Below are positions 1-64,000 of a stretch of 64,000 nucleotides of DNA, piece by piece. The notes under the pieces are model-generated. The model saw nothing but the letters and a program-made list of their open reading frames with translations. It made no database searches and was not told the origin of the DNA. The position numbers were made by a program, and so were the translations under genes. The stretch covers positions 1,922,001 through 1,986,000 of the forward strand of contig NZ_CP100762.1 in the NCBI RefSeq assembly GCF_024296665.1. The letters run 5' to 3'. The DNA comes from Salinilacihabitans rarus. Lineage in GTDB: Archaea > Halobacteriota > Halobacteria > Halobacteriales > Natrialbaceae. Positions within the stretch are counted from its first letter, which is position 1, and every line of letters starts with the position of its first letter.

Positions 1-1
1 T

Positions 2-1108
2 GCGTTCCGCGACCCGACGGTCACCCTCCCGTGGGACCTGCTCGGCGTCGCCTGTTCCCCCGTCCTCTGGAAGACCTTCGTCGGCGTCCCCTTCAGGACC
101 GAGGTGGTGCCGTACGTCTCCGTCGCGGTGATCGCCCTGATGGTCGCCGTCGAACTCCACGCGTTCACCGCGGTCCGCATGGACCACACGTTCGCGGTCG
201 TCTTCGTGACGCTGACGACGATGGCCGCCGCGGCCGTCTACAACGTCCTCAAGTGGCTCGTCGACGTCGCCCTCGGGGCCGGCCTGCTGCTCGACGGCCG
301 GAGCCAGCACGCGCTCAACGCCGTCGTGATGGTCGAGTTCGCCTACGCGACCGGCGCCGGGATGCTCGCGGGCGTCGCGTTCACCTACTACTTCCGGCGG
401 CGGCTCCCGTCGCCGGGCCGACGGCCGTCCGACCGGCCGCGATCGCACCCCGAGTGCGCCGACGGGCACGCGTCGCTGGCCGAACGGCTCCGCCTCTCGG
501 CGACCGTCCAGCGGCGGCTCACCCGCTCGATGCAGGGCGTCCTCGGCGCCGTCCTCCTCTACGGGCTGGTCACGGTCACCCTGCCGACGATCGTCAACGC
601 CACCGTCGCGCTCGGGCTCACGTTCGTCCCCGCGATCCTCGAACGCGACCTCGAACTCCCGATGGACCCCGGCCTCGTGCTGTGGATCACGGCCGCCGTG
701 TTCCTCCACTCGCTGGGTTCGGCCGGGCTGTACGGCACGGTCACCCACTGGGACCACCTCACACACGCGCTGTCGGCGTCGGTCGTCGCGGCCACCGGCT
801 ACGCGTTCTTCCGGGCGGTCGACCTCCACAGCGTCGACGTCTACATTCCCCGGCAGTTCATGTTCGCGCTCATCCTGATCTTCGTCCTCGCGGCGGGCGT
901 CGCCTGGGAGTTGCTCGAGTTCGCGATCGACCAGTTCGCCATCGTCGTCGGCCTCCCCGCCGTGCTCGCCCAGCACGGCCTCGACGACACGATCCTCGAC
1001 CTCGTGTTCAACGCCGCCGGCGCGGTCGTCGTCGCGACGTGGGGAGCCGTCTACCTCACCGACCTCTCGGAGGCGCTGTCGAACCGCCTCGAGGAGTGGT
1101 CCGCCTGA
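2..1108 (+). CDS. DUF2238/YjdF-like integral membrane protein, 5' end outside window
   Basis: The reading frame is open to the left edge, so the true start lies upstream; 368 codons are visible. GTG codons at 104 and 107 are internal possibilities, but the frame before them reads as plausible hydrophobic protein. Many membrane segments are visible. The C-terminal half carries the spaced pattern HWDHLTH, then AWELLEF, then DDTILDL and NAAGA, which resembles the conserved acidic and histidine positions of DUF2238 (YjdF-type) inner membrane proteins. Function in that family is unknown. The family call is from motif memory, not a search. Confidence 0.75.
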   Translation, partial: AFRDPTVTLPWDLLGVACSPVLWKTFVGVPFRTEVVPYVSVAVIALMVAVELHAFTAVRMDHTFAVVFVTLTTMAAAAVYNVLKWLVDVALGAGLLLDGRSQHALNAVVMVEFAYATGAGMLAGVAFTYYFRRRLPSPGRRPSDRPRSHPECADGHASLAERLRLSATVQRRLTRSMQGVLGAVLLYGLVTVTLPTIVNATVALGLTFVPAILERDLELPMDPGLVLWITAAVFLHSLGSAGLYGTVTHWDHLTHALSASVVAATGYAFFRAVDLHSVDVYIPRQFMFALILIFVLAAGVAWELLEFAIDQFAIVVGLPAVLAQHGLDDTILDLVFNAAGAVVVATWGAVYLTDLSEALSNRLEEWSA

Positions 1109-1150
1109 GAGTCCCAAACTGTCAAGCCCGTACGTGGCCTACTACCGGTC

Positions 1151-1600
1151 ATGGAGTTGCTCGTCGCAGTCGACCGATCGGAGGAGAGCCGGAACGCCCT
1201 CGAGTACGCGCTCGACCTCGCGGCGGCCTTCGAAGCGAACCTGACCGTCGTCCACTCGGTCGACCCGGCGGTATACGACCGGGGCGGATCGGCGCCGGTC
1301 GCGGACGTCCCGGACGCCGACGAGCGCCTCGTCCTCGAAAACGTCGCCGACGCCGAGGAGCGCGGCGAACGCCTCCTCGAGGAGGCGGCCGAGGAGGCGG
1401 CCGACCGCGGCGTCGAGGCCGGGACCGAGTTGCTGTACGGCGATCCGGTCGAGACGATCTCGGGGTACGCCGATGAGGGGGCCGTCGACGGCATCGTCGT
1501 CGGCCACCGGGGCCACTCCGGGCGCGCCCGCGAGTTGCTCGGGAGCGTCGCCCGGGGGCTGGTCGAGGAGGCGACGGTTCCGGTGACCGTCGTCCGCTGA
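1151..1600 (+). CDS. Universal stress protein (UspA family)
   Basis: A 149-residue single-domain Usp. It opens with the strand MELLVAVDRSEES and ends with the nucleotide-binding signature GHRGHSGRARELLGS followed by the closing strand VPVTVVR. The G-2x-G-9x-G(S/T) pattern suggests an ATP-binding Usp. Length is normal for the family. It is the first of three Usp genes within 4 kb (also 2129-2566 and 4323-4754), with a CBS gene between the first two, which is a common stress/energy-sensing neighbourhood in haloarchaea. No specific target can be assigned. Confidence 0.9.
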   Translation: MELLVAVDRSEESRNALEYALDLAAAFEANLTVVHSVDPAVYDRGGSAPVADVPDADERLVLENVADAEERGERLLEEAAEEAADRGVEAGTELLYGDPVETISGYADEGAVDGIVVGHRGHSGRARELLGSVARGLVEEATVPVTVVR

Positions 1601-1648
1601 CCGCGGGCACCACCGGGTTCTATTGCCCCGGCCGTGGGACGGGGCCGT

Positions 1649-2071
1649 ATGGCAGTCGAACGCTTCGCACGGAGCGACGTCGTCACGGCCGCCCCGGACG
1701 CGCCGATCCACGAACTGGCGACGACGATGCGCGAGTCGAAGGTCGGCAGCGTGGTGATCGTCGACGACGACGAACCGGTCGGCATCGTCACCGACCGCGA
1801 CCTGACGATGCGGGTCCTCGCCGAGCACGCCGACCCCGACGGCCTCGCCGCCGAGGACGTGATGTCCCCGGAGTTGCGGACGGTCGACCGCGACGCCGGC
1901 TTCTACCGCGCCACCGAACTGATGAACAACCACAGCATCCGCCGCCTCCCGATCGTCGACGGGGACGGCGCGCTCGTCGGCATCATCACGGCCGACGACC
2001 TGAGCGAACTCGTCGCCGACGAGCACGGGGAACTGGTGGGCGTCCTCCGGGAGCAGCGCCCGCCGTACTGA
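1649..2071 (+). CDS. Tandem CBS-domain protein
   Basis: A 140-residue protein made of two CBS motifs. The first (about residues 8-60) contains KVGSVVIVDDDEPVGIVTDRD; the second (about 72-130) contains HSIRRLPIVDGDGALVGIITADD. Such pairs form a Bateman module that binds adenosyl ligands (AMP, ATP or SAM). No catalytic domain is attached, so it is probably a stand-alone energy sensor. The ATG at 1649 is chosen over an upstream GTG at 1634 because the earlier stretch (GRGR) is not domain-like and an A/T-rich promoter-like stretch sits near 1618. Confidence 0.88.
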   Translation: MAVERFARSDVVTAAPDAPIHELATTMRESKVGSVVIVDDDEPVGIVTDRDLTMRVLAEHADPDGLAAEDVMSPELRTVDRDAGFYRATELMNNHSIRRLPIVDGDGALVGIITADDLSELVADEHGELVGVLREQRPPY

Positions 2072-2128
2072 TCCCGGGAGCGCGACTCGGCTGCGGGTAT
2101 TTTGTCGCTCGGCGGTCAAGTCTCGCGT

Positions 2129-2566
2129 ATGGCGTCCGGAGACCACATCCTCGTCCCGTACGACGGATCGGCGCCCGCGAAGGACGCGGTGCGATACGCC
2201 CTCGAAACGTACCCCGACGCGACGTTCACGCTGTTTCACGTCGTCCCGGTCCCGGAAGGCTACTGGGCGGCGTTCGAGGACAGCCAGACGCCCACGCCCG
2301 GCTACGACCGCGCCCGCGAGCGCGGCGAGGAGTTGCTGGCGGAGGCCGCCGAGATCGCCGCCGAGGGCGACGCCGACGCGACCGTCGAGACCGAGATCGC
2401 GACCGGCCGGCCGAAACACGCCATCGCCGAGCGCGCCGAGAGCGGCGAGTTCGACGCCGTCGTGATGGGCAGCCACGGCCGCGAGGGGGCCGAGCGCATC
2501 CTCCTCGGGAGCGTCGCCGAGAACGTGGTGCGCCGCTCGCCGATCCCCGTCGTCACCGTCCCGTGA
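2129..2566 (+). CDS. Universal stress protein (UspA family)
   Basis: A 145-residue Usp starting MASGDHILVPYDGSAPAKDA. The C-terminal signature MGSHGREGAERILLGSVAENVVRRS followed by PVVTVP matches the ATP-binding loop of the family. The ATG at 2129 is preferred over a TTG at 2102 because the first beta strand follows it directly and a TATA-like stretch (gtatttt) lies near 2097. It forms a same-strand group with the Usp and CBS genes upstream and converges on the SDR gene. Confidence 0.9.
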   Translation: MASGDHILVPYDGSAPAKDAVRYALETYPDATFTLFHVVPVPEGYWAAFEDSQTPTPGYDRARERGEELLAEAAEIAAEGDADATVETEIATGRPKHAIAERAESGEFDAVVMGSHGREGAERILLGSVAENVVRRSPIPVVTVP

Positions 2567-2572
2567 GGCCGG

Positions 2573-3325
2573 TCAGACCAGCGTGATCCCGCCGTCGACG
2601 ACGAGCGAGGCGCCGGTGACGAACGCGGCCGGCTCCGAACTCAGGTAGACGACCGCGCTCGCCAGTTCCTCGGGTTCGCCCTGGCGGCCGACGGGCGTGG
2701 CGGCGACCGCGGCCTCGATCTCCTCGGGCGAGGAGACCTCCTCGGCCGCGCCCGTGTCGATCATGCCGGGGACGACGGCGTTGATCGTGATCCCGTCCGG
2801 CGCGAGGTCGATGGCCGCGCTCCGCGTGAAGCCGACGACCCCCGCCTTGCTCGCGGCGTAGTGCGAGAGCGACCCCGCCCAGCCGACGCGCCCGCCGGCG
2901 GCCGACGAGACGTTGACGATGCGCCCGTAACCCCGGTCGCGCATCCCCGGGACGACGGCGCTCGTGCAGTTGAACGTCCCCGTCAGGTTGACGTCGATCA
3001 CGCGCTGCCAGTCCTCGTGGTCGATCTCGTCGAGCGACTGCGCCGGGAAGATGCCGGCGTTGTTCACCAGCACGTCGACGCCCCCGAGTTCCGCCTCGGC
3101 GTCGTCGGCGACCGCCCGCGCCTGCGCCGGGTCGGTCACGTCCAGTTCGCGAACGAGCGCGGTCGCGCCCCGGTCTTCGACCGCGTCGCCGACGTCCTCG
3201 CGCTCGGGGACGACGTCGGTCACGACGACGTCCGCGCCCTGTTCCGCGAGCAACAGCGCGGTCGCCTTGCCGATTCCACGTCCCGCCCCGGTAACCATCG
3301 CCACGCGGTCGGTGAGGTCTATCAT
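2573..3325 (-). CDS. Short-chain dehydrogenase/reductase, FabG-like
   Basis: A 250-residue classical SDR. The cofactor loop TGAGRGIG is at residues 12-19, the NNAG motif at 88-91, and the catalytic set S140/S141, Y156 and K160 lies in NVSSAAG and YAASK. Asp37 at the end of the second strand suggests NAD(H) preference. The C-terminus ends with the usual GASLVVDGG. The substrate is unknown; closest broad relatives are 3-oxoacyl-ACP reductases and sugar or alcohol dehydrogenases. ATG at 3325 is chosen because the first Rossmann strand follows; a GTG further upstream adds only non-conserved residues. Confidence 0.9.
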   Translation of the reverse strand: MIDLTDRVAMVTGAGRGIGKATALLLAEQGADVVVTDVVPEREDVGDAVEDRGATALVRELDVTDPAQARAVADDAEAELGGVDVLVNNAGIFPAQSLDEIDHEDWQRVIDVNLTGTFNCTSAVVPGMRDRGYGRIVNVSSAAGGRVGWAGSLSHYAASKAGVVGFTRSAAIDLAPDGITINAVVPGMIDTGAAEEVSSPEEIEAAVAATPVGRQGEPEELASAVVYLSSEPAAFVTGASLVVDGGITLV

Positions 3326-3463
3326 CGTCGTGGTATCGAGGCGCGCAGGGGGCAAAAATGGCGTTCGGCGGCCGCGTGAGTGTCACGGACACGGGACGGT
3401 CACGCGGACGGATGCGACGCGGGCGGCGGCACACTATTGTGTCCGTTCGTCGTGACATCGACC

Positions 3464-3841
3464 ATGGCGACCGACACCGACGACATCGAGACGGAACTGC
3501 TCAGCGTCTGCCGGACGGCCATCGGCGACGACCTCCGGAGCGCGACCTACTTCACGCCCGAGGAGTACGACCAGTTCTACCTCCGGAGCGACCTCGAACA
3601 CGGCGCCGACGTCGAACGGTTCGTCGAGAACGAGCGGCTGGGGTTCACCTCCCAGCGGACGTACGGCGACACCGAACTCGGCGAGTACGAGTTCACGATC
3701 CGCGTCTTCGAGTGGGGGTACGTCACCCGCGTCGTCGTCGGCGACCGCGGCGTCTTCGTGACGACCGACCCGCTGAACATGAGCGAGTTCAAGGAGGTCG
3801 CGACGGCGATCAAGCGGGTTCTCGAAGGGGGCGCGGAGTGA
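3464..3841 (+). CDS. Conserved-looking haloarchaeal hypothetical protein
   Basis: A 125-residue soluble acidic protein without membrane segments. It starts with a helical region (ATDTDDIETELLSVCRTAIG), then an alternating polar/hydrophobic stretch with GEYEFTIRVFEWGYVTRVVVGDRGVFVTTD, which looks like an antiparallel beta sheet of the PAS/roadblock type, and a closing helix. I do not recognise a named family with certainty. The ATG at 3464 is preferred because the upstream in-frame residues are Cys/Gly/Asp-rich non-conserved sequence. It is followed by an unrelated small membrane protein gene. Confidence 0.75.
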   Translation: MATDTDDIETELLSVCRTAIGDDLRSATYFTPEEYDQFYLRSDLEHGADVERFVENERLGFTSQRTYGDTELGEYEFTIRVFEWGYVTRVVVGDRGVFVTTDPLNMSEFKEVATAIKRVLEGGAE

Positions 3842-3877
3842 GTCGGCCGCCGACCGCCGCGCCCGGGGCAGCCGAAG

Positions 3878-3883
3878 TTTTAT
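3878..3883 (+). promoter_or_regulatory. TATA box for the 3912 gene
   Basis: TTTTAT lies about 29-34 bases before the ATG at 3912, the spacing expected for a leaderless haloarchaeal transcript. Confidence 0.55.
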
Positions 3884-3911
3884 CCGTCGATCGTTCCCTC
3901 TTTCGGTACCG

Positions 3912-4319
3912 ATGTCGTCTCACCGGGGTGCGCTGTACCTGTTGCTCGTCGTCGCGGCGCTCGCGACGGGGCTGTTACACGTCGCGTTCGTCCCGCGGTA
4001 CTTCCCCGAGGACGCCCTGCGCGCGTCCGTCGTCCTCCTCGCCGGCTGGTTCACGTTCGCGCTCGCGTTCTACGTCGCGGGTCGGCTCTTCTCCCACCCC
4101 GGCGAACTGCCGAGCATGCGCGGTGCGGACCTCGGGATCGGGCTGTTCCTCGTCTCGGCGCTCGTCGCCCTGTTCCTCGACTCGCTGGGGTTTCCCCCCG
4201 AGGCGGTCCTCGGGGCGTACGCCCTGCCGGCGGTCGGCATCTACGCCGGCCTCGCGCTGATCGGCTGGGCGATCGGCAAGCGGACCGCGGCGATAAACCG
4301 GATCGCCGGCGCCGACTGA
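3912..4319 (+). CDS. Small four-helix membrane protein of unknown function
   Basis: A 135-residue hydrophobic protein with four predicted transmembrane helices, roughly residues 7-27, 38-58, 72-92 and 98-120, and a short charged tail (GKRTAAINRIAGAD). No catalytic motif is visible. The ATG at 3912 follows a TATA box at leaderless distance. It converges on the Usp gene at 4323 with only three bases between the stops. Not assigned to a named family. Confidence 0.75.
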   Translation: MSSHRGALYLLLVVAALATGLLHVAFVPRYFPEDALRASVVLLAGWFTFALAFYVAGRLFSHPGELPSMRGADLGIGLFLVSALVALFLDSLGFPPEAVLGAYALPAVGIYAGLALIGWAIGKRTAAINRIAGAD

Positions 4320-4322
4320 CCG

Positions 4323-4754
4323 TCACTCCGCCGTGTCGACGAGCACCCGGACGTCGCCAAAGCGGATCACGTGGTCGGTGACGCTCCCGACCGCCATCCG
4401 GTGGATGCCGCCCCGACCCCGCGTACCCATCACGATCAGGTCGGCGTCGACCTCGTCGGCGTAGTCGAGGATGGCCGTCCCGGCCGGCCCCGACAGCACC
4501 GCCGTCGTCACGTCGAGGTCGGCCGCCTCGGACCGGTCGGCGATGCGCGAGACGAACTCCTCGGCGCGCCCCCGGATCGCCTCCTCGGCGCTCGCGGCGT
4601 CGCCCGGCAGCCGCAGGTTCGACAGCGGGCCGGTCTCGGCGACCGAGACGACGTGGACGACCGCGTCGTGCTCGTGGGCGAGGTCGAGCGCCGTGTCGGC
4701 GGCCGTCTCGGCGTGTTCGCTGCCGTCGGTCGGAACGAGTACCGAATCGAACAT
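4323..4754 (-). CDS. Universal stress protein (UspA family)
   Basis: A 143-residue Usp beginning MFDSVLVPTDGSEHAETAAD, a typical first strand and loop. The nucleotide-binding signature is GTRGRGGIHRMAVGSVTDHVI, followed by the final strand VRVLVD. It is divergent from uvrA (start 4877), so the 122-base gap holds both promoters; this makes co-response to DNA damage conceivable but unproven. Confidence 0.9.
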   Translation of the reverse strand: MFDSVLVPTDGSEHAETAADTALDLAHEHDAVVHVVSVAETGPLSNLRLPGDAASAEEAIRGRAEEFVSRIADRSEAADLDVTTAVLSGPAGTAILDYADEVDADLIVMGTRGRGGIHRMAVGSVTDHVIRFGDVRVLVDTAE

Positions 4755-4876
4755 GACGGAGTCTCCGTCGGCGACGACCGTGAACGTTCGCCCGCGCGGC
4801 GGACCAGTTTCACTTTCGCTCCGCCCGATTCCGCAACCGACAGCCCTTCATTTGTGGGCCCGCTGACCACGGGTAG

Positions 4877-7837
4877 ATGAGCAAGGAGTACATCGAGGTT
4901 CGGGGTGCGGAAGAGCACAATCTGAAGGACCTCGACGTCTCGATCCCACGGGAGTCGTTCACCGTAGTCACGGGACTCTCCGGGTCGGGCAAGTCCTCGC
5001 TCGCGTTCGAGACGATCTACGCCGAGGGACAACGGCGCTACATCGAGAGCCTCTCGGCGTACGCGCGGAACTTCCTCGGCCAGATGGACAAGCCCCATGT
5101 CGAGACGGTCGAGGGGCTCTCGCCCGCCATCTCGATCGACCAGAAAAACGCCGCGAACAACCCCCGCTCGACGGTGGGGACGGTCACCGAACTCCACGAC
5201 TACCTGCGGCTGCTGTACGCCCGCGTCGGCACGCCCCACTGCCCCGAGTGCGGCCGCGAGGTCGGCGAGCAGTCGGCCCAGAACATGGTCGAGCGCATCC
5301 TCGAACTCCCCGAGGGGACGAAGGCGAAACTCGCCGCGCCCGTCGTTCGCGACCAGAAGGGCGCCTTCGAGGACCTCTTCGACGAGTTGGTGTCGGAGGG
5401 GTACACCCGCGTCGAGGTCGACGGCGAGGGACACGACCTCACCCTCGAGACGCCCGACCTCGACGAGAACTTCGATCACACCGTCGACGTGATCGTCGAC
5501 CGGATCGCGGTCTCCGCCGAAGGCCGCCCGCGGATCGTCGACGGCGTCGAGACGGCCCTCGAAGAGGCCGACGGCCTCCTCAAGGTGATCCTCCCCGACC
5601 CACCCGAGGACGTCGACCTCGGCGAGGAGGCCCGCTCGACCGGCGCGCTCGGCGAGGAGGGCGAGGACGACGACCGCGTCGTCGTCGAGTTCTCGAAGGA
5701 CCTCGCCTGCACCCACTGCGGCATCGACGTCCCCGAGATCGAGACCCGCAGTTTCTCCTTTAACTCGCCCCACGGCGCCTGTCCCGAGTGCGAGGGGCTG
5801 GGCGAGACGAAGGAGGTCGACGAGGACCTCGTGATCCAGGACCCCTCGAAGCCGCTCAAGCACGTCTTCGAGCCGTGGAGCTACAACCGCTCGTACTACC
5901 GCACGCGGCTCGACGCCGTCGCCGCCCACTTCGACGTCTCGCTGTCGACGCCGTTCGAGGACGTAGACGAGGCGATCCGGCGACAGTTCCTCTACGGCAC
6001 CGACGACGAGGTGCTGTTCAAGCGCCACACGAAAAACGGCGTCCGCCGGAAGACCAAGCGCTTCGAGGGGGTCGTCCCCAACCTCGAACGCCGGTACGTC
6101 GAGACGGACTCCAGTGGCACCCGCGAGCACATCGAGGACTACATGTCCGTCACCGAGTGTCCGGCCTGTGACGGCACCCGCCTCAAACCCGCGAGCCGCG
6201 CGGTGCTGATCGACGACACCTCGATCACCGAGGTCAACCGGATGAGCATCGGCGACGCCCTGGAACACTTCGAGTCGCTGGAGGCCGACCTCAGCGAGCG
6301 CGAGAAGGTGATCGCCGAGGAGATCCTGAAAGAGATCCGCGCTCGGCTGAGCTTCATGTGCGAGGTCGGACTGGAGTACCTCACGCTCGACCGGGAGGCC
6401 TCGACGCTCTCGGGCGGCGAGAGCCAGCGCATCCGGCTGGCCACGCAGATCGGCTCCGGGCTGGTCGGCGTCCTCTACGTGCTCGACGAGCCCTCGATCG
6501 GGCTCCACCAGCGGGACAACGACCGCCTGCTGAACACCCTCGAAGAACTGCGCGACCTCGGGAACACCCTGCTCGTGGTCGAACACGACGAGGAGACGAT
6601 GCGACGGGCGGACACCATCGTCGACATGGGCCCCGGCCCCGGCAAGCGCGGCGGCGAGGTCGTCGTCAACGGACCGTTCGAGGAGGTCGTCGACAGCGAG
6701 GAGTCAGTTACGGGCGACTACCTCTCCGGGCGCAAACAGATTCCGGTTCCCGAGGAGCGACGCGACCCCGACGGCGCGCTGACGGTCCTCGGCGCCCGCC
6801 AGCACAACCTCGACGACGTCGACGTGGACGTCCCGCTTGGCTGTTTCACGGCGATCACCGGGGTGTCGGGCTCCGGGAAGTCGACGCTGATGCACGAGGT
6901 GCTGTACAAGGGGCTCGCCCGCGAGATGAACGACAACACCTCCGTCATCCCGGGCGACCACGAGGCCATCGAGGGAATCGAGGAAATCGAGACCGTCCGC
7001 CTGATCGACCAGTCGCCCATCGGTCGCACGCCGCGATCGAACCCGGCCACGTACACGAACGTCTTCGACTACATCCGGGAACTGTTCGCGAAGACCAAGC
7101 TCTCGAAACAGCGCGGCTACGAGAAGGGGCGGTTCTCCTTTAACGTGAAGGGGGGCCGCTGCGAGGAGTGTGGCGGGCAGGGCACCGTCAAGATCGAGAT
7201 GAACTTCCTCTCGGACGTCTACGTCCCCTGTGAGGAGTGCGACGGCGCTCGCTACAACGACGCCACGCTCGACGTCACCTACAGGGGGAAGACGATCGCC
7301 GACGTCCTCGAGATGAGCGTCGAGGAGGCCTACGAGTTCTTCGAGTCCTCGAGCCAGATCCGTCGCCGCCTCAAACTGCTGAAGGACGTCGGCCTCGACT
7401 ACATGCGCCTCGGCCAGCCCTCGACGACGCTGTCGGGCGGCGAGGCCCAGCGAGTCAAACTCGCCGAGGAACTCGGCAAGCGCGACACCGGCGACACGCT
7501 CTACCTGCTCGACGAGCCAACCACGGGCCTGCACAGCGAGGACGAGCGCAAACTGATCGACGTCCTCCACCGACTGGTCGACAACGGCAACACCGTCGTC
7601 GTCATCGAGCACGAACTCGACCTCGTGAAAAACGCCGATCACGTCATCGACCTCGGTCCCGAGGGCGGCGAGAACGGCGGCGAGGTGATCGCCACCGGGA
7701 CTCCCGAGGAGATCGCCCACCTCGACGACTCCTACACGGGCCGGTACCTCCGGGACCTGCTTCCCGGCGTCGACCTCGAAGGGCCGCGCGGCCAGCGCGT
7801 CGAACCCGTGACGGCGCCGGTGTCGGACGACGACTGA
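4877..7837 (+). CDS. uvrA: Excinuclease ABC subunit A
   Basis: A 986-residue UvrA, the damage-recognition ATPase of nucleotide excision repair. Two ABC-type modules are present: Walker A loops GLSGSGKSS (near residue 34) and GVSGSGKST (near 660), signatures LSGGESQRI and LSGGEAQRV, and Walker B with DEPSIGLH and DEPTTGLH. Zinc modules are CTHCG...CPEC (near 275-300) and CEECG...CEEC (near 760-790). The UvrB-binding and insertion regions are at the usual places. Length is normal. Haloarchaea carry bacterial-type UvrABC; uvrB and uvrC are not in this window. The ATG at 4877 starts directly with MSKEYIEVRGAEEHNL, a standard UvrA N-terminus. Confidence 0.98.
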   Translation: MSKEYIEVRGAEEHNLKDLDVSIPRESFTVVTGLSGSGKSSLAFETIYAEGQRRYIESLSAYARNFLGQMDKPHVETVEGLSPAISIDQKNAANNPRSTVGTVTELHDYLRLLYARVGTPHCPECGREVGEQSAQNMVERILELPEGTKAKLAAPVVRDQKGAFEDLFDELVSEGYTRVEVDGEGHDLTLETPDLDENFDHTVDVIVDRIAVSAEGRPRIVDGVETALEEADGLLKVILPDPPEDVDLGEEARSTGALGEEGEDDDRVVVEFSKDLACTHCGIDVPEIETRSFSFNSPHGACPECEGLGETKEVDEDLVIQDPSKPLKHVFEPWSYNRSYYRTRLDAVAAHFDVSLSTPFEDVDEAIRRQFLYGTDDEVLFKRHTKNGVRRKTKRFEGVVPNLERRYVETDSSGTREHIEDYMSVTECPACDGTRLKPASRAVLIDDTSITEVNRMSIGDALEHFESLEADLSEREKVIAEEILKEIRARLSFMCEVGLEYLTLDREASTLSGGESQRIRLATQIGSGLVGVLYVLDEPSIGLHQRDNDRLLNTLEELRDLGNTLLVVEHDEETMRRADTIVDMGPGPGKRGGEVVVNGPFEEVVDSEESVTGDYLSGRKQIPVPEERRDPDGALTVLGARQHNLDDVDVDVPLGCFTAITGVSGSGKSTLMHEVLYKGLAREMNDNTSVIPGDHEAIEGIEEIETVRLIDQSPIGRTPRSNPATYTNVFDYIRELFAKTKLSKQRGYEKGRFSFNVKGGRCEECGGQGTVKIEMNFLSDVYVPCEECDGARYNDATLDVTYRGKTIADVLEMSVEEAYEFFESSSQIRRRLKLLKDVGLDYMRLGQPSTTLSGGEAQRVKLAEELGKRDTGDTLYLLDEPTTGLHSEDERKLIDVLHRLVDNGNTVVVIEHELDLVKNADHVIDLGPEGGENGGEVIATGTPEEIAHLDDSYTGRYLRDLLPGVDLEGPRGQRVEPVTAPVSDDD

Positions 7838-7887
7838 TCGACCCACCGAAACGATTATTCCGACCGTTTCTGTTCTCTCACCTACAG

Positions 7888-8298
7888 ATGAGCGACGCAC
7901 GGGAGACGTTCCGCCACGGCCTCGCCGCCGGCGGCTTCGCGATGCTGGCCGGACTGGGACTGCTCCTGCTCGTCTTCGGCGCCCCGGACGGGGGCGACCC
8001 GGAGTCGGTCGCGACGGTCGTCGCGCTCGCGCTCGTCGGCCTCGCGCTGCTGCTCGCCGGCCTCCGCGAGCGGACCGCGCTGGGCGTCGTGACGGTGCCG
8101 TGGAACCGGCTGGCGGCGCTCGGACTCGGCTTCGCGGCGTTATACCTCGGCGCCGGCGGCGCCGTCGCGGTCGTCGAGGGCTCCGCGACGGTCTGGAGTC
8201 TCACCCTGCTCGTCGTGGTGCCGTACTTCGCGTGGCTCGCATTCGAGTGCTGGGTCGGCGGGCGGTACATGGACCGCGAGACGTTCGCCGTCGAGTGA
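7888..8298 (+). CDS. Small four-helix membrane protein
   Basis: A 136-residue hydrophobic protein starting MSDARETFRHGLAAGG. Four membrane helices are visible at roughly residues 11-30, 42-60, 72-92 and 98-118, and the tail VGGRYMDRETFAVE is hydrophilic. There is no enzymatic motif. The ATG at 7888 fits a short promoter gap after uvrA. It ends 77 bases before the ABC ATPase gene, which has its own TATA box, so they need not share a transcript. Function unknown. Confidence 0.7.
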   Translation: MSDARETFRHGLAAGGFAMLAGLGLLLLVFGAPDGGDPESVATVVALALVGLALLLAGLRERTALGVVTVPWNRLAALGLGFAALYLGAGGAVAVVEGSATVWSLTLLVVVPYFAWLAFECWVGGRYMDRETFAVE

Positions 8299-8345
8299 AC
8301 TCGCCCGGGCGAACCGCCACGGTCTCGACCCCGACCACGATCAGG

Positions 8346-8350
8346 TATAA
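8346..8350 (+). promoter_or_regulatory. TATA box for the ABC ATPase gene
   Basis: GGTATAAG lies about 28 bases ahead of the GTG at 8376. This supports a leaderless transcript and the choice of the GTG start. Confidence 0.6.
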
Positions 8351-8375
8351 GCGTCTCAGGGCCGTCCCTCGGGAC

Positions 8376-9350
8376 GTGACCGACGCGAGCGCGCCGCCGA
8401 TCGAGGTCCGGGAACTGACGAAGTACTACGGCGACGTGCGCGGGATCGAGGACCTCACGTTCGCCGTCGACTCGGGCGAGGTGTTCGGCTTCCTCGGCCC
8501 GAACGGCGCGGGCAAGTCGACGATGATCCGCGTCCTGCTGGGGCTGTTGAAGCCGACCGACGGCGAGGCCCGGGTGCTCGGCCACGACGTGACCGACCGC
8601 GAGGAACTGCTCGCGGCCAAGCGTCGGCTGGGCTACCTCCCGAGCGACGTCGCCTTCTACGACCGCGTCACCGGCACGGAGATCCTCGACTACTTCGGAC
8701 GGATCCGCGGCGACGAGCGTCGCGAGGAACTGCTCGACCGGTTTCCCGTCCCGCTCGACCGGCCGGTGAAGGCCTACTCCAGCGGCAACCGCCAGAAACT
8801 GGCCATCGTGGCGACGTTCATGCACGACCCGGAACTGACGGTCATGGACGAACCCACGTCGGGGCTCGACCCGCTCGTCCAGAACGAGTTCTACGCGCTG
8901 CTCGACGAGCAACGCGAGCGCGGCCGGACGACGTTTTTCTCCTCGCACATCCTGAGCGAGGTGCGCCGGGTCTGTGACCGCGTCGGGATCGTCCGCGACG
9001 GCCGGTTGATCGAACTCGACACCGTCGCGGGCATCATCGCCGAGAGCGGCACCGTCGTCCGGGTCCGCCTCGCGGAGGCGCCGCCCGCCGAGGAACTGAC
9101 GTTCCCCGGCGTCGCGAACGTCGAGCGCGTCGACGGCGGGGACGGTGACGGGAGCGCCGCCTACACCCTCGTGCTCTCCCGGGAGTTCGACGCCCTGATC
9201 GACGCGCTGGCCCGGTACACGGTCGAGGATCTCGAAGTCCGCGAGGCGGCACTGGAGGACGTCTTCATGCACTTCTACGGCGGCGAGGACGAGGAGGGCG
9301 CGGAGCCGACCCCGGAGGGCGAGCGGATCGCCTCGGGAGGCGAGGCCTGA
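8376..9350 (+). CDS. ABC-2 type transporter ATP-binding protein
   Basis: A 324-residue ABC ATPase. Walker A GPNGAGKST is near residues 41-49, the signature YSSGNRQKL near 131-139, and Walker B with switch TVMDEPTSGLD near 153-163. A C-terminal extension after residue 225 (VAGIIAES onward) is typical of export ATPases that pair with ABC-2 permeases. The final residues are acidic. A likely permease partner lies at 10658-11458, separated by an opposite-strand gene. The GTG start is supported by the TATA box 28 bases upstream; no ATG lies near the conserved strand IEVRELTKYYG. Substrate unknown. Confidence 0.92.
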   Translation: MTDASAPPIEVRELTKYYGDVRGIEDLTFAVDSGEVFGFLGPNGAGKSTMIRVLLGLLKPTDGEARVLGHDVTDREELLAAKRRLGYLPSDVAFYDRVTGTEILDYFGRIRGDERREELLDRFPVPLDRPVKAYSSGNRQKLAIVATFMHDPELTVMDEPTSGLDPLVQNEFYALLDEQRERGRTTFFSSHILSEVRRVCDRVGIVRDGRLIELDTVAGIIAESGTVVRVRLAEAPPAEELTFPGVANVERVDGGDGDGSAAYTLVLSREFDALIDALARYTVEDLEVREAALEDVFMHFYGGEDEEGAEPTPEGERIASGGEA

Positions 9351-9396
9351 CGCGCCGTCACCGTCGACGGTCGCCGCTACCGCGGCAGAGTGCGGG

Positions 9397-10461
9397 TCAC
9401 CGCCGGCGCCACCACCAGACGGCGACGAGGGCGAGCACCGCCGCGGCGGCGGCGAACGGGGCGACCGACTCGACGTCCGTCTCGTCCTCTTCCTCGACGA
9501 TCCGCACGGGCACCTGGATCGGGTCGGAACTCGTGCGCTCGCCGGCCTCGTCGTCGTAGGCGAGGGTTACCGCGACGCTGTCGGTCGTCTCGATCGCGTC
9601 CTCGGAGGATTCGAGGCCGAAGCGGACCGTCTCTGACTCGCCGGGGCCGAGCGTCCCGACGTAGGCCGTCGGCGACGGCGCGGACAGCGGCGGGCCGACG
9701 TCGACCGCGGCCACCACGTCGGTCGCCGTCTCGTTGCCCTCGTTCGTGACCCGGACCTCGTAGGTCGCCTCGGCGTCGACCGGGACGCTCGCGGTGACGT
9801 TCGTCGCGCCGAACCGCCGGTCCTCGGCCACGTCGACGCCGATCACGGCGGGCCCGACGGTGCGGACCTCCCGCTCGTCCGGATCCGCCGCCTCGATCTC
9901 GACGGCGTACTGGACCGAGGCGTACAGCGGGTAGGTTCCGGGCTCCGTCCGCGTCGATCCGACCTCGACCGCGACCGTCTCGGAGTCGGCGGTCAGTAAC
10001 TCGTCGAGGTAAAACGAGTGTGCCCCCTGCGGGCGCGACGGCGGGCCGAAAAACAGCGCCGGATCGTACGACCGCAGCGTGACGACGACGTCCGTCACCG
10101 TCTCGCCGGCCTCGTTGTCCACCTCGAACGTCAGCGTCCCGACGCCCTCGGCCGGGACGGTCCCCTCTTCGAGGTCGACCTCGATCTCGGGGTCGTCCTC
10201 GGGGTCGTAGAGCGGGGGTTCGGTCGCCTCCCGGCCGTCGAACCCGTCGGGGGCGGGGCCGTCGGCCGGCACGTCCGGGGTCCCGTTCGCGGCCGTCTCG
10301 TTCTCCGGTCGGTCGTCCTGCCGGGCCGTCGCGGACGGGATCGCCGCGGGCGTCGCGAGCGCGAGGACGAGGACGAGGACGAGCGAGAGGGCGACGACCG
10401 TCGCGCGTCGTCGCGGTCGCCCTCGGCCGCGACGCGAGTCGGCGCCCGCCGGAAGCCACAT
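9397..10461 (-). CDS. Secreted or cell-surface COG1361/CARDB-like beta-sandwich protein
   Basis: A 354-residue protein with an N-terminal signal or anchor (basic RRGRGRPRRRATVV then a long Leu/Val/Ala helix at about 18-45). An Asp/Glu/Pro-rich linker follows, then two CARDB-like domains containing the typical TFEVDNEAGETVTDVVVTL and YEVRVTNEGNETATDVVAAV repeats. A C-terminal membrane helix and WWWRRR basic tail anchor it. Such proteins resemble S-layer-like or exporter-associated surface proteins (COG1361). It sits on the opposite strand between an ABC ATPase and an ABC permease gene. The ATG at 10461 begins the signal sequence; longer upstream frames are Arg-rich and unlikely. Confidence 0.8.
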   Translation of the reverse strand: MWLPAGADSRRGRGRPRRRATVVALSLVLVLVLALATPAAIPSATARQDDRPENETAANGTPDVPADGPAPDGFDGREATEPPLYDPEDDPEIEVDLEEGTVPAEGVGTLTFEVDNEAGETVTDVVVTLRSYDPALFFGPPSRPQGAHSFYLDELLTADSETVAVEVGSTRTEPGTYPLYASVQYAVEIEAADPDEREVRTVGPAVIGVDVAEDRRFGATNVTASVPVDAEATYEVRVTNEGNETATDVVAAVDVGPPLSAPSPTAYVGTLGPGESETVRFGLESSEDAIETTDSVAVTLAYDDEAGERTSSDPIQVPVRIVEEEDETDVESVAPFAAAAAVLALVAVWWWRRR

Positions 10462-10657
10462 ACGACCCCCGGAGACGACCCGCCGGCCGATAAGGGAGCG
10501 GGGCCGTTCAGGCGCGTAGGCGCCGGCTACCCCGATTTCGAGCGGCCAACGGGCGGTTGTCCGCGTCGCGTTCCCCCGTCTCGGCGGCCGTCGGGCGGCC
10601 TCGCGCCGACTCGGCTCCACCTATATGTGGCCCGCTCGCGTCGGTTCCACCACCCGG

Positions 10658-11458
10658 ATGCTCGAGATCACCTCCTTCGAGGCCACCCGACGGCTGCGCG
10701 GCACGCTGTTGCTGTCGGCCGCCCTGCTCGCGCTGATCGGCCTCACCGTCGCGCTGTTCCCGTCGATCAGCGACGCGGGCGTCGACCTCGACGCCTACCT
10801 CGAGACGCTCCCGGAGGAGGCGCGACGGGCGTTCGTCGGCAACGTGACGACGATCACGACGATCGAGGGCTACCTCGTCTCGCAACTCTACCAGTTCGCG
10901 TGGGTGTTGTTGCTCGCGATCTACTACGCCTACGCCGCGGCGTCGACGATCGCGGGCGAGGTCGAGCGCGGGACCGCCGACGTGATGCTCTCGCTGCCGG
11001 TCTCGCGCACGCGCTTCGTCGTCGGGAAGTTCCTCGCGCTCGTGCCGAGCGTCCTCGTCGTCAACGCGGTCACGTTCCTCGGGGTGTACGTCGCCGTCCG
11101 TCTGGTCGACGAGTCGATCGACGCGGCCGACCTGTTCGCGGTCCACGCCCACTCGGTCCCCTACCTGCTCGCGTGTGCCGCCGTCGGCCTGCTGGCGTCC
11201 GTGGTCGCGTCGTCGGCCCGCCGGGCCCAGACCGTCGCCATCGGCGCCGTCTTCGGGATGTTCCTGCTCGATACGCTCACGTTCGACACCGACTACGAGA
11301 CGCTGGGCGACCTCGCGTTCTCGCGGTACTTCGACCCGGGCGCGATCCTCGTCGACGGCGACCTCGCGTGGGGCGACCTCGCGGTCCTCGCGGTCGCCGC
11401 CGCCGTCCTCGTCGTCGTCAGCGCGGAGTACTTCGAGCGCCGCGACCTCTCGGGGTAG
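10658..11458 (+). CDS. ABC-2 type transporter permease
   Basis: A 266-residue polytopic membrane protein with about six helices. It has the ABC-2/NosY hallmark GEVERGTADVMLSLPVSRTRFVVGKF, a cytoplasmic loop that couples to the ATPase. It starts MLEITSFEATRRLRGTLLL, a usual N-terminus for this group; an ATG at 10625 would add ten non-conserved residues. TATA-like tatatg lies at 10622-10627. Its ATPase partner is probably the 8376-9350 gene. Substrate unknown. Confidence 0.87.
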   Translation: MLEITSFEATRRLRGTLLLSAALLALIGLTVALFPSISDAGVDLDAYLETLPEEARRAFVGNVTTITTIEGYLVSQLYQFAWVLLLAIYYAYAAASTIAGEVERGTADVMLSLPVSRTRFVVGKFLALVPSVLVVNAVTFLGVYVAVRLVDESIDAADLFAVHAHSVPYLLACAAVGLLASVVASSARRAQTVAIGAVFGMFLLDTLTFDTDYETLGDLAFSRYFDPGAILVDGDLAWGDLAVLAVAAAVLVVVSAEYFERRDLSG

Positions 11459-11499
11459 GCCGGGACACCGCTTTCACGCCCGGGATCGTAGTTCGAGGC

Positions 11500-12501
11500 A
11501 TGACGACCCTGCACGCCGCGATGCGGGATCGGCTGCTGGTCTGCGAGCGCGACCCCGACGGCGACCGGGCGGCGACCGAGCGCCTCGCCGGCTACGACAT
11601 CGAGTGCGTCGCCTGCTCGCCAGACGCGCCCGACCGCGTCTTCGTCGGCACCTTCGAGGACGGCCTCCACCGCTCGACCGACGGCGGCGACTCCTTCGAG
11701 CGCGTCGACGAAGGGGTCGCCGGCGACGCCGTCACGTCGGTCGCGGTCGACCCGCACGACCCCGACGTCGTCTACGCGGGCACCGAACCCAGCCGCGTCT
11801 ACCGCTCGACCGACGGCGGCGCCGCGTGGACGCACCTCGACGGCCTCGTCGACCTCCCCTCGGAGCCGGAGTGGTACTTCCCGCCGCGGCCGGACACCCA
11901 CCACGTCCGCTGGCTCGAAGTCGACCCGTTCGACCCCGACCGCCTCTACGTCGGCATCGAGGCCGGCGCGCTCGTCCTGAGCGACGACGGCGGCGAGACC
12001 TGGCGCGAGCGCCCGCCCGGTTCCCGGCGGGACAACCACAGCCTCGCGACCCACCCCGACCGCGAGGGGCGAGTCTACGCCGCGGCGGGCGACGGCTACG
12101 CCGTCTCGGACGACGGCGGCGAGTCGTGGAACCATCCACAGGAGGGACTCCGGCACCGCTACTGCTGGTCGGTCGTCCCCGATCCGGGCGACCCCGACCG
12201 GGTGCTCGTCTCGGCCGCGAGCGGCGCGCGGACGGCCCACGCCGCGAGCCGAGCCGAGTCGTACGTCTACCGGCGGGCGGGCGACGGGCCGTGGGAGCGC
12301 CTCGACGGCCGGGGGCTGCCGACCGGCGAGGGCGTCGTCCGGGCCGTCCTCGCGACGACCGGCGAGCCCGGGACCGTCTACGCCGCGACGAACCGGGGGC
12401 TCTTCCGCTCGCGGGACTTCGGCGACGCCTGGACCCGGCTGGGCGTCGCGTGGGACGAAGAGCTGGAGCGGCTGACCCCGCGCGGACTCGCGGCCGTCTA
12501 G
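11500..12501 (+). CDS. Asp-box (BNR/sortilin-like) beta-propeller protein
   Basis: A 333-residue protein built of repeats, each with an Asp-box: RSTDGGDSF, RSTDGGAAW, LSDDGGETW, VSDDGGESW and RSRDFGDAW, about 45-60 residues apart. Between them run strands such as DRVFVGT, DVVYAGT, DRLYVGI and GTVYAAT. This is the signature of YCF48/sortilin-like propellers (WD40/YVTN superfamily). No signal peptide is visible, so it is probably cytoplasmic. Function in haloarchaea is unknown. The ATG at 11500 is the first plausible start after the ABC permease gene, 41 bases downstream of its stop. Confidence 0.85.
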   Translation: MTTLHAAMRDRLLVCERDPDGDRAATERLAGYDIECVACSPDAPDRVFVGTFEDGLHRSTDGGDSFERVDEGVAGDAVTSVAVDPHDPDVVYAGTEPSRVYRSTDGGAAWTHLDGLVDLPSEPEWYFPPRPDTHHVRWLEVDPFDPDRLYVGIEAGALVLSDDGGETWRERPPGSRRDNHSLATHPDREGRVYAAAGDGYAVSDDGGESWNHPQEGLRHRYCWSVVPDPGDPDRVLVSAASGARTAHAASRAESYVYRRAGDGPWERLDGRGLPTGEGVVRAVLATTGEPGTVYAATNRGLFRSRDFGDAWTRLGVAWDEELERLTPRGLAAV

Positions 12502-12533
12502 CGACGAGCGGACGCGAGCGACCGCGGGCGCCG

Positions 12534-13955
12534 CTACCGCGGACGCGCTCGCGGGTCGTCGGTCGCTTCGTCCACCGCCTCGACAGCGGCGGCGATCCGT
12601 CGGGCGACCGTCTCGTTCGAACTCGCGGCGTACGGTTCCAGATCGTCTCGATACGGTTCGAGGACCGCCGGGTCGCGCTCGGCGAGTTTCAGTATCGGGA
12701 GCGAGAGGTTCGACCTGTCCCCGTCGGCCACCTCGTCGTCGGTCAGCGCCTCCACCAGCACGTCCGCGTCGTCTCGAAAGACGCCGGGGTCGTTCAGCGA
12801 GAGGTGGGCCGCTAGCTGCACTCCGACGGACCGAACGTCAGACGAGGCGTCGGCGAACGCCTCGAGCGCGACGTCCCGAAACGCCCGCGGATCGTCGGTG
12901 TGTTCGGCGCGTCTGGCGAGGACGGCGAGCAGGTGATAGCGAGCGAGCGAGTCCGGTTCCTCGCGCCACCGCTCGACGACGGTCCCGTCCCAGCGGGCCA
13001 GCCGTTCCGGGTCCGCCGTAGCGACCACGTGAAGGGCGTGCGCACACGTTCGTCGGACGTGGTCGTACTGATCCCCGAGGTGTCGAACGAGGGAGGCGAT
13101 CGCCTCGTCGTCGAGCGGTTCGTCGCCGCGGGCGCGACGTCCGAGCAGGTGAACGCGACGGTAGACGACCGGCGTCAGTTCGACGAACGGGCGGTTCGGG
13201 CGTCGGAGGCGGGCGAGCGAGACGGAGACGAATCCCGTCCCCCGCTCGAACGGCCCGAGGAACAGTCCGACGGCGGCGTACGCGAGGTACGTCGGGTACA
13301 GGGCGACCGCCAGGTCGACGCCGTGCAGTCCCACCGCCGTGATCACGACGCCGTAGAGGAGCCCGAAGCCGAGCGCGCTGCTCGACAGGAGAAAGAGGAC
13401 GACGGCTGGCGGGTAGGTGAGCCGGCGTTCGAGACCCGCCGCGTCGAGTGCGGCGTCCATCGCGGTCAGCGCGTCGCCCGGACTCGGCATCGCCGTCACC
13501 GCCGTGGCACAGCCGACCCAGAGGCCGCCGACGGCCAGCAGCCGTTCGAACCGCGTCGCGTCCGCGAGGTGACCGGCGTACACCCTCGCGAGCGAGGTCA
13601 CGGAAGAGGGGTACGCGAGGAAGTCGACGACGAGAACGGTGTTCGAGAGGAGCGCGAAGACGACGAGCGCGAGGACGGTGTTGGCCACGAGCGGCCCGAG
13701 AGAGACCAACAGCGCCTTCCACGCCGATTCGATCGGTTCGTGAGCGACCCGTCCCCCGCCGCGCCCACCCGACGTGAGCGCCGTTTGCGGCCACTCGAAG
13801 GGCGTGATCTCGCGGATCTCGATTCCGAGGAGTCGACAGACCGCCGCGTGGCCGAGTTCGTGGGCCACGATCCCCGGAACGAAGAGCACGTCGAGTAGCC
13901 TGGCGAGCGAGCGGACGTCGGCGAGCCGTTTCCCGAGGGCGACTGACGCTGGCAT
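12534..13955 (-). CDS. Membrane metalloprotease-like protein fused to HEAT-like repeats
   Basis: A 473-residue protein with two parts. Residues 1-260 form a polytopic membrane domain with the zinc motif HELGH at 32-36 in the first helix (FVPGIVAHELGHAAV), a second polar helix (SLGPLVANT) and MPSPGDAL, reminiscent of M50/S2P-type intramembrane peptidases. Residues 270-460 are soluble, helical, and rich in paired helices (VRRTCAHALHVVA, VRSVGVQLAAHL), like HEAT/PBS repeats. The usual S2P NPDG motif is not seen, so the activity is inferred from HELGH only. The ATG at 13955 is close to the first helix. It is an isolated gene next to the ribosomal cluster. Confidence 0.75.
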   Translation of the reverse strand: MPASVALGKRLADVRSLARLLDVLFVPGIVAHELGHAAVCRLLGIEIREITPFEWPQTALTSGGRGGGRVAHEPIESAWKALLVSLGPLVANTVLALVVFALLSNTVLVVDFLAYPSSVTSLARVYAGHLADATRFERLLAVGGLWVGCATAVTAMPSPGDALTAMDAALDAAGLERRLTYPPAVVLFLLSSSALGFGLLYGVVITAVGLHGVDLAVALYPTYLAYAAVGLFLGPFERGTGFVSVSLARLRRPNRPFVELTPVVYRRVHLLGRRARGDEPLDDEAIASLVRHLGDQYDHVRRTCAHALHVVATADPERLARWDGTVVERWREEPDSLARYHLLAVLARRAEHTDDPRAFRDVALEAFADASSDVRSVGVQLAAHLSLNDPGVFRDDADVLVEALTDDEVADGDRSNLSLPILKLAERDPAVLEPYRDDLEPYAASSNETVARRIAAAVEAVDEATDDPRARPR

Positions 13956-14171
13956 ACGATACCCGCTCGCTCGTCCACCGTAAAACTATACTAACCGCCG
14001 ACACGTTCGGGCGAGCGTCTTCGCCCGACCGACGCGGCGAGGGTCCCGCCGCTTCCGGCCGAACGCGTACGGAAAGCGGCCGAAGGCGACCGAGAGCGGA
14101 CGGAATCACCGGGGGGAGGTCGAAATCCTTTTACACGCGTCCGCGGCATAGTAGAGTAACTGAGTGATATC

Positions 14172-14483
14172 ATGGACGTCGACATCGTCTCCGAGGAGGA
14201 AAACCCCATGTTGCACAGGACCGACGTGACGTTCGAGCTGACCCACGACGAGGCCACCCCCTCTCGCCTGCAGGTTCGCGACAGCCTCGCGGCGAAGCTG
14301 AACAAGGACGCCGACGAGGTCGTCATCCGCAAACTCGACACGAAGTTCGGGATGCGCAAGACCGTCGGCTACGCGAAGGTCTACGACAGCTCCGAGTACG
14401 CCACGGAGGTCGAACAGGAGCACATGCTCGAACGCAACAAGATCACCACCGACGAGGGCGACGCCGAGGCGGAGGAGGCCTGA
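14172..14483 (+). CDS. rps24e: 30S ribosomal protein S24e
   Basis: A 103-residue S24e starting [19 protein letters not shown]. The core has the family features [30 protein letters not shown] and [10 protein letters not shown]. It is an archaeal/eukaryotic-type small-subunit protein. Its stop is one base before the rps27ae ATG, so the two are co-transcribed and probably translationally coupled. The upstream region 14125-14140 (TTTTACACG) is promoter-like at leaderless distance. Confidence 0.97.
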
Positions 14484-14484
14484 G

Positions 14485-14619
14485 ATGGCGCGCCACGAAC
14501 TCTACAACGACGAGGGCGAGACCGAGCGCGAGAACTGCCCGCGCTGTGGCGACTCGTTCCTCGCCGACCACGGCGACCGCCTCCACTGCGGGAAGTGCGG
14601 CTACACCGAGTGGGAGTAA
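14485..14619 (+). CDS. rps27ae: 30S ribosomal protein S27ae
   Basis: A 44-residue zinc-ribbon ribosomal protein beginning [11 protein letters not shown]. Cysteines C18, C21, C35 and C38 form CPRC and CGKC knuckles, and the ending CGYTEWE is typical. Its length is normal for archaea. It follows rps24e with one base between stop and start, the usual archaeal order, ahead of kae1-bud32. Confidence 0.96.
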
Positions 14620-14732
14620 CGAGACGGTGAGCGGAGCGACGCGTCGGGCGCGAGCGGGCCGTCTCGCGCCCGGGGGATCGCCCGCGACCGACCGCCCGTT
14701 CTGCGTTTCGAGCCGCGAGCGAAGTGAGTCCC

Positions 14733-16349
14733 GTGAGTGACCCAATCCGCGTCCTCGGCATCGAGGGCACCGCGTGGGCGGCCAGCGCCGCCGTCTACGA
14801 TTCCGCGACCGACGACGTGTTCGTCGAGAGCGACGCCTACCAGCCCGACAGCGGCGGCATCCACCCCCGCGAGGCCGCCGAGCACATGCACGAGGCCATC
14901 CCGGAGGTGGTGGCGACGGCGCTCGACCGCGCCCGCGAGACCCACGACGGGACGGGCGCGCCGGTGGACGCCGTCGCCTTCTCCCGCGGACCCGGCCTCG
15001 GGCCCTGCCTGCGGGTCGTCGGGACGGCCGCCCGCGCGCTGAGCCAGAGCCTCGACGTGCCGCTGGTCGGCGTCAACCACATGGTCGCCCACCTCGAGAT
15101 CGGTCGCCACACCTCGGGCTTTTCCTCGCCGGTCTGCCTGAACGCGAGCGGGGCGAACGCCCACCTGCTGGCCTACCGGAACGGCCGCTACCGCGTCCTC
15201 GGGGAGACGATGGACACCGGCGTCGGCAACGCCATCGACAAGTTCACCCGTCACGTCGGCTGGTCCCACCCCGGCGGCCCGAAGGTCGAGGAAGCCGCGA
15301 GCGACGGCGAGTACGTCGACCTCCCGTACGTCGTCAAGGGGATGGACTTCTCCTTCTCGGGGATCATGAGCGCCGCGAAGGCGGCCTACGACGACGGGGT
15401 GCCCGTCGAGGACGTCTGTTACTCGCTGCAGGAGAACGTCTTCGCGATGCTCGCCGAAGTCTCCGAGCGCGCGCTCTCGCTGACCGGCAGCGACGAACTC
15501 GTGCTGGGCGGCGGCGTCGGGCAGAACGCCCGCCTCCGGGCGATGCTCGAAGAGATGTGCGAGGCCCGCGGCGCGACGTTCCACGCGCCCGAGCCCCGCT
15601 TCCTGCGCGACAACGCCGGCATGATCGCGGTGCTTGGCGCGAAGATGTACGCCGCCGGCGACACGCTCGCGCTGGCGGAGTCGCGGGTGAACCCCGACTT
15701 CCGGCCGGATCAAGTGCCCGTCACCTGGCGCGACGGGCACGAACTCACCTTCGCCGGTCGCGACGAGCGCGAGGTCGAGGGCGCCGAGGCCGTCGTCGAA
15801 CTCGACCCCGACCGCGGGCGCGTCGTCAAGCGCCGCCTCCCGAAGTCCTACCGTCACCCGGACCTCGACGCCCGCCTCCGGCGCGAGCGGACGACCCTCG
15901 AAGCGCGGCTGACGAATCTCGCTCGCCGCGAGGGGGTCCCGACCCCCGTCGTCCGCGACGTCGACCGCCGGGCGGCGACGATCGAGTTCGAGTACGTCGG
16001 CGGGACGGACCTGCGAGAGGCGCTCGCCGCGGACCGCGTTCGGGCCGTGGGCCGGCACCTCGCTGCGATCCACCGCGCGGGGTTCGTCCACGGCGACCCG
16101 ACGACGCGCAACGTCCGGGTCGACGGCGAGGGGACCTACCTGATCGACTTCGGCCTCGGCTACCACACCGACCACGTCGAGGACTACGCGATGGACCTCC
16201 ACGTCTTCGACCAGAGCCTCGTCGGCACCGCGGACGACCCCGAACCGCTCCGGGCGGCGTTCCGCGAGGGCTACCTCGACGCGGGCGAGGAGCGGGTCCT
16301 CGACCGCCTCCGGGAGGTCGAGGGTCGGGGCCGGTACGTCGGCGAGTGA
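14733..16349 (+). CDS. kae1-bud32: Kae1-Bud32 fusion (tRNA threonylcarbamoyladenosine synthesis, KEOPS)
   Basis: A fused protein of about 538 residues. The N-terminal Kae1/TsaD ATPase (about 1-330) has the metal motif NHMVAHLE, the phosphate loop GPGLGPCLRVV and GGGVGQNARL. The C-terminal Bud32 kinase (about 345-538) has a shortened protein-kinase fold with HGDPTTRN and DFGLG. KEOPS makes t6A37 on ANN-decoding tRNAs. The fusion is usual in haloarchaea. The start is uncertain: GTG at 14733 (MSDPIRVLGIEGTAW) is chosen, but GTG at 14724 adds three residues in the same frame. It follows rps24e-rps27ae, the common archaeal synteny. Confidence 0.96.
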   Translation: MSDPIRVLGIEGTAWAASAAVYDSATDDVFVESDAYQPDSGGIHPREAAEHMHEAIPEVVATALDRARETHDGTGAPVDAVAFSRGPGLGPCLRVVGTAARALSQSLDVPLVGVNHMVAHLEIGRHTSGFSSPVCLNASGANAHLLAYRNGRYRVLGETMDTGVGNAIDKFTRHVGWSHPGGPKVEEAASDGEYVDLPYVVKGMDFSFSGIMSAAKAAYDDGVPVEDVCYSLQENVFAMLAEVSERALSLTGSDELVLGGGVGQNARLRAMLEEMCEARGATFHAPEPRFLRDNAGMIAVLGAKMYAAGDTLALAESRVNPDFRPDQVPVTWRDGHELTFAGRDEREVEGAEAVVELDPDRGRVVKRRLPKSYRHPDLDARLRRERTTLEARLTNLARREGVPTPVVRDVDRRAATIEFEYVGGTDLREALAADRVRAVGRHLAAIHRAGFVHGDPTTRNVRVDGEGTYLIDFGLGYHTDHVEDYAMDLHVFDQSLVGTADDPEPLRAAFREGYLDAGEERVLDRLREVEGRGRYVGE

Positions 16350-16503
16350 CCGCCGAACCGGCGGCCCCGTCCTCCGGGGCGTACGTCGCGTCGAGGCCGC
16401 CGCGACGGCGCCGGCGGGACTGTGACGGCCCGCCGAGTCGCCGGCACTCGCGCGGTGCAGTCAGCACACAATACTCTTACCGCGGGGAGTCGTATCATCG
16501 CGC

Positions 16504-16785
16504 ATGGCAGACAAGCCGACTTCCGGTGAGATCCTCGGGATCCCGTACAACTTCGAACGACCGAGCATGGGGCGGATGCTCTCGGCGTACTGGCAGCCCG
16601 GCGAGGGAATGCTCGTCGAGAAGCCTTTCGGCGTCGGCTACACCCTGAACCTCGCGAACTGGCGGTCGTGGATCGTCGTCGTCGTCGCGGGCGCGCTGCT
16701 CTGGCAACAGGAGAAAGGCGGGACGGAGACGGCCGACGAGGTCGACGAACCCGTCGAAGTGATCGTCGACGAGGACGACGACTGA
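16504..16785 (+). CDS. DUF5808-domain small protein
   Basis: A 93-residue protein. The N-terminal part has the DUF5808 pattern ILGIPYNFERPS, then KPFGVGYTLNLANWRSW, then a single hydrophobic helix (IVVVVAGALLW, about residues 57-68) and a strongly acidic tail rich in Glu and Asp. It is probably membrane-anchored. Function of the domain is unknown; it often occurs in small haloarchaeal proteins. A TATA-like element (aatactctta, 16470-16479) is placed for leaderless transcription. Confidence 0.82.
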   Translation: MADKPTSGEILGIPYNFERPSMGRMLSAYWQPGEGMLVEKPFGVGYTLNLANWRSWIVVVVAGALLWQQEKGGTETADEVDEPVEVIVDEDDD

Positions 16786-16862
16786 GCGGTTTCTCCGCGA
16801 CGGTACCGACCGTGAGGCGGCGAACCGACGACGCTTTGAGGACGCCGGACCGCCCCTCAGAC

Positions 16863-17414
16863 ATGCTCGTTCGGTTCGTCACCGGCAACGAGGGGAAAGC
16901 CCGCGAAGCGCGGGAGTACCTCGACGGGATCACGGCGGTCAACCAGGTCGAGTACGACTACACCGAGATCCAGAGCGACTCGCTCGGGGAGATCGCCGCC
17001 CACGGCGCGCGCGAGGCGTTCGAGGCGCTCGGCGACACCGAACCGGTGCTCGTCGACGACGCCGGCCTGTTCGTCGAGGCGCTCGGGGGCTTCCCGGGGC
17101 CGTACTCGGCGTACGTCGAGGACACCGTCGGCGTCGAGCGCCTCTGGCGGCTGGCACGGGAGGAGGAGAACCGCCGGGCGCGCTTCCGGACGGTGCTCGC
17201 GTACGCCGACGCCGAGCGGACCGAGACGTTCGAGGGGTCGGTCGCCGGCACGCTCGTCGCGCCCCGCGGCGAGGGCGGCTTCGGCTACGACCCCATCTTC
17301 GAGTACAACGGCACGACGCTCGCGGAGATGAGCACCGAGGAGAAAAACGCCATCTCCCACCGCGGCCGCGCGCTCGCGACGTTCGCGGAGTGGTACGCCG
17401 ACCACCACGACTGA
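16863..17414 (+). CDS. XTP/dITP diphosphatase (Ham1/RdgB family)
   Basis: A 183-residue Ham1-family nucleotide pyrophosphatase that removes non-canonical purine triphosphates such as XTP and dITP. The N-terminal motif TGNEGKAREAREYL matches the family substrate loop (TGNxxK). Also visible are DDAGLFVEALGGFPGPYSAY, the GGFGYDPIF loop and the C-terminal NAISHRGRAL (SHRxxA). All expected active-site segments are present and the length is normal. The ATG at 16863 starts directly at the first strand LVRFVTGN. Confidence 0.96.
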   Translation: MLVRFVTGNEGKAREAREYLDGITAVNQVEYDYTEIQSDSLGEIAAHGAREAFEALGDTEPVLVDDAGLFVEALGGFPGPYSAYVEDTVGVERLWRLAREEENRRARFRTVLAYADAERTETFEGSVAGTLVAPRGEGGFGYDPIFEYNGTTLAEMSTEEKNAISHRGRALATFAEWYADHHD

Positions 17415-17597
17415 TCGGGGTCGGCGGCCAAGTCGTATCGGGAACATACGATCTGTTCTGAAATCGGTCCGGAGGGGTTCTACTCACGGCGGCGAGTTCG
17501 AGGGGATGAGCGTAGCCGTTCGGCAGACTTATACCGGTACGGCCCGAGACGTGTTCGTAGGCGAACGGCCGAAGAACGACTCCCGTCGGCCCGTTCG

Positions 17598-17615
17598 TAT
17601 CGAGAAATCCCGATA
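17598..17615. promoter_or_regulatory. Operator-like palindrome at the arsR start
   Basis: TATCGAGAAATCCCGATA pairs at seven of nine positions and ends on the A of the arsR start codon. A second perfect repeat, GTTCG-N4-CGAAC, lies at 17553-17566, about where transcription would begin from a TATA box at 17529-17533. Both are candidate ArsR sites. Confidence 0.45.
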
Positions 17616-18001
17616 TGAGTTCGAACGATCCGGTCGGAGACGCCTGCTGTTCGCTCGCGGAACTCCACGACGACGTGGACGCGAGCGTCGAGGCGCTGGC
17701 GGACCGACGCCCCGACGAGGAGGGGATCGACGGCCGGCGAGCCGTCTTCGCCGCGCTGGCGAACGAGCACCGACTGCGCGCGCTGGCGGCGCTGCGCGAG
17801 GGCGAACTCTGCGTCTGCGAGTTGCAGGTCGTCCTCGAAGCGCCCCAGTCGACCGTGGCCACCCACCTGCGGACGCTGCGGGAGGCCGGCCTCGTGAAGA
17901 CGCGCAAGAAAGGGAAGTGGACCTACTACCGGATCGCCGACACCGCCGCGCTCGAACTGCTCGACGTGGCGGCGGCCGTCGACGTTCCGACCGACGACTG
18001 A
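17615..18001 (+). CDS. arsR: ArsR-family winged-helix metalloregulator
   Basis: A 128-residue regulator. An N-terminal acidic segment with two adjacent cysteines (DACCSL) precedes a winged helix of ArsR type: FAALANEHRLRALAAL, then ELCVCELQVVL with the Cys-Val-Cys metal site of arsenite sensors in the DNA-recognition region, then STVATHLRTLREAGLVKTRKKGKWTYY. It lies nine bases ahead of the arsenite methyltransferase gene, so arsenite-induced derepression of that operon is the expected role. The first membrane-type arsenic pump is not visible nearby. Confidence 0.92.
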   Translation: MSSNDPVGDACCSLAELHDDVDASVEALADRRPDEEGIDGRRAVFAALANEHRLRALAALREGELCVCELQVVLEAPQSTVATHLRTLREAGLVKTRKKGKWTYYRIADTAALELLDVAAAVDVPTDD

Positions 18002-18010
18002 GACACGATC

Positions 18011-18808
18011 ATGACCGACACCCACGCGAACGGAGACGACGACGGATCGCCCGCCGACCGCCGCGCGGCCGTCCGCGAGCGCTACGGCGCCATCGCGAGC
18101 GACGACGGCGGCTGCTGTGGCTCGACCTGCTGCGACGACGCCGACGAACCCGGAAAGCCCGCCGCGGACCTCGGCTACGACCCCGCGGACCTCGACGCGG
18201 CGCCGGAGGGGTCGAACCTCGGACTCGGCTGTGGCAACCCGGTCGCCCTCTCGAACCTCGAACCGGGGGAGACGGTGCTCGACCTCGGCGCCGGCGGCGG
18301 CTTCGACTGCTTCCTCGCGGCCGAGGAGGTCGGCCCCGAGGGGCGCGTGATCGGCGTCGACATGACCCCGGAGATGGTCGAGCGCGCCCGGGAGAACGCC
18401 CGCGAGAGCCCCCACGGGAACGTCGAGTTCCGCCTCGGCGAGATCGAACACCTGCCCGTCGCGGACGGGTCGGTCGACGTCGTGATCTCGAACTGCGTGC
18501 TCAACCTCTCGCCGGAGAAACCCCGGACGCTCGCGGAGGCCTACCGCGCGCTCACCCCCGGGGGCCGGCTCTCGGTCTCGGACCTCGTGGCGACCGAACC
18601 GCTCCCCGAAGACCTCCGCGAGGACCTCGACGCCGTCGCAGCCTGCGTCGGCGGCGCGGCGACCGTCGCGGAACTGGAGGGGTGGCTCGCGGACGTCGGC
18701 TTCGAGGCGGTCGAGGTCGTCGAGGAGGCCGACTGGGACCGGGACGGAGCCGAGGACGTCCCGATCGTCTCGGCGCGGATCGAGGCGCGAAAGCCCGTCG
18801 ACGCCTGA
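18011..18808 (+). CDS. arsM: Arsenite S-adenosylmethionine methyltransferase
   Basis: A 265-residue SAM-dependent methyltransferase that converts arsenite to methylated forms. The Rossmann motif I VLDLGAGGGFD is at about 89-99 and motif II VIGVDMTPEMVERA follows. Three cysteines at positions matching the ArsM catalytic set are C74 (LGLGCGNP), C162 (SNCVLNL) and C212 (AACVGG). The N-terminus has extra CC pairs (35-36, 40-41) that might bind As(III). It is directly downstream of arsR (nine-base gap). Function assigned from motif and context; high confidence. Confidence 0.93.
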   Translation: MTDTHANGDDDGSPADRRAAVRERYGAIASDDGGCCGSTCCDDADEPGKPAADLGYDPADLDAAPEGSNLGLGCGNPVALSNLEPGETVLDLGAGGGFDCFLAAEEVGPEGRVIGVDMTPEMVERARENARESPHGNVEFRLGEIEHLPVADGSVDVVISNCVLNLSPEKPRTLAEAYRALTPGGRLSVSDLVATEPLPEDLREDLDAVAACVGGAATVAELEGWLADVGFEAVEVVEEADWDRDGAEDVPIVSARIEARKPVDA

Positions 18809-18815
18809 CGCCGAC

Positions 18816-19289
18816 TCACGCCCGCGGGTCGCGATCCGGGCCGGGGTAGTCGCCGCCCTCGACGGCCGCGTAGAGGCTCTCGGGGTCGAACAGGCGCGCG
18901 AACGCGTCCGGCGAGCGGACGCTCACCGACACCCGCGGCTGGAGCGTCAGCCCGGCCTTCACCGAGCGCAGGCCCTCGTCGAACGAGAGGAGGTGCGCCG
19001 CCGACCCGTGGTGGGCCGAGGCCAGCGCGGGGTGGTCGCCCGCGGGGTGGTCGGCGCGGACGCGCTCGCGGTCGAGGCGCGCGCGGTGGTCGGCGGCGAG
19101 GTCGGCGTCGGCGAGCGCGGCGACCAGCGCCTCGGTCTCGTCGAGCAGCGGGTCGCTCGCGACGAGTTCCACCCAGGAGTGCCGGCGGACGCGGTCGAGC
19201 GCCTCGCGGGCGGCGCCGCCGACGAGCAGGTCCGCCGCCAGCACGTCCGCGTCGGCGACGATGCGGGCGGGATTCGGCCGCTCAGGCAT
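18816..19289 (-). CDS. PIN-like domain protein
   Basis: A 157-residue acidic protein. The first strand IVADADVLAADLL carries an early Asp typical of PIN nuclease folds; a mid acidic region (DETEALVAALADADL) and a late DHPAGDHPALASAHHG then HLLSFDE supply the other conserved-looking acidic residues. PIN proteins are Mg-dependent ribonucleases, but the assignment rests on pattern only. Its ATG overlaps the stop region of a 35-codon gene by eight bases, which suggests translational coupling. A toxin-antitoxin role is possible but not shown. Confidence 0.65.
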   Translation of the reverse strand: MPERPNPARIVADADVLAADLLVGGAAREALDRVRRHSWVELVASDPLLDETEALVAALADADLAADHRARLDRERVRADHPAGDHPALASAHHGSAAHLLSFDEGLRSVKAGLTLQPRVSVSVRSPDAFARLFDPESLYAAVEGGDYPGPDRDPRA

Positions 19290-19389
19290 CGTCGCCCTCC
19301 CGTCGGCGCGCGAGTTCTTCGCGGACGGCGTCGAGCGAGACGTCGTACTCGTCGGCGCGGTCGAACAGGTCCCGCCAGCTTCGGCTCAT
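19282..19389 (-). CDS. 35-residue ORF overlapping the PIN-like gene
   Basis: A very small acidic, helical protein beginning MSRSWRDLFDRADEYDVSL and ending with the helix DAVREELARRREGDDA. It starts at an ATG at 19389 and its TGA overlaps the PIN-like ATG by eight bases. The heptad-like spacing of hydrophobic residues suggests an amphipathic helix. Size and position fit a small partner (for example an antitoxin-like peptide), but there is no direct evidence. Codon usage is like that of neighbouring genes. Confidence 0.6.
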   Translation of the reverse strand: MSRSWRDLFDRADEYDVSLDAVREELARRREGDDA

Positions 19390-19469
19390 GAGTGGACCGT
19401 GGCGCCCCGGCGGAAAAAGTCGGTCGTTCGGAGGGTCCCGGCCGGCCGACTCGCGGCCCGCGGGCGCGC

Positions 19470-20573
19470 TTACCGTTCGGTCGCCAACAGTCGGTGCGCG
19501 ACGGCCCCGAGGACGAACGCGACGCCGACGTTGCCGACCAGTCCGACGAGGCCGACGCCGACGACGACCGCGAGCGAGCGCGCGTCGGAGACGGCGCCGA
19601 GCGCCGTCCGGCCGAGTTCGAGGGCGACGACCGCAAGCAGGACGCCGAGGATGGCGAGCGGGAACGCGGCGAGGACCGCGCCCGCGGCGACGAGCGCGAG
19701 CAGGAGGTAGCCGACGCCGAGGATGACGTTCGCGCCGCCGGTCCGCGCGCCGAAGGCGTGCTTGCCCGCGAGGCCGCCGCTGCCGTGGCACATCGGGATG
19801 CCGCCGAACGGGACCGCCGCGAGGCAGGTGACGCCCATACTCTTCGAGAGGGCGTCCGGCGAGAGTCGCCGGTCGTAGAGGTCGTCACAGAGCAGCGCGG
19901 TCGCGATGGCCGCGTTCCCGACGGTCATCCCGAGTTGCGCGACGGTCCCTTCGACGGCGGCGACGCTGGCGGCGGGCGTTCCGGCCGGGAAGAGCGTCGC
20001 CTCGGGGAGTCGCGGCGCGGGGAGGCCGGCCGTCCGGAGCGCGACCGCCGCGCCGATGGCGAGGACGACGAGCGCGCTCGCCCGCCGGTGGCCGAGCAGA
20101 GTGAGCGCGGCGACGACCGCGAGGCCGCCGACCGCGACGGGGACGTCCGCGAGCGAGAGGTCGACGGCCGCCTCGAGCAACAGCAGCGCGACGGCGAACT
20201 GGACCCCGCGAACGACGGGGGCGCCGACGACGGCCTGAAGCCGGCCGACGAGGCCGAACCGGCCGACGACGAGCAGGGTCGCGCCCGCGAGCAGGCCCGC
20301 GGCGGCGAGTTCGGGGTACGAGAGGCTCCCGACGATGGCGAGGCCGACAAGCGCCTTCATCGGTTCGACCGACAGCGGCACCCCGTAGTGGAGCCCCCAG
20401 ACGATCTGGAAGACGCCGAAGCCGACGAGGACGTGCGGGAGCGAGACGCTCGTCGTCGCGGCGAGGGCGACCAGCAGCGGCAGGACCGTAATCGAATCCC
20501 CTAGCGCGCCCGTCAGTTCCGACGTCGAAAATTCGAGGTCCGGCCGCGTCTCCGTCGCCGACGAATGCGCCAT
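19470..20573 (-). CDS. MOT1-family molybdate/sulfate transporter
   Basis: A 367-residue polytopic protein with ten or more membrane helices. Two motifs recall the MOT1 branch of the SulP-related transporters: an N-terminal ELTGALGDSITVLPLLVAL and a mid-protein GGIPMCHGSGGLAGKHAFG. MOT1 proteins import molybdate in plants and algae; archaeal members are usually annotated as putative sulfate/molybdate transporters. It is an isolated gene next to the aldolase gene. Substrate cannot be fixed from sequence. Confidence 0.85.
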   Translation of the reverse strand: MAHSSATETRPDLEFSTSELTGALGDSITVLPLLVALAATTSVSLPHVLVGFGVFQIVWGLHYGVPLSVEPMKALVGLAIVGSLSYPELAAAGLLAGATLLVVGRFGLVGRLQAVVGAPVVRGVQFAVALLLLEAAVDLSLADVPVAVGGLAVVAALTLLGHRRASALVVLAIGAAVALRTAGLPAPRLPEATLFPAGTPAASVAAVEGTVAQLGMTVGNAAIATALLCDDLYDRRLSPDALSKSMGVTCLAAVPFGGIPMCHGSGGLAGKHAFGARTGGANVILGVGYLLLALVAAGAVLAAFPLAILGVLLAVVALELGRTALGAVSDARSLAVVVGVGLVGLVGNVGVAFVLGAVAHRLLATER

Positions 20574-20658
20574 GTACGCCGGATACGGCGGGGAACGGTT
20601 TCAGCGTTTCCCGTAATCCCTCGCGGTCGTCCCGGCGGCAGAGCGTAACTCCTTCCAG

Positions 20659-21534
20659 TTACTCCCGCTCCCCCAGCGCCGCATCGAGCAGCGCCTCGAC
20701 CTCGCGGGCGGCCGCGTCGTCGACGGGCGAGAGCGGGCGGCGCGGTCGGCCCGCTTCGAGCCCACGCAGCGAGAGCGCGGCTTTCACGCCGGGGACGCCG
20801 TAGCGGGCCGTGATCGCGCGGTTGAGTTCGACGAGCGAGGCGTTCAGGGCGCGGGCGCCCTCGCCGTCGCCGTCCCGGTGGCGCCGGAAGACCTCGCTCG
20901 CGCGTCCGGGGACGGCGTTCGCCAGCGCGAGGACGCCGCCGTCGACGCCCGCGTCGAGCGCCGCGGCGTAGACGCTGCCGCTGCCGACCAGCACCGAGAA
21001 GTCGGCCTCGGCCGTGAACCGGACGAGTCGCTGGACGGATTCGAGGCTGCCACTGGAGTCTTTGATCCCCGCGACGTTCGGGTGGTCGGCGAGGGACTCG
21101 ACCGTCCGGGGGTCGATCGCGTGGTCGGTGAACTTCGGCACGCTGTAGCAGTAGACCGGGACCGGCGACTCGTCGGCGAGGTCGCGGTAGTAGGCCGCGA
21201 GCGCGTCGTCGTCGACGCCGTAGTACGAGGGCGACACCACGAGCGCGGCGTCGGCGCCGGCCTCGGCGGCCCGCCGGGTCGTCTCGAAGGTCGGTTCGTA
21301 CCCCTCCCGGCCGGTCCCCGCGAGGATCGGGAGGTCGGTCGCCCCGGCGACGGTCTCGACGACGGCGACGCGCTCGTCGGTCGAGAGCGCGGGGGCCTCG
21401 CCGGTCGAGCCGCAGGGCACGAGGAAGTCGACGCCGGCGGCTTCGAGCCAGCCGGCGAGGTCGGCGAGCGCGCCGTGGTCGACGGCGCCGGAGTCGTCGA
21501 ACGGGGTCGCGAGCGGAACGCCAGTGCCGTGCAT
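20659..21534 (-). CDS. DHDPS/NAL-family aldolase, possibly 2-keto-3-deoxygluconate type
   Basis: A 291-residue class I aldolase. The Schiff-base lysine is K158 in GIKDSSG, the catalytic tyrosine is Y130 in YCYSVPK, and the carboxylate loop is GSTGE at 42-46. The family includes dihydrodipicolinate synthase (dapA), N-acetylneuraminate lyase and 2-keto-3-deoxy-(phospho)gluconate aldolase. Classical DHDPS has a second Thr where this protein has Ser (GTTGE versus GSTGE), so dapA cannot be assumed. A kdgK-type kinase gene is elsewhere in the window (49284-50237). The ATG at 21534 follows a TATA-like gctttag at leaderless distance. Confidence 0.85.
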   Translation of the reverse strand: MHGTGVPLATPFDDSGAVDHGALADLAGWLEAAGVDFLVPCGSTGEAPALSTDERVAVVETVAGATDLPILAGTGREGYEPTFETTRRAAEAGADAALVVSPSYYGVDDDALAAYYRDLADESPVPVYCYSVPKFTDHAIDPRTVESLADHPNVAGIKDSSGSLESVQRLVRFTAEADFSVLVGSGSVYAAALDAGVDGGVLALANAVPGRASEVFRRHRDGDGEGARALNASLVELNRAITARYGVPGVKAALSLRGLEAGRPRRPLSPVDDAAAREVEALLDAALGERE

Positions 21535-21628
21535 GGGCCCGGATTCGAGCGCGGGGGCTAAAGCGTGGTGGGGTCGCGGCGAGACGCGTACCAGTACCGC
21601 TAAGGCCGTCCGGCGGGACCGTCAGGCC

Positions 21629-22654
21629 GTGAGCGACCTCGGAAAGATCGACCGGCAGTTCTTCGACCGCCACGTCGCCCCGCGGCTGGGAGCCGACCGG
21701 GCGGACGTCGCCCTCGGGCCGCGCCACGGCGTCGACTTCGGCGTGCTCGACGTCGGCGGCGAGGCCGTCGTCGCCGCGACCGACCCGCTGTCGATCCTCC
21801 CCGCCCTCGGCTTCGAGCGCGCCGCCCGGTTCGCGCTCGACCTGATCCTCGCCGACGTGGCCGTCAGCGGGATTCCGCCCTCGCACCTCTCGATCTGTTT
21901 CACCCTGCCGCCGGAGATGACCGACGCGGAGTTCGCGACCGTCTGGGAGACGATCCACGAGGAGTGTGCCGACCTCGGCGTCGCGGTCGTCACGGGCCAC
22001 ACCGCCCGCTACGCCGGCTGTTCGTACTCGTGGATCGGCGGCGCGACGGTCCTCGGCGTCGGCGACCACGACGCGATCGTCCGGCCCGACGGCGCCCGCG
22101 AGGGGGATCGGCTGGTGTTGACGACCGGCCCCGCCGCCGAGGCGGTCGGCCTCCTGACGACGCTGTTCGGCGACGAGATGGCCCTCCCCGAGTCGACGCT
22201 CGACGACGCCCGCGAGCGCCTCGACGACGTCTACGCCGTCCGTGACGCCCTGACGGCGGCCGCCGCGGGGCCGGTGACCGCGATGCACGACGTCACCGAG
22301 GGCGGCCTCGCGGGCGCGCTGAACGAGATGGCCGACGGCGCCGGCGCGCGGTTCGTCGTCGACCGCGGGGCCGTCCCGGAGCGACCGGGCGTCCGCGAGG
22401 TCTGCGAGTACCTCGACATCGACCCGTGGCGGGCGACGAGTTGCGGTTCGCTGCTCGTGGCCGTCGACCCGGCGGGCGTCGACGACGTGCTGGCGGCGCT
22501 GGCCGACCGGGGCACCGTCGCCGCGGAGATCGGCCGCGTCGAGGCCGGGTCGGGCGTCTACGCCGACGGCGAGCGGGTCGAGCGCCCGGACGTCGACCCC
22601 TCGTGGGAGGCGTACGCCGAACTCGCGGGCGAGGCGAGCGAGAGCGGCGAGTAG
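21629..22654 (+). CDS. PurM/HypE-like (AIR synthase-related) protein, copy 1
   Basis: A 341-residue member of the PurM/SelD/HypE/ThiL ATP-binding superfamily. The N-terminal half has [19 protein letters not shown] then [11 protein letters not shown], the DVAVSGIPPSHLS substrate-ATP region, and [18 protein letters not shown]; the C-terminal half has MHDVTEGGLAGALNEMA. No SelD Cys/Sec site is visible at the N-terminus. It is probably HypE-like (COG0309), but no other hydrogenase maturation gene is present. A closely related copy follows at 22716. The start GTG at 21629 is at leaderless distance from gctaagg near 21600. Confidence 0.8.
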   Translation: MSDLGKIDRQFFDRHVAPRLGADRADVALGPRHGVDFGVLDVGGEAVVAATDPLSILPALGFERAARFALDLILADVAVSGIPPSHLSICFTLPPEMTDAEFATVWETIHEECADLGVAVVTGHTARYAGCSYSWIGGATVLGVGDHDAIVRPDGAREGDRLVLTTGPAAEAVGLLTTLFGDEMALPESTLDDARERLDDVYAVRDALTAAAAGPVTAMHDVTEGGLAGALNEMADGAGARFVVDRGAVPERPGVREVCEYLDIDPWRATSCGSLLVAVDPAGVDDVLAALADRGTVAAEIGRVEAGSGVYADGERVERPDVDPSWEAYAELAGEASESGE

Positions 22655-22715
22655 CGACCCGCACGAGACAGAGGGTACCACCACGGATTTGTACCACGGA
22701 AGAATACCTTCGGGT

Positions 22716-23756
22716 ATGGACGAGTTGGGAAAGGCCGACCGCGAGTTCTTCGACGAGCACATCTACCCGAACCTCGGGGCCGACCGGGCGGACGTCGCCC
22801 TCGGGCCGCGCCACGGCGTCGACTTCGGCGTGCTCGACGTCGGCGGCGAGGCCGTCGTCGCCGCGACCGATCCCGTCTTCGTCATGCCGTCGCTGGGCTT
22901 CGAGCGGGCGGCGTGGTTCGCCTTCCACATCCTCGTCAGCGACGTCGCGGTCTCGGGGCTGGCGCCCTCGCACCTCAGCGTCGACTTCAACCTCCCGCCG
23001 GAGATCACCGACGCGGAGTTTGCGACCGTCTGGGAGACGTTCGACCGCGAGGCCCGCGACCTCGGCGTCGCGATCGTCACGGGACACACCGCCCGCTACG
23101 CCGGCTGTAACTACCCGATGGTCGGCGGCGCGACCGCGATCGCCGTCGGCGACCACGACGACCTGATCCGCCCCGACGGCGCCCGGCCGGGCGACCGCGT
23201 CGTCGTCACCAAAGGCCCCGCGATCGAGGCGACCGGCCTCATGGCCATCCAGTTCGCGGACCTGCTGGCCGACGACCTCGGGGGAGCGACGCTCGAAGCG
23301 GCGCAAGACCGCTTCTACGACATGAGCCCGGTACGGGACGCGCTGGTCGCCGCTGAGGCCGGCGACGGCGCCGTCACCGCGATGCACGACGCGACCGAGG
23401 GCGGCGTCCACGGCGGCCTCGTGGAGATGGCCCGCGCCGCGGGCGTCGGGATGACGGTCGAGCGCGACCGGATCCCCGTCCGCGACGGGGTTCGGGAGGT
23501 CTGTGACGCGGTCGGCATCGACCCGTGGATCTCCATCAGCGAGGGGACGCTGCTGGCGACGGTGGCCCCCGACGGCGTCGACGCCGTCCTCGCCGCGCTG
23601 GAGGCCGAGGGGGTCCCGGCGGCCGAGGTTGGCGAGGTGACCGAGGGCGGGGGCGCGGTCGTCGACGGCGACCCGATCGACCACCCCGACACCGACCCCT
23701 TCTGGGGCGCCTTCGAGGAGCAGATGGCGCGGCTCCGGGAGGTGAGCGAGGAATGA
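22716..23756 (+). CDS. PurM/HypE-like (AIR synthase-related) protein, copy 2
   Basis: A 346-residue paralogue of the 21629 gene: both share the identical run [19 protein letters not shown] and [11 protein letters not shown], and differ in the substrate half ([32 protein letters not shown]). The PurM fold binds ATP and phosphorylates or activates a carbonyl or carbamoyl group in known relatives. Its stop overlaps the thiD-thiN start by an ATGA, which ties it to thiamine metabolism, although the substrate is unknown. ATG at 22716 ([12 protein letters not shown]) aligns with the start of copy 1. Confidence 0.82.
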
Positions 23757-25048
23757 GGCGGCCCGCGCCCGACGCGCGGCCGGTCGCGCTCACGGTCGCC
23801 GGCAGCGACTCCGGCGGCGGCGCCGGGATACAGGCCGACCTCCAGTCGATGGCCGCCCACGGCGTCTTCGGGACGAGCGCGGTCACGGCCGTCACGGCCC
23901 AGAACACCCGCGGCGTCGACTCCGCGCACGTCCTGCCGCTCGAAGAGATCGAGGCCCAGATCGAGGCGGTACTCGGGGACTTCGACGTCGCGGCGGCCAA
24001 GACCGGCATGCTCGCGACCGCGCCGGTCGTCGACCTCGTCGCCGAGCGGGTCGCCGACGCCGACGTCCCGGTCGTCGTCGACCCCGTGATGGTCGCCGCC
24101 TCCGGCGACCGCCTGCTCGACGCGGACGCCGAGCGCGCCTACGAGGGGCTGATCGCGGACGCGACGCTGGTCACGCCGAACGCCGACGAGGCCGAGGTGC
24201 TGACCGGGGTCGCCGTCGAGGACGACGCGAGCGCCCGCGAGGCCGGCGAAGCGATCCGCGAACTTGGCGCCGACGCCGCGCTCGTCAAGGGCGGGCACGT
24301 CCCCGGCGACGCCGTCAGGGACGTGCTGGTCGCGGCCGACGGCGTCGAGATATTCGAGCACCCCCGCGTCGAGACCGACGCCACCCACGGCTCCGGCTGT
24401 ACCCTCTCGGCGTCGATCGCCGCCCGCCTCGCCCGCGGGGAGGCCCTCGCGGACGCCGTCGAGGCCGCGACCGCCTACATGGAGCGGGCCGTACGCTACC
24501 ACTACGACGTCGGCGAGGGGCCGGGCGCGGTCAACCACCTCGTCGGCCTCCGGAACGACGCGGCCCGCGAGCCGACGGCCGAGGCCGTCCGTGAGGCCGT
24601 CGACCGCCTCGCCGACGTCGACGTCGCGGCGGTGATCCGCGAGGGCGGCACGACCGTCGTCGGCGCCACCCCGTGGGCGGAGACCGTCGAGGAGGTCGCG
24701 GCCGTCGAGGGCGGCCTCGCGCGCACTCCCTCGGGCGTCCGTCCGAACGGGGACGTCCGCTTCGGCGCCTCGGACGACGTCGCCCGGACCCTGCTCGCGG
24801 CGCGCGAGGCGTTCCCCGACCGCCGGTTCGCCGCCGACCTCCGGGCCGGCGGGGACGTCCGGCGGGCGGTCGACGCCCTCGGCTGGGACGTCGCGGCGGC
24901 CGACGAGGCGCTCTCCGACCGGGCGGCGCCGCCCGTCGCCGTGTTCGACCGCGACGGCGACGGCGACGCGGGGACCGCGACGCTGCTCGCACGCGAGGCG
25001 GGGACGCTCGTCGAGCGGACGCTGGCGCTCTCCGACCGGGTTCGCTGA
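23753..25048 (+). CDS. thiDN: Bifunctional HMP kinase/HMP-P kinase and thiamine-phosphate synthase (ThiD-ThiN)
   Basis: A 431-residue fusion. The ThiD part (about 1-265) is a ribokinase-fold kinase with [15 protein letters not shown], the anion hole region [15 protein letters not shown] and [11 protein letters not shown]. The ThiN part (about 270-431) has [20 protein letters not shown] and a basic/acidic C-terminus. ThiN in archaea joins HMP-PP and HET-P to thiamine phosphate, replacing ThiE. The start ATG overlaps the stop of the HypE-like gene by four bases (ATGA). A T-run (25072-25076) lies just after the stop. Confidence 0.93.
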
Positions 25049-25101
25049 TCGTCGGCGCCGGACGGGTGGCTTTTTGTGAGGGCGGATCGTCACCCCGTCG
25101 C

Positions 25102-25425
25102 ATGGTCGAGAGTCCGTTCGACGTCGAGATTCGCGTCGGCGAGGTGCGAGACGCCGAGGCGTTCCCGGAGACGAACAAGCCGGAGATGGTCAAACTGCGG
25201 GTCGACCTCGGCGGCGAGGCGGTGCAGTCGGCGGCGCAGTTGGGCTACCACCACGACCCCGACGAACTGGTCGGCGAGCAGGTGCTGTGCGCGACGAACC
25301 TCGGGAGCGTCCGGATCGCGGGCTTCGAGTCCGAGGCCCTGACCGTCGGCGTCCCCGGCGACGACGGCAACCCGGTGCTGGTGACCCCCGAGGAGGGGGT
25401 GCCGCTGGGGGGCGCGCTGTACTGA
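25102..25425 (+). CDS. CsaA-like tRNA-binding-domain protein
   Basis: A 107-residue OB-fold protein resembling the stand-alone tRNA-binding domain (CsaA/Trbp111 type). It begins [24 protein letters not shown] (the characteristic RVG segment) and has a central [25 protein letters not shown]. CsaA acts as a molecular chaperone in bacteria; the archaeal role is undefined. It lies 53 bases after thiDN with a T-run between, so it is probably a separate unit. Confidence 0.9.
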
Positions 25426-25472
25426 CGGCCCCGGGAAGCCGCCGGGACGAGGAGTCGGACTGTCCAGTACAG

Positions 25473-25477
25473 ATATA
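25473..25477 (+). promoter_or_regulatory. TATA box for the amino acid permease gene
   Basis: AGATATACG is about 25-29 bases ahead of the ATG at 25502, fitting a leaderless transcript. Confidence 0.55.
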
Positions 25478-25501
25478 CGTCGGGCGGACCCACGTCCCAC
25501 C

Positions 25502-26923
25502 ATGGGCGAGCCGCCACCGTCGGCGACGGGGACCAACGTCGAGGGCGAGGCACCCCTGATCGAGCCGACGATCGAGACCGAAGAAGCGACGATCACCGAC
25601 GACGCCGAACTCGAGCGGACGCTCGGCCTCCCGGGCGGGCTGTCGATCGGGATCGGGACGATGATCGGCGCCGGCATCTTCGTCTTCCCCGGGATAGCGG
25701 CCGGGCAGGCCGGGCCGGCCGCGTCCGCGTCGTTCGCGATCGGTGCCGTCGTCGCCCTGCTGGTCGCGCTGCCGACGTCGGAACTCGCGACGGCGATGCC
25801 GAAAAGCGGCGGCGGCTACTACTTCATCTCCCGGGCGCTGGGGAGCCTCGCGGGGGCGGTCGTCGGGCTCTCGCTGTGGTTCGGCCTGGTGTTCGCGACC
25901 GCCTTCTACCTCGTCGGCTTCGGCTACTACGCCGTGGACACGCTGGCCGAGGTCGGCGTCGCGGTCGGCGAGGGCCCCGTCATCCCGATCGCGGTCCTCG
26001 CGGGCGCCGCCTTCGTCGTCCTGAACGTCACGGGGACGGAAAACGCCGCGAAGCTCCAGAACGGGGTCGTCGCGCTGTTGCTCTCGATCCTGGTCGTCTT
26101 CCTCACGGTCGGCGGCCTCGACGCGGTCGGCCTGATCGGCGAGCCGGCGACGCCCGAGCGGTTCGCGCCCTTCGGGCCGATGCGCGTGTTCACGACGGCG
26201 GCGCTCGTGTTCACCTCCTACCTCGGCTTCGCGCAGGTGGCGACCGTCGCGGGGGAGATGAAAGATCCCGGCCGGAACCTGCCGCTGGCGATGGTCGGCT
26301 CCGTACTCGTGGTCGGGGTCCTCTACGTGGCGACGATCTTCGTCGCGACGAGCGGGCTCGGGAGCGACACGCTCGGCGATCTCGGCGAGACGGCGATGGT
26401 CGAGGTCGGTCGCCACTACCTCGGCCCGGTCGGCGCGTTCGCCATCGTCTTCGGCGGCCTGCTCGCGACGATGTCGAGCGCCAACGCCTCCGTCCTGAGT
26501 ACCTCGCGGGCCATCTACGCCGTCTCGAAGGACGCCCTGTTGCCGCGGGGCGCGACCCGGATCAACCTCCGGTACGGGACGCCACACGTCGCGCTGGGGA
26601 TGGCCGGCGGCCCGATCCTCGTGTTGACCGCGACCGGGCGCGTCGAGTTGCTCGCGGAGGTCGCCTCGTTCCTGCACCTGCTCATGTACGGGCTGATGTG
26701 CGTCGCGTTGATCGTGTTGCGCCGGGACGAGCCGGAGTGGTACGACCCCGACTTCCGGGCGCCCGGCTACCCCGTCGTGCCGGCGCTCGGCGCGATCGCC
26801 AGCTTCGCGCTGATCGCGTTCATGCAACCGGGGTCGCGGTACGTCGGCGCCGGAATCGTCGTCGCGACCGCCGCCTGGTACGTCTACTACGCCCGGGACG
26901 TCGACCTGAAAGGGGCCCTCTGA
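25502..26923 (+). CDS. APC-superfamily amino acid permease
   Basis: A 473-residue protein with about 12 membrane helices after an acidic 45-residue N-terminal extension. The first helix carries the APC substrate loop [13 protein letters not shown]. Further family features are [14 protein letters not shown], a helix 6 unwound [11 protein letters not shown], and KDPGRNLP. It probably imports or exchanges amino acids by cation coupling. The Usp-like gene that follows 10 bases downstream is likely to be in the same transcript and may regulate it, an arrangement seen in haloarchaea. Substrate unknown. Confidence 0.92.
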
Positions 26924-26932
26924 CCGACGATC

Positions 26933-27739
26933 ATGACACGCATACTCGTTCCACTGGCGATCCTCGAAGGTGAGTCGGTGTCGGCCGGTCTCGTCGACCT
27001 GCTCGCGCCGCTGGACGTCGTCGTCCTCGGCTACCACGAAGTGCCCGAGCAGACGCCGCCCGACCAGGCGCGACTGCAGTACGAAGAGCGGGCGACCGAC
27101 GCCCTCGCGGACGTCGCCGCGGAGTTCGACGGCGGGGGGACCGCGGAGTACCGGCTCGTGTTCACGCACGACCGCGAGCAGACGTTCGAGCGCGTCGCCG
27201 CGGAAGTCGGCGCCGACGCCTACGCCGTCCCGGGGGCGACCGGCCCGGTCGACCGGCTCCTCGTGACGCTGACCGGCGACGTCGCCGTCAGCCGGATCGT
27301 CTCGTTCGTCGCCACGCTGGTCGGCGACCGCGATATCGGCGTCACGCTCTTTCTGGCGACCGACGACGAACCCGGCGGCCGCGAGTTACTCGAACGGACC
27401 GCGGCACCGCTCGCCGACCGCGGCGTCGACGTCGGGACCGAACTGGCCGTCGACGAGCCGCCGCTGGAGGCGCTGCTCGACGCCGCGGTCGGTCACGACG
27501 CCATCGTCATGGGCGAGCGGGCGCCGTCGCTGCTCTCGCTCGTCTTCGGCGAGACGGCCGAGCGCGTCGCCGCCGAGTCCGTCGGCCCGGTGCTCGTCGT
27601 CCGGCGAGTCGAAGACGAGGAGGACGAGGAGGGCGAGGAGGCCGAGGAGGACGGAGAGGCCGAGGAGAGCGAGGAGCGCGGGCGGGACGAAGACGGGAAC
27701 GGACCCCGCGGTTCGGACCGGCCGTCGCCGGATCAGTGA
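26933..27739 (+). CDS. Usp-like protein paired with the permease
   Basis: A 268-residue protein with two Usp-like alpha/beta halves. The first half has MTRILVPLAILEGE and the motif VFTHDREQTFERVA; the second has HDAIVMGERAPSLLSLVFGETAE and VLVVRR. The last 40 residues are a Glu-rich, low-complexity tail. It lies ten bases after the permease gene. It is a paralogue of the convergent gene at 27733-28494, with which it shares the VFTHDR-Q-TFERVA motif. The usual Usp ATP loop is weak, so ligand binding is uncertain. Confidence 0.85.
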   Translation: MTRILVPLAILEGESVSAGLVDLLAPLDVVVLGYHEVPEQTPPDQARLQYEERATDALADVAAEFDGGGTAEYRLVFTHDREQTFERVAAEVGADAYAVPGATGPVDRLLVTLTGDVAVSRIVSFVATLVGDRDIGVTLFLATDDEPGGRELLERTAAPLADRGVDVGTELAVDEPPLEALLDAAVGHDAIVMGERAPSLLSLVFGETAERVAAESVGPVLVVRRVEDEEDEEGEEAEEDGEAEESEERGRDEDGNGPRGSDRPSPDQ

Positions 27740-28494
27740 TCGTCGGCCCCCTCCGCGTTCGCGTCCCCTTCGAGGTACTCCCCGCGGATCACGAGCACCG
27801 GATCGACCGTTCCGCCGGCTAACGTCTTCGCCCGGTCCCGGAGCACGAGCCGACGCACGGACGGGCGGCTCTCCCCGACGACGAGCATGTCGTGTTCGGT
27901 CGCGGCCGCGATGATCTCCCGGGTCGGCGAGCCGTCGACGGCGAGGTCGGTGTCGATCCGGTCGCGGTCGACTCCCTCGGCGGCCAGCGCGTCGGCCGCG
28001 TCCGCGAGGAGGTCCGCGCCGCGCTCGCGGTCGCCCTCGTCGTCGACGACGTGGAAGAACGTCACTTCGAGGTCGGTGCCGGTCAGCAACACCCCGAGGA
28101 GGTCGGCGATGTACTCGAGGTTGACGTCCCCGCGGACGGCGACGAGCACCGACTCGAGGACGGGCGCGGGGTTGAGCAGCAAGAGCGCGTCGCAGGCGGC
28201 GTCGAGGGCGACGCGCTCGAACGTCTGCAGCCGATCGTGCGTGAACACGAGCCGCGAGGAGACGTCGAGGCAGCCGGCGTCCGCGAACACGTCTTCGAGT
28301 TCCTCGAGTTCGGCGCGTGCGCTCGCGCCGAACTGGTCGCGGGCCTGATCGGTCCCGATCTGGTCGGGGATCTCACGGTAGGCAAGAAGGGCGACGGGGA
28401 CGGACGCGAACGCCTCCACGATCGTCGTCGGAACGGCTTCGCCGCCGAGGACGTCGACCGGGACGAGAACGCGGTGGTCGCGAGGCGCCGTCAT
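27733..28494 (-). CDS. Usp-like protein, paralogue of the 26933 gene
   Basis: A 253-residue protein, two Usp-like halves, starting MTAPRDHRVLVPVDVLGGE. It carries VFTHDRLQTFERVA (compare the 26933 gene), a middle strand DLEVTFFHVVDD and the late HDMLVVGESRPSVRRLVLRDRAK. Its 3' end overlaps the convergent 26933 gene by seven bases. The ATG at 28494 fits the TATATA at 28528-28533 on the minus strand; an upstream in-frame start adds 25 non-conserved residues. Function unknown. Confidence 0.85.
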   Translation of the reverse strand: MTAPRDHRVLVPVDVLGGEAVPTTIVEAFASVPVALLAYREIPDQIGTDQARDQFGASARAELEELEDVFADAGCLDVSSRLVFTHDRLQTFERVALDAACDALLLLNPAPVLESVLVAVRGDVNLEYIADLLGVLLTGTDLEVTFFHVVDDEGDRERGADLLADAADALAAEGVDRDRIDTDLAVDGSPTREIIAAATEHDMLVVGESRPSVRRLVLRDRAKTLAGGTVDPVLVIRGEYLEGDANAEGADDH

Positions 28495-28527
28495 GCTCGG
28501 TGCCGTCGGTCCTACCACGGCCCGCGG

Positions 28528-28533
28528 TATATA
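28528..28533 (-). promoter_or_regulatory. TATA box for the 27733-28494 gene
   Basis: TATATA on the minus strand is 34-39 bases upstream of the ATG at 28494. The divergent mutS gene starts at 28598 with its own TATA-like ATTTTAG at 28566-28572. Confidence 0.5.
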
Positions 28534-28597
28534 GCTCCGGTCGATCGCCCACCCCTGAATCCGCAGCATTTTAGCGCTGGAAGGACAGTCACCGACT

Positions 28598-31213
28598 ATG
28601 ACCGAGGCGACGGGGATCGTCGGTGAGTTTCTCTCGCTGAAAGCGGGGACCGACGCCGACGTGCTGGCGATGCAGTGTGGGGACTTCTACGAGTTCTTCG
28701 GCGACGACGCCGAACTCGTCGGCGAGGAACTCGACCTGAAGGTGACCTCGAAGTCCTCGCAGGGCCAGTCGTACCCGATGGCCGGCGTCCCCCTCGACGA
28801 CCTCACGCCGTACCTCAAGGCGCTCGTCGAGCGCGGCTACCGCGTCGCCGTCGCCGACCAGTACGAGACCGACGGCGGCCACGCCCGCGAGATCGTCCGC
28901 GTCGTCACCCCCGGGACCCTGCTGGAGACGAGCGACGCCGACGCCCAGTACCTCGCGACCGTCGTCGAGGACGAGGGGGGCTACGGCCTCGCGTTCGCCG
29001 ACGTGACGACCGGGCGCTTCCTCGTCGCCGACGCCGCCGACGTCGACGAGGCCCTGACCGAACTCTACCGGTTCGACCCCGTCGAGGTGCTGCCCGGCCC
29101 CGAGGCGCGCAACGACGACGACCTGCTGGCGCGGCTCCGCGAGCGCCTCGACGCCACGACGAGCCTCCACGACGCCGAAGCCTTCGCGCCGAAGCGGGCC
29201 GCCCACGCCGTCCGCGAGCAGTTCGGCCGCGAGCGCGTCGACCGCCTCGACGCCGCCGAGGCCGCGATCAGGGCCGCGGGGGCGATCCTCTCGTACGTCG
29301 AGGAGACCGGCGCGGGCGTGCTCGCGTCGATGACGCGCATCGGCGCCCACCGCGGGGACGACCACGTCACCCTCGACGCGACCACCCAGCGCAACCTCGA
29401 ACTCACCGAGACGATGCAGGGCGGGCGCGACGGCTCGCTGTTCGCGACGGTAGACCACACCGAGACGAGCGCCGGCGGCCGCCTGCTCAAGGAGTGGATC
29501 CAGCGCCCGCGGCGGTCGCTCGCGACCCTCGAGGAGCGGCAGGCCTGCGTCGAGGCGCTCTCGTCGGCGGCGCTGGCCCGCGACGAGATCCGCGAGACCC
29601 TCGGCGACGCCTACGACCTCGAACGGCTGGCCTCGCGGGCGACCCACGGCAGCGCCGACGCCCGCGACCTGCTCGCGGTGCGGGACACCCTCGGGGTCCT
29701 CCCGCGGCTGGCCGAGGCGGTCGCCTCCCACCCCGACCTCGCCGACTCGCCGCTTTCTCGGATCGTCGACCGGCCCGACCGCGAGGCGGCGGCCGACCTG
29801 CGGGAGACCCTCGCGGAGGCCATCGCGGAGGAGCCGCCGTCGACGGTCACGCAGGGTGGCCTGCTCAAACGCGGCTACGATCCGGAACTCGACGAGGTGA
29901 TCGAGCGCCACGAGGAGGTAAAGCGGTGGCTCGACACCTTAGCCGAGCGCGAGAAGCGCCGCCACGGGCTGAGCCACGTCACCGTCGACCGGAACAAGAC
30001 CGACGGCTACTACGTACAGGTCGGCAAGTCCGCGGCCGACGGCGTTCCCGACAACTACGAGGAGATCAAGACGCTGAAGAACTCGAAGCGGTTCACGACG
30101 CCGGAACTCGAGGAGAAAGAACGCGAGATCCTCAGATTCGAGGAACGCCGGGGCGACCTCGAGTACGAACTCTTCGGCGAACTGCGCGAGGCGGTCGCCG
30201 ACCGCGCCGCGTTGCTCCAGGACGTCGGCCGGGCGCTGGCGACCGTCGACGCGCTGACGAGCCTCGCGACCCACGCGGCGGAGAACGGCTGGGTCAGGCC
30301 CGACCTCCACCGCGGCGACGGCCTCGACGTCTCGGGGGGTCGCCACCCCGTCGTCGAGCAGACGGTCGAGTTCGTCCCGAACGACGTGCGGATGGACGAC
30401 GACCGGCGGTTCCTGATCGTCACCGGCCCCAACATGTCGGGGAAGTCGACGTACATGCGGCAGGTGGCGCTGATCGTCCTGCTCGCGCAGGTGGGGAGTT
30501 TCGTCCCCGCCCGCGAGGCGTCGGTCGGCCTCGTCGACGGCATCTTCACCCGCGTCGGCGCGCTCGACGAACTCGCGCAGGGCCGGTCGACGTTCATGGT
30601 CGAGATGATCGAACTCTCGAACATCCTCCACGCCGCCACCGACGACTCGCTCGTGATCCTAGACGAGGTGGGACGCGGGACGGCGACGTACGACGGCATC
30701 TCGATCGCCTGGGCGGCGACGGAGTACCTGCACAACGAGGTCGGCGCGAAGACGCTGTTTGCCACCCACTACCACGAGTTGACCGGCCTCGCCGAGCACC
30801 TCCCCCGCGTGGCGAACGTCCACGTCGCCGCCGACGAGCGCGACGGCGACGTCACCTTCCTGCGGACCGTCCGCGAGGGGCCGACCGACCGCAGTTACGG
30901 CATCCACGTCGCAGACCTCGCCGGCGTGCCGGACCCGGTCGTCGACCGCTCGCGGGACGTCCTGGAACGGTTGCGCGAGGAGAAGGCGATCGAGGCCAGA
31001 GGCGGCGGCTCGAACGACCCCGTCCAGACGGTCTTCGACGTTTCGAGCGGCCAGTTCCGCGGGCCGGCCAACGCCGACGGGGGCGAGCGACCCGACCGCG
31101 ACCCCGAGACGGCGGCGATCCTCGACGATCTGGAGTCGATCGACGTAAACGAGACGCCGCCGGTCGAACTGATGGCGAAGGTACGGGAGTGGCAGCGACG
31201 ACTCGGCGAGTAG
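28598..31213 (+). CDS. mutS: DNA mismatch repair protein MutS
   Basis: An 871-residue MutS1-type protein. The mismatch-sensing Phe-x-Glu is F30-Y31-E32 in CGDFYEFFGDDA. The connector and lever domains follow, then the ATPase with Walker A TGPNMSGKSTYM near residue 608, Walker B LVILDEVGRGT near 685 and the ATHYHEL region near 720. All elements needed for mismatch recognition are present. A mutL gene lies 15 kb downstream. Length is normal. The TATA-like gcattttagc near 28564 supports a leaderless start. Confidence 0.98.
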   Translation: MTEATGIVGEFLSLKAGTDADVLAMQCGDFYEFFGDDAELVGEELDLKVTSKSSQGQSYPMAGVPLDDLTPYLKALVERGYRVAVADQYETDGGHAREIVRVVTPGTLLETSDADAQYLATVVEDEGGYGLAFADVTTGRFLVADAADVDEALTELYRFDPVEVLPGPEARNDDDLLARLRERLDATTSLHDAEAFAPKRAAHAVREQFGRERVDRLDAAEAAIRAAGAILSYVEETGAGVLASMTRIGAHRGDDHVTLDATTQRNLELTETMQGGRDGSLFATVDHTETSAGGRLLKEWIQRPRRSLATLEERQACVEALSSAALARDEIRETLGDAYDLERLASRATHGSADARDLLAVRDTLGVLPRLAEAVASHPDLADSPLSRIVDRPDREAAADLRETLAEAIAEEPPSTVTQGGLLKRGYDPELDEVIERHEEVKRWLDTLAEREKRRHGLSHVTVDRNKTDGYYVQVGKSAADGVPDNYEEIKTLKNSKRFTTPELEEKEREILRFEERRGDLEYELFGELREAVADRAALLQDVGRALATVDALTSLATHAAENGWVRPDLHRGDGLDVSGGRHPVVEQTVEFVPNDVRMDDDRRFLIVTGPNMSGKSTYMRQVALIVLLAQVGSFVPAREASVGLVDGIFTRVGALDELAQGRSTFMVEMIELSNILHAATDDSLVILDEVGRGTATYDGISIAWAATEYLHNEVGAKTLFATHYHELTGLAEHLPRVANVHVAADERDGDVTFLRTVREGPTDRSYGIHVADLAGVPDPVVDRSRDVLERLREEKAIEARGGGSNDPVQTVFDVSSGQFRGPANADGGERPDRDPETAAILDDLESIDVNETPPVELMAKVREWQRRLGE

Positions 31214-31273
31214 CGCCGGCGGGTGCGCGAAGACGACGGCGACGAGGGGAGACGACGCGGCGTATCGTCGGCG

Positions 31274-31741
31274 TCAGTCGGTGACGAGGTGCTGGGTGAA
31301 CGCGTCCTCGACGATGGTGCCACAGTAGTCACAGCGGATGCCGTCACCGACGACCTCGAACGACGTCTCGACCGGTTCGTCGGCGTTCGTGATGCAGTTG
31401 TGGTTCGGGCAACCGATGACGCCCACGACGCGGTCGGGGCGTTCGACGCGCGTCTTCTCGGCCACCTCGAACTCGCGGATGATGTTGATCGTCGCCTTCG
31501 GGGCGATCAACGAGAGGACGTCGACCTCGGACGGACTCAGTTCGCGGTCCTCGATCTTCACGATGTCCTTCCCGCCGAGTCGGTCGGAGGGGACGTTCAT
31601 CCCGATGCTGACCCCCGTCCCCTCGGAGCCGTCGATGTCGAGGATCGAGAGGACGTTCAGCGCCTGACCGGCCGTGACGTGGTCGATGACGGTGCCGTTT
31701 CGGATCTTGCTGACGCGGAGTTCGTGGTCGTTGTCGCTCAT
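31274..31741 (-). CDS. pyrI: Aspartate carbamoyltransferase regulatory chain
   Basis: A 155-residue PyrI, the zinc-containing regulatory chain of the ATCase complex for pyrimidine synthesis. The N-terminal nucleotide-binding part has [21 protein letters not shown] and [14 protein letters not shown]. Four zinc cysteines are in CPNHNC and CDYC. Its ATG overlaps the pyrB stop by four bases (ATGA on the minus strand), so synthesis is coupled. Confidence 0.97.
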
Positions 31742-32646
31742 GCGTTGAGGAGGGAGTCGAGGAGGGCCATCCGGACGGGAACGCCGTTGTGGGCCTGCTC
31801 GAAGTAGGTTTCGTGGGAGGTGTCGTCGACGTCGGGTGCGATCTCGTCGACCCGCGGGAGCGGGTGCATCACCGTCAGGTCGTCCGCGGCCGCCTCGAGG
31901 GTGTCGGCGTCGATCTCGTACTCGCCGGCGATCTTCCGGTACTCGTTCTCGTCGGGGAACCGCTCGCGCTGGATGCGCGTCACGTAGAGGACGTCGAGGT
32001 CGGGGAGGACGGCGTCGACGTCGGTGTGTTCCTCCACGTCCGCGCCCGCCTCGTCGAGTTCGTACCGGACGCTCTGGGGGAGCCGCAGCGACTCGGGGCT
32101 GATGAAGTGCTGGCGGGCGTCGAAGTTCGTCAGCGCCGTCGACAGCGAGTGGACGGTCCGGCCGTACTTCAGGTCGCCCATGATACCGATCGTCAGGCCG
32201 TCGAGGCGCGCGTTCTTCCGGATGGTGTAGAGGTCCAGCAGCGTCTGGGACGGGTGGTGTCCGGCGCCGTCGCCGCCGTTGACGACGGGCACGTCGACGA
32301 ACTCCGAGGCCAGTTTCGCCGACCCCTCGCTGGGGTGACGGAGGACGATGCCGTCGGCGTACCCCTCGATGACCCGGACCGTGTCGGCCAGCGTCTCGCC
32401 TTTCTTCACCGACGAGGACTCGACCGGCCCCATGTCGACCGTGTCCCCGCCGAGGCGCTTCATCGCCGTGTCGAAGCTCATCTTCGTCCGCGTGCTCGGC
32501 TCGAAGAAACACAGCGCGAGGACGCTCCCGGCCTGCGCGTCGGCCACCGACTCGGGATCGGCGTCGATCTCCGCCGCCCGGTCGAGCACCGCCGTGATGT
32601 CATCCCGCGAGAGCTGGGTCGCGGAAATGAGGTGGGTGTGGCGCAT
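31738..32646 (-). CDS. pyrB: Aspartate carbamoyltransferase catalytic chain
   Basis: A 302-residue catalytic chain. The carbamoyl phosphate loop STRTK is at 51-55, with FDTAMKRLG after it; the HPSQ motif ([17 protein letters not shown]) and the HPLPRVDEI loop complete the active site. It catalyses carbamoyl phosphate plus aspartate to carbamoyl aspartate. pyrI follows with an ATGA overlap. The promoter lies in the divergent gap 32647-32807 towards the HTH gene; an A/T-rich tract there (tttatcaaatatc near 32683) may be its TATA region. Confidence 0.97.
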
Positions 32647-32807
32647 CGTACGCGCCTGAGCGTTGGTCGGTCTTCAATCTTCCTTTATCAAATATCGTGC
32701 GGTTGTGACGGCCACCCACGGTACTGACCGTCCCGCAGCGAGCGAGCGTCCGGCCGAACGCGACGAGAGGCGATAGAATTATTTTCCTATGAGTCGTTCC
32801 GGGGAAC

Positions 32808-33266
32808 ATGGGCCACCTCGACGACGTCACCGTTCCGGAACTGCGACGGGCCCTCGACCGCGTCGAGGGGAAGACGCCGACGCTGCGGCTGGTCGCCGCG
32901 ATCGCGTACAAAAACGGCGTCACGCAGACCGAACTGGCCGACTGGTTCGGCGTCGACCGGCGGACGATCTACAACTGGCTCGACCGCCTCGACCGACGGC
33001 CGCTGGCGGCGGCCGCACGGGACGAGCGGCGGCCGGGCCGGCCGCGGAAACTGACGGCCGACCAGCGGGCGGAACTCGAGGCGGCGCTCGAAGCGCCGCC
33101 CGCCGAGGCCGGCTACGACGCCCGCGCGTGGACGCCCGCGCTCGTCCGCCGCCACCTCCGCGAGAGGTTCGACGTCGCGTACTCGCGGGCGAGTTGCAGA
33201 CGGCTGTTGAAGGGGGTCGGATACACCTACGACGCCGGGGCGAGACGCTGGCGGCCCCCGGAGTAG
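32808..33266 (+). CDS. Orphan transposase-type helix-turn-helix protein (IS630-like N-terminal half)
   Basis: A 152-residue basic protein composed of two DNA-binding helical modules: a first HTH (VTQTELADWFGVDRRTIYNWLDRL) and a second (WTPALVRRHLRERFDVAYSRASCRRLLKGVGYTY). These match the N-terminal HTH pair of IS630/Tc1-type transposases and stand-alone haloarchaeal relatives. No DDE catalytic domain follows, and the frame ends cleanly, so it is either a truncated element or a domesticated DNA-binding protein. A/T-rich promoter (agaattattttcc, 32773-32785) precedes the ATG. Confidence 0.75.
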   Translation: MGHLDDVTVPELRRALDRVEGKTPTLRLVAAIAYKNGVTQTELADWFGVDRRTIYNWLDRLDRRPLAAAARDERRPGRPRKLTADQRAELEAALEAPPAEAGYDARAWTPALVRRHLRERFDVAYSRASCRRLLKGVGYTYDAGARRWRPPE

Positions 33267-33661
33267 CGGGCGGCGGAGGACCGGCCGCGCGGCCGGACGT
33301 CTATCGACGAATGTGAGAAGTTACTTTTGTCGATCCCCGCTGCAGGGATGGACCGAACCATCACGTGATCGACACCCGTGCTGATCGTCACCCGAGGCGA
33401 CCGCCGTCGGCCCCGTCATATAGCGGAGGTTTACATACATAGGTTCGTAAGAGATCCGGGCGGCGAGTCGTCTCACACCGGCTCCGCCGGCGTGGGTGCG
33501 ATAGGTCAGGAAGGTGGGTCGTCAGCGGCCGCCCGCCCGGTTCGGTGTGGCGGCCGCGGCGTCGGACCGAGACGGCGCGAGACCGACGGCTCGCGGGGCC
33601 AACGCGTGAAGCGGACGACGGTCCGTCGGCTCGAACTGGCCGTCTCCGTCGTGCGTTCGCG
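33267..33661. other. Intergenic region with a palindrome
   Basis: No convincing gene is seen in these 395 bases between the HTH gene and the convergent arcB. Arg/Pro-rich frames are GC-rich noise. A hairpin-like stretch (ATCCCCGCTGCAGGGAT, 33333-33349) could end the HTH gene transcript. The region also contains the 22-bp palindrome at 33430-33451. Confidence 0.6.
33430..33451. repeat. 22-bp palindrome-type site, related to those at 40920 and 40960
   Basis: TTTACATAC-N4-GGTTCGTAAG (approximate) matches 17 of 20 core positions of the perfect palindrome at 40960-40981. It sits in the gap just outside the arcB end of the arginine cluster. Confidence 0.5.
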
Positions 33662-34552
33662 TCACTCCTCGACGAGCGCGTGGACGATCGCCTTCTGGAT
33701 GTGCATCCGGTTCTCGGCCTGGTCGAAGATGACCGACTGCGGGCCGTCGGCGACCTCGGCGGTGACCTCCTCGCCGCGGTGGGCGGGGAGACAGTGCATG
33801 AAGACGGCGTCGTCGGCGGCGGCGTCCATGAGGTCCTGGTCGACCTGGTAGCCGTCGAACTCGGCGAGTTTCTCCTCGCGTTGCTCCTCCTCGCCCATGC
33901 TGACGAAGACGTCGGTGTAGACCGCCGTCGCGCCGTCGACCGCCTCGTAGGGGTCGTTGGTGACCGTCACGTCGGCGTCGGCGACGCGCTCCTGAATCTC
34001 CTCGTCGGGCTCCATCCCCTCGGGGGTGGCGATCCGGCAGCTCACGTCCATCTTCGCACACGCCTGCATCAGCGAGTGGGCGACGTTGTTACCGTCGCCG
34101 ACGAACGCCAGCGTGTCGAGGCGGTCCTTCTCGTGGAGGGTGTAGAGGTCGGTGAGCGCCTGGCACGGGTGCAGGAAGTCGGTGAGACCGTTGATCACCG
34201 GCACGTCGGCGTGCTCGGCCAGTTCGATCATCTCCTCGTGGTCGAACAGCCGGGCCATGATGGCGTCCTCGTAGCGGGACATGACCTGGCTGACGTCCGA
34301 GATCGGTTCCCCGCGGCTGAGCTGGGAGGACCCCATCTCGAAGAAGATCGCGTGGCCCCCGAGCTGGGTCATGCCCGTCTCGAAGGACAGGCGGGTCCGC
34401 GTCGAGGGCTTCGCGAACAGCATCACCAGAGTCTTGTTGTCCATCACCGAGGAGAACTCGTCGGGGTTCTCCTTCATCCGGTCGGTGAGGTCAAACAGTT
34501 GTTCGATGTCGTCGCGGCTCAGGTCGTCGATGTCTACTAGGTGTTGCATCAT
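33662..34552 (-). CDS. arcB: Ornithine carbamoyltransferase (catabolic, arginine deiminase pathway)
   Basis: A 296-residue OTC. The carbamoyl phosphate loop STRTR is at 50-54, followed by LSFETGM; other motifs are the HPCQ loop (FLHPCQALTDLYT) and HCLPAHRGEE. It converts citrulline and phosphate to ornithine and carbamoyl phosphate in the catabolic direction. It could also work anabolically; the catabolic call comes from its place next to arcC, an arcD-like gene, arcA and arcR. Its ATG (34552) overlaps the arcC TGA as ATGA, which also favours the MMQHL start. Confidence 0.95.
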   Translation of the reverse strand: MMQHLVDIDDLSRDDIEQLFDLTDRMKENPDEFSSVMDNKTLVMLFAKPSTRTRLSFETGMTQLGGHAIFFEMGSSQLSRGEPISDVSQVMSRYEDAIMARLFDHEEMIELAEHADVPVINGLTDFLHPCQALTDLYTLHEKDRLDTLAFVGDGNNVAHSLMQACAKMDVSCRIATPEGMEPDEEIQERVADADVTVTNDPYEAVDGATAVYTDVFVSMGEEEQREEKLAEFDGYQVDQDLMDAAADDAVFMHCLPAHRGEEVTAEVADGPQSVIFDQAENRMHIQKAIVHALVEE

Positions 34553-35460
34553 TCTATAATTGTACCGTTATTTCTATTCAATGCTTCGGTTGCGGTCTCG
34601 AGCGACGTGATAATCGCTCGCTCACCGCCGTTCCGGACGAACTCCGCACAGGCTTCGATCTTGGGAGCCATGCTCCCCTCGCCGAACTCCCCGGACTCGA
34701 TGAGTTCGTCGGCCTCCTCCGGGCTCAGGCTGTCGATCCGCTCCTGGTCTTCGGTGCCGAAGTTCCGATACGCGGCTTCGACGTCGGTCAGGATGAGCAG
34801 CTGTTTGGCGCCGATTTCGTTCGCGAGCACCTGCGAGCCGCGATCCTTGTCGATGACCGCCTCGACGCCGCGGAGATCGCCGTCCTCCTCGACGACCGGC
34901 ACGCCGCCGCCACCACAGCAGATGACGGGCTGGCCGGTCTCGACGAGGGTCGCGATGGCCTCCGATTCGACGATTTCGAGGGGCTTCGGCGACGGGACGA
35001 CGCGTCGGTAGCCGACGTCGCCGTTGCTCCGCGTGGCCTCCTTCGTCCGGAAGTCCTTCTCCGCGGCCTCCGCCTCGTCGTAGAAGGGGCCGACGCGCTT
35101 CGTCGGATCGTCGAACGCGGGGTCGTCCGGGTCGACGATCGTCTGCGTCGTCGGGTTCGCCGGCGTCACCCCGAACTCGTTGCGCAGTTCCTGTTGCAGG
35201 AGGTAGCCGATCTGCGCCTGCGACTCGGCCCCGATCACGTCGAGGGGCTTCGGGTACGCCGACTCCGACTCCTCGTTCTGCAGGAGAAGCTGGCCGACCT
35301 GCGGGCCGTTCCCGTGCGTGAAGACGAGATCGTGACCGCGCTCGTACAGCTCCGCGATGTGCGGCGCCGCCTGTCGTATGCTTCGACGTTGGTCGTCGAT
35401 AGATCCTTCTCCGTCTCTTAGCAGGGCGTTGCCACCCAGCGCTACGACCATGTAACCCAT
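34549..35460 (-). CDS. arcC: Carbamate kinase
   Basis: A protein of about 300 residues of the amino acid kinase fold. It opens MGYMVVALGGNALLRDG, with the ALGGNAL phosphate loop, and has FTHGNGPQVGQLLLQNE and PVICCGGGGVPVV. It makes ATP from carbamoyl phosphate and ADP, the energy-yielding step of arginine fermentation. Two ATGs (35460 and 35451) are possible starts three codons apart; further upstream frame is non-conserved. The 3' end overlaps arcB by four bases. Confidence 0.95.
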   Translation of the reverse strand: MGYMVVALGGNALLRDGEGSIDDQRRSIRQAAPHIAELYERGHDLVFTHGNGPQVGQLLLQNEESESAYPKPLDVIGAESQAQIGYLLQQELRNEFGVTPANPTTQTIVDPDDPAFDDPTKRVGPFYDEAEAAEKDFRTKEATRSNGDVGYRRVVPSPKPLEIVESEAIATLVETGQPVICCGGGGVPVVEEDGDLRGVEAVIDKDRGSQVLANEIGAKQLLILTDVEAAYRNFGTEDQERIDSLSPEEADELIESGEFGEGSMAPKIEACAEFVRNGGERAIITSLETATEALNRNNGTIIE

Positions 35461-35491
35461 GGCTACCCGAACGTTGGACACCCGCCGAGAA

Positions 35492-35508
35492 GAATCTTGT
35501 GTAGATTC
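35492..35508. promoter_or_regulatory. Inverted repeat upstream of arcC
   Basis: GAATCT-N5-AGATTC is a perfect 6-bp inverted repeat 32-48 bases ahead of the arcC ATG. It contains CTTGTGTAGATT, which resembles CTTCTGTAGAAT read on the minus strand at the arcA promoter (10 of 12 identical). A candidate ArcR or other regulator site. Confidence 0.4.
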
Positions 35509-35753
35509 CAGCCCGGTGGTAGCGAAACGGGGAAGTGCCACGTTACACGGACACACGGCCTGCTACCGCCGCTCGCGCTCCCGCCGGCCGCTCCCGACGA
35601 GGGCGCAATACCATCTTGATTCGCGTGTGTGCGACGAGCAACACGCGCGTGGACGGGGCTCCCGTCACCGCGACGAGGGACGAAACGGCCCGTCGATGGG
35701 AGGGAGAGGCGCTCGCGTCACCTCGGCCTTTAGAACAACTTGATTCCGAGTAA

Positions 35754-35769
35754 ATTACACACGTGTAAT
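35754..35769. promoter_or_regulatory. Inverted repeat upstream of the arcD-like gene
   Basis: ATTACAC-N2-GTGTAAT is a perfect 7-bp inverted repeat, 35-50 bases before a TATA-like TTTATT at 35804-35809, whose ATG is at 35839. The half-site ATTAC/GTAAT is the same as in the 22-bp palindromes but with a shorter centre. Confidence 0.45.
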
Positions 35770-35838
35770 CGTACGTTACTTCTCGGCAAGAACTGGCGGT
35801 ACCTTTATTCCCCGTAGCTGTCAACCGTCAACTGTAGT

Positions 35839-37302
35839 ATGGTAGAGTTTGAGCCGAAAAGTTACGACGACTTTGATCCGGATCGACTCCCGTCGCTCCC
35901 GGAGGCACTCGTTCCCGTCGCAGGGATGATCCTGTTCCTCGCGGTAGGTATCGTGTACATGGGCCTCGACGCCCAGATGCCGTTACTGTGGGGGATCGCG
36001 TTCATCGGCCTGATCGCGAAGTACCACTGGGGGTATAGCTGGGACGAGCTATTCGACGGGATAACGAACAGTATCGTGATGGGGGCGGGCGCGATCTTCA
36101 TCCTCTTCGTGATCTACATGCTGATCGCCTCGTGGATCGACGCGGGGACGATCCCGTGGATCATGTACTACGGGCTGGAGGTCCTCACCCCGAGCGTCTT
36201 CCTCCCGCTCGCGGCCATCATCTCGTTCATCGTCGCGTTCGCGATCGGGTCGTCGTGGACGACGGCAGGGTCGCTCGGTATCGCGCTGGTCGGGATCGGC
36301 GCCGGCCTCGGCATTCCCGCGCCGATGACCGCCGGTGCGATCCTCTCGGGCGTCTACATGGGCGACAAGCAGTCGCCGCTGTCGGACACCACGCTGCTGG
36401 CCTCCGGTGTCAGCAACGCCGACCTGTGGGACCACGTCCGGGGGATGGCGCCTAACACGATCATCATCGGCGTCATCTCCGTCGCGCTGTACGCCTTCCT
36501 CGGCCTCACCACCGAACCGGCCAGTGGAGGTGCCGCCGGCGAAGTCGCCGAGATTCAGGGCGCGCTCGCGGGGAGCTACGAGCTGTCCGTCCTCGTGCTG
36601 ATCCCGCTTATCATCACGTTCGGCCTCGCGCTGGCCGGCTACCCCGCGCTGCCGGCTCTCGGCGCCGGCGTCTTCTCGGCGGTCGGCATCTCGGTGTTCG
36701 TCCAGGGTAACGGGTTCGCCCAGGCGTGGGGGACGGTCCACTACGGTACCGCCCCCGAGACGGGCGTCGACCTCGTCAACGACCTGCTCGCGAGCGGCGG
36801 TCTCGACGGCTCGATCTGGGTCATCACGATCGTCTTCGGCGCGCTGGCGATCGGCGGCCTGCTCGAGGTCACCGGCGTGCTGGCCGTCCTCGCGCACAAC
36901 ACCGCCAAGGCCGTCAAGGGCGTCGGCAGCGTCACGCTCGCCACCGCCGTCGGCCCGCTGCTCATGAACATCCTCACCGCCGACCAGTACATGTCGATCG
37001 TCGTGCCCGGCATGACGTTCCGGGACCTCCACGACGAGTACGGGCTCGACGAGACCACCCTCTCGCGGACGCTGGAGGAGACCGGGACGGTCTCGGAGTC
37101 GATGATCCCGTGGAACTCCGGCGGCGTCTTCATGGCGGCCGCGCTGGGCGTTCCGACGCTCACGTACGTCCCGTACTTCTTCGTGGGACTGCTCTCCCCG
37201 ATCCTGGTCGTTCTCATGGGGATGCTCGACTGGAAGATGTACTACAAGGACGACTCCGGCGGGGACGAAGCGACCGCGGAGGTCGCGGAACCCACCGCGT
37301 AA
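35839..37302 (+). CDS. NhaC-family antiporter, probable arginine/ornithine exchanger (ArcD-like)
   Basis: A 487-residue polytopic protein with about 11-12 helices. Features are [18 protein letters not shown], the [15 protein letters not shown] loop and [20 protein letters not shown], all typical of the NhaC (Na/H antiporter) family, which also contains lysine and arginine/ornithine carriers. Placement between arcC and arcA in an arc cluster makes arginine/ornithine exchange the best guess; plain Na/H antiport cannot be excluded. Divergent from arcC, with the 35461-35838 gap carrying promoters. An ATG at 35839 follows the TATA-like element by 30-35 bases. Confidence 0.85.
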
Positions 37303-37320
37303 CCGTCCGATCTCGTCCGA

Positions 37321-37326
37321 TTTTTT
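37321..37326 (+). terminator. T-run terminator after the arcD-like gene
   Basis: A run of six T follows the stop codon by 18 bases in a very GC-rich region, the simple form of an archaeal terminator. Confidence 0.5.
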
Positions 37327-38002
37327 GACGCGGCGTCGACGCCCGTAAGCGCCAGCGCCAGCGGTCCGCCGCGACGCCCCGCCACGTCGGCACCCGACCG
37401 CTCGCCGGTGCGCGACGCCGCGTACCGATCACCACGCCTCCGCGCACCCGCCGCCCTCGTACGCTTCGACCGCCGCGGGTCGTCGGTGCCCTCGGCGTCG
37501 GTACGACCGTCCGTCGCCTCGACGTCCGTCCGCGGCCGTGACCACCGGGAAGCGCCGGCCGGCCCCGACCGCGTCGGACGGCCTGTCGCGGCGACGTCCG
37601 CGCCCGTCTCCGGTCGGAGGCCACCGTCGATCACTCGGTCGAGGCGACCGACACGTCGCCGTGCCGGCCGCGTGCGGAACGGACGACGGCGCGTCCGAAC
37701 GGTCGACGGAGGGCGTGTGCGTCGGGCGTCGCCGCGCGTCGACTACCCCCGGGCGTCCGTAGGCGGGGCTCGACGCCGTCACACGGCCGTCCAGTAGCGC
37801 TCGTCGCCGGGACGCCGCTCGCGGTCACCTCGTCGCCGCCGATCGGATGCGACTGCGGGCGGCGAACGACGAAGGCGGGAGACGAGAACGACGAAGGCGG
37901 AGGATAGGTCGTCGTGGGAATCGAACGCGCCGGCGGCGCCGCGGTCACGTTGGCGTGCGCCGTCGACGGGAAACGGAGAGGTGAAAAGCCGTGGCAGATC
38001 GA
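37327..38002. other. GC-rich gap without a supported gene
   Basis: About 680 bases between the arcD-like gene and the end of arcA. Several overlapping Arg/Pro/Ser-rich frames exist on both strands, none with start context, hydrophobic core, or familiar motif. They look like by-products of GC richness. I see nothing I can name. Confidence 0.5.
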
Positions 38003-39463
38003 TCAGACGCGGCGGATCGGCGTCGTCATGCAGTGGATGGCGCCGTAGCCCGCCCGGAGGTTCTTGATCTTGCGGCCCTCGCCGTCGGGGACGATCTCGA
38101 CGTCGTACTCCTCGCGCAGTTCGGTGATAAACGGGACCATCACGCCGTCGTCGCTCTCGTCGAACCGCACCGGCAGGATCTTCCGCGGGCCGAGCGTCAG
38201 GAAGTTCGTGACGGCCTTCAGCGCGGCGTCGGCGTCCTCGTGGTCCGGGTCGATGAGTTCGACGGCGTCGACGACCTCGAAGCCCTTCTCGCGGATGTAC
38301 TCCCCGAAGTTGACGTCCGGCCGGGTGAGTTCGTAGGGACACTCGTCGCCGCCGTCGGTGCGCTCGTAGACGTCGACCACGGTGTTGTCCACGAGTTCCT
38401 GGTGGGCGACCACGAGGTCCTCGTCGGCGAAGTTGAACCACGTGTCGAGGTGCATGATGTCCATGTCGACCTCGCTGTCCTCGGACCGCTTCTGGGCGGC
38501 CTCGAACGGCGCCCGGACGAGGGCGACCTCGTCCGTACCGAAGGCGTCCTCGACGAGGAGCTTGTGCCCCGCCGCGTAGGTGGTCCGGTGGACCAGTTCG
38601 GTGTCCTCGGCCGTGACGCCGAGTTCGGGGTAGGTGTCGCCCTCCGAGATCTTCGCGGACGTCCCCAGCAGCGCGAAGTCGCCGGCCGGGATGAAGTCGC
38701 CGCCCTCGATCGTCACGTCGGTCGACTGGATGTCGTCGCGTTCGGGGACGTACTCGCTGACGTCGTGGGTGTCGACCCGACTCAGGTCGGCGACGATCTC
38801 GACGTCGTACTCGCCGTCGAGCGCCTGCCAGGAGGCCCGCGCGATGTCGACCTCGGGCTGTCGGGTGGTCTGTTTCATGCTGCACAGGACGACCCCCTTC
38901 CGGGTCACGAAGTGGGGGTCGCGCTGGAAGTACATGTTCGTCAGCGGCTGGCTCAGCGTGACGCTGGACGTGTCACAGCGGGTCGGATTGGTCCCCTCGA
39001 AGTCGCCGTTGTCCTCCGCCCGGTGGCGAACGACCTTGGCGTTGCTCGCGACCGCCTGTAGCTGGGTGTGCGGGCTGAGCCCGTGCAGGCGCGTCCAGAG
39101 TTTGTCCTGCTCGCTCAGTTCGTTCTGCGGGTCGAGGTCGCTGAGGTCGAACTGCACGCGCGAGGAGAGCAGCGCGTCCATCTCGCCGTTCGAGGCGAGG
39201 TCGTCGTGGAGATAGTGGACGGCGTCGTCGTCGCCCAGCGCCTCGCGGAAGTCGTCGGCCAGCGCGTGATGCTCGCGCTGGGCCTCCACGAGGGAGAACT
39301 GTTCGAGGAACAGGTTCGGCTCGGGATCGAGAATCCCGACGAACGTTTCCACGCCGGGGAGGTGCATTCGAACGGCCTCCAGCGGCGCCCACTCCGCGGT
39401 TGCCTGTACTTTCGGTGCGTCTGTCTTGCGGTTTCGGTCGCCGCGTTGCGTACGTTCGGTCAA
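38003..39463 (-). CDS. arcA: Arginine deiminase
   Basis: A 486-residue ADI that hydrolyses arginine to citrulline and ammonia. The catalytic cysteine is C478 in YGAIHCMTTP near the C-terminus, as in the guanidine-modifying superfamily. Also present are YFQRDPHFVT, IEGGDFIPAGD (catalytic Glu/Asp region) and MHLDTWFN (catalytic His). It is somewhat longer than many bacterial ADIs (about 410). A TTG at 39463 is the best start, since the conserved ATAEWAPLEAVRMHLPG begins about 20 residues in and no ATG is available. TATA-like CTATAAA at 39504-39510 fits. Confidence 0.95.
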   Translation of the reverse strand: MTERTQRGDRNRKTDAPKVQATAEWAPLEAVRMHLPGVETFVGILDPEPNLFLEQFSLVEAQREHHALADDFREALGDDDAVHYLHDDLASNGEMDALLSSRVQFDLSDLDPQNELSEQDKLWTRLHGLSPHTQLQAVASNAKVVRHRAEDNGDFEGTNPTRCDTSSVTLSQPLTNMYFQRDPHFVTRKGVVLCSMKQTTRQPEVDIARASWQALDGEYDVEIVADLSRVDTHDVSEYVPERDDIQSTDVTIEGGDFIPAGDFALLGTSAKISEGDTYPELGVTAEDTELVHRTTYAAGHKLLVEDAFGTDEVALVRAPFEAAQKRSEDSEVDMDIMHLDTWFNFADEDLVVAHQELVDNTVVDVYERTDGGDECPYELTRPDVNFGEYIREKGFEVVDAVELIDPDHEDADAALKAVTNFLTLGPRKILPVRFDESDDGVMVPFITELREEYDVEIVPDGEGRKIKNLRAGYGAIHCMTTPIRRV

Positions 39464-39503
39464 GTCGATCAGCGCTCCGTAGGAGTCGATTCGCAGTTTC
39501 GAG

Positions 39504-39532
39504 CTATAAACCTTCTGCCGATTCTACAGAAG
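39504..39532 (-). promoter_or_regulatory. arcA promoter with adjacent inverted repeat
   Basis: On the minus strand TTTATAG (39504-39510) is a TATA box about 41-47 bases before the TTG start. Directly upstream, CTTCTG-N9-CAGAAG (39512-39532) is an inverted repeat that contains ATTCTACAGAAG, related to the motif near arcC. Confidence 0.45.
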
Positions 39533-39611
39533 CCGGAAGCAGCGGCCGATGACGGGGTATGCGAACGATTCGCGGTCTCGCCCGGCGCCCGAAGAGCGCG
39601 CCGGGACGCGG

Positions 39612-40418
39612 TCACTCGTCCTCGTCGTACGACTCGGTCTCCAGGTTCACCTCGATGAGGTTCGCCGTCTCCATCACCGTGTCCGGGAGGTCCTCGGTGA
39701 AGCGGTCCCCCCGGAGGCGGCTGGCCGGCGCCGTCACGCTCACCGCCCCGGCGAGCCGTCCGTCCTGGAACAGGATCGGCGCGCCCACCGCGCGGGTCCC
39801 GCGGATCTTCTCCTCGTCGTTGATCGCGTACCCGCGCTCCCGGACGGTCTGCAACTCGGCTCGAAGCTCCTCGGGGTCCGTGATCGTGTTCTCGGTCTGC
39901 GGTTCGAGTTCGCCGTCGCCGACGATCTCGTCGATCCGCTCCTCGGACAGGTGCGCGAGGAGCGCCTTCCCCGCCGCGCTGTCGTAGAGTTCCTGTGGGG
40001 TCTCGCGCATCCTGAGGTGGTACTCCTTTGCCACCGCGTCCTTTCCGATCGACTCGTAGATCGCCACCTCGCCGCCGTTGCTCTCGATGACCAGGTGGAC
40101 GTACTCGCCGGTCTCCTCGGCGAGCGAGTCGACGGCCTCCCAGCCGGCCCAGTAGAGCGGCGTGTGGTTCCGGACGTGTTCGCCGATCGTGACGAACCGG
40201 TAGCCCAGTCTGTAGGCGTCGCCCTCCCTCGTGACGAGTCCCTGCCGGTCGAACGTCGTCAGGTAGGTGTGGAGCGTCCCCTTGCTGAGGTCGACGTCCG
40301 CGTCGAGATCCGCGAGCGTCGCGCCGCCGCGATCTTTGATAGCTTCAAATATCTCCATCGCCCGCAGTACGGAGCCGATTTGACGAACCTCGTCTCGATC
40401 GGGCGCGCTTGCGTCCAT
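39612..40418 (-). CDS. arcR: IclR-family transcription regulator of the arc cluster
   Basis: A 268-residue IclR-type regulator. The N-terminal winged helix (about 1-75) has IGSVLRAMEIFEAIKDRGG and DLSKGTLHTYLTTFDRQGLV. The C-terminal ligand domain (about 85-260) has AKEYHLRMRETPQELYDSAAGKALLAHL and IRGTRAVGAPILFQDGRLAGAVSVTAPASR. Its place beside arcA matches the Halobacterium arcRACB arrangement, where the regulator is named arcR. Target sites are unknown; candidates are described separately. A TATA (acttatacc on the minus strand near 40446) suits a near-leaderless start. Confidence 0.88.
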   Translation of the reverse strand: MDASAPDRDEVRQIGSVLRAMEIFEAIKDRGGATLADLDADVDLSKGTLHTYLTTFDRQGLVTREGDAYRLGYRFVTIGEHVRNHTPLYWAGWEAVDSLAEETGEYVHLVIESNGGEVAIYESIGKDAVAKEYHLRMRETPQELYDSAAGKALLAHLSEERIDEIVGDGELEPQTENTITDPEELRAELQTVRERGYAINDEEKIRGTRAVGAPILFQDGRLAGAVSVTAPASRLRGDRFTEDLPDTVMETANLIEVNLETESYDEDE

Positions 40419-40659
40419 AGTGGACGGTTGTAGTACCAGTGGTATAAGTCATCGCCCAACTCCCGTATCTCTGGACCGAGAAGATGGGTTTGATACTATC
40501 GGACGGCCGATCGGGGCGGTCGAGCCGGTGACGCGAGGAATTTCAACGTCGACGTCGCGATAGCGGCGAGATACGGCCCTGAGACGGTCGTTTTCGTCCG
40601 AACACGAACGGGGGCGTCGAACGTGACGGCGAACTGCGTTTGAAATGCTCGAACGGCTC

Positions 40660-40675
40660 CGTTTCGGCCGAAACG
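40660..40675. repeat. Perfect 16-bp palindrome
   Basis: CGTTTCGGCCGAAACG is fully self-complementary. It is not next to any start codon; it could be a hairpin terminator or a protein-binding site. Confidence 0.45.
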
Positions 40676-40919
40676 ACCGAACGCGACCCGATTAACCCAA
40701 TTCCGGCGTTTCAGGCCCGCCAGACCCCACTATTCGAGAGGGTCACGTAGAACGCACGCGGGAAGCGCGTCGAAACGACGCGTTCGCCGTTCGATATCCT
40801 CAAACGAACGTGTTCGTCGTTCGACCCTAAAAGCCAAGATTTGGCGGGTGAGAGGCCTTGAGTCGTCCGAACCGTGCCGAGCCCCGGATCGACGTCGAAC
40901 CTCCGCGCTCCCGGCATCC

Positions 40920-40941
40920 ATTACGATAGTACGGTTGTAAT
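40920..40941. repeat. Imperfect 22-bp palindrome, ATTAC...GTAAT
   Basis: ATTAC-N12-GTAAT, 16 of 22 positions identical to the perfect copy that starts exactly 40 bases later. Both copies are preceded by GCATCC. Confidence 0.5.
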
Positions 40942-40959
40942 CGACAGGGCGAGCATCCC

Positions 40960-40981
40960 ATTACAAACATATGTTTGTAAT
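40960..40981. repeat. Perfect 22-bp palindrome, ATTACAAAC-N4-GTTTGTAAT
   Basis: The two 11-base arms are exact reverse complements (central CATATG included). Related sites lie at 40920-40941 and at 33430-33451, on the other side of the arc genes. Confidence 0.6.
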
Positions 40982-41438
40982 CCAATCGTCCGTCCCCGGC
41001 GGACCCTCGACCACCGCACGAACGGGGATCGGTTCGCGGAGTCGGCCCACGACCCCGACCGGGACGGCATCGTTAGAAACTATTTGAGAGTTGTTGTGCA
41101 TCTATTAACTCGATCCGTAAATTTCGGTCGCGGAGCGCGAGTCACGACCGGGAGCGCACCTGGCGCGATTTTCGAGGGTTTCACGCCCGATCAGCGGACG
41201 GAGCGCGTTCGTCGTCGGTCCACAGTGACTCACCGACGAGTCGGTCGGATACTCGGCCAAGAACTGCCCAAAACGTTCGACATCGGAACCCAATTCGGCG
41301 AGATCACGGGTATCGTGGAACGGGCTGAAATGTAGTTTACATACCTCGTGAATAAAATCAAAATAGAGTTTATACCCGCCGGCCGAGCACCCGACTCGCT
41401 CTCGACGCCCGGCGGGGCCGGCGCCGTCGCGGCCCCGC

Positions 41439-42284
41439 TCAGAGGTCGGCGGCGGCAAAGCGGCGGTAGCCGATCGTCAGCGGGACGACCAGCCAGAACG
41501 CGAGCACGGCGAACCCGACCGCGGGGTCCGCGTAGAACGCGTCGATCTCGCCGGCACCCATCGCCGCGCCGGTCGTGGACGCGAGGTCCGGCAACGCGGC
41601 AGCGAGCGCCGTGATGTACGCCGACGAGGGCGAAATCTGCGACACGAGGAACGTCCAGTCGGGCATCCGCGCGGGCAGCGAGAAGCCGTTGGCGGCGTAG
41701 ACGACCGCCATCGGAACGACGTCCCACAGGAGTTCGAACGCGACGAAGAAGCCGAGCGCGAACGTCGTCGCCCGCGATGTCGACCCCGTCGTCGCGGAGA
41801 TGGCGACGACGATGCTCACGTAGACGGCGGCGAACAGCAGCGTGACGAGTACGAACGTCGCGACGGGGACGAGTTCGACCGTGCCGAGCAGCGCGAGGCC
41901 GAACCCGAGGCCGGCCGCGAGGCCGATCGCCAGCGCGGCCACGAGCACGGCCGTTCGGCCGAGTACCTTCCCCACGAGCACGTCGCGGCGGGTGTGGGGC
42001 AGTGCGAGGAGCAGTTTGATGCTCCCCAGTTCGCGCTCGCCGGCGATCGACTTGTAACAGATCACGATCGCCGTCAGCGCGACGAACAGGGCCGCGTTGC
42101 CCGCCGTGAAGAACAGCAGGCCGCCGATGGAGGCCTCCTCCGTCCCCCCGAGCATGGCGGGCAGTTCGACGTACGAGTACGACGTCAGCGTCAGCACTAC
42201 CACGAAGACGCCGAGCAGCGCCCACAGCGCCCGCGAGTGACTCGCGTCCCGGAAGTCCTTCTTCGCGACGGCGGCCCAGCTCAT
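41439..42284 (-). CDS. ABC-2 type transporter permease (NosY-like)
   Basis: A 281-residue polytopic protein with about six helices. It starts MSWAAVAKKDFRDASHSRALW and has the coupling motif GERELGSIKLLLALPHTRRDVLVGK of the NosY/ABC-2 group. Its ATG overlaps the stop of the ATPase gene by four bases, so they form one operon. Probably an exporter or a surface-maintenance transporter; substrate unknown. AT-rich sequence after the stop (41340-41380) may terminate the transcript. Confidence 0.9.
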   Translation of the reverse strand: MSWAAVAKKDFRDASHSRALWALLGVFVVVLTLTSYSYVELPAMLGGTEEASIGGLLFFTAGNAALFVALTAIVICYKSIAGERELGSIKLLLALPHTRRDVLVGKVLGRTAVLVAALAIGLAAGLGFGLALLGTVELVPVATFVLVTLLFAAVYVSIVVAISATTGSTSRATTFALGFFVAFELLWDVVPMAVVYAANGFSLPARMPDWTFLVSQISPSSAYITALAAALPDLASTTGAAMGAGEIDAFYADPAVGFAVLAFWLVVPLTIGYRRFAAADL

Positions 42285-43204
42285 GCGCGGACCTCCACTT
42301 CCTCTTCGGTCGTGTACTTCACGAACAGGTCCTCGAGCGAGGACTCCTCGACCGAGAAGTCGCCCACGGTCGCGCCGGCGTCGTCGAGGGCGTTGAGCAC
42401 GTCGAACTTCGAGCCGTCGGTCAGCGACACCCGGAGGCGCTCGCCGTCGAGGGCGACGTCGGTCACCCCGTCGATCCCGGCGACCGTTTCGAGGATCGCG
42501 TCGTCGACGCCGGAGACGGCGACGTCGAGGAGCGTCGCCGCCGCGGTCGACTCGCGCAGGCCGTCGACCGTGTCGACCGCGACCAGTCGGCCGCGGTTGA
42601 TGATAGCCACGCGGTCACAGATCGCCTCGACTTGCTCCATGACGTGACTGGAGAAGAAGACGGTCGTCCCGCGGGCGTTCTCCTCGCGGACGATTTCGCG
42701 CATCTCGCGGGCGCCGTTCGGGTCGAGCCCCGAGGAGGGTTCGTCGAGCACGAGGAGGTCGGGGTCGCCGACCAGCGCCATCGCGAGGACGAGCCGCTGG
42801 CGCATCCCCTTCGAGTAGCCGCCCGCCTTGCGGTCGGCCGCCCCCGCGATGCCGACGCGGTCGAGCACGGCGTCGACGTCCTCGTCGATCCCCTTCGACT
42901 CGGCGACGAACTCGACGTGCTGGCGGCCGGTGAGGCGGTCGTAGGCGTGGTAGGCGTCGGGGAGGACGCCGGTCCGCCGGCGGACGGCGAGGCTCTCCGC
43001 CTGCGCGTCGTGGCCGAGCACCGTCGCGGTGCCCTCGGTGGGTCGAACGAAATCGAGCAGGATGTCGATCGTCGTCGACTTCCCGGCGCCGTTCGGGCCG
43101 AGGAAGCCGAAGATTTCGCCCTCCTCGACGGTCAGGTCGAGGCCGTCGACGGCGACCACGTCGCCGTACCGCTTGGTCAGCCCGGAGAGTTCGATCGCTA
43201 CCAT
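42281..43204 (-). CDS. ABC transporter ATP-binding protein
   Basis: A 307-residue ABC ATPase. It begins MVAIELSGLTKRYGDVVAVDGL; Walker A GPNGAGKST is near residues 37-45, the signature YSKGMRQRL near 131-139, and Walker B LLVLDEPSSGLDPNG near 148-162. The C-terminal 80 residues are the extra regulatory part found in export ATPases. The permease follows with an ATGA overlap. A TATA-like stretch (minus-strand CTTATGCC near 43267-43274) and the ACTCAAAC palindrome at 43325 lie upstream. Confidence 0.93.
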   Translation of the reverse strand: MVAIELSGLTKRYGDVVAVDGLDLTVEEGEIFGFLGPNGAGKSTTIDILLDFVRPTEGTATVLGHDAQAESLAVRRRTGVLPDAYHAYDRLTGRQHVEFVAESKGIDEDVDAVLDRVGIAGAADRKAGGYSKGMRQRLVLAMALVGDPDLLVLDEPSSGLDPNGAREMREIVREENARGTTVFFSSHVMEQVEAICDRVAIINRGRLVAVDTVDGLRESTAAATLLDVAVSGVDDAILETVAGIDGVTDVALDGERLRVSLTDGSKFDVLNALDDAGATVGDFSVEESSLEDLFVKYTTEEEVEVRA

Positions 43205-43324
43205 CGCCCCTCCGTTCCGGGTCGATTCCGCTCACAGTCGGCCAGAATGGTACTCACAGGTCGTACGGTGGATAGGCTAGGGCATAAGTATTGTTAATTG
43301 TGTTACATATTGACAGCCGCGTTA

Positions 43325-43340
43325 CTCAAACCCGTTTGAG
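43325..43340. promoter_or_regulatory. Palindrome CTCAAAC-N2-GTTTGAG upstream of the ABC operon
   Basis: Perfect 7-bp inverted repeat located between the ABC ATPase start (43204) and the stop of the regulator gene (43350), about 55-75 bases beyond the likely TATA box. A related copy is at 46196-46211. Confidence 0.55.
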
Positions 43341-43349
43341 AAGACCGGA

Positions 43350-44243
43350 TCAGCCGCCGTCGACCGGCGTCACGGCGAGCGAATCGTCCATTTCGAGGGC
43401 GAGCGTCTCGCCGTCGAGCGTGATCTCGAAGCGGGCCTCGAACGGCGAGCGGGAGGCGACGTCGACCGTCCAGTCGTCGGACGCGAAGCGGCCGAAAAGC
43501 TCCCAGAGCGGCGTTTCGAGCGGCGGGAGGCCGTGGCGACGGAGGAAGTCGGCGGCCGTGGGGTGGAGCGCGACCGGTACCTCGATCGGGACGTGGATCA
43601 CCATCCGGCACTCGCGACAGGTGCTGACGACGGTGTAGAAGGACACACCGTCCCGGTCGTGCGCGTCGACGGACGCGTCGGCGCGGCCGTAACACTCCGG
43701 GCAGACGCCCCCGCGGGTCGCGACGAACGCGCTCCAGATGCGGTAGCCGAAGCTCTCGGTTATCTCCGCCGGCGACCGTCCCGCGGCCTGACTCCGCGGG
43801 AACGAGTCGACCAGCAGGGTCGACTCGCACGCCGAACACCGCACGACGAACCGCTCCTCGTGCAGGTCGGCGACGAGGTCGGCCTCGCGACAGACCGGAC
43901 AGGTGCCGTCGACGGCGACCGCGTCGAACGCGGGCGGACTCTCGTAGAGGCCCGAGCGGACGGCGCGAACGATCTTGTCGCCGGCGTAGGTCAGCCGGTA
44001 GCCCTCGGGCGTCTCGGCGACGAACCAGCCGACCAGTCGCTTGAGGTGGTAGGCAAACTGCGAGGTGCTGTCGACGTCGACCGCCTCGTACAGTTCCGTA
44101 AACGACATCACGTACCCGTTGGTCCGTTCCTCCCACTCCCGGTCGGCCAGCGCGAACAGGATTTCGAGGCGGCGTTCGCTGCCGAGCGCCTCGATCGCGT
44201 CTATCGCCGCCCGACCGATGTCGGCGTCGTCCGAGGACTCCAT
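43350..44243 (-). CDS. Winged-helix regulator with two zinc ribbons
   Basis: A 297-residue protein. The N-terminal part (about 1-105) is an ArsR-like winged helix: LGSERRLEILFALADREWEERTN, then MSFTELYEAVDVDSTSQFAYHLKRLVG. The C-terminal half has two zinc ribbons: CPVC...CSAC (about 118-145) and CPEC...CREC (about 175-210). The last 70 residues are beta-rich. This architecture is frequent in haloarchaeal regulators near ABC exporters. Next to the ABC operon on one side and to DUF6544-like and CPBP genes on the other, it is the obvious candidate to bind the ACTCAAAC palindromes. ATG at 44243; TATA-like GGTTTAGG at leaderless distance. Confidence 0.85.
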   Translation of the reverse strand: MESSDDADIGRAAIDAIEALGSERRLEILFALADREWEERTNGYVMSFTELYEAVDVDSTSQFAYHLKRLVGWFVAETPEGYRLTYAGDKIVRAVRSGLYESPPAFDAVAVDGTCPVCREADLVADLHEERFVVRCSACESTLLVDSFPRSQAAGRSPAEITESFGYRIWSAFVATRGGVCPECYGRADASVDAHDRDGVSFYTVVSTCRECRMVIHVPIEVPVALHPTAADFLRRHGLPPLETPLWELFGRFASDDWTVDVASRSPFEARFEITLDGETLALEMDDSLAVTPVDGG

Positions 44244-44308
44244 GGGGGAGGGTAGGGCGTCGGCGCCTAAACCAGCATCCTCTCGGTTCGGACCCGTCCC
44301 GACGACGA

Positions 44309-45190
44309 TCAGCCCCGCCCGCCGACGTCCCCGTCCGTCAGGCGCTCGATCGACGTCACGCGCGCTCGCCAGTAGGGCAGGTCCCCCTCCGGCAGGTTCC
44401 ACTCGACGTCGGCTTCGAGCGGAACCAGCAGGCCGTCTCGCTCCGCGTAGTCCCGGAAGCGCCCCGTCCAGGGGGCGTAGGCGTCGTCCTCCTGCCGGTA
44501 CCGGTCGGCCGTCACCCGCGTCACCAGCCCCCGGTCGTCGACGTGGAAGACGAGCGAGGCGGTCACGCCGCGGTGTTCGAGCGTCGCCCTCGCCGAGCGG
44601 TCGTCGATCGCCTCCCACTCGACGGCCCGGTCGAGCAGCGCGTCGGGGTACCAGACGGCCTCGGCGAGGTACCGCGTCAGTTCCCCCTCGTTCATCTCCG
44701 GGGAGGGGCCGGCGTCCGCCACCGTGACCGCCGAGCGGAGTTTCGCCCGCAGGATCCCCTCCCCGTTCGCGTACAGGTCGACGACGCGGGCCGGGAGCAG
44801 CGGGAAGACGTCGATCGTCGCGTCCCAGACGAAGCCGGGCGGGTCGACCGCGACGTGCTGGGTCGCCCGCAGCGGCCGCCACGGGGCGTCCGGCCCGCCG
44901 AGGCGGAACTCGCCGCGCTGGCGCAGGCGGACCAGCCGGGCGCGACCGGCGGTCGGCCCGTCCCCGAGGACGGTCCCGAGGTACCGCTCGACGGGCGCCG
45001 GGAGAGTCGACGGGTCCGCGTCCGCGTCCGTCGACCCCGCCGCGGCGGCCGCACGGAGGGCGTCCACGTGGCCGTCGATCTCGGCCTCGAAGCGGCGCGC
45101 GCGCCTCGCGCCGGCCGCGGCCGCGGCGCCGCCGAGCGCCGCGAGCGCGACGGCCGCCGTCGGCCACCGGCGTTTGAGGAGGTTGCTCAT
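44309..45190 (-). CDS. DUF6544/DUF6920-like exported or membrane-anchored protein
   Basis: A 293-residue protein with an N-terminal hydrophobic anchor (residues 10-30, Ala/Gly-rich). The body has PAPVERYLGTVLGDG, then VRLRQRGEFRLGG and PWRPLRATQHVAV, which I associate with the DUF6544-type family (all-beta lipoprotein-like domain). Then come DATIDVFPLLPARVVD and ATLEHRGVTASLVFHVDD. Function unknown. It lies between a regulator gene and a CPBP protease gene on the same strand. The family call is tentative. ATG at 45190. Confidence 0.7.
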   Translation of the reverse strand: MSNLLKRRWPTAAVALAALGGAAAAAGARRARRFEAEIDGHVDALRAAAAAGSTDADADPSTLPAPVERYLGTVLGDGPTAGRARLVRLRQRGEFRLGGPDAPWRPLRATQHVAVDPPGFVWDATIDVFPLLPARVVDLYANGEGILRAKLRSAVTVADAGPSPEMNEGELTRYLAEAVWYPDALLDRAVEWEAIDDRSARATLEHRGVTASLVFHVDDRGLVTRVTADRYRQEDDAYAPWTGRFRDYAERDGLLVPLEADVEWNLPEGDLPYWRARVTSIERLTDGDVGGRG

Positions 45191-45249
45191 ACGACGATAC
45201 CTCGCTCCGCCGGGCAAAAAGGTGCGCGTGAACGGGCGCCCGGTCGCGG

Positions 45250-46134
45250 TCACCGGCCGTCGGACCGCCCGCCGTCCGGGGTCGGCCGGCCGACGCGCGA
45301 GGCGTGGAGGCCCCGGCCGACGACCGCGACGACCGCGAGCGCCAGCGCCACCGTGATCAGGGTGTGCGAGACGTTCAGCACGGTCAGCGCCTCCCAGTCG
45401 ACGACGTCGCCGGCGACGATCTCCTCGAACTGCACCGGCGCGAGCGAGCCGAGGGCGTTCTCGGCGCCGTGCATCAGCATCGCCAGCAGGATGCTCCCGC
45501 CCGAGCCGTTGTAGACCCACGCGAGTAGCACCGAGAAGCCCGTGATCCCGACGAAGTACGCGAGTTGCGACGGCAACGACCACTGGGAGTGGATCGTCGT
45601 CGGATCGAAGAACAGCGGCAGGTGCCAGAGCCCCCACAGGATCCCGACGACGACCGCCGCGGGCGTCGCGCCCAGCCGCGCCTGCAGTTCGGGCTGGGCG
45701 AAGCCGCGCCAGCCGAGTTCCTCCTGCCCGCCGCCGAGGAACGTCGCGAGGACGAGGCCGATCCCGAGAGTGACGACGTCGGGCGAGAACGTCCCGAAGT
45801 CGACGGGTCCGCCCGCGAACTGGGCGACGGCCGCCGCCGCGAGCGTGATCGCGGCCGGGACGCCGATCGCCGCGGCGTACCACTTCGGGTGGACCCGCCA
45901 GCGGACGATCCCCCGCGCCCACTCGCGGAGGCCGTCGCCAGCGGCGACGAGGACGACGGCGGCGGCGATCGCCGGCCCGAGCGCGCTGAGGAAGCCGCTG
46001 ACGATCCAGCGCGTCCACGAGGGGTCCATCTCCAGGACGATGACGATGCCGTTCAGCGACCACGAGATCGCGTACGCGAGGGCGAAAAACGACAGGAGCC
46101 GGTGGTCGGCGATCCAGTTGTCGGTTCGGGTCAC
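45250..46134 (-). CDS. CPBP-family intramembrane metalloprotease
   Basis: A 294-residue protein with about eight membrane helices. The CPBP (Abi/CAAX protease) motifs are GGQEELGWRGFAQPELQ, with the catalytic glutamates and Arg, then GILWGLWHLPLFF and MLMHGAENALG with the later histidine. Such proteins act in CAAX-type processing, bacteriocin immunity or signalling. The start GTG at 46134 is the only one near the first helix. A minus-strand TATA-like GATACGTATC around 46177-46186 and the ACTCAAAC palindrome at 46196 are upstream. Divergent from mutL. Confidence 0.9.
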   Translation of the reverse strand: MTRTDNWIADHRLLSFFALAYAISWSLNGIVIVLEMDPSWTRWIVSGFLSALGPAIAAAVVLVAAGDGLREWARGIVRWRVHPKWYAAAIGVPAAITLAAAAVAQFAGGPVDFGTFSPDVVTLGIGLVLATFLGGGQEELGWRGFAQPELQARLGATPAAVVVGILWGLWHLPLFFDPTTIHSQWSLPSQLAYFVGITGFSVLLAWVYNGSGGSILLAMLMHGAENALGSLAPVQFEEIVAGDVVDWEALTVLNVSHTLITVALALAVVAVVGRGLHASRVGRPTPDGGRSDGR

Positions 46135-46195
46135 GGTGTGTCGGTAGCGCCCGTCCCGGAAAAGGTTGTCTGTTTGATACGTATCGGAATCGCAA

Positions 46196-46211
46196 CTCAA
46201 ACGGAGTTGAG
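46196..46211. promoter_or_regulatory. Palindrome CTCAA-N6-TTGAG upstream of the CPBP gene
   Basis: CTCAAACGGAGTTGAG shares ACTCAAAC and TTGAG with the site at 43325-43340 (12 of 16 core bases identical). It lies between the CPBP start (46134) and mutL (46301). Confidence 0.5.
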
Positions 46212-46300
46212 CGACGCGAGCGGCACGTCGGCGTTCCGAAGTGAACACACTGATAGGCGGCCGCTTCGTACCCGTCGTCGAACGCCGTGGGGATCGACCG

Positions 46301-48409
46301 ATGACAGACGACACCGACATCCGTCCGCTCGACGAGGACACCGTCGCCCGCATCGCCGCCGGCGAGGTGGTCGAGCGGCCCGCCAGCGCCGTCAAGGAAC
46401 TCGTCGAGAACGCCCTCGACGCCGACGCCTCGCGGATCGACGTGGCCGTCGAGGCCGGCGGCACGGAACTGATCCGGGTCGCCGACGACGGCCACGGGAT
46501 GACCGAGGCCGACGCTCGCGCGGCGGTCCGCCAGCACACGACGAGCAAGATCGACGGCCTCGAAGACATCGAGTCCGGCGTCGCCACCCTCGGCTTCCGG
46601 GGGGAGGCCCTGCACACCATCGGCTCGGTCTCGCGGCTGACGGTCGAGACGCGCCCCCGCGGGAGCGCCGAGGCGGGAACGAAACTCGTCTACGAGGGCG
46701 GCGAGGTGACGGGCGTCGAACCGACGGGCTGTCCCGAGGGGACGGCCGTCACGGTCGAGGACCTCTTCTACAACACGCCCGCGCGCCGGAAGTTCCTCAA
46801 GACGACCGCGACGGAGTTCGCCCACGTCAACCGGGTCGTCACCCGCTACGCGCTGGCGAACCCGGACGTGGCCGTCTCGCTCTCCCACGACGGCCGCGAG
46901 GTGTTCGCGACGACCGGTCAGGGCGACCTGCAGGCGGCCGTCCTCGCGGTGTACGGCCGCGAGGTCGCCGCGTCGATGATCCCCGTCGACGCCGGACCCG
47001 ACGACCTCCCGCCGGGTCCCGTCGAGTCCGTCTCGGGGCTCGTCTCCCACCCGGAGACGAACCGTTCGACCCGCGAGTACCTCGCGACGTACGTCAACGG
47101 CCGCGCGGTGACGGCGCCAGCCATCCGCGAGGGGATCATGGGCGCCTACGGCACGCAACTCGGCGGCGACCGCTACCCGTTCGTCGTCTGCTTCCTCGAC
47201 GTCCCCGGGGACGCCGTCGACGTGAACGTCCACCCGCGAAAGCGCGAGGTCCGCTTCGACGACGACGACGCCGTCCGCCGGCAGGTCGACGCCGCCGTCG
47301 AGGCCGCGCTGCTTGACCACGGCCTGCTGCGCTCGCGGGCCCCGCGCGGGCGGTCGGCGCCCGACGAGGCGAGCGTCGAACCCGAGACGCCGGCCGGGGC
47401 GAGGGACACGGCGACGGCGAGTGCCGAGGCCGACTCGCGGAACCCGACCCCCGAACCGACGGGGACGAATCGCCCCGACGGCGTGACGGACGGCGAGTCG
47501 ACCGGCGAGCGTGCGTCGGGGACGAGCGCCGGCGCCGACGCCGAACCCGACGGGACGGCGAGCGCTGGCTCGGCTACCGCCCCCACACCCGAACGAGCGC
47601 CGTCGGCCGACGCCCCCGGGACGAGCGAACCCCGTTCGGACCCGTCCGACCGGCACCCGTCCGCGCGAGGTCGCGAAGCCAGCGCGGACCCGGGCCGCCG
47701 GGAGCGCGAACGGGACGCCGCCGACCGGGCCCGCAAGTTCGCCGAGGCGACCGAACAGCGGACCCTCGACGGCGAGGTCGCGACCGGCGACGCGACGTTC
47801 GACTCGCTGCCGCCGCTTCGGGTGCTCGGCCAGTTGCACGACACGTACCTCGTCTGCGAGACGCCCGACGGCCTCGCGCTGATCGACCAGCACGCCGCCG
47901 ACGAGCGGGTCAACTACGAGCGCCTGCGCGAGGCGTTCGCCGCGGACGCGACCGCGCAGGCGCTGGCCGAACCCGTCGAAATCGAACTCACCGCGGCCGA
48001 GGCGGAGGCGTTCGCGGGCTACCGCGAGGCGCTCGAACGCCTCGGCTTCTACGCCGACCGCGTCGACGACCGGACGGTGGCGGTGACGACCGTACCGGCG
48101 GTGATAGAAGCGACGCTCGAACCGGACCGCCTGCGGGACGTCCTCTCGTCGTTCGTCGAGGGCGACCGAGAGGCCGGCGCCGAGACGGTCGAGGCGCTGG
48201 CCGACGAGTTCCTCGGCGACCTCGCCTGCTACCCGTCGATCACGGGCAACACGTCGCTGACCGAGGGCTCCGTGGTCGACCTGCTCGCGGCGCTGGACGA
48301 CTGCGAGAACCCCTACGCCTGCCCGCACGGCCGGCCCGTGATCGTCCGCATCGACGAGGACGAGATCGAGGACCGCTTCGAGCGCGACTACCCGGGCCAC
48401 GCCGGGTGA
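46301..48409 (+). CDS. mutL: DNA mismatch repair endonuclease MutL
   Basis: A 702-residue MutL. The GHKL ATPase (about 1-330) has ERPASAVKELVENALDADA, DDGHGM and GFRGEALHTI. A long acidic, Gly/Pro/Thr-rich linker occupies about 345-480. The C-terminal endonuclease has DQHA-2x-E-4x-E (DQHAADERVNYE near 527) and ACPHGRP near the end, so it belongs to the nicking type of MutL, not the E. coli type. It pairs with mutS 15 kb upstream. The ATG at 46301 (MTDDTDIRPLDEDTVARIAAG) is the conserved start; a GTG at 46241 adds 20 non-conserved residues. Confidence 0.97.
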   Translation: MTDDTDIRPLDEDTVARIAAGEVVERPASAVKELVENALDADASRIDVAVEAGGTELIRVADDGHGMTEADARAAVRQHTTSKIDGLEDIESGVATLGFRGEALHTIGSVSRLTVETRPRGSAEAGTKLVYEGGEVTGVEPTGCPEGTAVTVEDLFYNTPARRKFLKTTATEFAHVNRVVTRYALANPDVAVSLSHDGREVFATTGQGDLQAAVLAVYGREVAASMIPVDAGPDDLPPGPVESVSGLVSHPETNRSTREYLATYVNGRAVTAPAIREGIMGAYGTQLGGDRYPFVVCFLDVPGDAVDVNVHPRKREVRFDDDDAVRRQVDAAVEAALLDHGLLRSRAPRGRSAPDEASVEPETPAGARDTATASAEADSRNPTPEPTGTNRPDGVTDGESTGERASGTSAGADAEPDGTASAGSATAPTPERAPSADAPGTSEPRSDPSDRHPSARGREASADPGRRERERDAADRARKFAEATEQRTLDGEVATGDATFDSLPPLRVLGQLHDTYLVCETPDGLALIDQHAADERVNYERLREAFAADATAQALAEPVEIELTAAEAEAFAGYREALERLGFYADRVDDRTVAVTTVPAVIEATLEPDRLRDVLSSFVEGDREAGAETVEALADEFLGDLACYPSITGNTSLTEGSVVDLLAALDDCENPYACPHGRPVIVRIDEDEIEDRFERDYPGHAG

Positions 48410-48465
48410 GCGGGGGCGACGGCGAACGCGCAACGCGTTTCCCCGAGGGCGACCTCACCGACGGT

Positions 48466-49086
48466 ATGCGCGAACTCGACGGCGCCGACGCCGGCGGGCA
48501 GTTCCTGCGAACCGCGCTGGCGCTCGCGGCGCTCGAAGACGAGACGGTCCGGATCGAGAACGTCCGCGGCGGGCGGGAGACGTCCGGCCTCCGACCCCAG
48601 CACCTCGCGGCGGTCGAGACGCTGGCCGCGATCCGCGACGCCGACGTCGCGGCCAGACAGGCCGGGGGCGCGCTCGAACGGCTCGCCCCCGCCGACCGCG
48701 GTCTCGAAGTGGCCGAGCGCGTCGAGACGACGGCCGCGAGCGACTGTCCCGGCTCCGCCGTCGTCCTCCGGGTCGACCACGGGAGCGGCGTCGCCGGCTT
48801 CTCGGCGCTGGGCGAACCCGGGAAACCCGCCGAGCGCGTCGGCGAGGCGGCCGCCGACGCCGCGGACCGGTTCCTCGCGGGCGACGCGCCGGTCGACCGA
48901 CACGCGGCCGACCAGTTGCTCCCGCTGCTCGCGCTCGCCGGCGGGCGCGTCCGGATACCCGCGGTGACCGGCCACGTCGAGACGGGGCTCGCGCTGCTCG
49001 AAACGCTCGGGTACGAGATCGGCCTCGAAGCGGGCGACGCGGACGGGGGAGCGGTCGTCGCGGCCGAGCCGCGAACCCGCCCGTGA
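48466..49086 (+). CDS. Shortened RNA 3'-phosphate cyclase-like protein (RtcA-related)
   Basis: A 206-residue protein with the beginning and end of an RtcA but no middle. Residues 3-45 match the N-terminus (ELDGADAGGQFLRTALALAA; SGLRPQHLAAV), although the usual DGSxGEGGGQ loop is two residues shorter and lacks its Glu. Then about 100-120 residues of the normal protein are missing, and the frame resumes at VLRVDHGSG, FSALGEPGKPAERVGEAA, DQLLPLLALAGG. The catalytic-type histidine appears as H170 (TGHVETG). It is in frame, so it may be a reduced but expressed protein. A GTG at 48406 overlapping the mutL stop is an alternative start. Confidence 0.65.
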   Translation: MRELDGADAGGQFLRTALALAALEDETVRIENVRGGRETSGLRPQHLAAVETLAAIRDADVAARQAGGALERLAPADRGLEVAERVETTAASDCPGSAVVLRVDHGSGVAGFSALGEPGKPAERVGEAAADAADRFLAGDAPVDRHAADQLLPLLALAGGRVRIPAVTGHVETGLALLETLGYEIGLEAGDADGGAVVAAEPRTRP

Positions 49087-49204
49087 CAGGCGAGCGCGCC
49101 CGCGGATCGGCGGTGGCGAGCCGTTCGGCCGAGCGCCGTCGCCTGCGACGCGCCCGCGGTGACGCCGAGGGAACCGGCGCCGGCGCCCGCCGTCACCGAC
49201 ACAA

Positions 49205-49210
49205 CTTATA
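49205..49210 (+). promoter_or_regulatory. TATA box in front of the kdgK leader ORF
   Basis: CTTATA is 24-29 bases before the ATG at 49234, the spacing of a leaderless transcript that would begin at that ATG rather than at the kdgK ATG. Confidence 0.6.
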
Positions 49211-49233
49211 GCCCGGCCGGTCATTGCCGAGAC

Positions 49234-49287
49234 ATGACCGACGCGAACGCCGCCGGCGCGGGGCCGGTTCGGGGGTGGAACCGATGA
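49234..49287 (+). CDS. 17-codon leader ORF overlapping kdgK
   Basis: An ATG at 49234 opens the peptide MTDANAAGAGPVRGWNR; its TGA overlaps the kdgK ATG at 49284 (ATGA). The leaderless position relative to the TATA box suggests ribosomes start here and re-initiate on kdgK. It has no known homologue that I recognise. Confidence 0.5.
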   Translation: MTDANAAGAGPVRGWNR

Positions 49288-50237
49288 GCGACCTCGTCAC
49301 GTTCGGCGAGACGATGCTGCGCCTCTCGCCGCCGGGGAACGAGCGCCTCGAAGCGGCCACCGAGTTCGAGGTTCGTGCGGCCGGCGCAGAGAGCAACGTC
49401 GCCATCGCCGCCGAGCGCCTCGGCGCGGTGTCGACGTGGACCTCGAAACTGCCGAACTCGCCGCTTGGCCGGCGGGTCGCGAGCGAACTTCGCGGGTACG
49501 GCATCGAGACGGAGATCGTCTGGAGCGACGAGGGCCGTCAGGGGACCTACTACCTCGAACACGCGGGCAAACCCCGCGGGACGAACGTCGTCTACGACCG
49601 CGCGAACGCCGCGATCACGACCGCCGAGGCCGGCGAGTTCGACCTCGGGCTGATCGAGGACGCGCGCGTCTTCTTCACGACGGGGATCACGCCGGCGCTG
49701 TCGTCGACGCTTCGCGAGACGACGCTGGCGATGCTCAAGGCCGCCAAACGCGGCGGGACGACGACCGCGTTCGACCTCAACTACCGCCGGAAGCTCTGGA
49801 CGCCGGAGCAGGCAAAGGAGACGCTCACGAAGCTGTTCCCGGGGATCGACGTGCTCGTCATCGCCGCCCGCGACGCCCGGACGGTGCTCGGCTACGAGGG
49901 CGAACCCGAACGGCTCGCCCACCAACTCGCCTCGCAGTTCGACTTCCGGACCGTGATCGTCACCCGGGGCGAGCGCGGCGCGCTCGCCTGGCACGACAAC
50001 GTCGTCCACGAGCACGACGCCTACGAGACCGAGACGGTCGACCCCATCGGCACCGGCGACGCCTTCACCGGCGCGTTCATCGCCCGTCGACTCGCCGGCG
50101 AGGGCGTCCCGAAGGCGCTCGAGTACGCCGCCGCGACCGCCGCGCTCAAGCGGACCATCCCCGGCGACGTCGCCCTCGTCACCAAAGCGGAGGTCGACGC
50201 CGTCGTCTCCGAGCGGAGCACGGAAATCTCGCGGTGA
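49284..50237 (+). CDS. kdgK: PfkB-family sugar kinase, probable 2-keto-3-deoxygluconate kinase
   Basis: A 317-residue ribokinase-fold kinase. It begins MSDLVTFGETMLRLSPPGNERLEAA (family signature FGE, N-terminal Gly pair later in AGAESNVAIAAERLG). The C-terminal anion hole and catalytic Asp are in DPIGTGDAFTGAFIARRLAG. In haloarchaea this subgroup includes KDG kinase of the semi-phosphorylated Entner-Doudoroff pathway; substrate is inferred. Upstream lies the 17-codon leader ORF with ATGA overlap. The T-run at 50250-50254 after the stop is a probable terminator. Confidence 0.88.
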   Translation: MSDLVTFGETMLRLSPPGNERLEAATEFEVRAAGAESNVAIAAERLGAVSTWTSKLPNSPLGRRVASELRGYGIETEIVWSDEGRQGTYYLEHAGKPRGTNVVYDRANAAITTAEAGEFDLGLIEDARVFFTTGITPALSSTLRETTLAMLKAAKRGGTTTAFDLNYRRKLWTPEQAKETLTKLFPGIDVLVIAARDARTVLGYEGEPERLAHQLASQFDFRTVIVTRGERGALAWHDNVVHEHDAYETETVDPIGTGDAFTGAFIARRLAGEGVPKALEYAAATAALKRTIPGDVALVTKAEVDAVVSERSTEISR

Positions 50238-50249
50238 GCCGGCGGAGGG

Positions 50250-50254
50250 TTTTT
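50250..50254 (+). terminator. T-run after kdgK
   Basis: Five T residues 13 bases after the kdgK stop, ahead of the GNAT gene ATG at 50281. Confidence 0.4.
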
Positions 50255-50280
50255 CGACCGCGTCGAGAGAGCGCATCCCC

Positions 50281-50778
50281 ATGACGCGACCGATCCGTCC
50301 CGCGACGACCGACGACGCGGCGTCGATCCGCGACGTCGCCCGCGAGAGCTGGCACGCCGCCTACGACGCGTTCCTGGGCGAGGAGACGGTCGAGGAGACG
50401 ATCGACGAGTGGTACGCCCGCGACCAGTTGCGCGAGTCGATCGCGGACGACGGCGCCCGCGTCTTCGTCGCGGAGGGAGCGTCGACCCTCGTCGGCTTCG
50501 TCCACGCCGGCCCCGCACGCGAGGAGCCGTCGGTCGCCCACCTCGTCCGCCTCTACGTCCGGCCCGGGATGTGGGGCGAGGGCGTCGGGAGCGCGCTGCT
50601 CGAACGCGCCGAGACGGCCCTGCGCGAGGACGGGTACGACCGGCTCCGGCTGGTCGTCCTCGCGGACAACGAGGTCGGCGTCTCCTTCTACGAGTCGCGG
50701 GGGTTCGAGCGGATCGAGGCGCGCGAGAGCGGACTGCGGGAAGACCTCGAAGAGTACGTCTACGAGAAGGGGCTGTGA
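50281..50778 (+). CDS. GNAT-family N-acetyltransferase
   Basis: A 165-residue acetyltransferase. It starts MTRPIRPATTDDAASIRDVARESWHAAYDAF and has the acetyl-CoA motif A region YVRPGMWGEGVGSALLERAE (R-x-x-G-x-G type), followed by LRLVVLADNEVGVSFYESRGFE. Length is normal for the GNAT fold. Substrate unknown. It is probably a separate unit from kdgK, given the T-run between them, and it converges with the RNase R gene. Confidence 0.92.
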   Translation: MTRPIRPATTDDAASIRDVARESWHAAYDAFLGEETVEETIDEWYARDQLRESIADDGARVFVAEGASTLVGFVHAGPAREEPSVAHLVRLYVRPGMWGEGVGSALLERAETALREDGYDRLRLVVLADNEVGVSFYESRGFERIEARESGLREDLEEYVYEKGL

Positions 50779-50839
50779 GGTGGGCTACAGCGTCTTCTCG
50801 GCTTCTGCTCCTGCGCCGCTCGCCGCTTCGAGGCCTCGC

Positions 50840-52144
50840 TTACAACGTGCGCTCGGCTTCTTCGTCTTCGACCACGTCGATACCGCGGTTGTTGACCGCC
50901 ATCGGATCGAGGCCGACCTCCTGGAGGAACTGCTTGTACTCGCGTTCGCACTGCTCGGCGGCCTTCTGCTTGTCGCTGGCGCGGTCACAGAGCGCGACGA
51001 GGTTCTCCGGGACGTCGTTCCGGTAGACGATCCAGTGGTTGATCAGGTCGCTGAGCCTGCGGATGGGGCTCGTGAAGTGGCCGTAGATCTCGAAGTTCAG
51101 CGCGTGGTGGCCGCCGAAGGGGTCGTTCATGTACTTCGCGCGGGGCATCACCTTCATCACGGCCCACTGGATCTTGTCGAGTTGCCGGCCGGGGGCGGTC
51201 TCCAGCGTCGCGTTCACCGCCTTCCGGGGGTCGTCCCACGTGTCGCCGGGGATCGAGACGCCGTCGAGTTCCTGAATCTCCTGGAGGGCCTTCGACCACT
51301 CGTCGGGGGTGGGCTGGGGGTGGACGCGGTACATCGCCTCGACGCCGCGATTCCACATGAGTTCGTGCGTGACGGCCTTGTTGGCCTTCAGCATGCACTC
51401 CTCGATGATCGTGTGCGCGCGGTCGCGACTCGGGTTGAGCACGAGCGAGCCGTCCTCCTTGCGCTGTTCGTGCATCCGGTCTGCGAGGTCGTAGACGAGC
51501 GAGATCCCCTCGTGCAGCGGCGCGTCGGGGTCGTCGAGGCGTTGTTCGGCCTGCGAGTAGGTGAGTCGCTCGTCGGACTCGATGACGGACTTGTAGATGT
51601 CGATCGACTCGTAGGAGAGGGTCTCCTCGTCGAGGTGCATCTCGACGGTGTGGGCGAACCGCTCCTCGTTGGGGACCAGCGAACAGACCGACTCGGCCAG
51701 CACCGGCGGGAGCATGTGGATGGTGTACCCGGGCAGGTAGACGGTGTTGCCGCGCTCGACGGCCTCGGCCCACATCGCCGACTCGGGGTGGACGTAGTGG
51801 GTGACGTCGGCGATGTGGACCCAGAGGACGTAGCCGTCCTCGCGCTTCTCGATCGAGAGCGCGTCGTCGAAGTCCTGGGCGTCGACGGGGTCGATCGTCC
51901 ACGTCGTCAGGTGCCGCAGGTCCTCGCGCTCGTCGATCTCGGCGGTGATCTCCGACTGAACGTCCCCCGTTCGCGCCTCCGCCTCCTCGATCACCTCGGG
52001 GGGAAACTCGTCGCGAATCTCGAACTTCTCGAACAGTTCCTCGCGCTTGTTCTCGAGGTGGCGCGCGAGGTCCTCAGAAATCTGGACGGGGCCCTGGCCC
52101 TCGGCCGTCCCGGCGTCGGCCTGCGCCTGTGCGTCGTCGCTCAT
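50840..52144 (-). CDS. rnr: RNase R-type exoribonuclease (RNB domain)
   Basis: A 434-residue protein consisting almost only of the RNB catalytic domain: TIDPVDAQDFDDAL holds the metal-binding Asps, and YWMLPPVLAESVCSL-like and FTSPIRRLSDLINHWI are core RNB motifs. Bacterial RNase R has cold-shock and S1 domains at both ends; these are absent, as reported for the haloarchaeal enzyme. Processive 3'-5' decay of RNA is the expected role. ATG at 52144 (MSDDAQAQADAG); an earlier start at 52171 adds nine residues. Confidence 0.93.
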   Translation of the reverse strand: MSDDAQAQADAGTAEGQGPVQISEDLARHLENKREELFEKFEIRDEFPPEVIEEAEARTGDVQSEITAEIDEREDLRHLTTWTIDPVDAQDFDDALSIEKREDGYVLWVHIADVTHYVHPESAMWAEAVERGNTVYLPGYTIHMLPPVLAESVCSLVPNEERFAHTVEMHLDEETLSYESIDIYKSVIESDERLTYSQAEQRLDDPDAPLHEGISLVYDLADRMHEQRKEDGSLVLNPSRDRAHTIIEECMLKANKAVTHELMWNRGVEAMYRVHPQPTPDEWSKALQEIQELDGVSIPGDTWDDPRKAVNATLETAPGRQLDKIQWAVMKVMPRAKYMNDPFGGHHALNFEIYGHFTSPIRRLSDLINHWIVYRNDVPENLVALCDRASDKQKAAEQCEREYKQFLQEVGLDPMAVNNRGIDVVEDEEAERTL

Positions 52145-52196
52145 ACTCCTGCCTACGGAGGTGAGCGCCAAAGACGTGTCGGGACGGTCGCCGAAC

Positions 52197-52487
52197 TCAC
52201 GACTCCTCGAGGGGCCCGTAGCGCTCCTCGACGGTCGCGAGGTACCACGAGAGGAACTCCGCCTGCGAGCGCTCGCCCGCTCCGAGTTCGATCAGCAGGT
52301 CTTCGAGTTCGTCCCGCGACTGGTGACAGAGGTCGTTGTCGCAGGGCTTGCAGAGGTACTCGAACTCCTTGCCGTCGCGGTCCCAGCGGTCGCCGTGCTT
52401 GTCGTACTCGCGGGCGTCGTCTCTGGCGACGGTCTCCCCGCAGGCGATGCACGTCACCGTCTCCGCCCGCCACCGGGAGGGCCACAT
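52197..52487 (-). CDS. Small zinc-finger-type protein
   Basis: A 96-residue acidic protein, MWPSRWRAETVTCIACGETVARDDA at the start. Two zinc knuckles are visible: CIAC and CKPC, with CDNDLC and H following, separated by about 30 residues, then a helical C-terminus with WYLATVEERYGP. Zinc binding is likely but function is unknown. It lies between RNase R and a PUA-domain gene, both RNA-related, so an RNA-linked role is conceivable. ATG at 52487 preferred over 52532 because the knuckle follows. Confidence 0.75.
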   Translation of the reverse strand: MWPSRWRAETVTCIACGETVARDDAREYDKHGDRWDRDGKEFEYLCKPCDNDLCHQSRDELEDLLIELGAGERSQAEFLSWYLATVEERYGPLEES

Positions 52488-52580
52488 AGTAGGACCCTCG
52501 GCGTGGGACCACTTAGCGACTAGCACAATCACATCTTACCGCGACGGTCGCGGAACCCGACCGGTCGGGAGAACGGGCGT

Positions 52581-52587
52581 TTTATAC
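52581..52587 (+). promoter_or_regulatory. TATA box for the PUA-domain gene
   Basis: TTTATAC, 24-30 bases before the ATG at 52611; leaderless. Confidence 0.6.
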
Positions 52588-52610
52588 CTCGACCGGCCGT
52601 CCACCCGGAC

Positions 52611-53090
52611 ATGCAGGTCAAGTCCCGACACCACCTCCGGAGCGACGCCGTCGCGGACCTCGAGGACGCCGCCGAAACGCAACTCGGCGTCTCGCTCGAC
52701 GGGGACGCCTACGAACGCGTCGAGTTCGAGGACAGCGACCGCGAGGTGGTCCTCGTCGACGGTCAGCCGCAGGTGGCCTACTTCGACGAGGGGCCGTTTC
52801 TCACCGTCCGCGGCGCGAACGCCTACGACCCCGAGCGGCGGGTCGTCACCGTCGACGCCGGCGCCGTCTCGTTCGTCAGCGACGGCGCCGACGTGATGCG
52901 CCCCGGGATCACCGAGGCCGACGAGGGCATCGAGGCGGGCGACCTCGTGCTCGTCGCCGAGGAGTCCCACGGGAAGGTGCTCGCGGTCGGCCGCGCCCGC
53001 GTCGACGGCCCGGAGATGCTTGGCGACGAGGGGAAGGTCGTCGACTCGCTGCACCACGTCGGCGACGAACTGTTCGGCTTTACCGGCTGA
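52611..53090 (+). CDS. PUA-domain RNA-binding protein
   Basis: A 159-residue protein. The C-terminal half (about 75-150) is a PUA domain: VVTVDAGAVSFVSDGADVMRPGITEADEGIEAGDLV, then VGRARVDGPEM. The N-terminal half resembles the preceding domain of archaeal PUA proteins related to COG2016 (MCT-1/DENR-like). Such proteins bind structured RNA, perhaps tRNA or ribosome; role unknown. ATG at 52611 fits the TATA box. Confidence 0.9.
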   Translation: MQVKSRHHLRSDAVADLEDAAETQLGVSLDGDAYERVEFEDSDREVVLVDGQPQVAYFDEGPFLTVRGANAYDPERRVVTVDAGAVSFVSDGADVMRPGITEADEGIEAGDLVLVAEESHGKVLAVGRARVDGPEMLGDEGKVVDSLHHVGDELFGFTG

Positions 53091-53094
53091 GAAC

Positions 53095-53805
53095 TCAGTC
53101 CTCCGCCGCGTCCATCGAGTCCTCCTCGTAGGCCTCCTCGTACCGCGCCATCGCGTCCTCGTAGCCCCGCTGTGCGAGGTCGTAGGTCTCGCGCAGGTCC
53201 GCGATCGGCGTCTCCGTCGCGTCGACGCGCAGGTCGTGGGTGAACGGCGTCAGTTCGTACTCCTCGGTCGTCCGCACGAGCAACGCGGCGCTCTGGATCG
53301 GGAGTTCCTCGCGCCTGTCGCCGCCCTCGGCGTGGCCCGCCTCCAGTGCGTCGATCAGGCGCTTCGCGAGCGGTTCGTCCCGGTCGCCCTCGCGGTAGGT
53401 CGCCGCGGTCGCCTCGATCACCGACTCGCCGGTCAGGAGGTTGCCCGCGACGGTGAAGGTCTCGCCCTCGACGTGGCCGTACCAGTCCTTGCACTCCTCG
53501 CCGGAGAACGCGAAGGTGCCGTCGGCGTCGACGCCGTGTAACTGGCGCTGGGACGCGCCGTCGTCGGCGGCGAGCAGCGCCTCGAGGGCGTCCTCGACGG
53601 CGAGTCCCTCGTCGACGTACCGGATCCCGCGCCGGCCGAGGTCGACGTTCACGAGGCTCTGGGTCGCCACCGCGCCGTTCTCGCTGGCGAACGGACAGAG
53701 GGTGCCGACGCCCGGCAGGCGGGTCGTGACCGCGACGCCGAAGCGTCGCCGTTCGTCGCCGTTCCCGTCCTCGTACCGTTCGCGGACGCAGATGCTGAAG
53801 GTCAC
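53095..53805 (-). CDS. DUF1028 family protein (Ntn-hydrolase-like), intact copy
   Basis: A 236-residue protein. It starts GTG-TFSICVRERYEDGN and has the DUF1028 features RRFGVAVTTRLPGVGTLCPFASENGAVATQ, RRGIRYVDEG, DASQRQ-type RQLHGVD, TFAFSGEECKDWYGH, VAGNLLTG, GGDRREELPIQSAALLV. These proteins have an Ntn-hydrolase-like fold and often lie near peptidases; the activity is unknown. It follows a subtilisin gene, 75 bases upstream on the same strand with a T-run between (53831-53836). A broken relative is at 55606-55737. Confidence 0.88.
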   Translation of the reverse strand: MTFSICVRERYEDGNGDERRRFGVAVTTRLPGVGTLCPFASENGAVATQSLVNVDLGRRGIRYVDEGLAVEDALEALLAADDGASQRQLHGVDADGTFAFSGEECKDWYGHVEGETFTVAGNLLTGESVIEATAATYREGDRDEPLAKRLIDALEAGHAEGGDRREELPIQSAALLVRTTEEYELTPFTHDLRVDATETPIADLRETYDLAQRGYEDAMARYEEAYEEDSMDAAED

Positions 53806-53879
53806 GGCTGGCCACAGGGATCGAACCGGCAAAAAAGTCGCTATCGGGAGACGATTCGAAACCGGGTCGGCGCGACGGC

Positions 53880-55409
53880 TTACGCGCCCTCGATGCGCTC
53901 GCGCAGGCTGATGCCGGCGTGGCCGCTCGCACCCACGGCGATGCCGAGCAGGTACAGCGCGGTCAGCACCACCCCCAGCGACGCGCTGGCGGCGCGCGAG
54001 TCGGTCGCGTCCTGTCGGTTCGACAGGTCGGCACAGACCTCGACGATCTCGCGGGTCGCGCGGGTCGTCAGGCTGTTGGGGTGGTCCGCGAGCGTCGTGG
54101 CGATCGGCGGGCTGATCCGGTAGTACAGTCCGACGAGCGCGCGCCCGATCGGCGTCGCCGACATCGACTCGTCGCGGAACCGCCGCAGCGAGTCGAGCGT
54201 GTCGCTCTCGCCGGCGGTCGCCGTCGTGATGTAACAGCCGCCGCCGTCGTCGTTCTGACACGCGGTCTCGCCGTCACACGTGCTCGGCTCCTCGAGGCCG
54301 AGCGAGGCCGCGACGTTGAGCCGACCGTAGCCCTGGTCCGCCTCACACCGGCAGATGTCGTCGGCCCCGTCGCGCAGTTGCTGGCGGGCATCGCTGGCGG
54401 AGGCGCCGTTGGCGATCAACACCGCGCCACCGCCGGCGACGTGCGGGCACGCCATCGACGTGCCGTCGAGCGTGTTGTAGCCGCCATCGTTGTACGTCGA
54501 GTAGACGCCGGCGCCGGGTGCGGCGATCTCGATCTCGGGGCCGGTCGAGGAGAACGATGCCAGGTCGTCGTTCTCGTCGGTCGCGCTGACGGCGACGACC
54601 TCCGGGTAGGCCGCCGGATGGCTCACGCAGTCCGAACAGGGGCCGTCGTTGCCGGCGGCCGCCACCAGCAGGACGCCCTCGCTGTCGGCGTACTGGACGG
54701 CGTCCTCGACGACCGAGGAGGCGCTGCCGCCGAGGCTCATGCTCCCGACGTCGTAGCCCTGATCGGCCGTCCACTCGATGCCGGCGGCGATGTCGTCGTA
54801 GTACCCGCTGCCCTGGCTGTCGAGTACCTTCGCGGCGTGCAGGGTCGCCTCGGGGGCGACGCCGACGACGCCCTCGTTGTTGTCGACGGCGGCGACGGTG
54901 CCCGCACAGTGGGTGCCGTGGCCGTTGTCGTCGTCCCACGAACCCGTGCCGGTGAAGTCCGCGCCCGCGCCGAGGTTGGCCTCCAGGTCCGGGTGGTCCT
55001 CGTCGATGCCGGTGTCGATGACGGCGACGTCCGCGCCGTCGCCGGTGTAGCCGCCGTCGTGTGCGACGTCGGCCCTGACGGTCTCGATGCCGTACGGCGT
55101 CGACTGCGCCAGCGCCTCCATCGTGCCGTTCTCTTCGACGTACCGGACGTTCGGGTTGTTCTCGAGGGCCTCGATCGCCGCCTCGGAGAACCGGCCCGCG
55201 ACCGCCTTTCCGATCGATCCGAAGTCGAGTTCGCGACGCACCGATTCCGCCGCCGCACGAACGTCGCCGAGGCCGCCATCGGCGACGACGCCGACGACGT
55301 GACCCACACTTTCGTCGTTCGCGGATGCCTGTCCCGCCAGCGCGGCCGTACCGACGCTTGCACCGACTCCTCGAATGACCGTTCGCCGTGAGATTCGATC
55401 ATTTGCCAT
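53880..55409 (-). CDS. Secreted subtilisin-like protease with C-terminal CFI-box
   Basis: A 509-residue S8 protease (halolysin type). Twin-arginine signal at SRRTVIRGVGASVGTAA (R8-R9), propeptide about 30-105, catalytic triad D132 (VIDTG), H164 (GHGTH) and S318 (GTSMACPH), and oxyanion Asn N254. After the protease domain, C392-Y-I begins a segment to about 445 (LRRFRDESMSATPIGRALVGLYYRISPP) that matches the CFI-box-CTERM pattern, and residues 476-498 are a hydrophobic helix. The CFI-box is probably a surface or processing signal. The paralogue at 55785 lacks it. Confidence 0.93.
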   Translation of the reverse strand: MANDRISRRTVIRGVGASVGTAALAGQASANDESVGHVVGVVADGGLGDVRAAAESVRRELDFGSIGKAVAGRFSEAAIEALENNPNVRYVEENGTMEALAQSTPYGIETVRADVAHDGGYTGDGADVAVIDTGIDEDHPDLEANLGAGADFTGTGSWDDDNGHGTHCAGTVAAVDNNEGVVGVAPEATLHAAKVLDSQGSGYYDDIAAGIEWTADQGYDVGSMSLGGSASSVVEDAVQYADSEGVLLVAAAGNDGPCSDCVSHPAAYPEVVAVSATDENDDLASFSSTGPEIEIAAPGAGVYSTYNDGGYNTLDGTSMACPHVAGGGAVLIANGASASDARQQLRDGADDICRCEADQGYGRLNVAASLGLEEPSTCDGETACQNDDGGGCYITTATAGESDTLDSLRRFRDESMSATPIGRALVGLYYRISPPIATTLADHPNSLTTRATREIVEVCADLSNRQDATDSRAASASLGVVLTALYLLGIAVGASGHAGISLRERIEGA

Positions 55410-55445
55410 GGTAATTAAACCACACGACCAGTGTTAGCTATCCGA

Positions 55446-55453
55446 ATATAAAT
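55446..55453 (-). promoter_or_regulatory. TATA box of the first subtilisin gene
   Basis: ATTTATAT on the minus strand ends 37 bases before the ATG at 55409; the paralogue at 57269 has ATTATAAA at the same distance. Confidence 0.5.
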
Positions 55454-55605
55454 CCACCCGTTCGTTAACGATATGCTATTATAATTTCCTGTTTTTATCT
55501 CTACGAGCGTATTTGCCCAAGATTTAAATTAGGGAGCGTGCGGGAGTCGTCCGTGCGGTCGGCACCTCGGCGGAGGCCGGCGAGTCGTCATCGAACCGGG
55601 GGTCG

Positions 55606-55737
55606 ACTGCGCCGTTCTCGCTGGCGACCGGACAGGGGGTGCCGACGCCCGGGACGGGTCGTGGCCGCGACGCCGAAGCGGCGGTGGATCTCGCCGTCGT
55701 TCTCGTACTCCTCGCGGACGCAGTCGCTGAACGGCCG
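55606..55737 (-). pseudogene. DUF1028 gene remnant
   Basis: About 130 bases read, on the minus strand, SDCVREEYENDGEIHRRFGVA then (after a frame change) a garbled tail. They align with the start of the intact DUF1028 gene (53805 downward): ICVRERYEDGNGDERRRFGVA and the following LPGVGT region. A two-base deletion in the CCCGG stretch near 55650 shifts the frame; the GTG start is lost, and the remainder of the gene is absent. It sits between the two subtilisin genes. Confidence 0.75.
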
Positions 55738-55784
55738 GGGCGACGCGCCGTCGCGTCGAAAAAGATCGGCCCGCGGCAGCCCCG

Positions 55785-57269
55785 TCAGAGCGACTGCGTG
55801 TCGGTCGTCTCGTTGCCCGCGGCGTCCGTGACCGCAAGGCGGACCGCGTCCGCCGCGCCGCGCGTGCGGAGGCCGTGCTCGCCCGACGCGCTCGCGCCGG
55901 AGACCGAGGACGTCTCCTCGTCGACGACGACGTCGCCGTCGAGCAGTTCGCTGGTCACCGACGCGAGGTCGCCGTCGGCGTCGGAGACCGACCACTCGAC
56001 GTCCGCACGGGTCCACGGCCCGGAGGTCCGGGTGGAGACGACGAACTCGTCGATCGAGGGCGCCGAGTCGCCGTCACCGCCGCCGCCGTCGTCGATGCCG
56101 AGCGCCGCGGCGACGTTGACCCGGCCGTAGCCCTGTTCGTTCTCGCCGAGGCCGACGTCGTCGGCGGTTTCGCGGAGGCGCTGGCGCGCTTCCGTGTCGG
56201 TGTAGCCGTTGGCCATCAACTGGGCGGCGGCGCCGGAGACGTGCGGGCACGCCATCGACGTCCCCGAGAACCGGTCGTAGTCGCTCCGCGGGATCGACGA
56301 GAGCACGTCGACGCCGGGCGCGGCGAGTTCGACCTCCGGCCCCGTCGAGGAGAAGTCCGCGAGGTCGTCGTTCTCGTCGGTCGCGCTGACGGCGACGACC
56401 TCCGGGTAGGCCGCGGGGTAGCCGACGCAGTCCGAGCAGGGGCCGTCGTTGCCCGCCGCGGCGACGAGCAACGTTCCCTGCTGGCGGGCGTAGGCGCAGG
56501 CGTCCTCGACGACCGAGGAGGCGTCGCCGCCGAGGCTCATGCTCCCGACGTCGTAACCCTGATCGGCCGTCCACTCGATGCCGGCGGCGATGTCGTCGTA
56601 CGACCCGCTGCCACAGCAGTCGAGTACCTTCACCGCGTGGAGCGTGGCGTCGGGCGCGACGCCGACGACGCCCGTGTCGTCGTCGACGGCGGCGACGGTA
56701 CCCGCACAGTGGGTGCCGTGGTCGTTGTCGTCGTCCCACGCCTCGTAGCAGGTGCTGATGTCGTTCGGGTCACAGAAGAGGCCACTGGAGCAGTCGTTCT
56801 GACAGGCGGCCTCCTGTGTGGCCCACCCCTCGCCGAGGTTGTCCGCGAGGTCCTCGTGAGTGGCGTCGATGCCGGTGTCGATGATCGCCACGTCGGCGCC
56901 GTCGCCCGTCTCGCCCGCATCGATCGCGAGGTCCGCCCCGACGGTCTCGATGCCGTACGGCGTCGTCTGGGCGAGCGCGCGCATCGTCCCGTTCCTCTCG
57001 ACGTACCGGACGTTCGGATCGTTCCCGAGGGCCTCGATGGCCGCCTCGGAGAACCGGCCAGCGACCGCCTTTCCGATCGATCCGAAGTCGAGTTCGCGCT
57101 TGACCGACGTCGCCGCGCTACGGGCCGCGCTCGCGCCGCGGTCGGGTTCGACGCCGACCACGTACTCGTCGCCCTCGCTCGCGGTCGCCTGTCCGGCGAG
57201 CGCCGTGCCGGCGACGCCGGCGCCGACGCCGCGAAGTACCGTCCGTCGTGAGATGTGCTCATTTGTCAT
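55785..57269 (-). CDS. Secreted subtilisin-like protease, paralogue with Ig-like tail
   Basis: A 494-residue S8 protease. Twin-arginine signal SRRTVLRGVGAGVAGTA (R8-R9), propeptide similar to the first copy, triad D131, H184 and S338, oxyanion Asn N274. An extra 25-residue insertion (about 151-177) holds four cysteines (C156, C160, C166, C174), likely disulfides in the extracellular enzyme. After residue 400 a Gly-rich linker leads to an Ig-like domain (SIDEFVVSTRTSGPWTRADVEWSVSDADGDL). There is no CFI-box or terminal helix. Most of the catalytic domain is nearly identical to the 53880 gene. Confidence 0.93.
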   Translation of the reverse strand: MTNEHISRRTVLRGVGAGVAGTALAGQATASEGDEYVVGVEPDRGASAARSAATSVKRELDFGSIGKAVAGRFSEAAIEALGNDPNVRYVERNGTMRALAQTTPYGIETVGADLAIDAGETGDGADVAIIDTGIDATHEDLADNLGEGWATQEAACQNDCSSGLFCDPNDISTCYEAWDDDNDHGTHCAGTVAAVDDDTGVVGVAPDATLHAVKVLDCCGSGSYDDIAAGIEWTADQGYDVGSMSLGGDASSVVEDACAYARQQGTLLVAAAGNDGPCSDCVGYPAAYPEVVAVSATDENDDLADFSSTGPEVELAAPGVDVLSSIPRSDYDRFSGTSMACPHVSGAAAQLMANGYTDTEARQRLRETADDVGLGENEQGYGRVNVAAALGIDDGGGGDGDSAPSIDEFVVSTRTSGPWTRADVEWSVSDADGDLASVTSELLDGDVVVDEETSSVSGASASGEHGLRTRGAADAVRLAVTDAAGNETTDTQSL

Positions 57270-57306
57270 GGTTATTCAAACCACGGTGACGGTCACCAGA
57301 TCCCGA

Positions 57307-57314
57307 ATTATAAA
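57307..57314 (-). promoter_or_regulatory. TATA box of the second subtilisin gene
   Basis: ATTATAAA (minus strand TTTATAAT) ends 38 bases before the ATG at 57269. The GTGGTTTGAATAACC just before the ATG is similar in the first copy. Confidence 0.5.
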
Positions 57315-57434
57315 CCGACCGGTTGTTCTCCCGGAACGACCACTTGCAGGAATACAGATCGGCGACGTCGGACGGCGAATCGGCGGAACGGTCCCGATCG
57401 GCACGCGATCCGGACACTCCGTCTGACGTAAGAA

Positions 57435-57440
57435 CTATAC
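57435..57440 (+). promoter_or_regulatory. TATA box of sepF
   Basis: CTATAC, 25-30 bases before the ATG at 57465, consistent with leaderless transcription. Confidence 0.5.
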
Positions 57441-57464
57441 TCGCGGCTGCGGTCGGTGTTCCCT

Positions 57465-57824
57465 ATGGGATTGATGAGCAAAATCCTCGGCGGCGGCCAG
57501 TCCCGGTCGGCCGAGGACTACGTCGAACTCGACCTCGACGACGTCGCCGGCGGCGGCAGCGAGGCGACGATGCACGTCCACGTCGCTGAGATCGACGGCC
57601 AGGCGTCGGTCATCGACATCAAAGACGCCGTCTACGACGGCGACGTCGTCGTCGCCGACATCACCCGCCTGCGGACGAAAGACAGCACGGTCGAGCACAT
57701 CATGGACGAACTCCGACAGGTGGCACAGGAGGTCGACGGCGACATCGTCCAGAAGGGCGACGACCAGATCATCGTCACTCCCACCGGCGTCCGGGTCGGG
57801 CGGGAGAAACTCGGGAAGCGGTAA
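57465..57824 (+). CDS. sepF: Cell division protein SepF
   Basis: A 119-residue archaeal SepF, the membrane anchor of FtsZ. The N-terminal amphipathic helix MGLMSKILGG is the membrane-targeting sequence; an acidic linker (DYVELDLDDVAGG) precedes the SepF domain with HVHVAEIDGQASVIDIKDAVYDG and VADITRLRTKDSTVEHIMDELRQVAQEVDGDIVQ. Essential in Haloferax. ATG at 57465 matches the conserved MGLM start (an ATG at 57474 gives a shorter version). Confidence 0.95.
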   Translation: MGLMSKILGGGQSRSAEDYVELDLDDVAGGGSEATMHVHVAEIDGQASVIDIKDAVYDGDVVVADITRLRTKDSTVEHIMDELRQVAQEVDGDIVQKGDDQIIVTPTGVRVGREKLGKR

Positions 57825-57958
57825 GTCGACTCGGTCTCGTTCTCGTCGGTCGCAGTAGCGCGTCGGGAGCGGTCGCCGCGAGGTTCCCGCCGGCGGGTCA
57901 CCGCGCAGTCGCGTCGCCGTCGCTACGGGACGGAAGCGAGGGGAGAGAAATGGGGGAG

Positions 57959-60145
57959 TTAGAAGTAGTCGATGCTCGGGGGCAGTTCGAGCTTCATGCC
58001 CTTGCGCTCGCGGATCTCCATGATCTTCTCGGACTGCAGCGAGTCGGCCATGACCTCGAAACCGGCGTTCTCGGTGTTCCAGGAGGCACGGCCCTCCGTG
58101 GCGGAGCGGATGTCGGAGGCGAAGCCGATCATCTCCTCGACGGGCGCGATGCCCTCGACGACCATGAGGTCGCCCTCCTGGTACATGTCGTCGACGCGGC
58201 CGCGACGGCCCTGAATCTCGCCGGAGGCGGCGCCCATGTGGTCGTTGGGCACGTCGATACGGACGTCCTGCATCGGTTCGAGCAGCTTGATCCGGCCGTC
58301 GATCAGCGCCTTGTGGACGGCCTCACGGGTCGCCGGGATGACCTGTGCGGGACCGCGGTGGATGGTGTCCTCGTGGAGTTTGGCGTCGTGGAGGCGGATG
58401 AGCGAGCCCTGAACCGGCTCGTTTGCCAGCGGACCGTTGTCGAGGGCCTCCTCGAGCCCCTCGATGACGAGTTCCATCGTCTCGTTCAGGTGCTGGATAC
58501 CCTTCGTGTCGTCGATCAGGATGTTCGTCCCGTGGATGTGCTCGACGTTCTGGGACGTGTCCTTGTCCATGCCGGCTTCCTGGAGCGCCTCACGGCGTTC
58601 GAGTTCGGGCATGTCCATCGACGCCTCGCCGAGCTTGATCGTCTCGACGAGTTCCTCGCCGAGGGGTTCGACGGAGATGTAAAAGCGGTTGTGCCGGTTG
58701 GGCGAGATGCCCTCGACGACGTCGCTCCCGCGCTGGACGGCCTCGCGGTAGACGACGATCGGCTCACCGGTGTTGACCGGGATGCCCTGATTCTTCTCGA
58801 TGCGCTGGGTGATGACTTCGAGGTGGAGTTCACCCTGCCCGGAGATCAGGTGCTCGCCGGTGTCCTCGTTGATCGTGATCTGGATCGTGGGGTCTTCCTT
58901 CGAGACCTGCCGGAGCGTCTCGATGAGCTTGGGCAGGTCGTCCATGTTCCGTGCCTCGACGCTCTTCGTGATGACCGGCTCGGAGATGTGCTCGATCGAC
59001 TCGAACGGCGTCATCTCCGCCTCGGAGACCGTCGAGCCGGCGATGGCGTCGCGGAGGCCGGTGACGGCGGCGATGTTCCCCGCCGGGACGTGCTCGACCT
59101 CCTCGCGCTCGCCGCCCATGAAGATGCCGACGCTCTGGATGCGGTTCTTGCCCGCGGTGCCGGAGACGTACAGCTCCTGACCCTTCTCGATCGTCCCGGA
59201 GAAGACGCGGCCGGTCGCGATCTCGCCGGCGTGGGGGTCCATCGAGATGTCGGTGACCATCAGGACGACCTCGCCGTCCTCGTCGACGACGCGCATCGAC
59301 TCGGCGACCTCGGAGCTGTCGTCGCCGCGCCAGATACGCGGGATACGCCGGGGCTGGGCTTCGAGCGGGTTCGGGAAGTGCTCACAGACCATGTCCAGCA
59401 CGACGTTCGACAGCGGCGTCTTCTCGTGGAGCTCCTGGCGCTTGTCGCTGCGTTCGAGTTCGATGATGTCGCCGAAGTCCATGCCGGTGCGCTGCATCGA
59501 GGGCATCGAGACGCCCCACTTGTACAGCGCCGAGCCGAAGCCGACGGTGCCGTCCTCGACGGAGACGGTCCAGTCGTCGACGTCGTCCATGTCCTCGGTC
59601 ATCCCGCGGATGAGTTCGTTGACGTCGTGGATGACCTTCAGCAGGCGCTCCTGCATCTCCTGGGGCCCCTCCTGGAGCTCCGAGATGAGGCGGTCGACCT
59701 TGTTGATGAACAGCGCCGGCTTGACGCCCTCGCGCAGCGCCTGTCGCAGCACCGTCTCCGTCTGGGGCATCGCGCCCTCGACGGCGTCGACGACGACGAG
59801 CGCGCCGTCGACGGCGCGCATCGCGCGGGTGACGTCGCCGCCGAAGTCGACGTGACCCGGCGTGTCGATGAGGTTGATGAGGTGGTTGGTCCCCTCGTAC
59901 TCGTGGGTCATCGAGACGTTCGCCGCGTCGATGGTGATCCCACGCTCCTGTTCGTCCTCCTCGGTGTCCATCGCCAGCTGCTGTCCGGCGGTCTCGTCGG
60001 AGATCATGCCGGCGCCAGCCAGCAGGTTGTCCGAGAGGGTCGTCTTTCCGTGGTCGACGTGAGCGGCGATGGCGATGTTCCGGATGTTCTCCGGCTCGTC
60101 CATCAGCCGTTCACACTCTTGGACGATCTTCTTGCGTCGGCCCAT
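57959..60145 (-). CDS. aef2: Translation elongation factor aEF-2
   Basis: A 728-residue translocation GTPase. The G1 loop AHVDHGKTT is at residues 28-36, then [13 protein letters not shown] (switch region), DTPGHVDF and NKVD. The diphthamide histidine is H596 in [10 protein letters not shown]. Domains II-V follow in normal order. It starts [17 protein letters not shown], preceded by a TATA-like CCTTTTGACC (60170-60178). Convergent with sepF. A standard, complete archaeal EF-2. Confidence 0.98.
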
Positions 60146-60333
60146 ATACGCCCCTTTACCGGTAGCGGGGTCAAAAGGGTAGTGTTTCGTCGTCGCCGGA
60201 ATCGGCGAATACTCGGCCTCGAACGCCGGAACGTCAAATTTACGTGAGTGAATGCCACGCAGTAAGCGCCCCGTTCCGACCTGCGAAGACGAGCGCAAGA
60301 GCCATACAACTACGGCCCTTGGTAGACTCACGC

Positions 60334-61089
60334 ATGGATCTGCGAATCCAGGGGTCGGGGCCCACCGCTCCATTTCTCGGCGCTCGCGACCTCTTCGAGA
60401 CCGAACGGGACCTCTCGCTGCCCGTCCACGTCCGCCTGCGAGAGGACCCCGACGAGCGGACCTGGGCGGGCCACTACGACGACCGGCACGTCCTCAACAT
60501 CTCCAGACAGGCCGCTTCGAGCGCGCTCGCACGCGAACTCGCGCTCCACGAGTTCGCCCACATGGCCCGCCACGAGGAAGAACACCCGTCGCACGTCCAG
60601 TCGACCGAGGAAGCCCTCTACCTCGCGCTCGCCGGCCGGCGAGTCGAGCGGCGCAAACTCGCCCACTGCTACCAGATCGCAAACCACATGAAAGACATCT
60701 ACGCCGACGACATCACCCTCGCGGTCGGCCCCGGCGAGAAACTGCTGGCGTTCCTCGAATCCTCGCTGGCGACGGCGGTCGCCGACCGCCCGCAGGCGCC
60801 GCCGCGGCCGGGCCACCGGCGCATCTCCGCGAGCGCCGACCCAGAGATCACGGCCGTCAACGCGGCGTTCGCGCTCGCGCTGGCCGAGCGCCACGACCTG
60901 CTCGAACCGGGCCACCGGCTGTACGACCTCGCCCACGCCGCCTCGATGGACGCCCCCGGCGTCGACTTCGAGGGCTTCCGGGAGCGGTTCCGGGAACTCG
61001 CCCGCGAACCGGACGCGAGCACCTACCGGCAGACGCTCGTCGAGGCGACGCGGTCGTACGTCGGCGGCGAGGGCGTCGCGGCGGACTGA
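60334..61089 (+). CDS. DUF5781-family zinc-peptidase-like protein
   Basis: A 251-residue soluble protein. The central [13 protein letters not shown] (about residues 79-91) has the HExxH zinc motif plus further His/Glu residues, and is followed by [12 protein letters not shown]. The rest is helical and acidic. It resembles DUF5781, found next to EF-2/S7 genes in haloarchaea. A metal-dependent peptidase or chelating role is inferred only from the motif. ATG at 60334 chosen because the stretch before it is low complexity. Confidence 0.75.
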
Positions 61090-61172
61090 CTCCGACCCGA
61101 ATCAGCCGACTGCGCCGCCCCGACCGTTTCGGGCCGGCTGAACGGTTTGAATTTGAATCCTCCCGAACGGGA

Positions 61173-61316
61173 GTGAACGCGCCCGGACTACCGGCCGGGT
61201 TGACGTGTCGTCCGACGCGTCTTTCGCTCGCCGATGACCAGGTCGACCGACAACGACGCCGGCGTTTCGCGACGAACACCGAGGTGATCTACGAAGACGA
61301 GACCGCCGAAGAATAA
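61173..61316 (+). CDS. Possible 47-residue ORF
   Basis: In the 350-base gap between DUF5781 and S7, one frame from GTG at 61173 (or TTG at 61200) ends with FATNTEVIYEDETAEE and a TAA. The acidic tail resembles haloarchaeal proteins, but the start and most of the frame are Arg-rich, and no family is recognised. Confidence 0.25.
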   Translation: MNAPGLPAGLTCRPTRLSLADDQVDRQRRRRFATNTEVIYEDETAEE

Positions 61317-61439
61317 GCGCCGCGACCGGCGGACGGCGGCGTCGCTCCGTTTCGAGTGGCGGTGTCGCGGTCGTCGTGTTCGAGCGTCGAACGACGAGAA
61401 AACTGTCGAAAACCGACGGGAATACCGCTGCGAACCGAC

Positions 61440-62048
61440 TTAGCGGGCAGCCGCCGCGACGCGCTCTTTCTCCTCTTTCTGGCCGATGGCGTAGGTCCCG
61501 ACGTCGTAGTTCGCCGCGCCGATGAGTTGGCTGGCGATGGCCTCCTCGGCCGTGGTCGGCGACTTGAACGAGGCGTTGTGGACGCCCTCGGCGATGAACT
61601 TCAGCGCCTGGTCGACGCGGCGCTGGGGCGCGACGTCGACCGCCTTCGGGACCGAGATGCCGCCGTACTTCAGCCGGACGGTCTCCTCGCGGGGCGCCGC
61701 GTTCTCGACGGCCGTCACGAGCACCTGCACCGGGTTCTCGTCGGTGCGCTCGTGGACGATGTCGAACGCTTCGCGCACGAGGTTGAGCGTCTGCTGTTTC
61801 TTGCCCGTGTTCTCCTCGGTCTGCATCAGCCGGTTGATGAACCGCTCGACGACCGAGATTTCGGACTTCTGGAACTGCTTTCGGGCGTGGCGACCCGCGG
61901 TGTGGGCGACGGGCGTCACCGAGATGTACCGCTCCGTCGAGGGGTCGTTGTACTCGATCTCGCTTACCTCCCACTTCCCGAACAGCTTCGCCGAGAGGTC
62001 GCCGCCGCCGGCCGGGGCCTCGGGTTCGGGTTGGTCTTCCGTGCTCAT
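61440..62048 (-). CDS. rps7: 30S ribosomal protein S7
   Basis: A 202-residue archaeal S7. It opens [16 protein letters not shown], then [14 protein letters not shown]; core motifs are [41 protein letters not shown] and [25 protein letters not shown]. It binds the 16S rRNA 3' domain. It begins one base after the S12 stop, in the classic S12-S7 order. Confidence 0.98.
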
Positions 62049-62049
62049 G

Positions 62050-62478
62050 TTAGCGCACCGGTTTCTCCGCGTTGCCCCGCACCAGTTCGAGCAGCGACAC
62101 GCCGTTTACCTTCTCGACCTTGTAGTTGACACCGGAGAGGTCGCCCATCGCGCGACCCTTCGCGCCGCCGATGCCGGCGATGGTCACTTCGTCGTGTTCG
62201 TCGATAAACGAGATGGCGCCGTCGCCGGGACAGAAGGCGGTGACCTGCTTGCCGTTCTTGATCAACTGGACCCGGACGCACTTCCGGATCGCCGAGTTGG
62301 GCTGTTTCGCCTCGATGCCGACTTTCTCCAGTACGATGCCTCGGGCCTGCGGGGCGCCCTCGAGGGGGTCCGACTTCTCGCGGAGGCCCCGGGCACGGCG
62401 CGCGTAGTCAGAGTCGGACCACCGCTGATTCTGGCGGTCCTTCTTGAGCTTGCGCGCGGCGTACTTGCCGTTTGCCAT
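62050..62478 (-). CDS. rps12: 30S ribosomal protein S12
   Basis: A 142-residue archaeal S12 (S23e type). It starts [20 protein letters not shown] and has the conserved loop [23 protein letters not shown], then [20 protein letters not shown]. It sits at the decoding centre. A TATA-like CTTAAG (62505-62510) sets its promoter at leaderless distance. The next gene upstream is an oxidase, not nusA. Confidence 0.98.
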
Positions 62479-62631
62479 AGTACCCGTGGCTATCCGACGA
62501 AGGCACTTAAGCGCCCCGTTTCCGACGGGCCGTTACGCCGCGAGAGCGCCCGATGGAGGGGAACGAAGCGATCTCGTGGCGTTTCGTCGCGTAAACGGTA
62601 CGCTCGTTGAGCGAACCGCGGCCGACGGCGA

Positions 62632-63849
62632 TCAGCGCGTCTCGACCGACGGCGCCGCGGCCTCGAGCAGTGCAGACCGGTCCAACTCGGCCACCGACGC
62701 CCGCCCCGACAGCCCGAGCGTCAGGTCCAGGTCCGCGAGGAAGTTCCGGCACACCTCCCGCACGCCGTCCTCGCCGTCGACCGCCAGCCCGTAGACGTAC
62801 GGCCGGCCGAGCAGCACCATCTCGGCGCCGAGCGCCAGCGCCGTCACCGCGTCGGCGCCCCGCCTGATCCCGCTGTCGAACAGCACGGGGGCGTCGCCGT
62901 ACCCGGCGTCAGCGAGCCGGTCGACCACCCGCGGCAGCGCCTCGATCGCCGGCAGGGCGTTGTCGACCTGTCGGCCGCCGTGGTTCGAGACGATCACGCC
63001 GTCGGCGCCCGACTCGACCGCCAGTTCGGCGTCCTCGGGGTGGACGATCCCCTTGACGAGGATCGGCAGGTCGGTCAGCCCCCGGAGCCACTCCAGATCC
63101 GCCCAGGTGAGCGAGGCGTCGCCGAAGACGTCGACGAACCGCATGACCGCGGCGTCGGGGTTATCCTCGGGCGGGTCCGCCAGCAGGTCCCGGAAGACGG
63201 GGTCCGAGAAGTAGTTCGCCACCCCCTCGCCGTCGAGAAAGGGGAGGTACGCCCGCTCGACGTCGCGCTCGCGCCAGCTGATGACCGGCGTGTCGACCGT
63301 CACCACGAGCGCCTCGTAGCCCGCCTCCTCGGCGCGCTCGACGAAACTCGCCGTCAGGTCGCGCTCGGAACTCCAGTAGAGCTGGAACCAGCCGGGTGCG
63401 TCGCCCAGTTCGGCGGCGACGTCCTCGATCGTCTCCGAGGCGGCCGAACTCCCGACGAACGGCAGCCCGAGGTCCGCGGCCGCCCGCGCCGACGCGAGCT
63501 CCCCCTCCTCGTGGAGGATCGACTGGACGCCGATCGGCGCCAGCGCGACCGGCGCGGGGTAGCGCTCGCCGAAGAGGTCGACCGAGAGATCCCGCGAGGC
63601 GACGTCCCGGAGCATCCGGGGGACGATCCGCCAGCGCTCGAACGCCGTCCGGTTGGCCCGCTCGGTTCGCTCGGCGCCCGCGCTGCCCGCGACGTAGGCG
63701 AACGCCTCGGGGTCCAGCGCCTCCTCGGCCGCCGCTTCGAGGGTCTCGTACGACGGCGGCAGCGACGGCGGCTGTCCGGCGAGCATTCCCTGCGTGTAGA
63801 CTTCGACCAGCCGTTCCCGGCCGTACGAGGGCGAGTCGTCCTCGGTCAT
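62632..63849 (-). CDS. FMN-dependent alpha-hydroxy acid oxidase (lactate 2-monooxygenase-like)
   Basis: A 405-residue protein of the FMN-dependent alpha-hydroxyacid dehydrogenase/oxidase family (glycolate oxidase, lactate oxidase and lactate 2-monooxygenase). The catalytic His is in SNHGGRQVDNALPA; other FMN and substrate motifs are APIGVQSILHEEGELA, YWSSERDLT and DSGIRRGADAV. The long N-terminal region and EVYTQGMLAG suggest a lactate monooxygenase-like member. It oxidises L-2-hydroxy acids to keto acids or, in LMO, to acetate and CO2. It is unusually placed between rps12 and nusA. Confidence 0.85.
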   Translation of the reverse strand: MTEDDSPSYGRERLVEVYTQGMLAGQPPSLPPSYETLEAAAEEALDPEAFAYVAGSAGAERTERANRTAFERWRIVPRMLRDVASRDLSVDLFGERYPAPVALAPIGVQSILHEEGELASARAAADLGLPFVGSSAASETIEDVAAELGDAPGWFQLYWSSERDLTASFVERAEEAGYEALVVTVDTPVISWRERDVERAYLPFLDGEGVANYFSDPVFRDLLADPPEDNPDAAVMRFVDVFGDASLTWADLEWLRGLTDLPILVKGIVHPEDAELAVESGADGVIVSNHGGRQVDNALPAIEALPRVVDRLADAGYGDAPVLFDSGIRRGADAVTALALGAEMVLLGRPYVYGLAVDGEDGVREVCRNFLADLDLTLGLSGRASVAELDRSALLEAAAPSVETR

Positions 63850-63902
63850 GGCAGCCGCTCTGTCACGAACGACCGTATAGTTCCGGGTCGGGAGCGCGGC
63901 CC

Positions 63903-64000
63903 TCAGAGCAACTGCACGTCGTCGATGCCGAAGTGCCGGTCCGCGAGCGTCCGCACGGCCTCGATGGTCCGGCCGTCGCTGCCGATGGCGACGCCGCGGT
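63903..64000 (-). CDS. nusA: Transcription factor NusA-like KH protein, 5' truncated by window
   Basis: Only the last 31 codons are visible: GVAIGSDGRTIEAVRTLADRHFG then IDDVQLL stop. The GxxG-like IGSDGRTI is the KH motif of archaeal NusA. It matches the usual position upstream of rps12 in the RNA polymerase/translation operon. The start lies beyond position 64000. Confidence 0.8.
   Translation of the reverse strand, partial: RGVAIGSDGRTIEAVRTLADRHFGIDDVQLL

Follow-up and report, generated by a model that had tools for sequence, protein, structure and literature searches.

The protease gene S1, the second of two subtilase genes standing in tandem between sepF and a PUA-domain gene, is, as judged from alignments and trees, a chimera in which an S2-type head (leader, Tat signal, and propeptide, about residues 1–115) is joined to a CFI-type tail. 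A relic of a DUF1028 gene separates S1 from its neighbor S2, and an intact DUF1028 gene follows S1. The locus may be an old composite of two protease–DUF1028 units, formed when an S2–DUF1028 segment was doubled and the tail of the second protease was then replaced, an order of events to which we give an even chance. The window, the whole stretch of 64,000 nucleotides analyzed here, is part of a haloarchaeal chromosome of 3.62 Mb in one contig. On its minus strand, read in the direction of transcription from sepF to the PUA gene, the order is S2, DUF1028 stub, S1, and intact DUF1028, and the features of the locus are as follows.

57456–57824, plus strand: SepF (cell division) gene, the left flank, syntenic in relatives (Pfam SepF, E 1e-13)
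55785–57269, minus strand: S2, a predicted Tat-exported subtilase with a non-CFI C-terminal domain (Pfam Peptidase_S8, E 2e-60)
55759–55763, minus strand: T-run ahead of the stub, a putative relic of a DUF1028 promoter box (read from the sequence)
55600–55737, minus strand: DUF1028 stub, codons 1–46, with the 3′ part absent (blastn, tblastn)
55410–55599, minus strand: spacer between the stub and S1, with an AT-rich putative S1 promoter
53880–55409, minus strand: S1, chimeric subtilase with S2-type head, mixed middle, and CFI-type tail (NF041770, diagnostic sites, trees, hydropathy)
53831–53836, minus strand: T6 box, 25 nt ahead of the DUF1028 start, predicted DUF1028 promoter element
53095–53805, minus strand: intact DUF1028 gene, 236 amino acids, GTG start, Thr2 (Pfam DUF1028, E 1e-60)
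52611–53090, plus strand: PUA-domain RNA-binding protein gene, the right flank, syntenic in relatives (Pfam PUA, NCBIfam PRK14560)

The two proteases and the mosaic make-up of S1

S1 and S2 are both intact subtilases (Pfam Peptidase_S8, E 4e-56 and 2e-60, respectively) with the D/H/S motifs present and SRRTV(I/L) Tat signals at their N termini. Halolysins are laid out as a Tat signal, a propeptide, an S8 catalytic domain, and a C-terminal extension (PMC6085418), and, compared by description of layout, both proteases share this arrangement with SptA of Natrinema and Nep of Natrialba magadii: each combines the Tat motif with an S8 domain bearing D/H/S and a C-terminal extension. S1 differs from the halolysins by its terminal CFI-box domain and hydrophobic segment, and S2 by a C-terminal domain of its own. 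The CFI_box_CTERM model (NF041770) matches S1 with 56.7 bits (cut-off 40) and gives no match to S2. Residues 473–498 of S1 form a hydrophobic stretch (19-residue mean up to 2.07), and hydropathy analysis found no C-terminal hydrophobic segment in S2. Taken together, these features suggest that S1 is probably tethered to the membrane and that S2 is probably released as a secreted, halolysin-like protease. TATA-like boxes lie ∼37–39 bases ahead of each protease ATG, in agreement with the 37–38 bases given in the initial annotation.

The same annotation described the catalytic cores as near-identical, which overstates their likeness: residues 116–368 share 71% amino-acid and 78% nucleotide identity. 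The identity between S1 and S2 is patchy, ranging from 67% to 94% (94% at residues 61–90, 92% at 196–225, and 67% at 286–330), and the C termini are unrelated. In a whole-protein tree S2 falls inside a 19-row S2 clade (100/100) and S1 inside the CFI clade (100/99). When the tree is restricted to the core, S1 is drawn towards S2, yet the AU test rejects a joint S1–S2 clade (p 1e-4). Residues 301–509 of S1 lie within the CFI clade (100/100), and there the union of S1 with S2 is rejected far more strongly (AU p 4e-72). Residues 1–115, by contrast, group with the S2 of the same genome (80/86), and the topology that places all CFI heads in one clade is borderline (AU p 0.061).

The position of the switch was followed with 46 diagnostic residues that separate the S2 and CFI lineages. 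The counts of S2-type and CFI-type residues in S1 are 5 and 0 in residues 1–115, 1 and 3 in 116–195, 4 and 4 in 196–300, and 2 and 26 in 301–509, whereas S2 carries mostly S2-type residues along its full length. The S1 signal peptide (SRRTVIRGVGA...ALAGQASA) is likewise of the S2 type, and the leader ahead of the S1 ATG resembles S2 leaders (GTGGTTT-A-TACC), with a 20-nt score that taken by itself is near the shuffle null. Silent matches between S1 and S2 are weakly clustered (run test p 0.037). Since the silent-site test is weak and the AU test of the head borderline, the chimera is drawn from several modest lines of evidence for the head and from very strong evidence for the tail.

The intact DUF1028 gene and its relic

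The DUF1028 family has no known function; its members are putative N-terminal-nucleophile hydrolases that would use Thr2 as the nucleophile after removal of Met. Threonine is the second residue in every DUF1028 protein listed, and Thr2 is a plausible putative nucleophile. The gene behind S1 is intact, as had been annotated, and matches Pfam PF06267 over its full length (205.2 bits, cut-off 26.2, profile positions 1–193 of 193). One solved relative was found by sequence, PDB 2imh from Silicibacter pomeroyi (residues 53–215, E 1.3e-8). The intact gene groups with neighboring genera (G020 and Natribaculum; 96/85) and other members of the source organism's family, apart from the CFI-linked DUF1028 genes of genomes G017, G068, G029, and G012, and its closest relative is that of G020 (80%). 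The DUF1028 tree broadly follows genera and not the type of protease in front. When the intact gene was scanned for a chimeric junction, windows switched their best match with no clear break.

Of 70 loci, 67 have a T-run or TTAT/TTTA box that ends 22–28 nt ahead of the DUF1028 start. The same box is present in 38 of the 41 loci without a protease close upstream, and control windows shifted by 30–120 nt were positive in only 3 of 420 cases. The T-run had been annotated as a feature that the two proteases share after their stop codons, but a role as a shared protease terminator is excluded by these counts; because the box keeps its distance from DUF1028 even where no protease is near, it is best read as belonging to the DUF1028 promoter. 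Leaderless transcripts make up 72% of the protein-coding transcripts of Haloferax volcanii (PMC4983044). DUF1028 is best read as being transcribed on its own, from its own predicted leaderless promoter; made in the cytoplasm in this way, one copy would suffice and a second would be free to decay.

A frameshifted DUF1028 piece of about 130 bases had been noted behind S2, and this is borne out. Minus-strand positions 55731–55600 align with positions 53799–53661 of the intact gene with 82.9% identity over 140 columns (blastn E 8e-29 within the window), with a local score of 154, where 500 dinucleotide shuffles reached at most 38, and no better match to the stub exists elsewhere in the window. By tblastn it is recovered as residues 3–32 and 30–46 in two frames, the break being a 2-base deletion. 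Neither the start codon nor Thr2 survives (CGG CCG where the intact gene has GTG ACC), and residues changed in columns conserved in at least 97% of sequences include Ile5, Val26, Leu36, and Phe39. The stub breaks 6 of 61 conserved columns, and any intact gene at most 3. Its differences from the intact gene are spread evenly over the three codon positions (8/7/8), which argues for neutral decay; for the intact gene compared with two other genera, the counts are 6/4/10 and 5/3/10. Reduced to codons 1–46, frameshifted, and lacking a start codon, the stub falls outside PF06267 and is, on this sequence evidence, a relic of a DUF1028 gene and not a family member.

The stub shares 82% identity with its own intact copy and 82–83% with the nearest genes of other genera, and as it is equally distant from both, the event is old; the separation of stub and intact gene appears to be about as old as the genus. 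Because it is only 130 bases long, the stub cannot be placed on a tree, and the AU test does not reject a sister relationship to the intact copy (p 0.35). The stub may have been truncated from the outset, where a duplication or recombination ended, with no step in which a partner was lost. No further DUF1028 pieces were found in the spacer between the stub and S1 or between the tandem proteases of other genomes, and no relatives were found of the spacer part that adjoins the stub.

The spacers on the 3′ side of the two proteases differ in type. The S2–stub spacer of 54 nt resembles the 55-nt S2–DUF1028 spacer of G001 (p 0.003) and also matches those of G032 and G129 (0 of 300 shuffles), with chance-level scores against other S2–DUF1028 spacers. 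A family-wide DNA search continues across the S2 stop in only a few genomes, which include G001 and G032. With an S2-type spacer ahead of it, the stub was thus formerly a gene behind S2. The S1–DUF1028 spacer scores 46, 43, and 49 against the CFI–DUF1028 spacers of G017, G068, and G029, respectively, and at most 31 against S2–DUF1028 spacers; consequently, the protease tail that now precedes the intact DUF1028 is of the CFI type.

The locus in relatives and its possible histories

DUF1028 occupies the sepF–PUA interval in several haloarchaeal families, with zero, one, or two proteases in front. The genome set compared comprised organisms other than isolates of the source species or genus. An S2-type protease stands alone at the locus in G001, G005, G032, G142, G143, G145, G125–G129, G131, and Natronorubrum, and a CFI-type protease alone in G017, G068, G029, and G012. 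The S2-type protease of G130 has a broken reading frame. G020 (locus L049) and G078 (L119) carry S2, then a CFI-type protease, then DUF1028, with no stub between. Together with tandem subtilase pairs of Halorussus and other haloarchaea (L033, L035, L037, L041, and L048), these loci have the same order as the window, from SepF through protease, protease, and DUF1028 to PUA; within several of these genomes the cores are alike and the C termini different. Unlike the window, none of these pairs has a DUF1028 relic between its proteases, and no such piece occurred at any other locus tested. An intact second DUF1028 copy, which the initial annotation proposed to look for in other strains, was absent from the SepF–PUA loci read. 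Seven genomes gave more than one strong DUF1028 match; the extra matches were diverged paralogues at other places or came from a single gene divided between two segments.

The most economical history would begin with an S2–DUF1028 segment doubled in tandem. The duplication could have begun upstream of S2 and ended near codon 46 of DUF1028, leaving the stub truncated from birth, or a whole second unit could have been gained and its DUF1028 lost later. The back of the second protease, together with its spacer, would then have been replaced through homologous recombination, within the protease core, with a CFI–DUF1028 relative, a type of unit that other genera carry at this site; conversion between S1 and S2 would afterwards have patched the middle of the protease. 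Tandem doubling of S2–DUF1028 would be expected to leave the arrangement seen here, a stub followed by an S2-type leader and head. Against doubling, the S1 head could have been overwritten by gene conversion instead, the tree and AU values given above lend only moderate support to grouping that head with S2, and no upstream S2 sequence is recognizable between the stub and the S1 promoter.

The chief rival is that a native S2–DUF1028 locus received a whole CFI-protease–DUF1028 unit from another haloarchaeon, which cut the native DUF1028 to 46 codons at the junction, and that gene conversion by S2 afterwards replaced the incoming head. CFI–DUF1028 units at the same site in G017, G068, G029, and G012, the CFI type of the S1 tail and spacer, and the conversion-like patches between S1 and S2 all speak for it, and the tandem pair of L037 also looks converted (p 0.0004). 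There is ample documentation of gene conversion in polyploid haloarchaea, and efficient intermolecular conversion is described in Haloferax volcanii (PMC8223754, PMC11276520). The conversion tract would, however, have to extend into the leader and possibly the promoter, and the intact DUF1028 groups with G020 and Natribaculum, not with CFI-linked DUF1028 genes; we regard this history as possible but on the unlikely side. Either history, doubling or insertion, makes the locus a composite of two lineages.

It is improbable that an ancestral S2–CFI–DUF1028 tandem, as seen free of a stub in G020 and G078, gained a stray 5′ piece of DUF1028 by illegitimate recombination and had its CFI head converted by S2. 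That G020 holds the closest DUF1028 relative would fit, but the stub retains an S2–DUF1028-like spacer and promoter box on its S2 side, and so adjoined S2 as a gene and did not drop in at random.

A single tandem duplication of a protease–DUF1028 pair in this lineage, with one DUF1028 decaying and the proteases diverging by ordinary mutation, would account for the similar heads and leaders, the tandem order, and the stub. It fares worse still, being quite improbable: the S1 tail belongs to the CFI clade, the S1–DUF1028 spacer is not of the S2 type, and the AU tests of core and C terminus exclude a plain recent duplication. Judged by the C-terminal AU test and the stub distances, the copies are not mutually closest over their whole length. 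The originally annotated sequence of events, a duplicated pair followed by loss of one partner, therefore holds in part. The stub derives from DUF1028 and lies exactly where relatives carry that gene behind S2-type proteases, and the leader, signal, and propeptide of S1 are of the S2 type; the C-terminal half of S1 and its spacer are of the CFI type, and no recent duplication is visible. Readings of the stub as a chance match, or as a functional element such as a regulatory leader, can be dismissed given the strength and length of its alignment, its broken conserved residues, and the even spread of changes over codon positions; nothing found supports them.

A patchwork protease at a possible swap site

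The truncated, frameshifted partner and the mosaic identity between neighbors are shared with gene relics left by tandem duplication with concerted evolution; the difference here is that the two proteases are of distinct lineages and not the products of one recent duplication. Tentatively, the SepF–PUA interval might be a swap site, at which subtilase genes with their 3′ spacers are exchanged before a mostly vertically inherited DUF1028, with this genome caught half-way, holding a chimeric protease and a relic. If so, the recurrent pairing would place a cytoplasmic hydrolase and an exported protease in one pathway. In other respects the locus is a case of ordinary gene turnover and gene-neighborhood evolution, with the patchwork protease as a small twist. 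For the DUF1028 family, the locus provides a clean neighborhood link from SepF through protease–DUF1028 to PUA. It also shows how exported proteases of haloarchaea can be rebuilt from the head of one lineage and the tail of another, with the tail probably determining whether the enzyme is released or tethered to the membrane.

Tandem proteases upstream of DUF1028

In the Halorussus DUF1028 loci L037, L035 and L048, protease pairs with similar cores lie in tandem upstream of DUF1028, and the C termini of the paired proteases are unrelated. The cores of the L037 pair share up to 92% amino acid identity, and a silent-site run test (p = 0.0004) supports gene conversion between these two genes. A tandem of S2-type proteases (subtilases with a non-CFI C-terminal domain) was found in another haloarchaeal relative, genome G144:

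L125 (G144) 3857-7901, two S2-type proteases in tandem, then one DUF1028

The second of these proteases (734 aa) is strongly diverged, and a search for DUF1028 pieces between the two revealed none.

An apparently broken protease and a displaced one

The S2 protease preceding DUF1028 at L130 (genome G130, ∼6455-7945) is apparently split over several reading frames, with an intact DUF1028 behind it. This locus thus appears to represent loss in the reverse direction, the protease being apparently broken and DUF1028 kept. At L117, L118, and L071 (genus g11), the CFI protease is located across sepF, on the opposite side from DUF1028 and ∼5 kb away; the locus is therefore rearranged in this genus.

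A conserved block beside sepF

Comparison with relatives revealed a highly conserved block:

57414-57445 (window), AGTATAGTTCTTACGTCAGACG

Most relatives carry this block between sepF and either DUF1028 or the protease; it is probably the sepF promoter.

Follow-up and report, generated by a model that had tools for sequence, protein, structure and literature searches.

Two related S8 subtilase genes lie in tandem in the window, the whole stretch of 64,000 nucleotides of Salinilacihabitans rarus DNA analyzed in this study, and the encoded proteases differ in their C-terminal tails. One protease (53880..55409, minus strand) ends in a CFI-box followed by a hydrophobic helix, and its paralogue (55785..57269, minus strand) ends in a predicted Ig-like domain. 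It is somewhat probable that the CFI copy works at the cell surface, tethered to the membrane, with its box serving docking or association, and that the Ig copy is not tethered. CFI-tailed S8 proteases are an already known kind of protein; the novel point is that one tail type is carried by both exported and leaderless proteins.

Two S8 subtilases with different C-terminal tails

Both proteases are S8 subtilases, scoring 190.7 and 204.9 bits against Peptidase_S8 (Pfam cut-off, 21.8), and are predicted to be proteolytically active; Peptidase_S8 matches number seven genome-wide, including a partial one. The CFI copy has 509 aa from its ATG, with a twin-arginine start that is readable in the sequence and gives no match to Pfam TAT_signal, an I9-like prodomain just under the Pfam cut-off, and a Peptidase_S8 domain at residues 123-349 (54363..55043, minus strand; PF00082, E 4.4e-56). 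The Asp, His, Asn and Ser motifs that we take, from the general S8 pattern, to form the active site are present, as read by eye.

The CFI-box occupies residues 392-446 of 509 (54072..54236, minus strand) and is preceded by a DDGGG linker. It matches NF041770 (CFI_box_CTERM, NCBIfam) with 56.7 bits and E 1.6e-15 against a cut-off of 40, and the protein belongs to this family by its score over the curated cut-off, the position of the box near the C-terminus and the Cys-aromatic-Ile start of the box. This start is CYI instead of CFI; of the 76 loci whose motif was parsed, no other has Tyr here. A whole-genome profile search of the 3.62 Mb genome found this one CFI-box only at E <= 1, and none of the 14 control genomes had a match above the CFI_box_CTERM cut-off. 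A hydrophobic helix at residues 476-494 (53928..53984, minus strand; 19-residue Kyte-Doolittle mean 2.07) follows as a predicted membrane anchor, 84 residues from the box Cys, with a net charge of -2 in the 25 residues before it and 0 after it. The earlier note, made from the letters alone, had quoted tail words, a CFI-box tail and a final hydrophobic helix for this protease and had proposed a profile search as the check. The quoted words and the helix are all there, and the profile matches this protease over the cut-off and gives no match to the paralogue.

A structure model of the CFI tail, built from an alignment that contained no extended-tail relatives, is all-helical (mean pLDDT 79, pTM 0.48) and ends in a helix at 90-127. 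No PDB chain matched the CFI-box profile at E <= 10, and a fold search with the tail model gave weak matches, none convincing (Foldseek E 0.56; Z 3.1); no new fold is claimed for this modelled tail.

The paralogue has 494 aa and a twin-arginine start that stays below the Pfam TAT_signal cut-off. Its tail (55788..56066, minus strand) is predicted by single-sequence AlphaFold2 to be a 7-strand sandwich (pLDDT 91.5 in the best model and 40-53 in the other four). Foldseek with this model gave nothing at E <= 1e-3, the top rows being mainly GH2 enzymes from E 1.7e-3, in which we take the matched portion to be an Ig-like domain, and a PKD domain at 4.3e-3. A PDB profile search with the tail gave nothing below E 1.8, and Pfam on the tail itself reached a best E of 0.5; among 14 related Ig-type tails, Big_13, Big_9 or PKD_4 was matched by one or two members each (best 3.4e-5). 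The Ig-like ending that had been read for the paralogue is upheld mainly by the modelled sandwich and less by family matches, and the term Ig-like is meant here as a call on fold. N-terminal lipid anchors depend on a Cys in the signal region, and none is expected on either protease, since the signal regions of both, as read in the sequence, are without Cys.

The tandem locus and the age of the two tails

Both protease genes sit between a SepF gene (57456..57824, plus strand; PF04472, E 1.3e-13) and a DUF1028 gene (53095..53805, minus strand; PF06267, E 1.1e-60). Both are conserved neighbours: in 20 related stretches of 10-15 kb each, chosen around S8 or CFI matches, the window SepF was matched in 14 and the window DUF1028 protein in 11, and the same two neighbours occur in genomes whose S8 protease is without a CFI tail. 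Between the proteases lies a frame-broken remnant of a DUF1028 N-terminus (55605..55734, minus strand), detected by tblastn with the window DUF1028 protein (E 2.2e-8) as two pieces in different frames. The remnant is seen in the window only, being absent from all 20 related stretches at E <= 1e-3, and it suggests that the duplicated unit may once have included DUF1028. A pair with the Ig copy upstream and the CFI copy downstream is found in the window and in genomes G349 and G213; in the pair of genome G101, the upstream copy (L158) carries two Ig-like stretches on a different backbone. The remaining stretches hold a single copy, either CFI or Ig, and many S8 relatives are tail-less.

Parts of the two catalytic domains in the window look homogenized by gene conversion, with the tails left distinct. 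Between the two genes, 62 of 75 fourfold sites are identical in residues 50-110 plus 158-242 and 54 of 95 in the remainder of residues 1-380 (Fisher p 4e-4), while the CFI gene and its G101 relative agree at 28 of 55 in the same segments (p 2e-4 versus 62 of 75); these p-values are optimistic, as the segments were picked after viewing the identity profile.

In a first catalytic-domain tree of 47 rows, long branches met, and the tree was rebuilt with 39 rows, leaving out five long rows and three duplicate rows (L171 among those dropped). In the 39-row tree, 10 Ig-labelled rows lie on one side of a branch (100/99) with the window CFI copy outside, and the Ig clade that holds the window's Ig copy spans six genus codes. 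The CFI rows need two changes in this tree, forced by starred branches, and constraining them to one clade was not rejected (p-AU 0.334). The window CFI copy was placed with its G101, G071 and G043 relatives in the 47-row tree (88/96) and apart from them, with weak support (51/49), in the 39-row tree. By these trees, the CFI and Ig lineages are older than the window genome, and neither tail is favoured as the first.

It had been claimed that the tails were swapped or gained after duplication. Two paralogues with different tails are indeed present. A recent tail swap in the window genome was considered and rejected, and appears unlikely because the Ig copy belongs to the 100/99 clade, which spans six genus codes, and tandems of an Ig and a CFI copy also occur in G349 and G213. 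Over longer times tails do move, since Ig-like tails also sit on the backbones of L171, which is distant, and of L158, which groups with tail-less S8 proteases; a single Ig clade is accordingly true of the main group only, with these two falling outside.

CFI-box tails in haloarchaea

Of 341 genomes sampled from the class, 32 have a CFI-box match, 30 of them over the cut-off. The haloarchaeal tails fall into two forms, one bacterial-like and the other extended and bearing a hydrophobic helix. In a 44-row tail tree all extended tails cluster together (100/100); among them, 10 S8 tails drawn from several genus codes form a group (94/91), and 16 leaderless tails do so at only 51/0. The hydrophobic helix is present in all 10 CFI-tailed S8 tails examined, with the best 19-residue mean ranging from 1.59 to 2.43 and three tails borderline (1.59-1.60).

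The sporadic distribution, together with the many tail-less S8 relatives, speaks for the tail being an inherited, near-neutral appendage, with both proteases doing the same job in the same place. This seems quite improbable, because the 10 S8 tails of the 94/91 group keep the box motif and the helix across several genus codes, and the window protease retains both, although its catalytic domain looks converted in parts.

The leaderless haloarchaeal carriers showed no export signal in any of the 15 proteins tested with a heuristic (L011 was outside the tested set), and Pfam on four of them gave nothing credible. Over the 25 residues preceding the helix, the net charge of the 10 S8 tails lies between -4 and 0 and that of 15 leaderless tails between +1 and +10 (L011 was left out, having no helix in its open frame), without overlap; the Mann-Whitney p of 3e-5 overstates independence, these being two related groups. 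Arg and Lys are more numerous before the helix than after it in 15 of 15 leaderless tails, counted over uneven flanks of 25 versus up to 20 residues, and are even in the 10 S8 tails (2-4 on each side; 3 before and 2 after in the window). Positively charged residues tend to remain on the inner side of the membrane, and the box of the leaderless tails is therefore predicted to lie inside, given the Arg/Lys excess before the helix. For the S8 tails the positive-inside rule does not orient the helix, because the counts are even, and it is the export signal from which an outward orientation is predicted.

A second Cys, in the helix after the box, is found in all 25 tails of the charge set and is absent in L011. 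An HHSxC motif stands at the box start in all 16 leaderless CFI proteins (L011, L013, L017-L030), 15 of which have the second Cys, and the two together are a possible metal site. At four of five leaderless loci examined, a neighbouring gene encodes a protein that we take to be aspartate-semialdehyde dehydrogenase-like. Short twin-arginine CFI-box proteins are encoded at L189:8866-9297 (minus strand) and L183:8407-8790 (minus strand), where the adjacent genes look virus tail-like by eye.

CFI-box carriers in the wider sample

Across all sources, 106 carriers were parsed, and the 82 that were untruncated and of <= 1000 residues were used for counts. S8 is the top Pfam partner of the CFI-box (15 of 82 carriers). 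A recognizable export signal is missing in 30 of the 82, an upper bound, as some starts were probably miscalled (L081; fragments such as L077). Leaderless carriers include proteins with HNH (L040), GYF_2 (L037) and TPR_14 (L032) domains within the 82 and, outside them, proteins with a cold-shock domain (L178) or Mrr_cat plus WYL (L180). The former (L178:1153-1734, plus strand) is encoded on a conjugative plasmid and shows the cold-shock domain, a zinc-ribbon-like stretch seen by eye and then the CFI-box. The latter (L180:2218-3252, plus strand) is encoded on Haloquadratum walsbyi plasmid PL47, where a neighbouring gene is annotated as a restriction endonuclease. One gammaproteobacterial class sample had a CFI match in 19 of 185 genomes, 18 over the cut-off.

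Among bacterial and viral carriers, 33 of 44 signal-bearing proteins have a hydrophobic helix after the box versus 2 of 14 leaderless ones (Fisher p 8e-5, with heuristic calls and related rows); the helix is missing in 11 and 12, respectively. In the haloarchaeal sample it follows the box in 5 of 8 signal-bearing and 15 of 16 leaderless proteins. The box and the helix thus look like separable parts, judging from these sequences. The box without a helix in 12 of 14 leaderless bacterial or viral carriers, and the borderline hydrophobicity of 3 of 10 S8 tails, would fit a tail that is soluble throughout, a helical domain for partner binding or autoinhibition whose last helix stays out of the membrane. 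We give such a tail a small chance for the proteases, because the window helix has a mean of 2.07 and those of its relatives reach 2.43.

A broader reading, which we put forward tentatively, is that the CFI-box is no export-sorting tag but a helical module of general use at C-termini, serving at either membrane face. The haloarchaeal extended tail would then lie on the outside in subtilases and on the inside in leaderless proteins, and the pre-helix charge, acidic or neutral in the former, would have become basic in the latter accordingly.

Membrane tether or sorting tag

The domains, tail identity, hydrophobic helix, synteny and clades were established computationally; the export route, the topology, the tether and any part played by the box and its Cys are our inferences. 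The CFI copy would be exported through its twin-arginine start and then held on the outer face of the membrane by the C-terminal helix, with the CFI-box, a small helical domain, placed between this anchor and the catalytic domain and most likely serving docking or association rather than being a cut-off signal. The Ig paralogue, without such an anchor, would be free or held via its Ig-like domain. Different surface fates, as the earlier note had supposed, are plausible because an anchor is predicted on one paralogue only.

Alternatively, the CFI-box may be a true sorting signal, with a putative membrane enzyme cutting near the Cys after export and attaching the protease to a lipid or other carrier, as in MYXO-CTERM. 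Many exported bacterial carriers do have a Cys after a Gly-rich linker and then a hydrophobic helix, often with a basic end, and NCBIfam names NF041763 "CFI-box putative sorting motif", a model that the relative L016 passes (17.5 versus 15.9 bits). The window also carries a CPBP/Rce1-like membrane protease gene (45250..46620, minus strand; Rce1-like E 8.8e-17), 7.3 kb from the CFI protease; Rce1-like matches total 11 in this genome, this one included. The encoded enzyme belongs to the family of myxosortase, which PMC11980579 describes as a CPBP protease whose cutting depends on a conserved Cys. The CFI tail resembles the MYXO-CTERM substrates by its Cys, hydrophobic helix and C-terminal end after the helix, and differs from them by the 84 residues and predicted helical domain between Cys and helix and by the existence of leaderless carriers. 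A tail of the MYXO-CTERM type would be expected to have a short Cys motif directly before the helix and a basic end and to occur on exported proteins only; the window tail has the 84-residue spacing and a post-helix net charge of 0, and 30 of 82 CFI-box carriers, as an upper bound, are without a recognizable signal.

Sorting is rather unlikely, and weaker than the membrane tether, because leaderless proteins end in the box too and, in the window protease, the box Cys stands 84 residues from the helix. In addition, 11 of 44 signal-bearing bacterial or viral carriers have no helix after the box, and box copies number 1-3 in 15 of 18 genomes picked for having the box (7, 9 and 15 in the rest). 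No membrane protease gene lies directly beside the CFI protease gene. The window CPBP protease was unmatched in the 20 related stretches, which were searched with window genes only and, at 10-15 kb, would miss a gene further off. No recurrent sorting-gene candidate was seen by eye in heuristic ORF lists of six of the eight CFI loci and of five leaderless loci plus L177, the last of which yielded one ORF. Confidence in the tether is held down by the CPBP-type gene in the window and by the even Arg/Lys counts of the S8 tails.

The tandem pair is a natural test case, as it comprises related subtilases in one cell, at the same locus and probably with the same export route, that differ most in the tail; localizing the two proteases would show what the CFI-box does.

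The CFI-box is known from the NCBI family library; a literature search found no paper with "CFI-box" or "CFIATA", and a wider query led to work on other CTERM systems but to no paper containing CFI as a whole word. Like other NF041770 proteins, including bacterial S8 proteases with a CFI-box, the window protease has a C-terminal box over the cut-off and an S8 partner, together with the Gly-rich linker and following helix seen in many of them. It differs from them in being of the haloarchaeal extended type (C-Y/F-I/V-T-T-A), whose loop is shorter by two alignment columns and whose post-box helix carries a second Cys. The window protease is also similar to the halolysin SptA, a haloarchaeal subtilisin-like protease with a Cys-containing C-terminal extension; this extension, as described in PMC3158780, is beta jelly-roll-like in its model, which by description sets it apart from the CFI tail modelled as all-helical.
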